Part shown: positions 1 to 19,588 of the stretch, piece after piece | Layout of the letters: every line of letters begins with the position of its first letter | Position numbering within the stretch: position 1 is the stretch's first letter | Origin: Spirochaetota bacterium | GTDB taxonomy: Bacteria > Spirochaetota > JAGLSM01 | Assembly (NCBI GenBank): GCA_023135745.1 | Contig: JAGLSM010000001.1 | Location: 1-19,588 of the forward strand | DNA length: 19,588 nucleotides | Reading direction: 5' to 3' | The notes under the pieces: generated by a model | Told to the model about the DNA's origin: nothing | The model's database searches: none | What the model saw: the letters and a program-made list of their open reading frames with translations, nothing else | Translations under genes and position numbers: made by a program

Positions 1-178
1 TGCCTTCACTTATTTCTTCAAGTCCCGCAATCATTCTAAGAGTTGTAGACTTTCCACACCCAGAAGGTCCAACCAGAATTACAAATTCCTTATCACCGAC
101 ATCTAAATTAACATCAGATACTGCCTTAACATCACCCTCAAATACTTTACTGATATTTTTTAATATTACTCTTGCCAT
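1..178 (-). CDS. Sugar-type ABC transporter ATPase (UgpC/MalK/MsmK-like), N-terminal part only
   Basis: Only the first 59 codons lie in the window; the gene runs off the left edge. The translation begins [15 protein letters not shown] and carries a complete Walker A motif, GPSGCGKST, followed by [12 protein letters not shown]. This is the hallmark start of the ATPase subunit of carbohydrate importers (MalK/UgpC/MsmK). Such subunits power uptake of sugars or glycerol-3-phosphate, and one ATPase often serves several permeases. The start is well set: GGAGG sits six bases before the ATG. It follows accD by 28 bases on the same strand and could be co-transcribed with it. The substrate cannot be told from this fragment, and the C-terminal regulatory domain that defines the MalK group is not visible. 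Confidence 0.88.
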
Positions 179-206
179 AAAACGCCTCCAGATTCAGACT
201 TGTGTA

Positions 207-1052
207 TTAATTATTAAAGAATTGCAAAAATTCCGCAATTTTACTTTTTAGATTTTTTCTTTCAACTATTATGTCAACAAAACCGTGATCAAGCAGGAAT
301 TCAGACTGTTGAAACCCGTCAGGGAGTTTTTGTCTGATTGTCTGTTCTATAACTCTGGGACCGGCAAAACCAATTAATGCACCGGGTTCAGCTATTATTA
401 TATCTCCCAGGGAGGCATAACTGGCTGTAACTCCGCCGGTAGTCGGGTGAGTAATCAAAGAAATGAACGGCAGTCCCTCAGAATCCATTTTGGCAAGCCA
501 TGCGCTTGTTTTTGCCATCTGCATAAGTGATAGAATACCTTCATGCATTCTTGCACCGCCTGAGCAGGATACAATGATTAATGGTGTCTTATTTTTTAAG
601 GAACGGTCAATTGAGCGGCATATTTTTTCGCCTACTACAGTTCCCATACTGCCGCCGAGGAATGAAAAGTCCATGACAGCCAGTTCAACAGTGTTGTCAT
701 GAATTTTAGCTGTGCCGCAGACAATAGCTTCGATACTTCCTGTTCTATTTTCAGTGGCTGTAAGTTTTGCGTTATATGGACCTTTTGAATCTACAAATTC
801 AAGCGGATCTTTTGATCTAATATTATGATCGTGTTCTATAAAGGAATTTTCATCACAAAGAAGATCCACTCTCTCTCTAACATTCAATTTCTGATGGAAT
901 CCGCAATTAGGGCATACCTTAAGGTTGGATGCCCAGTCTTTGTTGTATACTACCCCGCCGCAGCTGTCGCATTTTGTCCAGACTTCTTTCTGGTCAGAAT
1001 CCTTGTTTTTTGAGGCAAGGACTGTATATTTTGGTTTACTAAACCACGCCAT
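207..1052 (-). CDS. accD: Acetyl-CoA carboxylase carboxyltransferase subunit beta (AccD)
   Basis: AccD pairs with AccA to move the carboxyl group from carboxybiotin-BCCP to acetyl-CoA, giving malonyl-CoA for fatty acid synthesis in the cytoplasm. The 281-residue product has the N-terminal zinc ribbon, Cys28-x2-Cys31-x15-Cys47-x2-Cys50, with the spacing of E. coli AccD. The crotonase-fold carboxyltransferase domain follows, with SCSGGARMHEG (oxyanion-hole glycines), THPTTGGVTASYA and AEPGALIGFAGPRV. Length is normal. I chose the ATG at 1052, giving MAWFSKPKYT, over a GTG at 1064: the GTG lies inside the GTGAG that works as ribosome-binding site for the ATG. accA is not adjacent. The ABC ATPase start follows after 28 bases. 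No convincing promoter was seen in the 118 bases upstream. Confidence 0.97.
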   Translation of the reverse strand: MAWFSKPKYTVLASKNKDSDQKEVWTKCDSCGGVVYNKDWASNLKVCPNCGFHQKLNVRERVDLLCDENSFIEHDHNIRSKDPLEFVDSKGPYNAKLTATENRTGSIEAIVCGTAKIHDNTVELAVMDFSFLGGSMGTVVGEKICRSIDRSLKNKTPLIIVSCSGGARMHEGILSLMQMAKTSAWLAKMDSEGLPFISLITHPTTGGVTASYASLGDIIIAEPGALIGFAGPRVIEQTIRQKLPDGFQQSEFLLDHGFVDIIVERKNLKSKIAEFLQFFNN

Positions 1053-1170
1053 ATAAAAACTCACTTTTAATCATATTGTGATTCTATCACATACAAAATA
1101 ATAATGGTATAAAAATCATACTTTTTTTATAAAATTCCAACTTAAAAAAGACGGAAAATTTTACATTAAT

Positions 1171-3657
1171 TTATTTTAAATCAATAAGTTCAAATATTTG
1201 AACCGGTTTATTTTTACCTTTAACCCTTACAAGGTCAAGTTCGCGTACAATTACATTCGATTTAACCTGTTCATAAGTTGCTTCCGAGATAATTATATTG
1301 GTTTTATAGTACTTATTAATACTTTCAAGCCTTGATCCAAGGTTTACTCCGTCCCCTATCAGGGTGTAATCCATTCTCACCTCCGACCCCATATTACCGA
1401 CAAGCATTCCAGCCGTATTTATTCCAATACCTATGTTAAGAGGTCTTTTTAAGCGTGTTTCTTTATTAAAGATGTTAAGTTCATTCATCATTTCAACGGC
1501 AGCTGAACATGCAAGGAGGGCATGTTTCTTATGAGGAAGCGGCGCTCCCCAGAATGCCATTATCGCGTCACCTATGTATTTATCAAGAGTACCAAGGTGA
1601 TTCCTTACTATAACATTGGTCATTTTAGATAAATACTTGTTCAGTAAGTTTACAAGCGCGTCAGGCGCCATTCCTTCAGATATGGTTGTAAAGCCTCTGA
1701 TATCGGAAAAAAGTACTGTAAGTTCCCGGATTTCGCCGCCGAGTTTGATTTTTGAAGGATCTTTGAGTATCTGGTTGACTACATCTTCACTGACATACTT
1801 TCCAAACTGGTTTTTGAGGAATTTCTTTTCTTTTTCTTCGACTACAACCTTGTAAACGGAAGTGGAAAGGAATATCAGAAAAATGCTTACTATTGGCATT
1901 GTTATATTTACAATGTAATTGTTGTTGTACAGTATTATTGAGAGAAATGAAGCAATAATAAAAAATCCGAGAGCAATAAGCCCTCCCTTAAGAATATTGA
2001 ACCGGGGTAGAAGTATTCCCAGCAGTATGCCTATTATGATTACCATCAGGTAGTTGATGGATTTCGGAATCTGATACATGAAATTGCGGGTGACGATTGT
2101 ATTTAAAGCATTAGCCATTACCTCTACTCCGAACATATTGCCCATTGGGGTGTGTCTTCTATCTGATATTACATCGGAAGATTCAACAGCTGTTGAAAAT
2201 AATCCGACCATGAATATTTTACCGCTTAAATCCTGCAGTTTATATTTATCAAAAAAACTGTAAGATGATATCTCAGGGTGTTCCACAAATGTATTTGGCC
2301 CGCCTATATATGTTATCTTCATTCTGCCGGCATTATCTATTGGTATTTTAATATCTTTTTTTTCAATATTGACGAGTCTTCCGAATACGTTTTTTGTTTT
2401 GATATGGGCTTTTTTTAACAGTATGTATTTACCTTCTTTTATTTCAACGTTTTTCATCGGAACATTTAAATATTTCATAGCCAGTAAAAGAACAACAGAA
2501 GGATACCATCTTTTAGGGTAGTCCTTTATTTTGTACTGTGCTATTAGCCTAATATTCCTGGTAATTTCGTCAGAATCAAATGTGATGCTTGCATGTCCGG
2601 ATCCGGTAACGTTTTTAAGAAATTCAGGAAGAGGCAGTTCAACATCAGGAGAGTAGATCAAATCGCCCTTGTGATTTTTTTTTGCGCTGAACGCGAATTT
2701 CTGGATTAATTTTAACCTTTCTTTGAAATCAGTCTGTTTAGTTTTCATTACAGTATCTTTAAGTATGTAGTCTATGTAAACGGCACTATGTCTTGAAAAT
2801 GATTTTTCCAGAACCATGTCATTTTCCGGTTTCTTATGGGATATGAAAAAAACATCATAAAGTATTGCAGCCGGATATTTTAGTTTGGAGGTAATATTTA
2901 AAACGGCAAGTTTATCTTTATTGATGATTCTTTTTCGGAGTTTGGGCATATAAACTTCTGAGACTCTAATTTTCTGATTGTAAATATTTCTCCATTTTTG
3001 AACTGAAGGTTTTAAAGCTTTTCTGATTTTTATCTCTATGGGGAATTTTGAGGCGTTTATTCCAGGGTTAATAAAAATATTTTCTGTGCCATCTTTTTTA
3101 ATTTTCGTTACAGCAAAATAATATTTGCCGTTTTTAAAAATGAGAACGTTATTAAAAACCTGGCTGGAATCACTTTTAACAGTTTTAAGAAATTTAGCTT
3201 TTTTAAGGTCATCAGTATTTTTTATTGGCTGTTCTGAAATATATATCTTGAAAAAACTGTTTTTTCCGGGTTTGCGGTTTGTAACCCACCAGTTTAAAGA
3301 TACAGAGACCTGTCCCTTTTCAAATTTATTAAGAGCTTCGGTGTAAATACTTCTTTTCCAGGGGAATTGGCCAAAGATAGTTCTGGATTCATCATCTATC
3401 ATAATAATTGAAATATCAGGGGATTTTCCAATCCGCTTTTTCTTTAGTACCACGTCTTTTTGAATTTTTTTGTCAAATTCACGGGCATATCGTATATCAG
3501 ATCGAGCATTGAGAAATATCAGCTCAACATTTTCAAATAGCGGGATGTATTGAAATATTCCAATGACGAGAAGAGAAACTGTTATACTGACTATCAGGCC
3601 CAGGATGATTTTATTTTTTAATTTATCTTTTAGTTTTTCCAGTAAAATCTGAAACAT
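1171..3657 (-). CDS. CHASE2-domain class III adenylate cyclase, membrane-bound
   Basis: An 828-residue sensor cyclase predicted to make cAMP from ATP in response to an extracytoplasmic signal. Order: transmembrane helix about 17-38; CHASE2 sensor about 45-525 (DISIIMIDDES, FGQFPWKR at 96-102, AILYDVFFISHKKPEND at 264-280, IFMVGLFSTA); three helices about 535-602; cyclase domain about 640-828. The catalytic set looks complete: metal aspartates D652 (LFSDIRGFT) and D697 (KYIGD), adenine-selecting K693 and T765 (DYTLIGD), and transition-state N772 and R776 (VNLGSR). The Lys-Thr pair is the class IIIb pattern, favouring adenylate over guanylate cyclase. About 130 residues (roughly 118-250) separate the PWKR helix from the YDVFF strand, more than in ordinary CHASE2 domains. 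AAAGGA six bases before the ATG supports the start. It appears monocistronic, with a promoter at 3706-3734. Confidence 0.93.
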   Translation of the reverse strand: MFQILLEKLKDKLKNKIILGLIVSITVSLLVIGIFQYIPLFENVELIFLNARSDIRYAREFDKKIQKDVVLKKKRIGKSPDISIIMIDDESRTIFGQFPWKRSIYTEALNKFEKGQVSVSLNWWVTNRKPGKNSFFKIYISEQPIKNTDDLKKAKFLKTVKSDSSQVFNNVLIFKNGKYYFAVTKIKKDGTENIFINPGINASKFPIEIKIRKALKPSVQKWRNIYNQKIRVSEVYMPKLRKRIINKDKLAVLNITSKLKYPAAILYDVFFISHKKPENDMVLEKSFSRHSAVYIDYILKDTVMKTKQTDFKERLKLIQKFAFSAKKNHKGDLIYSPDVELPLPEFLKNVTGSGHASITFDSDEITRNIRLIAQYKIKDYPKRWYPSVVLLLAMKYLNVPMKNVEIKEGKYILLKKAHIKTKNVFGRLVNIEKKDIKIPIDNAGRMKITYIGGPNTFVEHPEISSYSFFDKYKLQDLSGKIFMVGLFSTAVESSDVISDRRHTPMGNMFGVEVMANALNTIVTRNFMYQIPKSINYLMVIIIGILLGILLPRFNILKGGLIALGFFIIASFLSIILYNNNYIVNITMPIVSIFLIFLSTSVYKVVVEEKEKKFLKNQFGKYVSEDVVNQILKDPSKIKLGGEIRELTVLFSDIRGFTTISEGMAPDALVNLLNKYLSKMTNVIVRNHLGTLDKYIGDAIMAFWGAPLPHKKHALLACSAAVEMMNELNIFNKETRLKRPLNIGIGINTAGMLVGNMGSEVRMDYTLIGDGVNLGSRLESINKYYKTNIIISEATYEQVKSNVIVRELDLVRVKGKNKPVQIFELIDLK

Positions 3658-3705
3658 ATGAATTCCTTTTGAGAAGTTTTAAATACTTCATTATGATTAA
3701 GAAAG

Positions 3706-3734
3706 ATGATACATGCATATTAATATTGTGTAAA
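3706..3734 (-). promoter_or_regulatory. Predicted sigma-70 promoter of the adenylate cyclase gene
   Basis: TTTACA (3729-3734) and TATCAT (3706-3711) are separated by 17 bases; each matches the consensus at five of six positions. The implied start near 3699 gives a leader of about 40 bases ending in the AAAGGA ribosome-binding site. Found by eye only. Confidence 0.5.
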
Positions 3735-3769
3735 GAGAAATAACACAGGGTTATAGAGCCATTGCCTGA

Positions 3770-4061
3770 CCTAACCCCCTTATTCCCCCTTCCCTTGTTC
3801 GCTTCGCAGGGAAGGGGGAAACAGACAACAAGCTTGTTTGTTCTTGAGTCTTTTCCAGAGAATCTTCTCATAATCTGTCATTTTAGTGCGTAGTTTTTTT
3901 GCAAACGCTTGTTTTTGCCTATTGATCTTCTGTCCACGAATAATATTACTCATACTCTTATTGATTAAGAAATAGCTTAATAAGTTCTAAAAAAATGCTC
4001 GATATTAATTTTCAATGTTCCCCTTCCCTGCGAAGCGAGCAAGGGAAGGGATAGGGTTAGG
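3770..4061. repeat. MITE-like element: palindrome-bearing terminal inverted repeats around about 200 bp of non-coding DNA
   Basis: Most of the 441-base gap between the cyclase and the FlaA-like gene (3658-4098) is taken up by this structure. The left end (3770-3818) starts CCTAACCCCC and holds a perfect 11-bp stem, CCCCCTTCCCT (3785-3795) against AGGGAAGGGGG (3808-3818), around the loop TGTTCGCTTCGC. The right end (4021-4061) is an inverted copy: stem CCCTTCCCT/AGGGAAGGG (4021-4029, 4042-4050), then ATAGGGTTAGG. The interior (3819-4020) is AT-rich, carries a 12-bp AACAAGCTTGTT palindrome, and shows no credible gene. Reading frames crossing it lack family features. No clear target-site duplication was seen. 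The right-hand hairpin may end or protect transcripts from the FlaA-like gene. Confidence 0.6.
4021..4050 (-). terminator. Strong GC hairpin just after the FlaA-like gene; possible terminator or mRNA-stabilising structure
   Basis: Read on the minus strand, CCCTTCCCT and AGGGAAGGG form a 9-bp stem, extended by GC/GC pairs with one bulged T, starting about 50 bases after the stop at 4099. No T-run follows directly, so intrinsic termination is doubtful. It is also the right end of the MITE-like element. Confidence 0.35.
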
Positions 4062-4098
4062 TAAGATATGAAGACCATATGTGATTACCCTGCCGGTT

Positions 4099-5391
4099 TC
4101 ACTTCCACATTTTTTCGTATTTCATTCCTTCATAAAAGAAAGTGCCTCTGTCTTCTACAATAGCCAGATTGTCAAAGCCCAGCAGCATGGTTTTTATTCT
4201 GTAATTCTTTTTTGGTTTAATTATGAATTCAAGTAATTGAAGGCCCTTATCATCAGTTATATACTTTGTTTTTTGTATTACCCAATATGGTATGGTGACG
4301 TAGATTTTACGCCATCCGGTGAAGTTAATATCTCCGAATTTCAGCATATAGTACTGCTTTTTCATGTTTCGTACAATAAGGTATACCGACTCCCCTCTTC
4401 CGCCGCCTTTTATTGAAAGAATGATTTTACGGCATATTGCTGTCCGGATATATTTTCTAAACCTGAGTATGAAATGGTTTGATCCCGATTTATTAAGATC
4501 AGCTTTTATTTGAAGGTAATCTGTGGAAAATTTTTGTTTTAAAGCAGGATTATACTGTTTGAGACTGATGGTTTTATTGGTAAAACCGACAAATCTGTAC
4601 CGGAAGAGTTTGAATGTATCGGCATTAAAATCGAGGAGTTTTTTATAGGTCCAGAATTCCCAGTAGTTTTTCAGGTTGCGTTTTATACGGCTTACTGCCA
4701 GGTTTGTAAGATGATAAAGTGATTTTCTGCGTCTTCCTGCTATGTTGTCGAGTATGATGATTTTAACGAGCCATAGTTTTTGATAGCGGAATGAAAATGG
4801 TTTTGATAACATTTGCCGCTGGGGTATGGCTTTTGAAAGCCTGTACCAGCCGGAAAATGTGCTTCTCCCAAAATCAAGGGTGTAGTGTTTTCCTGATGCA
4901 TCTTTGTAGACCATCTTGAACAGCATGGGTTTTCCTGCTCCGTGAGCCCAGAATTCCAGACTTTCGGACCAGAGAGGAAGTAGTATTGGTTTTTTAAAAA
5001 TGATATGCACTGCGTTAAGCGCCTTTCTTTTAAATGAAAAAGAAAAACGTGTGATGAATTTAATGTTCGGAAAGGCAACGCTGATTTGTCCTTCCGGTTT
5101 TATTTGTCTGACAGACGAGTATTTAGGCTGATAAAACGAAGTGCCTTTTATGTAAAAGTCGCTGCTGAACCTGGAGAGTATTTTATACTGGGTGTCAGAG
5201 TCATGAATCGATTTAAATTCAGCAGGTTTGTTAATGATTCGTATTTTTGGAGTATTCTTGTAAATATTGTAATACAGTATCCCGAATGCGGCTGAAGTTA
5301 ATAAGATTTGAAAAAACAGCATGGAAAACAGAGCTTTTAAGGTTAATTTGATGCGGCGTATACTCATTTGTAATTCTTCAGGGATGCTCAT
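4099..5391 (-). CDS. Membrane-anchored protein with two FlaA-like (spirochaete flagellar sheath) domains
   Basis: A 430-residue protein with one N-terminal hydrophobic helix (about 16-40), then two copies of the fold found in spirochaete flagellar filament outer-layer protein FlaA. The first copy (about 130-235) has LEFWAHGAG...LDFGRSTFSGWYRL. The second (about 322-415) has LSIKGGG...LKFGDINFTGWRKIYVTIP, a Q-x-K segment and FDNLAIVED, close to the FlaA pattern of fG-x-NF-GW-k-x-IP ending in a FDdL strand. FlaA normally coats periplasmic flagella. Here there is no typical cleavable signal and no flagellar gene nearby, so a flagellar role is only inference; a periplasmic, sugar-binding-like fold is an alternative. 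AGGG seven bases before the ATG supports the start; Met9 is a weaker alternative. It is the last gene of the ABC-exporter cluster, 85 bases after the lipoprotein gene. Confidence 0.72.
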   Translation of the reverse strand: MSIPEELQMSIRRIKLTLKALFSMLFFQILLTSAAFGILYYNIYKNTPKIRIINKPAEFKSIHDSDTQYKILSRFSSDFYIKGTSFYQPKYSSVRQIKPEGQISVAFPNIKFITRFSFSFKRKALNAVHIIFKKPILLPLWSESLEFWAHGAGKPMLFKMVYKDASGKHYTLDFGRSTFSGWYRLSKAIPQRQMLSKPFSFRYQKLWLVKIIILDNIAGRRRKSLYHLTNLAVSRIKRNLKNYWEFWTYKKLLDFNADTFKLFRYRFVGFTNKTISLKQYNPALKQKFSTDYLQIKADLNKSGSNHFILRFRKYIRTAICRKIILSIKGGGRGESVYLIVRNMKKQYYMLKFGDINFTGWRKIYVTIPYWVIQKTKYITDDKGLQLLEFIIKPKKNYRIKTMLLGFDNLAIVEDRGTFFYEGMKYEKMWK

Positions 5392-5476
5392 TGATATTCC
5401 CTTGGATATTTTTTAATTCCATCTTTGATTTTCAATTTTTTCCCGTCAGGTTTTAAATATTAAACACAATAGATGG

Positions 5477-7243
5477 TTAATTTCTATACTTTACCTTTTT
5501 ATAGAGATACCTTGCAATTCCCGCAAGTATCAGCATCGCGAAAAATGAAGTTAAAAACAGCAGAACCAGGTCATAACTTGAAGCTTCCCCTGAAAAAGGA
5601 TCGTAGTTAGTTATCGGTTTGTTCAGAATAAGAGAAAAGCGTATTGCATGTTTTGTGTTCTTGTAGAAATAACATAAGGAAATGCGGTTAACAATATTAA
5701 TCAGCTGTGTGAATGGACTTATATTTTGTCTTGTAATATTGTCGAATGAGCTTGCTATATTTTTGTAGAGTTTATTTACGGATAATGATGCATAATATTT
5801 AACGGGATAAGGTTTCAAGACGCTGTAAACGTGCTGTCCTGATGTATAATAGAGACTCCTGCCCTTTGTTTTCTCATAATCAAGAACGCTTGACAGCCTT
5901 GGCGAAATCAATATGTATTCTTTATAGGGCTTAAAAAACAGAAAACCCGGAATACCGCAGCGTATCAGTGAAAAGGTATAATAGGTATTCTTTGGCAATC
6001 TTACTCTTTTAAAAGGTATTCTAAAACGTGAGAGATGTTTATAAATGTGGTTTAATATACTTGCAGCGTAATCCTTTGATTTCATTTCGAGAAGGACAAG
6101 CCCTTTTATACTTTCAAAAAAGTTTATTTTATGAGATAAAAGTGAAAAGTTAGAAAGCTTATCTATTTTGAGCGCGATTCTCCCGGTCATACCGGAAATA
6201 ACTTCTTTTTCAATTTCAAGTCCGTCAAGCATTCTTTCAAAAATGGATTTTTTTCCGCCCAAAAGAGTGGACAGCAGTCCGCCGATTTTGCCCAGGTTCC
6301 TGTTTGCCTGTTTGAGAATCCGTGGTTTTATTTCATTTTTCCAGAGATCCGCAAAGTTTAAAGACATTACAAATGATAACAGTCCCGGTTTTCCTGCGAA
6401 TTCTGACAGCCCTTTTCCGGAATATGACCTGATATATTTATAGGGGTTTATTTTTTGTTTTGAGAGTAATTTAAATATAAAAGAAGCCAGCGGGTCGTGT
6501 AGAACCTTTGATGTTAAAGTAATATCTATCCGTGATTTTAAAATGTTAATCGATGATTCAACAGGATAAGTAATTCGTGGAATAAAAGGAAGATTAATTA
6601 GCGTTTTTGAATCTTTGTTTAACCACAAGTTTAATAAAGAGGCTTTTTTACCGGAAGATGCGATCCATTTTTTAAATCCTTCAGACAGCTTTTTTTTACT
6701 GCTGATTATTCCCGACAGAATAAAGACCCTTTTTTTGGTTATGAGTACTCTTGTTATTTTTGTATTAATCTTCTGTTTTAAGCTCTTTTTATTGTTCTTA
6801 GCGCTGTCAGGCTTAATGATCTGCAGTATTGATTCAGGGAATTGTTTAAAAAATTGTTCTGCCTTTAAAGAGGATTTAACCGGTATCGATAAGTACAATC
6901 CGTTTTTAAATACCGCCGCTAATACAGGTTTTTTTATTGAAAAACCGTATTCTGATAGTTTTTCCGCGTTGAGAAGATCGATCTTTAATTGGTTTTTGAT
7001 GTTTCCAAAAAGTTTATTTTTGATTCCTGACGCGTCGCTTTTTGAAAAAAAAGATGCCAAAACAGAAAAAGAGTTTTTTATAAATTTTTCGTATGAATGA
7101 GTGATAATTGCTGCTGCCGGTTGATGGTCAAGAAAAGCGTAATCATATGAATCTGTAAGCAGTTTTTCATCTGAACTACAGCCGGACAGCAATAAGACAA
7201 GGATCAATAAAAAGGATAAAAACAAACTCCGTATAATCTTCAT
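5477..7243 (-). CDS. Large lipoprotein with a C-terminal membrane helix, unknown function
   Basis: A 588-residue protein with a lipoprotein signal (LLLSGC, lipidated Cys22) and, unusually, a C-terminal transmembrane helix (about 558-578) followed by the basic tail RYLYKKVKYRN. The body would therefore lie in the periplasm, fixed at both ends. It has no enzyme motif I recognise. Its alternation of hydrophobic strands and Lys-rich loops, and a GLEIEKEVISGMTGRIALKI segment, faintly recall DUF3352-type periplasmic proteins; this is a weak impression. It starts one base after the ABC permease stop, and its ribosome-binding site (AAGGAAG) lies inside the last permease codons, so translation is probably coupled. 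That makes it a likely accessory or substrate partner of the exporter. Confidence 0.75.
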   Translation of the reverse strand: MKIIRSLFLSFLLILVLLLSGCSSDEKLLTDSYDYAFLDHQPAAAIITHSYEKFIKNSFSVLASFFSKSDASGIKNKLFGNIKNQLKIDLLNAEKLSEYGFSIKKPVLAAVFKNGLYLSIPVKSSLKAEQFFKQFPESILQIIKPDSAKNNKKSLKQKINTKITRVLITKKRVFILSGIISSKKKLSEGFKKWIASSGKKASLLNLWLNKDSKTLINLPFIPRITYPVESSINILKSRIDITLTSKVLHDPLASFIFKLLSKQKINPYKYIRSYSGKGLSEFAGKPGLLSFVMSLNFADLWKNEIKPRILKQANRNLGKIGGLLSTLLGGKKSIFERMLDGLEIEKEVISGMTGRIALKIDKLSNFSLLSHKINFFESIKGLVLLEMKSKDYAASILNHIYKHLSRFRIPFKRVRLPKNTYYTFSLIRCGIPGFLFFKPYKEYILISPRLSSVLDYEKTKGRSLYYTSGQHVYSVLKPYPVKYYASLSVNKLYKNIASSFDNITRQNISPFTQLINIVNRISLCYFYKNTKHAIRFSLILNKPITNYDPFSGEASSYDLVLLFLTSFFAMLILAGIARYLYKKVKYRN

Positions 7244-7244
7244 T

Positions 7245-8546
7245 TTACTTCCTTACCGCTTTGGAAATATCGATTCTTGAGGCAATAAGGGCCGGAAAAT
7301 ACGCGGCAAGTATTGAAGTTATAACCGAGCCTGCGAGAAGGACAAACGGCAGAAAAAATGATATGGGAAAAAGGACATCCAGAGACGGAAAAACCGGCGG
7401 CAGAACATCCTTGACAAGAGACCATGTCAGGCGTACCAGAAAGATACCAAGCGTGATACCCATAAGTCCTGAGACAGTGCCGCCGATTGAGGCTTCTGAT
7501 AAAAACAGAGCGGATATATACCGTCTTGAAGCTCCGAAGGACCGGAACAAGCCGATCTCCATTCTGCGCTGACTGACAATAACCGTAAAGGCGTTAAATA
7601 TACTGACAGCAGCGATGAATATTATTATCAGCGAAAATAAGCCTAGCAGGAAGGTTACAAGAAGAATCAGGTTGCTTATTTTTTTATGAGCATGGACGGT
7701 GTAACCGTTTTTTTCAATTGTATCTGAAATTTTAGAAACCTTGTCGGAACTGCGGGCCAGGACATAGCAGCTTGAATACCGCGGTTTTTTAAAGCCTGCA
7801 ATGAATCTCTTATTGTAGATTTTGACATAATCAAGAGGCATTACAAGTCCCAGCATTTCGGACTTTGTTGTAAATCCTACTACCCTGCACGGGACTCTGA
7901 TTCCCTTTTTACCGCGTTCTCTCAAGAGTGTTGATTGTCCCAGGATGAGGTTGAATCTTAAGCCTAGAAGCGCTTTTTCTGATAGTTTCGGCAGGTTCTG
8001 GGCGGAAGCAAATCCGGAGTTGTAGATATCAAGAATATGACGTGAAATAAGTACAGGTATCGGCCAGGATTTGCGGCTGAAAGAAACATTTTTTAATCTT
8101 ATATCGTTTTTAATCAGGGTTTCCGGCGCTCCTGACATTATCAAATCGGTTCTATATCCCCTTCTGTAACGTGCGCCCGGAAGTATGGAAGAAAATGATA
8201 TAACAGCGGAAATCGGAAACATGACATTCATTATCGGGTAAACTTTTCGTACTCCCGGGATAGCTTTGAATGAGTCAATTGCTTCCTCAGAGATAGTTGC
8301 CGATTTCATAAAGGAAGGCTGACCAAATCTGAAAATGCCCAGGGAAAGTTCTGTAGTCCTGACACGAAGCATGTTGACCGGAAGCTTCTGCATTGTCTTG
8401 CTGGTGATCAGACTGTTTAATCCGGTACCTACTGTAATAAAAAAATAAAGGGATCCTATTCCTATTACAATTCCTATGCTCGCAAAGAAATTCCTGAAAA
8501 AGTTCCGTTTAAGATTTGTTAAAAGTATAATTAAAAAATTTTTCAT
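7245..8546 (-). CDS. ABC transporter permease, FtsX/MacB/LolC family
   Basis: A 433-residue permease with the family layout: one N-terminal helix (about 20-40), a periplasmic domain of about 240 residues, then three C-terminal helices. The conserved cytoplasmic motif QRRMEIGLFRSFGASRRYI follows the second helix, and the protein ends AAYFPALIASRIDISKAVRK, both typical of FtsX-like permeases. MacB/LolCDE-type transporters work as mechanotransmitters that extract or push lipoproteins, toxins or peptides from the periplasmic side rather than moving solutes through a channel. The ATPase gene lies 51 bases upstream, and the downstream lipoprotein gene begins one base after this stop. Only one permease is present, so a homodimer (MacB/LolF style) is likely. 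Upstream ribosome-binding signal is weak. Confidence 0.93.
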   Translation of the reverse strand: MKNFLIILLTNLKRNFFRNFFASIGIVIGIGSLYFFITVGTGLNSLITSKTMQKLPVNMLRVRTTELSLGIFRFGQPSFMKSATISEEAIDSFKAIPGVRKVYPIMNVMFPISAVISFSSILPGARYRRGYRTDLIMSGAPETLIKNDIRLKNVSFSRKSWPIPVLISRHILDIYNSGFASAQNLPKLSEKALLGLRFNLILGQSTLLRERGKKGIRVPCRVVGFTTKSEMLGLVMPLDYVKIYNKRFIAGFKKPRYSSCYVLARSSDKVSKISDTIEKNGYTVHAHKKISNLILLVTFLLGLFSLIIIFIAAVSIFNAFTVIVSQRRMEIGLFRSFGASRRYISALFLSEASIGGTVSGLMGITLGIFLVRLTWSLVKDVLPPVFPSLDVLFPISFFLPFVLLAGSVITSILAAYFPALIASRIDISKAVRK

Positions 8547-8597
8547 GTTATTTTATGATCATCTTTTCCGACTGCCCAAATTACGGCACAGTGGATT

Positions 8598-9278
8598 TTA
8601 TCCTTTTTTTGTTTTCTTTTTTTTGAGTTTTCCCAATGAAAGAACAAGATTTTCATCGGCAGTATCGATAAAACGCTGGTCATGACTGACTGTAAGAATA
8701 GTCATTCCCTTCGTATTTAGTGATTTAAAAAGTTTGATTATACCAAGGCCTGTTTTAGAGTCAAGATTTCCCGTTGGTTCATCAGCCATGAGTATTTTCG
8801 GATTTTTTATGACAGCTCTAGCGATTGCAACACGCTGCATTTGTCCGCCGGAAAGGTTGAACGGATATTCGTTTATTTTTTCAGGTATTCCCACTATTTC
8901 CAGAATATCTTTGACTTTTTTTTCGGCATTTTTTAATCCATGTTTTTCAAAGAGAAGCGGCGCCCTGATATTTTCAAAAACAGTGAGCTGAGGGATAAGG
9001 CTGAATGACTGGTAGACAAAACCAATGTTTCCCCCTCGAAACCTTGAAGCTTTTTTATCTGATAAACGGTGAATATCCATATCTTCAAAAATGACGTTTC
9101 CGTTGGTTGGGTGGAGAAATCCTCCGAGAATGTTCAATAATGTTGTTTTTCCCGATCCGGATAAACCCGAAATGCAGGTAAAATTTCCGGGTTTTATTAT
9201 AAAGGAAAGGTTATCCAGTGCATAAAAAGGATTGCCGGCGAGAAAGAATTTTTTTGATAAATTTTCTACCTGTATCAT
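8598..9278 (-). CDS. ABC transporter ATPase, LolD/MacB family
   Basis: The 226-residue ATPase that drives the adjoining permease. All motifs are intact (numbered from the ATG): Walker A GLSGSGKT (38-45), Q-loop YQSF (Q90), signature LSGGQMQR, Walker B ILMADEP, D-loop, and H199 in VSHD. The MIQVENLSKKF start, GNIGFVYQSFSLIPQLTVFENI and DEPTGNLDSKTG are typical of the LolD/MacB/FtsE group. The ATG at 9278 gives the normal N-terminus; a TTG at 9284 is possible but adds nothing. No Shine-Dalgarno sequence precedes the ATG, and the predicted promoter places the transcript start at or within a few bases of it, so the mRNA may be leaderless. A 27-bp palindrome over the promoter suggests repression. 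The KKKKTKKG tail is unusually basic. Confidence 0.95.
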   Translation of the reverse strand: MIQVENLSKKFFLAGNPFYALDNLSFIIKPGNFTCISGLSGSGKTTLLNILGGFLHPTNGNVIFEDMDIHRLSDKKASRFRGGNIGFVYQSFSLIPQLTVFENIRAPLLFEKHGLKNAEKKVKDILEIVGIPEKINEYPFNLSGGQMQRVAIARAVIKNPKILMADEPTGNLDSKTGLGIIKLFKSLNTKGMTILTVSHDQRFIDTADENLVLSLGKLKKKKTKKG

Positions 9279-9284
9279 GATCAA

Positions 9285-9313
9285 ATTTTAAACATTTACA
9301 CTGTCAATGACAA
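9285..9313 (-). promoter_or_regulatory. Predicted promoter of the ABC-exporter operon, probably giving a leaderless mRNA
   Basis: TTGTCA (9308-9313) and TAAAAT (9285-9290) are exactly 17 bases apart, each one mismatch from consensus. Only six bases separate the -10 box from the ATG at 9278, so transcription should begin at about the start codon. The absence of a ribosome-binding site agrees with this. Confidence 0.5.
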
Positions 9314-9320
9314 TGTAAAT
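9294..9320. promoter_or_regulatory. 27-bp palindromic operator over the ABC-operon promoter
   Basis: A near-perfect palindrome centred on 9307. The left arm ATTTACACTGTCA (9294-9306) and right arm TGACAATGTAAAT (9308-9320) match at 12 of 13 positions. It covers the -35 box and most of the spacer of the predicted promoter, where a bound dimer would block RNA polymerase. Size and TGTCA-n-TGACA symmetry suit a TetR-family repressor, a common regulator of export operons. No regulator gene is in the window, so the family is a guess. Confidence 0.6.
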
Positions 9321-9387
9321 TAAGGAATTTGTTGCGATCTATCGATCGGATCATACTAATTAATAAAATCAATGATTTTTTAACCAT
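9304..9387 (-). CDS. Possible 27-residue small ORF or gene remnant upstream of the ABC operon
   Basis: An ATG at 9385-9387 follows AAGGA at eight bases and opens MVKKSLILLISMI, which looks like the beginning of a signal peptide; it stops at 9304 within the palindromic operator. It could be a truncated remnant of a secreted protein or a tiny membrane peptide. Nothing but the ribosome-binding site and hydrophobic start supports it. Confidence 0.2.
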   Translation of the reverse strand: MVKKSLILLISMIRSIDRNKFLNLHCH

Positions 9388-9431
9388 GTTTTTATTCCTT
9401 ATATAAATTTATTTTCTTGTAATTTAAAATG

Positions 9432-10520
9432 TTATTTCTTAACAGCACGAATAAGCAAAGGCCCTGATATTGATTTATGATAATCTAAAAAAAACACTAT
9501 ATTAAGCTTACCGTCAGGATCTATTCGTATCCGCAAATTTGACTTAAAACTGAGCTTTTCAATACAGAGTTTTTCTTTATACCACTGACCACCCGTTTTC
9601 CACGCGTGCCATAATTCCTGTACTCCTAATCCCGCCATACCTTCATCACTGCTAAAATATACAATATGGACTGTCCCATTACTTGATACTGTAATGTCCG
9701 GTTTATGCGCATAATTACCTGTGTCAGGAATGGTTTCTTGAATCCAAGATGCGTTGCTTTTATGAAAATATTGTATACCATTATTCAGGTAAATAATATG
9801 TGGACTATTTGATGAGTCAAGAACAAGAGCATTATGCTCTCCACTACCACCTGATATTGAATCATAAATAAAATTGCCATTACTTATAACTTTGTACATT
9901 ACTGTTTGATTAATTAAATGCATTATGTTGTTACTACTAATATTAATTTTAGAAAAGCTATATTCATTATTTGATATAACAACTAAATTACTAACTACTG
10001 AAAACAGTGATGCAGAAAATTCATTTACTATATAAGGCACTCCATTAGTGTCTATTGCGATATCATTATTTCCACCTCCTGCGCTAGAAGCAATAGTGGT
10101 TACAAGAAGCTGATCATTACTAATTGTTGCATACTGCAATCTCACCAAGTTATAACATGCCGCAATATGAGGCGTATTGCTAGAATCAAGAATAATAGAA
10201 GCATACGGCCCTAAAGCTCCGGACCATAAACTCCACTCCTTTTCTTCACCACTGCTTTTAATTCTTTTATAAAGAGATCCATCAAACTCAGTATTGCCCC
10301 CGGAAAAATAGTAAAGAAAGTGGAGACTGTTGTCTGTTCCAATGGCAAAATCAGCAAATCCACTTCCATGGGCTATAGTGGTAAACTCCCAATCCTGACT
10401 GTACCAAGGAGTATAGTCATCAGCAGGCTTACTACAATCACCTGCTGTGAGGATTAGAATGAATAGAAACATTATTATGCTTCTTTTAAGTAATCCGATG
10501 TTTTTTTGAGCTGTTTTCAT
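9432..10520 (-). CDS. Exported beta-propeller-like repeat protein, paralogue of the next upstream gene
   Basis: A 362-residue protein with a basic N-terminus and hydrophobic segment ending LTAGDC. Cys29 may be lipidated, but Asp at -1 is a poor lipobox, so anchoring is uncertain. The mature part holds about six repeats of roughly 50 residues, each with a motif like D-s-n-x-pHi-Y: DSSNTPHIAACY, DTNGVPYIVNEF, DSSNSPHIIYL, SSNGTVHIVYF and DPDGKLNIVFF. Such repeats usually form a bladed beta-propeller of sialidase or WD-like shape. No catalytic residues are recognisable. It aligns along its length with the upstream neighbour (WY-x2-WEFT near the start, LWHAWK and WxKEK near the end), so the pair arose by tandem duplication. 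GGAGG six bases before the ATG sets the start, and it has its own promoter. Confidence 0.8.
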   Translation of the reverse strand: MKTAQKNIGLLKRSIIMFLFILILTAGDCSKPADDYTPWYSQDWEFTTIAHGSGFADFAIGTDNSLHFLYYFSGGNTEFDGSLYKRIKSSGEEKEWSLWSGALGPYASIILDSSNTPHIAACYNLVRLQYATISNDQLLVTTIASSAGGGNNDIAIDTNGVPYIVNEFSASLFSVVSNLVVISNNEYSFSKINISSNNIMHLINQTVMYKVISNGNFIYDSISGGSGEHNALVLDSSNSPHIIYLNNGIQYFHKSNASWIQETIPDTGNYAHKPDITVSSNGTVHIVYFSSDEGMAGLGVQELWHAWKTGGQWYKEKLCIEKLSFKSNLRIRIDPDGKLNIVFFLDYHKSISGPLLIRAVKK

Positions 10521-10551
10521 GGATTGCCTCCATATTAACTTACATATAATC

Positions 10552-10580
10552 AGTATATTACATTATGTAAAAATTTTCAA
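10552..10580 (-). promoter_or_regulatory. Predicted promoter of the downstream propeller gene, with a palindrome in the spacer
   Basis: TTGAAA (10575-10580) and TATACT (10552-10557) are 17 bases apart. The spacer includes the perfect 13-bp palindrome TTACATTATGTAA (10558-10570), which could be an operator. The paralogous gene upstream has the same two boxes (TTGAAA and TATACT) with a 16-base spacer. Confidence 0.55.
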
Positions 10581-10609
10581 ATTTACATTTGCTAATTTTT
10601 TTCTATAAT

Positions 10610-10667
10610 AAGGGACGTTAAAGTAACACGCTGGGAAATCCGTTAGAGCTACAGATTTGCGTCCCTT
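10610..10667 (-). other. Structured intergenic RNA element between the two propeller genes
   Basis: Read on the minus strand, AAGGGACG (10660-10667) pairs perfectly with CGTCCCTT (10610-10617). Inside, AAATCTGT pairs with ACGGATTT to form an 8-bp stem. A rival pairing of GGG with the CCC just after that stem is also possible. It starts 17 bases after the stop of the upstream propeller gene and lies before the promoter of the downstream one, so the simplest role is the 3' end of the upstream transcript. Short stretches (GGGACGCAAA, TCTAA, AGCG-GTTAC) resemble c-di-GMP-I riboswitches, but the 5' half of that motif is absent. Confidence 0.4.
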
Positions 10668-10684
10668 ACTTCAGTATTACTCAA

Positions 10685-11719
10685 TTATTTCTTCTGAGTA
10701 ATCACCAGAGATGAGCCATTTTCTGATTGGCTTTGAGTAAGAAAAACAACATATAATTTACCATCAGGAGCAAAAAGAATAGAAACATTGGCTATTGTAT
10801 TGAGCTTTTCAGTACATATTTTTTCCTTTTGCCAGATACCATTATCCTTCCAGGCATGCCATAGATTCTGAAGATCATCTGTGCTACCGATTGGTCCATC
10901 TATATAAACTATATGTACTTTCTTATCAGGGGATATTACTATATCAAGCTGTCTGGTATTTATACCTGTATCCGGCACTTTTTCCATTTGCCAGTTTATA
11001 TAATCTTCTACATGACAGTATTGTATTCCCTGGTTGAGATACAGGATATGGATTTTATTTGTTGAATCAACGATGAAACTGTTAATAAGACCGCTGCTAG
11101 GTGTTTCAGTAGGAAAGAAGGCTCCATATTCAAAAAGAATAATATATTGACCGTCCGGAGTAAGTAAATGTTGATTATTATCATTATCAAAAATTATTTT
11201 ATATCCATTAAATACAAATTCAGGGGAATTATAAATATCAATTGATACGTCAGAATATCCATTTGTAATTGAAGAAATTATTAATGATTCCTCAAGAGTA
11301 TTACTATTTAAAGTTAATTCAACTATATTATTTGGAGCTGTGTGATAGGCAATATGGGGTTCATTATTGGTATCAAGAGCAATTGAAGGATATGGTACAA
11401 AATTATATGGAGCAGTATAGCTCCATTCGTTAGTTGAGTTATCTGGATTTATCCTTCTGTAAATCAGGTTGCTGCTTATACCACTATTATTTACCTTATA
11501 ATATACAAAATGAAATCCCCCATCTGAGTCAATAGTAACATCCCCATAGTGACTGGCTTGATGGATCTGAGTAAATTCCCACGCTGGATTATACCATAAT
11601 ACAGCAGGTTTATCTTCTTCACCTCCACAATTGATTAAGATAAAGAAAAGTGCAATCATTATGCTAATGGATTTAATTGAGAAGAATTTAGATTTTTTTA
11701 ATCTTTTCTTATTCATCAT
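10685..11719 (-). CDS. Beta-propeller-like repeat lipoprotein, paralogue of the next downstream gene
   Basis: A 344-residue protein starting MMNKKRLKK, with a hydrophobic segment ending FILINC; Asn at -1 before Cys fits the relaxed spirochaete lipobox. The frame stays open upstream, but AAAGGA seven bases before the ATG at 11719, the promoter just ahead of it and the signal peptide fix this start. The mature region has the same roughly 50-residue repeats as its neighbour: DSDGGFHFVYY, DTNNEPHIAYH, DSTNKIHILYL, SPDKKVHIVYI and APDGKLYVVFL, consistent with a beta-propeller at the cell surface or in the periplasm. No catalytic motif is seen. The two genes are 164 bases apart, in tandem, and have separate, closely similar promoters. 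Confidence 0.82.
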   Translation of the reverse strand: MMNKKRLKKSKFFSIKSISIMIALFFILINCGGEEDKPAVLWYNPAWEFTQIHQASHYGDVTIDSDGGFHFVYYKVNNSGISSNLIYRRINPDNSTNEWSYTAPYNFVPYPSIALDTNNEPHIAYHTAPNNIVELTLNSNTLEESLIISSITNGYSDVSIDIYNSPEFVFNGYKIIFDNDNNQHLLTPDGQYIILFEYGAFFPTETPSSGLINSFIVDSTNKIHILYLNQGIQYCHVEDYINWQMEKVPDTGINTRQLDIVISPDKKVHIVYIDGPIGSTDDLQNLWHAWKDNGIWQKEKICTEKLNTIANVSILFAPDGKLYVVFLTQSQSENGSSLVITQKK

Positions 11720-11753
11720 AGTATTATCCTTTATTTTTATCTGCCTATTTTTT

Positions 11754-11781
11754 AGTATATTGCAAAATGATGGAATTTCAA
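11754..11781 (-). promoter_or_regulatory. Predicted promoter of the upstream propeller lipoprotein gene
   Basis: TTGAAA (11776-11781) and TATACT (11754-11759) with a 16-base spacer, followed by a leader of about 28 bases carrying AAAGGA. Box sequences are identical to those of the paralogue's promoter. The remaining intergenic DNA up to 11903 contains a GC-richer patch (about 11822-11857) of unknown meaning. Confidence 0.5.
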
Positions 11782-11903
11782 CTGTTAAATTTGTTTGCTT
11801 TTTTATATAGGATACTTTAGCGAACAAAATCGATGCTTCCCCGACGGCTTGCACAACCTAATTTATGCTATATGACTTTATAAACATTTTAAGAAGGTTA
11901 AAT

Positions 11904-13607
11904 TTATCCCTCCAAGCGGAAGTCTATTCCTTTTATTGGAATTAACTTTAAAAGCTTTACTTTAATAAACCAGATGTTTTGCGGGAAAAGACCGTACTTG
12001 TGATAAAATAAAGGTTTATCAGCAAGTCTGTGAAGAGGAACCTTTATCAGAGATGGAATCCTTCTCTGATACTTCGGGATGATAATTCTAAAGGGATTAA
12101 GAATCATTCCTTTTGCCGTATATGATGCCGGAATAACAGAAGAGCCCAGCCAGAATTTTCCAGACCTGAGTTTTCCTTTTAACTGAAGGTAAGCATTTCT
12201 GTTTCCAATAGTCTGCCAGAATGTCTTTCCGTTACTTCTAAAAAGGGCTCTAGCAGATGCTCTTTGAAATTTTAGATTAATGCTTTTCATGGAGAGAGAT
12301 TTTTTAAGAGAGAATAATATCTTATTGGCAAGGTTGCTTGAGACATATTTTATTAATAGTCTTTTTTTGCCTAACCTTTTTAGAATTCTCATGGTTTCAG
12401 ATATTCTTCCTGCCGAGAAAATTCTTGTATTCGGTGAAATATTTATGGAGGCTGTGTCAGATTGCCATAGATCAGGTGAAACAGGTTTTTTAAGTCTGTA
12501 GACCTTTCCTTTTTTAAGGAAAAATGCCTGAGTGACTGCACCTTTTTTGTAGTATTCAACCATGTAATCGGTATGTAAATATGCTCCCTCAAGATATCTG
12601 GATAGACCTGCCAGTTTTTCGGCAGCATGAGAAGGCATCCCGTCAGCACTTGCGCAGATAAATGATATTCCTCTTTTTTTTGCTGAAACAAACGGCGCTG
12701 AAAATAATGTGGAAACTCCGGAATTGCCGTAATAAACAATGAATTTACGGGCGTTTTTTCTCCATTTGAATTTGCCTGTTGAGAGTCTGAATATCTTTGA
12801 AAGATCCGCAGGTGAATTGTTTCCACCGTACGGGATTTGAGATGCAAGAGTATTTATTAATTTTGACCTTTCGATTGTAAACTTAACAGTCTTGATTATC
12901 CTGTTTCCTTTAAACAGGATGAGGGCAATCCTTGGATTAATTACCGGTGAAACAATGTCAAAACTGTTAAGAAGTCTGATAATGGATTTTTTTATGTCAG
13001 CATAAACAGTATTCATGCTTCCTGAAATGTCTATGCTCAATAGGAGGTCAACAGGCAGAGAATACTTCAATGAAGGAGAAGAAAGTCCATAAATGTTTTT
13101 TCTGATACCTCTATGTGCCGCGTCAAAGATATCATAGATCTCTGCAAGGGATTTTCCTTTTTGTCTGAATGTATATGACGGGTGTGAGTAACCTTTTTTG
13201 TATGCTTTTACGATTATTTCTATTGAGTTTTTACCAAGGATGAGTCCGCCTGTGATTGATAAATCGAGATTAAGCTTGCGTGATGCTCTTAACATTCTGT
13301 TTAAGCTGTAGTCCGCTCCCCTCTTAAATCCGGCCGCGGATGCAAGTCTTTTGGAAGAAATTGAGTTAAATGAAGGATCCTCAACGAATAAAAAAGAAAG
13401 TGTATCCGCGAGTGCTCTTTTTAAGTGGCGGTAATCTGAAACAGAAGATATGGCAAAATCAAAGACCCCTACCCTGTACGCGGCATTTGCGCTGAAAGAG
13501 AATAAAAAAAAGATAAAAATAATACAGAGTTTCTTTATTTTGGTTGATAAAGGGATTCTGTTGACGATTGATTCTGTTTTAAAAAAGTGGTTGGGTTTCT
13601 GATTCAT
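11904..13607 (-). CDS. Secreted von Willebrand factor A protein with a degenerate metal site
   Basis: A 567-residue exported protein. A long basic N-terminus leads into a hydrophobic signal (about 26-42) with a likely cleavage after FSANA. Residues about 43-175 (YRVGVFDF, RALADTLSFLF, LDLSITGGLILG) resemble the N-terminal domain of TolB/FlgO-like envelope proteins. The VWA domain (about 187-350) opens with LLLSIDISGSMN, giving the first MIDAS motif D193-x-S195-x-S197. The later MIDAS positions look lost: GGNNSPADL where GGT is usual, and VYYGNSG where TDG is expected. The last 200 residues are rich in basic and beta-type sequence with no match I know. AAGGA lies ten bases before the ATG. No partner gene overlaps; the repeat-bearing toxin-antitoxin region is upstream. 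Protein-protein adhesion at the envelope is the likely role. Confidence 0.8.
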   Translation of the reverse strand: MNQKPNHFFKTESIVNRIPLSTKIKKLCIIFIFFLFSFSANAAYRVGVFDFAISSVSDYRHLKRALADTLSFLFVEDPSFNSISSKRLASAAGFKRGADYSLNRMLRASRKLNLDLSITGGLILGKNSIEIIVKAYKKGYSHPSYTFRQKGKSLAEIYDIFDAAHRGIRKNIYGLSSPSLKYSLPVDLLLSIDISGSMNTVYADIKKSIIRLLNSFDIVSPVINPRIALILFKGNRIIKTVKFTIERSKLINTLASQIPYGGNNSPADLSKIFRLSTGKFKWRKNARKFIVYYGNSGVSTLFSAPFVSAKKRGISFICASADGMPSHAAEKLAGLSRYLEGAYLHTDYMVEYYKKGAVTQAFFLKKGKVYRLKKPVSPDLWQSDTASINISPNTRIFSAGRISETMRILKRLGKKRLLIKYVSSNLANKILFSLKKSLSMKSINLKFQRASARALFRSNGKTFWQTIGNRNAYLQLKGKLRSGKFWLGSSVIPASYTAKGMILNPFRIIIPKYQRRIPSLIKVPLHRLADKPLFYHKYGLFPQNIWFIKVKLLKLIPIKGIDFRLEG

Positions 13608-13677
13608 ACAGGGCTATTCCTTAAATGTTATGCTGCATGGTATTACAAATTTGGGGAATGTGCAAATGGAAAATGAT

Positions 13678-13745
13678 GGGCTTCGACACTTCAATAGGCT
13701 CAGTGCACCGCAGGCTCAACATGGGCTTCGACAAGCTCAGCCAAT
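13678..13745 (+). repeat. Two copies of the CTTCGAC...GCTCAG repeat family at the toxin gene's 3' end
   Basis: GGGCTTCGACACTTCAATAG, continuing GCTCAG (13678-13703), and GGGCTTCGACAAGCTCAG (13723-13740) are variants of the short palindromic repeat found further right. The second copy supplies the TGA stop of the RelE-type toxin gene. Confidence 0.65.
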
Positions 13746-14024
13746 GAGGTAGTTATAGCTTTTTTTGACTTGTTTATAAATATTTTTTCTATGTCCTATC
13801 GTAAGTACGATTACCAGGATTTCTTTTTTATTGATTTCGTAAATTATTCTATAGTTTCCCGATCGAAAAGAGAATAAACCTGTAAGTTCATGGGTAAGTG
13901 CTTTGCCTTTTGCCGGTTCTTGTGCAATTTTTAGAATGTCATCTTTTATTTGTTCTTTAATCTGTGATGTTAGTTTGTTTATTGCTTTTTTTGCTTCTTT
14001 TGAAAACAGGATTTTATAGATCAA
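13737..14024 (-). CDS. RelE/ParE-family toxin
   Basis: A 95-residue RelE-superfamily toxin. Members of the RelE branch cut mRNA on the ribosome; ParE members poison gyrase. Family features are the YKILFSKEAKKAINKL start, the helical middle, the LTGLFSFRSGNYRIIYEI strand with its conserved Arg, and VIVLTIGHRKNIY near the end, a RelE-like pattern. Translation begins at TTG (14024), overlapping the antitoxin stop in TTGA; an in-frame TGA nine bases upstream leaves no other good start. GGATGAAG at the end of the antitoxin gene serves as ribosome-binding site. The last residues (SYNYLIG) and the stop lie at or inside a copy of the local repeat, so the natural 3' end may have been replaced. Without a structure, RelE versus ParE activity is unresolved. 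Confidence 0.9.
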   Translation of the reverse strand: MIYKILFSKEAKKAINKLTSQIKEQIKDDILKIAQEPAKGKALTHELTGLFSFRSGNYRIIYEINKKEILVIVLTIGHRKNIYKQVKKSYNYLIG

Positions 14025-14263
14025 AAGACTTCATCCATTGAATAAAGCTCTTTTTTAGCAATGTTTGACTTTGCCCTGGATATTGACTGAAGTAATTCTC
14101 TGTCGGCCATTATTTCAAGTGTTTCAAACTCTTCAGGACTCATCATTATTGCTTCAGGGGAACCATTTTTAGTAATGATTAAATGTTTTTGAGCTCCGGA
14201 TAGCTTCTTTATTAAAGAAGGTAACTTGCTTCTCACTTCTGATACGGGCATTATATAATCCAT
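14021..14263 (-). CDS. Phd/YefM-family antitoxin
   Basis: An 80-residue antitoxin that should bind and neutralise the RelE-type toxin and repress its own promoter. The N-terminal part is the Phd/YefM DNA-binding fold: MPVSEVRSKLPSLIKKL, then HLIITKNGSPEAIMMSPEEFETLE, the family signature (kNG-p-Avlvs-ee-e-l). The C-terminal tail (SRAKSNIAKKELYSMDEVF) is the usual toxin-wrapping segment. GAGGAG six bases before the ATG is a strong ribosome-binding site. The stop overlaps the toxin's TTG start by four bases, which couples translation and keeps antitoxin in excess. Two TGTACA boxes upstream match the operator type bound by YefM-YoeB in E. coli. Confidence 0.93.
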   Translation of the reverse strand: MDYIMPVSEVRSKLPSLIKKLSGAQKHLIITKNGSPEAIMMSPEEFETLEIMADRELLQSISRAKSNIAKKELYSMDEVF

Positions 14264-14281
14264 ATTTATCTCCTCAAATTA

Positions 14282-14310
14282 ATTGTACAATATTTTGTAC
14301 AAAAAAACAA
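14282..14310 (-). promoter_or_regulatory. Promoter and YefM-type double operator of the toxin-antitoxin genes
   Basis: Boxes TTGTTT (14305-14310) and TACAAT (14282-14287) are 17 bases apart. Two perfect TTGTACAA palindromes, at 14283-14290 and 14295-14302, cover the -10 box and spacer. Their TGTACA cores are 12 bp apart centre to centre. E. coli YefM-YoeB is known to bind a pair of TGTACA-core palindromes at this spacing, so autorepression is expected here. Confidence 0.78.
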
Positions 14311-14370
14311 TAGTTTTTTGTTTTATCAAGGTTATTCCGTTAAAATGTAGTGAATTTTTGATTGGGATTT

Positions 14371-14392
14371 TCCCTTCGGCTTCGCTCAGGGA
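14371..14392 (+). repeat. Left flanking palindromic repeat of the GIY-YIG cassette
   Basis: Core CTTCGGCTTCGCTCAG enclosed by TCCCT...AGGGA arms, able to form a hairpin. It is identical in 21 of 22 positions, and in the same orientation, to the copy at 14770-14791. It holds the TGA stop codon of the GIY-YIG gene. Confidence 0.8.
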
Positions 14393-14763
14393 ACGGGTTT
14401 TATCCGAGTGGAGTCGAGTGTTCCCTGAGTGGAGTCGAGTGTTCCCCGAGCGGAGTCGAGGGGGATATTCATAAAATGAGTTGCATTTATACAATTCGCT
14501 AGTTTATGAAGATTTTCCACGTTCCCTTCAATTAAAGCCCTTTTTTTTGCGTGACTCCATCCCTGAAGTTGTTTTTCACGATAAAATGCTTCATCAATGC
14601 GTTCATATTCTTCAAAATATACAAGTTTTACAGGCAATCGTTTCTTGGTATAATTCGCACCAATACTATTTTGATGCTCCCAAAAACGTTTTTCAAGAAA
14701 TTTTGTACTTCCTGTATAATATGTTCCATCACAACATTCAAGGATATACATAAAACCTTTCAT
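14386..14763 (-). CDS. GIY-YIG nuclease-domain protein with a repeat-encoded C-terminal tail
   Basis: A 125-residue protein with a single GIY-YIG domain (residues 1 to about 90). The signature is present as MYIL (5-8) and YYTGST (15-20), with the conserved Arg26 (EKRFWEH) and catalytic-type Glu63 (YREKQLQGW), then KKRALIEGN. Small proteins of this type are widespread, presumed DNA nucleases of unclear role. Homologues normally end near LANC; here about 33 extra residues follow, including three seven-residue repeats (LDSARGT, LDSTQGT, LDSTRIK) encoded by a 21-bp tandem repeat. The stop lies in the left flanking repeat. AAGGGAG ahead of the ATG comes partly from the right flanking repeat; Met5 (14751) with AAAGG is an alternative start. 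The gene is thus enclosed by repeats at both ends. Confidence 0.88.
   Translation of the reverse strand: MKGFMYILECCDGTYYTGSTKFLEKRFWEHQNSIGANYTKKRLPVKLVYFEEYERIDEAFYREKQLQGWSHAKKRALIEGNVENLHKLANCINATHFMNIPLDSARGTLDSTQGTLDSTRIKPVP
14404..14464 (-). repeat. 21-bp tandem repeat, three units, inside the GIY-YIG reading frame
   Basis: GAGTGGAGTCGAG recurs at 14406, 14427 and 14448 (GAGCGGAGTCGAG in the last), a period of exactly 21 bp. Because 21 is a multiple of three, the frame stays open and adds a heptapeptide per unit. The units are the same palindromic family in the orientation opposite to the flanking copies. Confidence 0.8.
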
Positions 14764-14769
14764 ACCTTC

Positions 14770-14791
14770 TCCCTTCGGCTCCGCTCAGGGA
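14770..14791 (+). repeat. Right flanking palindromic repeat of the GIY-YIG cassette
   Basis: Core CTTCGGCTCCGCTCAG with TCCCT...AGGGA arms, one base different from the copy at 14371-14392 and 399 bp from it. It ends next to the GIY-YIG start and supplies part of its ribosome-binding region. Confidence 0.8.
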
Positions 14792-14831
14792 GCTGATTTT
14801 ATCATCTCAGAGTCAGCCGTGAGTTCAAGGT

Positions 14832-14904
14832 CACTGACACAGTCGCACTGAGCACAGTCGAAGAGCCTTCATCACTCAGGTCACTGAGCGTAGTCGAAGT
14901 GTCC
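14832..14904 (-). repeat. Cluster of inverted-orientation copies of the same repeat after the barrel gene
   Basis: Two clear copies, CACTGAGCACAGTCGAAG (14846-14863) and CACTGAGCGTAGTCGAAG (14882-14899), and a shorter one, CACTGACACAGTCG (14832-14845). They lie in the 151-base gap between the HhH barrel gene and the GIY-YIG gene. The last copy can fold through CACT/AGTG arms and might weakly end the barrel operon's transcript. Confidence 0.65.
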
Positions 14905-14914
14905 GGATAACCAT

Positions 14915-17134
14915 TCAATACCCCAAAATCATTTGAACCCGTATCCGATGTTCCACGGGAAGAGTGTTCAATTTTATCCGGCCGTATTTCAACCCGAATT
15001 TTATAAGATTTCCTGAACTTTCAGCTAGAAAAAAAAAGGAAGTACCTGATCTGTAATAGCTTAGAATTCCTTCATGCCAAAGATAGAGTCTTGTATCATA
15101 GGCATAGACAGGAAGTGATGAGTTTTCAACGTTGAATAAATGTCCGCCAAAGGATAGTCTCAAGGAATTGTGTCTTATATTAATTCTCAGACTCAGGATT
15201 TCATTTTTTATAGAAGTTTCTGTGAACTTTTCTTTTGTATGAGCATAATTCAGGATAAGGTCGTTTTTTTTAAAAAATTTAATAATGCATCCGAATTTCT
15301 TTTTTATATTATTTGCCGGTAATGAAATATTTTCTTTTTCAAAGTAATTAATAAAATCAATTTTCTTTTTTATAGACGCCTTAAATGAAATAAAATTGAA
15401 AGGCTTAAAAATAAATTCAGCCTTGTAATTCTTTTCCAGCCTGGGGAGTTCATGGTAGTAACTTCTCCATATTTCACTAAGAATTTCCACGCCGGCTTTA
15501 ATATAAAAAGTTCCCTTAAAAAATTTATTAAATCCGATTGTCAATCCTCTTCGCCCGGGTTTATAATTATCCGATGAAATGCCGTGTGGAGATATAAATT
15601 CCGGTTCAATGCAGTGATAAGAAAGAGTTAGAGAGATCGATTTAAATCCAAAGTTGATTCCGAATATTCCTGCTTTTCCTAAGACTATTGATTGATTATC
15701 TGAAGAATAATAAGCTTTTCTTTTATAGCTGCAGAGAGCGGCTTCTCCGAAAATACTCATGCTTTTTAAAATAATATGAAAATCAAAACCGGACTGAAAA
15801 AGTTTCTGACCTCTGAAAGAGTAATAACTATCCCTCTTTAACGGAGGAAGAATTTCTTTTTGATATGAATAATTTACCAGACGAAGTGAAACCTTAAAAT
15901 TTTCAAGTAAAATACCGGAGATATCGAGTCCTAAAGCAGTCTCTCTCAAGGAATCTCTGTTTTTATCATTGCAGGATTCTGTATGAACCGGATCGGATGA
16001 AATGATGCTCCGTAACTTGCCGGTTATAATCCCGTTATCAGTTGAAGCATCAAATGAATTCCTCGAAAAAAATGAAGTAATACATGCTGCGCCGTTTGTA
16101 TATGAAACAGCAATTCCTTCAAAAAGATTATTTTTAGTTGTGCCTGCTTTTGGGCGTATACCTTCCCTCTCATGTTTGCTCCCGGTTAGTTTCAAACCGG
16201 ATGAGCCGAAACCTGAATCGAATATAAGACCTTCCCCGAAGTTTAAAGAGAAGTTCCCAACTACCAAAAGCCGGATAAAGTCTATGTTTCTTATCTGAAG
16301 ATTGTAAACAGCTGAATCGAAAACCTTAAACCCTTCTGATCCGAACCAGCTGCCCGGTATACTTCCTTTTTCAAGAATTGATTTTGCAAGACAACCATTA
16401 AATCGAATTGACTTATTTATTTCAAGCATGATTTTAGTAAAAAGATAAGGTGATGTTTCCGTATCTATATCTGATGAGTGTTTAGTATAGTAACGGCTGG
16501 AAATCGATCCCTTGAAGCCGTGAACCGCAGGAGATGTTTTTTTGCCTTCTTTTTTATTTACTGTTATTAATGGTCTAATGCAGTAATAGAGTTCAGGGAT
16601 TATGCTGCGGATTTTTAGTATCTGCCATGCTTTAGTGAATGGACCATTAATCTTTCTATCACGTATTATGGCGGAAGCCGCTGATTGGCTTAAGAAAGGG
16701 ATTTTTAACAGATCGAACAGTGAGGCTGTATTGATATTTACCGGGTTATTGATAAAAAAATGGATATGATCCAGAAAGTTTCCAAGTTCGTTATTTTCAT
16801 TATTCCAGTTCCCTATTCGGTTTAAAATATCTTTAATAGAAAAAGAAGGAGTTTTGGAATAAAAGTATTTTATAAGGATTGTTTTTACTTTTTTTTTAAG
16901 ACCTCTTATGTAATTGATCTGCCGGATATTTTCGAAACCTCCGATCCGCTTCCTGTAGTTCATAAGAATAACACCCTGTTGTTCAGGCCAGCCCATAAGC
17001 CGGCATAGTTTATAAATAGACTTTGAGGTAACAGTATTTATATCGAATTTGTTTTGTGTATGATTCGTGGTTTTTCCATAAACCGGTAAATAAATCAAGA
17101 ATGTCAGTGAAAAAAAAAGGATAATGAATTTCAT
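14915..17134 (-). CDS. Outer-membrane beta-barrel protein with two N-terminal helix-hairpin-helix domains
   Basis: A 739-residue protein with a signal peptide (cleavage near VYG-KT, residue 20). Two ComEA-like HhH units follow, about 30-92 (FDINTVTSKSIYKL, MNYRKRIGGFENIRQI) and 131-191 (VNINTASLFDLLKIPFL, IIRDRKINGPFTKAWQIL). The rest, about 205-739, alternates amphipathic strands and loops (NFGEGLIFDSGFGSSGLKL, LRLSFGGHLF) and ends in aromatic Tyr, as outer-membrane barrels do. HhH domains bind DNA backbones without sequence specificity, so the domain would face the periplasm near a large pore. I recall similar HhH-barrel proteins in Bacteroidota, without known function. Its ATG overlaps the previous stop by one base (TAATG), so it is translationally coupled to the small HhH barrel gene. 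Confidence 0.8.
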   Translation of the reverse strand: MKFIILFFSLTFLIYLPVYGKTTNHTQNKFDINTVTSKSIYKLCRLMGWPEQQGVILMNYRKRIGGFENIRQINYIRGLKKKVKTILIKYFYSKTPSFSIKDILNRIGNWNNENNELGNFLDHIHFFINNPVNINTASLFDLLKIPFLSQSAASAIIRDRKINGPFTKAWQILKIRSIIPELYYCIRPLITVNKKEGKKTSPAVHGFKGSISSRYYTKHSSDIDTETSPYLFTKIMLEINKSIRFNGCLAKSILEKGSIPGSWFGSEGFKVFDSAVYNLQIRNIDFIRLLVVGNFSLNFGEGLIFDSGFGSSGLKLTGSKHEREGIRPKAGTTKNNLFEGIAVSYTNGAACITSFFSRNSFDASTDNGIITGKLRSIISSDPVHTESCNDKNRDSLRETALGLDISGILLENFKVSLRLVNYSYQKEILPPLKRDSYYSFRGQKLFQSGFDFHIILKSMSIFGEAALCSYKRKAYYSSDNQSIVLGKAGIFGINFGFKSISLTLSYHCIEPEFISPHGISSDNYKPGRRGLTIGFNKFFKGTFYIKAGVEILSEIWRSYYHELPRLEKNYKAEFIFKPFNFISFKASIKKKIDFINYFEKENISLPANNIKKKFGCIIKFFKKNDLILNYAHTKEKFTETSIKNEILSLRINIRHNSLRLSFGGHLFNVENSSLPVYAYDTRLYLWHEGILSYYRSGTSFFFLAESSGNLIKFGLKYGRIKLNTLPVEHRIRVQMILGY

Positions 17135-18486
17135 TACTTCTTCAACTGCTTTTTATTTTGACTTAATGTTGTGAAGAAAATTTTCTTAATAATACCGATT
17201 GATTTTTTATCGATTCCCGGAACATGATTCAGATCTTCATGTTTTTTAAAGATGCCTCCGGCTTTAAGGAACAGGACAATGTTTCTTGCGGTAAGAGGAG
17301 AAATACCTATTTTAACCAGCTGTCTCATTGTAATTGAATTAAGGCTGCGGGCAGATTTATTGATATTTTTAAATGGTAAAAACCGTGAACCGTTTTCATC
17401 AACTGCGATGTACTTCATTATCCTTCGATATTTGCTATATGCGATTCCTCTTACACGACAGATTTCCCTAATATGCCGGAATTGGTTTCTAAAACGTCTA
17501 TAGGAAATTATTCTGTCGGCAAGGGTTTTACTGATACCGCGGAGTTTCAGAAGGGTTTTGCAGTCAGCCCTGTTTATGTTGATCTTTCCGTTGGATGAAT
17601 ATCCGGAATGTGCCGGTATTTTTGAATCAGCAGGATTATTTAATGTTTTTAATCGGAAGTTAAGGGAAATGAAATGTGTTGAACCAAGATCATCAAGAGA
17701 ATTTTTAAATCCGTAGTCTATTTGATAATTCTTAAATTCTATTCCGAAACCCAGAGTGAAAAAATTCGGATTGTCTGAAAAACCGCAGCGGACAAAAAAG
17801 CCTTTATGGATTTTATAATCAAAACCCATTCTAAAGGAAGTCTCGTTGAAATCCCGGATTTTAAAAAACAGGTCTAATTCTGTTGAGATTTTCCATTTCA
17901 ATTCAAGATTAAGTTTCTCTTCAAGTTTATCCTTCTCATAATAACCGAACTGAGGCGAACCGATGTTTTGCAGGATAAGTGAAATCAGAAAGTTTTTTCT
18001 GACAGATAATGCGGTAATCATATCTAATGAGAAACGATGTTCCTCTCCAATGTCGGACAGCAGCAGAGATTGTCTGTTTACAGTAAAACCCAGACACGCA
18101 AAATCAAAAAGCTTGAATAAAAATCCTGCTTTGATGTTCATTTCACGGTATAGATTAAAACCCGAACTATGGGCTTCAAGAATAAGGCTGAAGTATTTTA
18201 AGGTAAAATGAAGGTCAAAGGAATATACTTCCAGCCCTTCAATATTGTACAAACGGCTGCAGGTAAAACACATATTCAGTTCTCTCTGATTCTTCCCCGA
18301 TAACAATAGATTCGATGCTTTTGAAAATGCTGAAAGACTGCTGCCCATTGCTGATGATTTCGCGGATTCATTGTTAATAATAAAAAGGCCGTTAAGTCTG
18401 CTTGAATTAAGCTGAATTAGATATAGAACTAATAATAATTTTAATAGAATTTTCTTGATGGCTGTTTTTTGGAATTCCTTTTTCAT
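17134..18486 (-). CDS. Small outer-membrane barrel with two C-terminal helix-hairpin-helix domains
   Basis: A 450-residue protein with a basic N-terminus and hydrophobic signal (about 10-30). Residues about 35-281 look like a small beta-barrel; NNESAKSSAMGSSLSAFSKA recalls the N-terminus of PorV/FadL-like proteins. Two ComEA-like units follow at about 300-362 (KININRADCKTLLKLRGIS, LADRIISYRRFRNQF, VRGI) and 373-440 (INKSARSLNSITMRQLVKIGIS, GGIFKKHEDLNHVPGI). HhH pairs of this kind bind double-stranded DNA in ComEA during natural transformation. The tail is strongly basic. The ATG overlaps the stop of the lamin-tail gene in ATGA and its own stop overlaps the next ATG, so all three products are probably made together. 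Barrel first, HhH last is the reverse order of its neighbour. Confidence 0.82.
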   Translation of the reverse strand: MKKEFQKTAIKKILLKLLLVLYLIQLNSSRLNGLFIINNESAKSSAMGSSLSAFSKASNLLLSGKNQRELNMCFTCSRLYNIEGLEVYSFDLHFTLKYFSLILEAHSSGFNLYREMNIKAGFLFKLFDFACLGFTVNRQSLLLSDIGEEHRFSLDMITALSVRKNFLISLILQNIGSPQFGYYEKDKLEEKLNLELKWKISTELDLFFKIRDFNETSFRMGFDYKIHKGFFVRCGFSDNPNFFTLGFGIEFKNYQIDYGFKNSLDDLGSTHFISLNFRLKTLNNPADSKIPAHSGYSSNGKININRADCKTLLKLRGISKTLADRIISYRRFRNQFRHIREICRVRGIAYSKYRRIMKYIAVDENGSRFLPFKNINKSARSLNSITMRQLVKIGISPLTARNIVLFLKAGGIFKKHEDLNHVPGIDKKSIGIIKKIFFTTLSQNKKQLKK

Positions 18487-19561
18487 AATCTTGTTCCAAG
18501 GACAACAGCTTTAATCAGGTTCCTGCATTCACCGGAATATGGGCTTACTACAGTTAGTTTTATAAGATAAATCCCTGTTTTTAATATCTCATTATTTCGT
18601 CCCCTTCCATCCCAGACAACCCGTACTTTTCCGGTTGATTTTTTTTGAGAAATCAGAGTATTAACAAGACGTCCGCTGAGGTCGTAAATCTTAACTGAAT
18701 ATGCCGAGTCAGCCTGAAGAAAAAAAGCAATACCTATGTTTTCACCTTCCATGGGGAAAAAGCGTTTTTTTGAAATTTCAAAATTGATGTCTTTGGGTCT
18801 CTCAGGGAAGTATCCGGGGGAAGCTTTAATAGCGGGTATATTGAGCCAGTCTCTTGTTGTATCAGTATCAGTGAATGCACGGTTTTTTGAATATCTTCCG
18901 CCGATCTCATCGTTGTCAATATATACGAGAGGAAGAGTATCTGTAACAGGATTATAGTTTGTTAATGCCGTATCAATTGATGATGGAAAACCCGGAGAAA
19001 TCAGACCCCAGAGCTTCAGTTGAAGAACCTTGTTGAGTCTTTCTATATTCGCCGAAGAGACATCTCCCTTCCTTGAATAAATACATGCTGCATCGGCTGC
19101 TCCCGACAGGCTTTGGTCTATTGACCCCGGCGTTGAGGTAAGTACCAGGAATTCGAAATCATAACTCAGGCTTGGAGCGGTATCGCCGGAATAAAAATCC
19201 CAATAACCGTTGAACCCTCTTCCCTTGATTTCATTTTCAGAATCCGCCGCGGTCTTTACAGAGCCATCCGGATTAAGCGCCTTGAAATGTATAAGCGCGA
19301 ATTCACCGGGATTTAGTACGGCATCTTCGTTTATGAATGGACTATCGGTTCCTGTAAGGTCTGTAAGTCCCCAGCCTTTCAGGTTAATGCTGATGTTACG
19401 ATTATTGTATATTTGACCCAGGGGGCATTTTCGGGGCCTGCAGAGCCTTTTATAGAGAATTCCGTTATTATCATAGGGAAAAGACGAGCTGTTGCCATAA
19501 AGAGAAACAGCAGCAAAAACACGTAATAAATAAAATTATGCCTGTGAATTTTGATCGTCAT
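18483..19561 (-). pseudogene. Secreted lamin-tail-domain / FlgD-Ig protein, interrupted by an apparent -1 frameshift
   Basis: Frame one opens at the ATG at 19561 (MTIKIHRHNF, hydrophobic signal, then LFPMIITEFSIKGSAG, the typical first strand of a lamin tail domain) and stops at 19379. After Lys50 (codon at 19412-19414) the -1 frame continues without a stop to 18483: IYNNRNISINLKGWGLTD completes the lamin-tail motif, and the C-terminal domain (about 271-359: YSVKIYDLSGRLVNTL, VVWDGRGRNNEILKTGIYLIKL) is FlgD-Ig-like, often an anchoring or sorting module. One missing base near 19412-19415 explains everything; repaired length is 359 residues. The -1 frame has no ATG, GTG or TTG before 18752, so naive annotation would call only 89 residues. 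It may be a true mutation, a sequencing error or, less likely, programmed slippage: no classical slippery heptamer is present. It overlaps the next gene by four bases. Confidence 0.78.
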
Positions 19562-19588
19562 TTATGTATGACAGCTTTAATAGGAAAA

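Follow-up and report, generated by a model that had tools for sequence, protein, structure and literature searches.

In a genome of the Spirochaetota, two predicted outer-membrane barrels that both carry HhH units are encoded beside a lamin-tail (LTD)/FlgD-Ig protein. The set is conserved, and its core, a large barrel (A) paired with a FadL/PorV-type barrel (B), recurs across Bacteroidota and many Spirochaetota with HhH units on one partner, the other or both. By analogy with known translocons, A, B and the LTD/FlgD-Ig protein (C) may form a single outer-membrane module. We put the probability of this translocon-like reading, with A as pore, B as its partner and C as a surface protein, at about 0.45.

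Results

Organisation of the gene set

The window (the whole stretch of DNA analysed, 19,588 nucleotides) is a complete contig, C1, of a 2.39 Mb genome that is divided into 513 contigs and is 76% complete. A, B and C are three adjoining minus-strand genes at positions 14915–19561, transcribed in the order C, B, A. The features are as follows.

14915..17134, minus strand: A, HhH and large barrel protein, 739 aa (ORF, HHH_3 matches, AlphaFold2 model)
16562..16747, minus strand: HHH_3 in A, second, clearer copy (E 3e-12)
16886..17056, minus strand: HHH_3 in A, first, weak copy (E 7.6e-4, below cut-off)
17132..17136, minus strand: TAATG, in which the stop codon of B overlaps the start of A (1 base)
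17134..18486, minus strand: B, FadL/PorV-type 14-strand barrel with two C-terminal (HhH)2 units, 450 aa
17197..17343, minus strand: HHH_3 in B, second copy (E 1.3e-7; net charge +13)
17407..17592, minus strand: HHH_3 in B, first copy (E 6e-13; net charge +13)
18483..18486, minus strand: ATGA, in which the end of C overlaps the start of B (4 bases)
18483..19561, minus strand: C, LTD and FlgD-Ig protein, frame-broken near 19,410–19,420 (ORFs, Pfam, intact relative P0012)

Both overlaps were read in the sequence, as a preliminary description of this DNA had reported. The LTD gene, however, is not open in a single frame over 18483–19561. A frame shift of one base near 19,410–19,420 separates its N-terminal piece from the remainder, and the contig ends 27 bases beyond the start of the gene. 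Because a relative, P0012 (358 aa, 97% identical), is intact, the break is local to this contig and reflects either faulty assembly or a mutation in this strain. In Pfam searches the open C-terminal piece of C matched FlgD_ig above the cut-off and LTD weakly (E 0.0011). P0012 scored 39.2 bits for FlgD_ig (cut-off 27) and 32.3 for LTD (PF00932; cut-off 34.3), and operon relatives in genomes G001, G004 and G013 scored 38.6–42.4 for PF00932. The tail of C reached 24.5 with TIGR04183 (cut-off 23) but 18.2 with PF18962 (cut-off 27). Protein look-ups returned four relatives for A (including the window's own), seven for B and one for C.

Several other genes of the window were noted. At 4099–9284, genes judged by eye to encode an ABC ATPase, an FtsX-like permease and a lipoprotein precede one whose product has two FlaA-like stretches (PF04620); this flagellar sheath-like domain is in unusual company beside ABC/FtsX-like genes. 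Tandem secreted proteins at 9432–10520 and 10685–11854, paralogues by eye, matched no family over cut-off. The adjoining small genes at 14021–14263 and 13737–14024 resemble, by eye, a Phd/YefM antitoxin and a RelE-type toxin.

A and B are predicted barrels with HhH units at opposite ends

The preliminary description proposed that A and B are HhH–barrel fusions with opposite domain orders. This was borne out by HHH_3 matches and by predicted structures, which returned a barrel for each protein. A has a signal peptide (by eye), HhH units at residues ~26–92 and ~129–195, and the barrel at ~207–738. It scored 59.9 bits with HHH_3 (cut-off 27), with matches at ~27–83 (weak, below cut-off) and 130–190. 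B scored 75.8 bits against the same cut-off, with one copy at residues 299–360 and a second behind it. The top matches in A (3e-12) and B (6e-13) are far above chance, and the whole 76%-complete genome holds just four HHH_3 matches at E <= 0.001, all within A and B.

The AlphaFold2 model of A had a mean pLDDT of 73.4. The second HhH copy lies in blocks of pLDDT 77–89 and the first has low pLDDT. Counting from DSSP gave ~24 strands, in a model that is only moderately confident. Fold comparisons, which covered the barrel parts of both models, found A to be usher-pore-like along its full barrel. AlgE, matching part of the A barrel, scored 16.7, slightly higher than ushers, so the usher likeness may reflect nothing beyond a shared arrangement. 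Pfam found nothing in A apart from HhH.

B was modelled as a 14-strand FadL fold with an N-terminal hatch. In the fold ranking, FadL proteins and a type 9 translocon chain scored above BAM chains. B scored 36.8 with the PorV/PorQ model NF033709, under its cut-off of 90, and did not match the BamG model even at a threshold of E 1. Since B is modelled as a 14-strand FadL/PorV-type barrel and A as a ~24-strand barrel, all HhH units of both proteins would lie on the periplasmic side.

The gene set is conserved in Spirochaetota

With A as the query, matches were found in 16 of 100 Spirochaetota genomes (own included), some of them to HhH only. A B profile, made from an alignment of 11 B proteins, gave some match in 75 of the 100, mostly to other HhH or PorV-like proteins, and full-length B (at least 346 of 443 positions) was found in 19. 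Eleven of the 19 had themselves contributed to the query alignment. Neighbourhoods were read for all 19, hereafter the trio genomes; the counts here and below ignore kinship.

An LTD-family gene lies directly upstream of B, on the same strand, at 17 of 19 loci. Five were recognised by Pfam, some below cut-off (G000 via P0012, G001, G002, G004 and G013). For 12 divergent genomes the assignment comes from matching a profile of their genes to that of LTD (97.6%, E 3e-12); a Pfam scan of eight of these genes gave one LTD match, at E 0.023. The two exceptions have a FlgD_ig-only gene (G025) and an unrelated gene (G014). Directly downstream of B, an A-family barrel was present at 18 of 19 loci, one of them interrupted by masked bases; at the remaining locus (G049) the contig ends. 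The G002 barrel matched a Spirochaetota-rich profile, A1, at E 3e-21 and profile A6 barely (E 0.018). In ten distant spirochaetes the downstream barrel is shorter, at 478–536 aa, and was identified as an A relative by hhalign (98.7%, E 1.8e-16); the control comparison with the B family gave 0.8%. The three genes are hence found together well beyond the window.

Two side observations concern related barrels. Eight genomes with similar gene contexts (loci L030–L037) carry A-like barrels that have no B beside them; these are ~500–620 aa long, apart from one ORF of 203 aa, and two of them were confirmed by profile. A separate short ComEA occurs in six of the eight, in five of them on the ComEC contig. 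The PorV-like family is expanded in G013, G025 and G035, each with at least 17 matches to the B alignment, mostly PorV-like barrels and some in far longer ORFs.

The barrel pair is widespread in Bacteroidota

When named genomes were scanned for A, 155 relatives were returned. The best 80 comprise 79 from Bacteroidota by title, one Balneola being counted among them, and G013. Among these 79 loci, a small PorV-like gene (264–339 aa) lies directly upstream of A on the same strand at 68; the two genes overlap at 36, are 0–30 bases apart at 28 and are further apart at four. Eleven loci lack the adjacent gene, two of them at a contig edge, which leaves 9 of 77 untruncated loci. Two of the small partners scored 67.0 and 64.7 with the PorV/PorQ model (cut-off 90). 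LTD matches occurred at 4 of the 79 loci, at scattered places. In a second sample, of 148 Bacteroidota genomes drawn evenly, the A alignment gave some match in every genome and a strong one (E 1e-50 or better) in 111.

HhH units occur on either partner

The host of the HhH units differs between lineages. In Bacteroidota it is A: among the best 80 of 155 relatives, HhH was found on 77 of 79 A proteins at domain E up to 1, the other two being cut at a contig end, and on 55 of 79 at whole-protein E < 1e-3, and it was found on none of the 68 small PorV-like partners at domain E up to 1. In distant spirochaetes it is B, and none of the ten A relatives there has HhH. In the window's wider group it is both. 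All nine A proteins tested from that group or nearby carry HhH, one weakly, and HhH was present on B in all 19 Spirochaetota (domain E <= 1.3e-4), four of which seeded that HhH model.

Because HhH switches between partners, A and B would act together, and the HhH units may do one shared job beneath the pore. This pattern is our best evidence for joint action. It hints at one complex and makes the idea testable.

A translocon-like module and its alternatives

In the proposed module, A would be a wide pore of ~24 strands and B its partner barrel of the FadL/PorV/BamG type, which would hold C, an Ig-rich protein with an Ig domain as its tail, at the surface. Below the pore, the HhH units would hang in the periplasm and dock or gate a periplasmic partner or cargo; they would not chiefly be DNA receptors of the ComEA type. 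By analogy with SprA–PorV and BamA–BamG, the A–B pair would serve as a translocon, or as a site of assembly, through which an Ig-type protein is passed or displayed. The analysis shows the gene set and its conservation, the barrel type of B, a large barrel in A and HhH on either partner; we infer that A binds B and that C sits at the surface, as well as the cargo and which way it is transported. Several observations argue against the module: the few, scattered LTD matches in Bacteroidota (4 of 79 loci among the best 80 of 155 relatives), the 9 of 77 untruncated Bacteroidota A genes in the same set without B, the B-less A-like barrels (~500–620 aa) of some spirochaetes, the moderate confidence of the A model and the score of AlgE slightly above the ushers. 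A bolder and more tentative proposal is that A and B, with C in Spirochaetota, represent an unrecognised class of outer-membrane translocon, common to the two phyla, beside SprA–PorV and BamA–BamG. It would combine a 24-strand pore with a partner of the FadL type, and HhH units on either barrel would form an entry clamp in the periplasm; the cargo would be a folded Ig-type protein or, where the HhH units of B are basic and near-canonical, duplex DNA. We regard this version as possible but less likely than not.

Alternatively, the genes might serve transport of small or hydrophobic ligands, B being an ordinary FadL-type channel, A a large specific porin and C a ligand-binding surface protein. 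Neither the retention of HhH on one or other partner nor the breadth of the pair over two phyla is explained in this way, and we consider it unlikely.

HhH units of A lack the hairpin signature of ComEA

The preliminary description suggested that the gene set captures, holds or passes DNA. In a DNA-uptake port, LTD would capture DNA, A would be the channel and periplasmic HhH would pull DNA in like ComEA. HHH_3 is the domain of ComEA, and a 24-strand pore could conceivably admit duplex DNA. With TIGR01259, the NCBI comE model, B scored 54.7 and A 27.5, both under the cut-off of 152.35. Pfam also gave weak PsbU and T2SS-K matches to the HhH units, and HhH folds are found beyond DNA binding as well.

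Hairpins were compared through a small HhH model seeded with four ComEA and four B proteins. The controls were 12 distinct ComEA proteins, four of them seeds of the model, and they had a strict GhG motif at hairpin 1 in 10/12 and at hairpin 2 in 11/12. For A of Bacteroidota (best 80 of 155 relatives) the counts were 0/64 and 1/64 segments, 15 of 79 proteins without a usable segment being left out; for A of Spirochaetota they were 0/11 and 0/11. The first unit of B had the motif in 0/11 at hairpin 1 and 3/11 at hairpin 2, which was not aligned in four. Near-canonical B hairpins (xIG with GIG or RIG) were found in 4/11 (G004, G013, G014 and G025), all of them model seeds; the hairpins of B in the window read GIS and GIA. 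The expected DNA-contacting geometry is hence missing from A and approached by a minority of B proteins.

Median net charges of the HhH segments were +2 for ComEA, −3 for A of Bacteroidota, +1 for A of Spirochaetota and +5 for the first unit of B (six complete segments). In the window the units are strongly basic (+13 and +13 in B, +11 and +7 in A), but six of eight other window proteins examined are likewise basic. Judging from hairpins and charge, we conclude that in some lineages B may contact DNA and that A probably does not.

The genomic context was also considered. ComEC and DprA were each found in 98 of 100 Spirochaetota relatives; because they are near-universal, the suggested co-occurrence of the set with comEC and dprA is uninformative. 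Neither gene was noticed in the A/B loci read. The window's own genome has ComEC on another contig (C487), and neither DprA nor a separate ComEA was found in its 76%-complete sequence. That the host lacks a classical type IV pilus, as had been supposed, is not borne out: a cluster on contig C104 (L145) has a PilM-like gene, small genes and a secretin gene. Secretin was found in 15/19 trio genomes and 42/81 others, a weak difference in raw counts that ignore kinship.

A separate ComEA (ORFs of 130–200 aa among the HHH_3 matches listed) occurs in just 2/19 trio genomes, but its frequency elsewhere is no higher (11/81). These counts show no association between the trio and a separate ComEA in Spirochaetota. 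One trio genome (G021) has an extra HHH_3 ORF of 112 aa. Separately, a 408 aa protein in G035 (C68; L146:5621–6847), judged by eye to be secreted, joins a metallo-beta-lactamase domain to a C-terminal HHH_3. Five Bacteroidota genomes checked have one full-length A each and other HhH ORFs, in each case including a separate one of 245–372 aa, which counts against the port. In Riemerella anatipestifer, an HhH protein is needed for transformation along with two proteins of the surface or outer membrane, and their descriptions in PMC8459023 differ from A and B.

The strong presence of A in 111/148 Bacteroidota is broad for a part devoted to competence. Together with the missing GhG motif and the net acidic HhH units of A in Bacteroidota, this argues against a DNA role for the gene set. 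What stands of the preliminary description is a conserved outer-membrane gene set, in which two barrels with HhH on the periplasmic side are accompanied by an LTD/FlgD-Ig protein. We consider a DNA-uptake port improbable and an unstudied outer-membrane machine more likely. It follows that a 'ComEA family' label on HhH–barrel proteins does not demonstrate DNA uptake.

A is not a dedicated part of type 9 secretion

An accessory role in BAM, with B acting like BamG and A as a dedicated client or second pore, is very unlikely, given that BAM chains score below FadL proteins and the type 9 translocon chain in the fold comparison of B.

SprA exceeded its cut-off in 117 of the same 148 Bacteroidota genomes. 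Strong A was present in all 31 SprA-negative genomes and absent from 37 SprA-positive ones. Because every SprA-free genome has strong A, the protein is not dedicated to type 9 secretion, and on this basis the reading as a type 9 accessory was rejected for A. In Spirochaetota, SprA-like matches below the cut-off were found in 38/100 genomes, none reaching it. Many lie in ORFs of ~1,900 aa, and type-9-like secretion there is worth a look. That B would be a paralogue of PorV, with C as a type 9 cargo, is most improbable, despite the C tail at the TIGR04183 cut-off and the SprA-like matches in 14/19 trio genomes against 24/81 others (raw counts that ignore kinship), as no SprA match was found in the window's own genome (76% complete) or in four other trio genomes.

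Comparison with known systems

Searches of the openly licensed literature listed no description of the A–B pair and no paper joining LTD, HhH and the outer membrane. If the pair is a translocon, Bacteroidota and Spirochaetota would have one more large outer-membrane machine. PapC/FimD ushers differ from A, which has no usher match in Pfam (PF00577) at E up to 1; chaperone or pilin genes were not noticed near A on reading the loci.

ComEA shares with A and B the HHH_3 (HhH)2 domain and its periplasmic side, the latter predicted for A and B. It differs in being short, membrane-anchored and comEC-linked, whereas A and B are barrel fusions with ComEC on C487. ComEA also has the GhG hairpins that A lacks, and A and B fall far under the comE cut-off. 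The R. anatipestifer protein RA0C_RS02645 is likewise a Bacteroidota HhH protein and is essential for transformation. As described in the available text of PMC8459023, its HhH lies at 236–301, it is predicted to be periplasmic and no barrel is mentioned, unlike A and B; the outer-membrane genes named by that screen are also others.

Closer parallels are found among barrel complexes. According to the available text of PMC12611786, BamG docks on BamA and anchors surface-exposed BamH in Bacteroidota, so that a FadL-type barrel next to the core barrel carries a surface protein, as proposed here for B. Conversely, the only Pfam domain of A is HhH, and B has no BamG-model match. In SprA–PorV, a large barrel is similarly joined by a FadL-type partner; the available text of PMC10994853 describes PorV as docking on SprA and binding cargo tails. 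SprA has 36 strands compared with ~24 for A, the HhH units of A and B are an addition to that plan, and strong A persists in the 31 genomes that are free of SprA.
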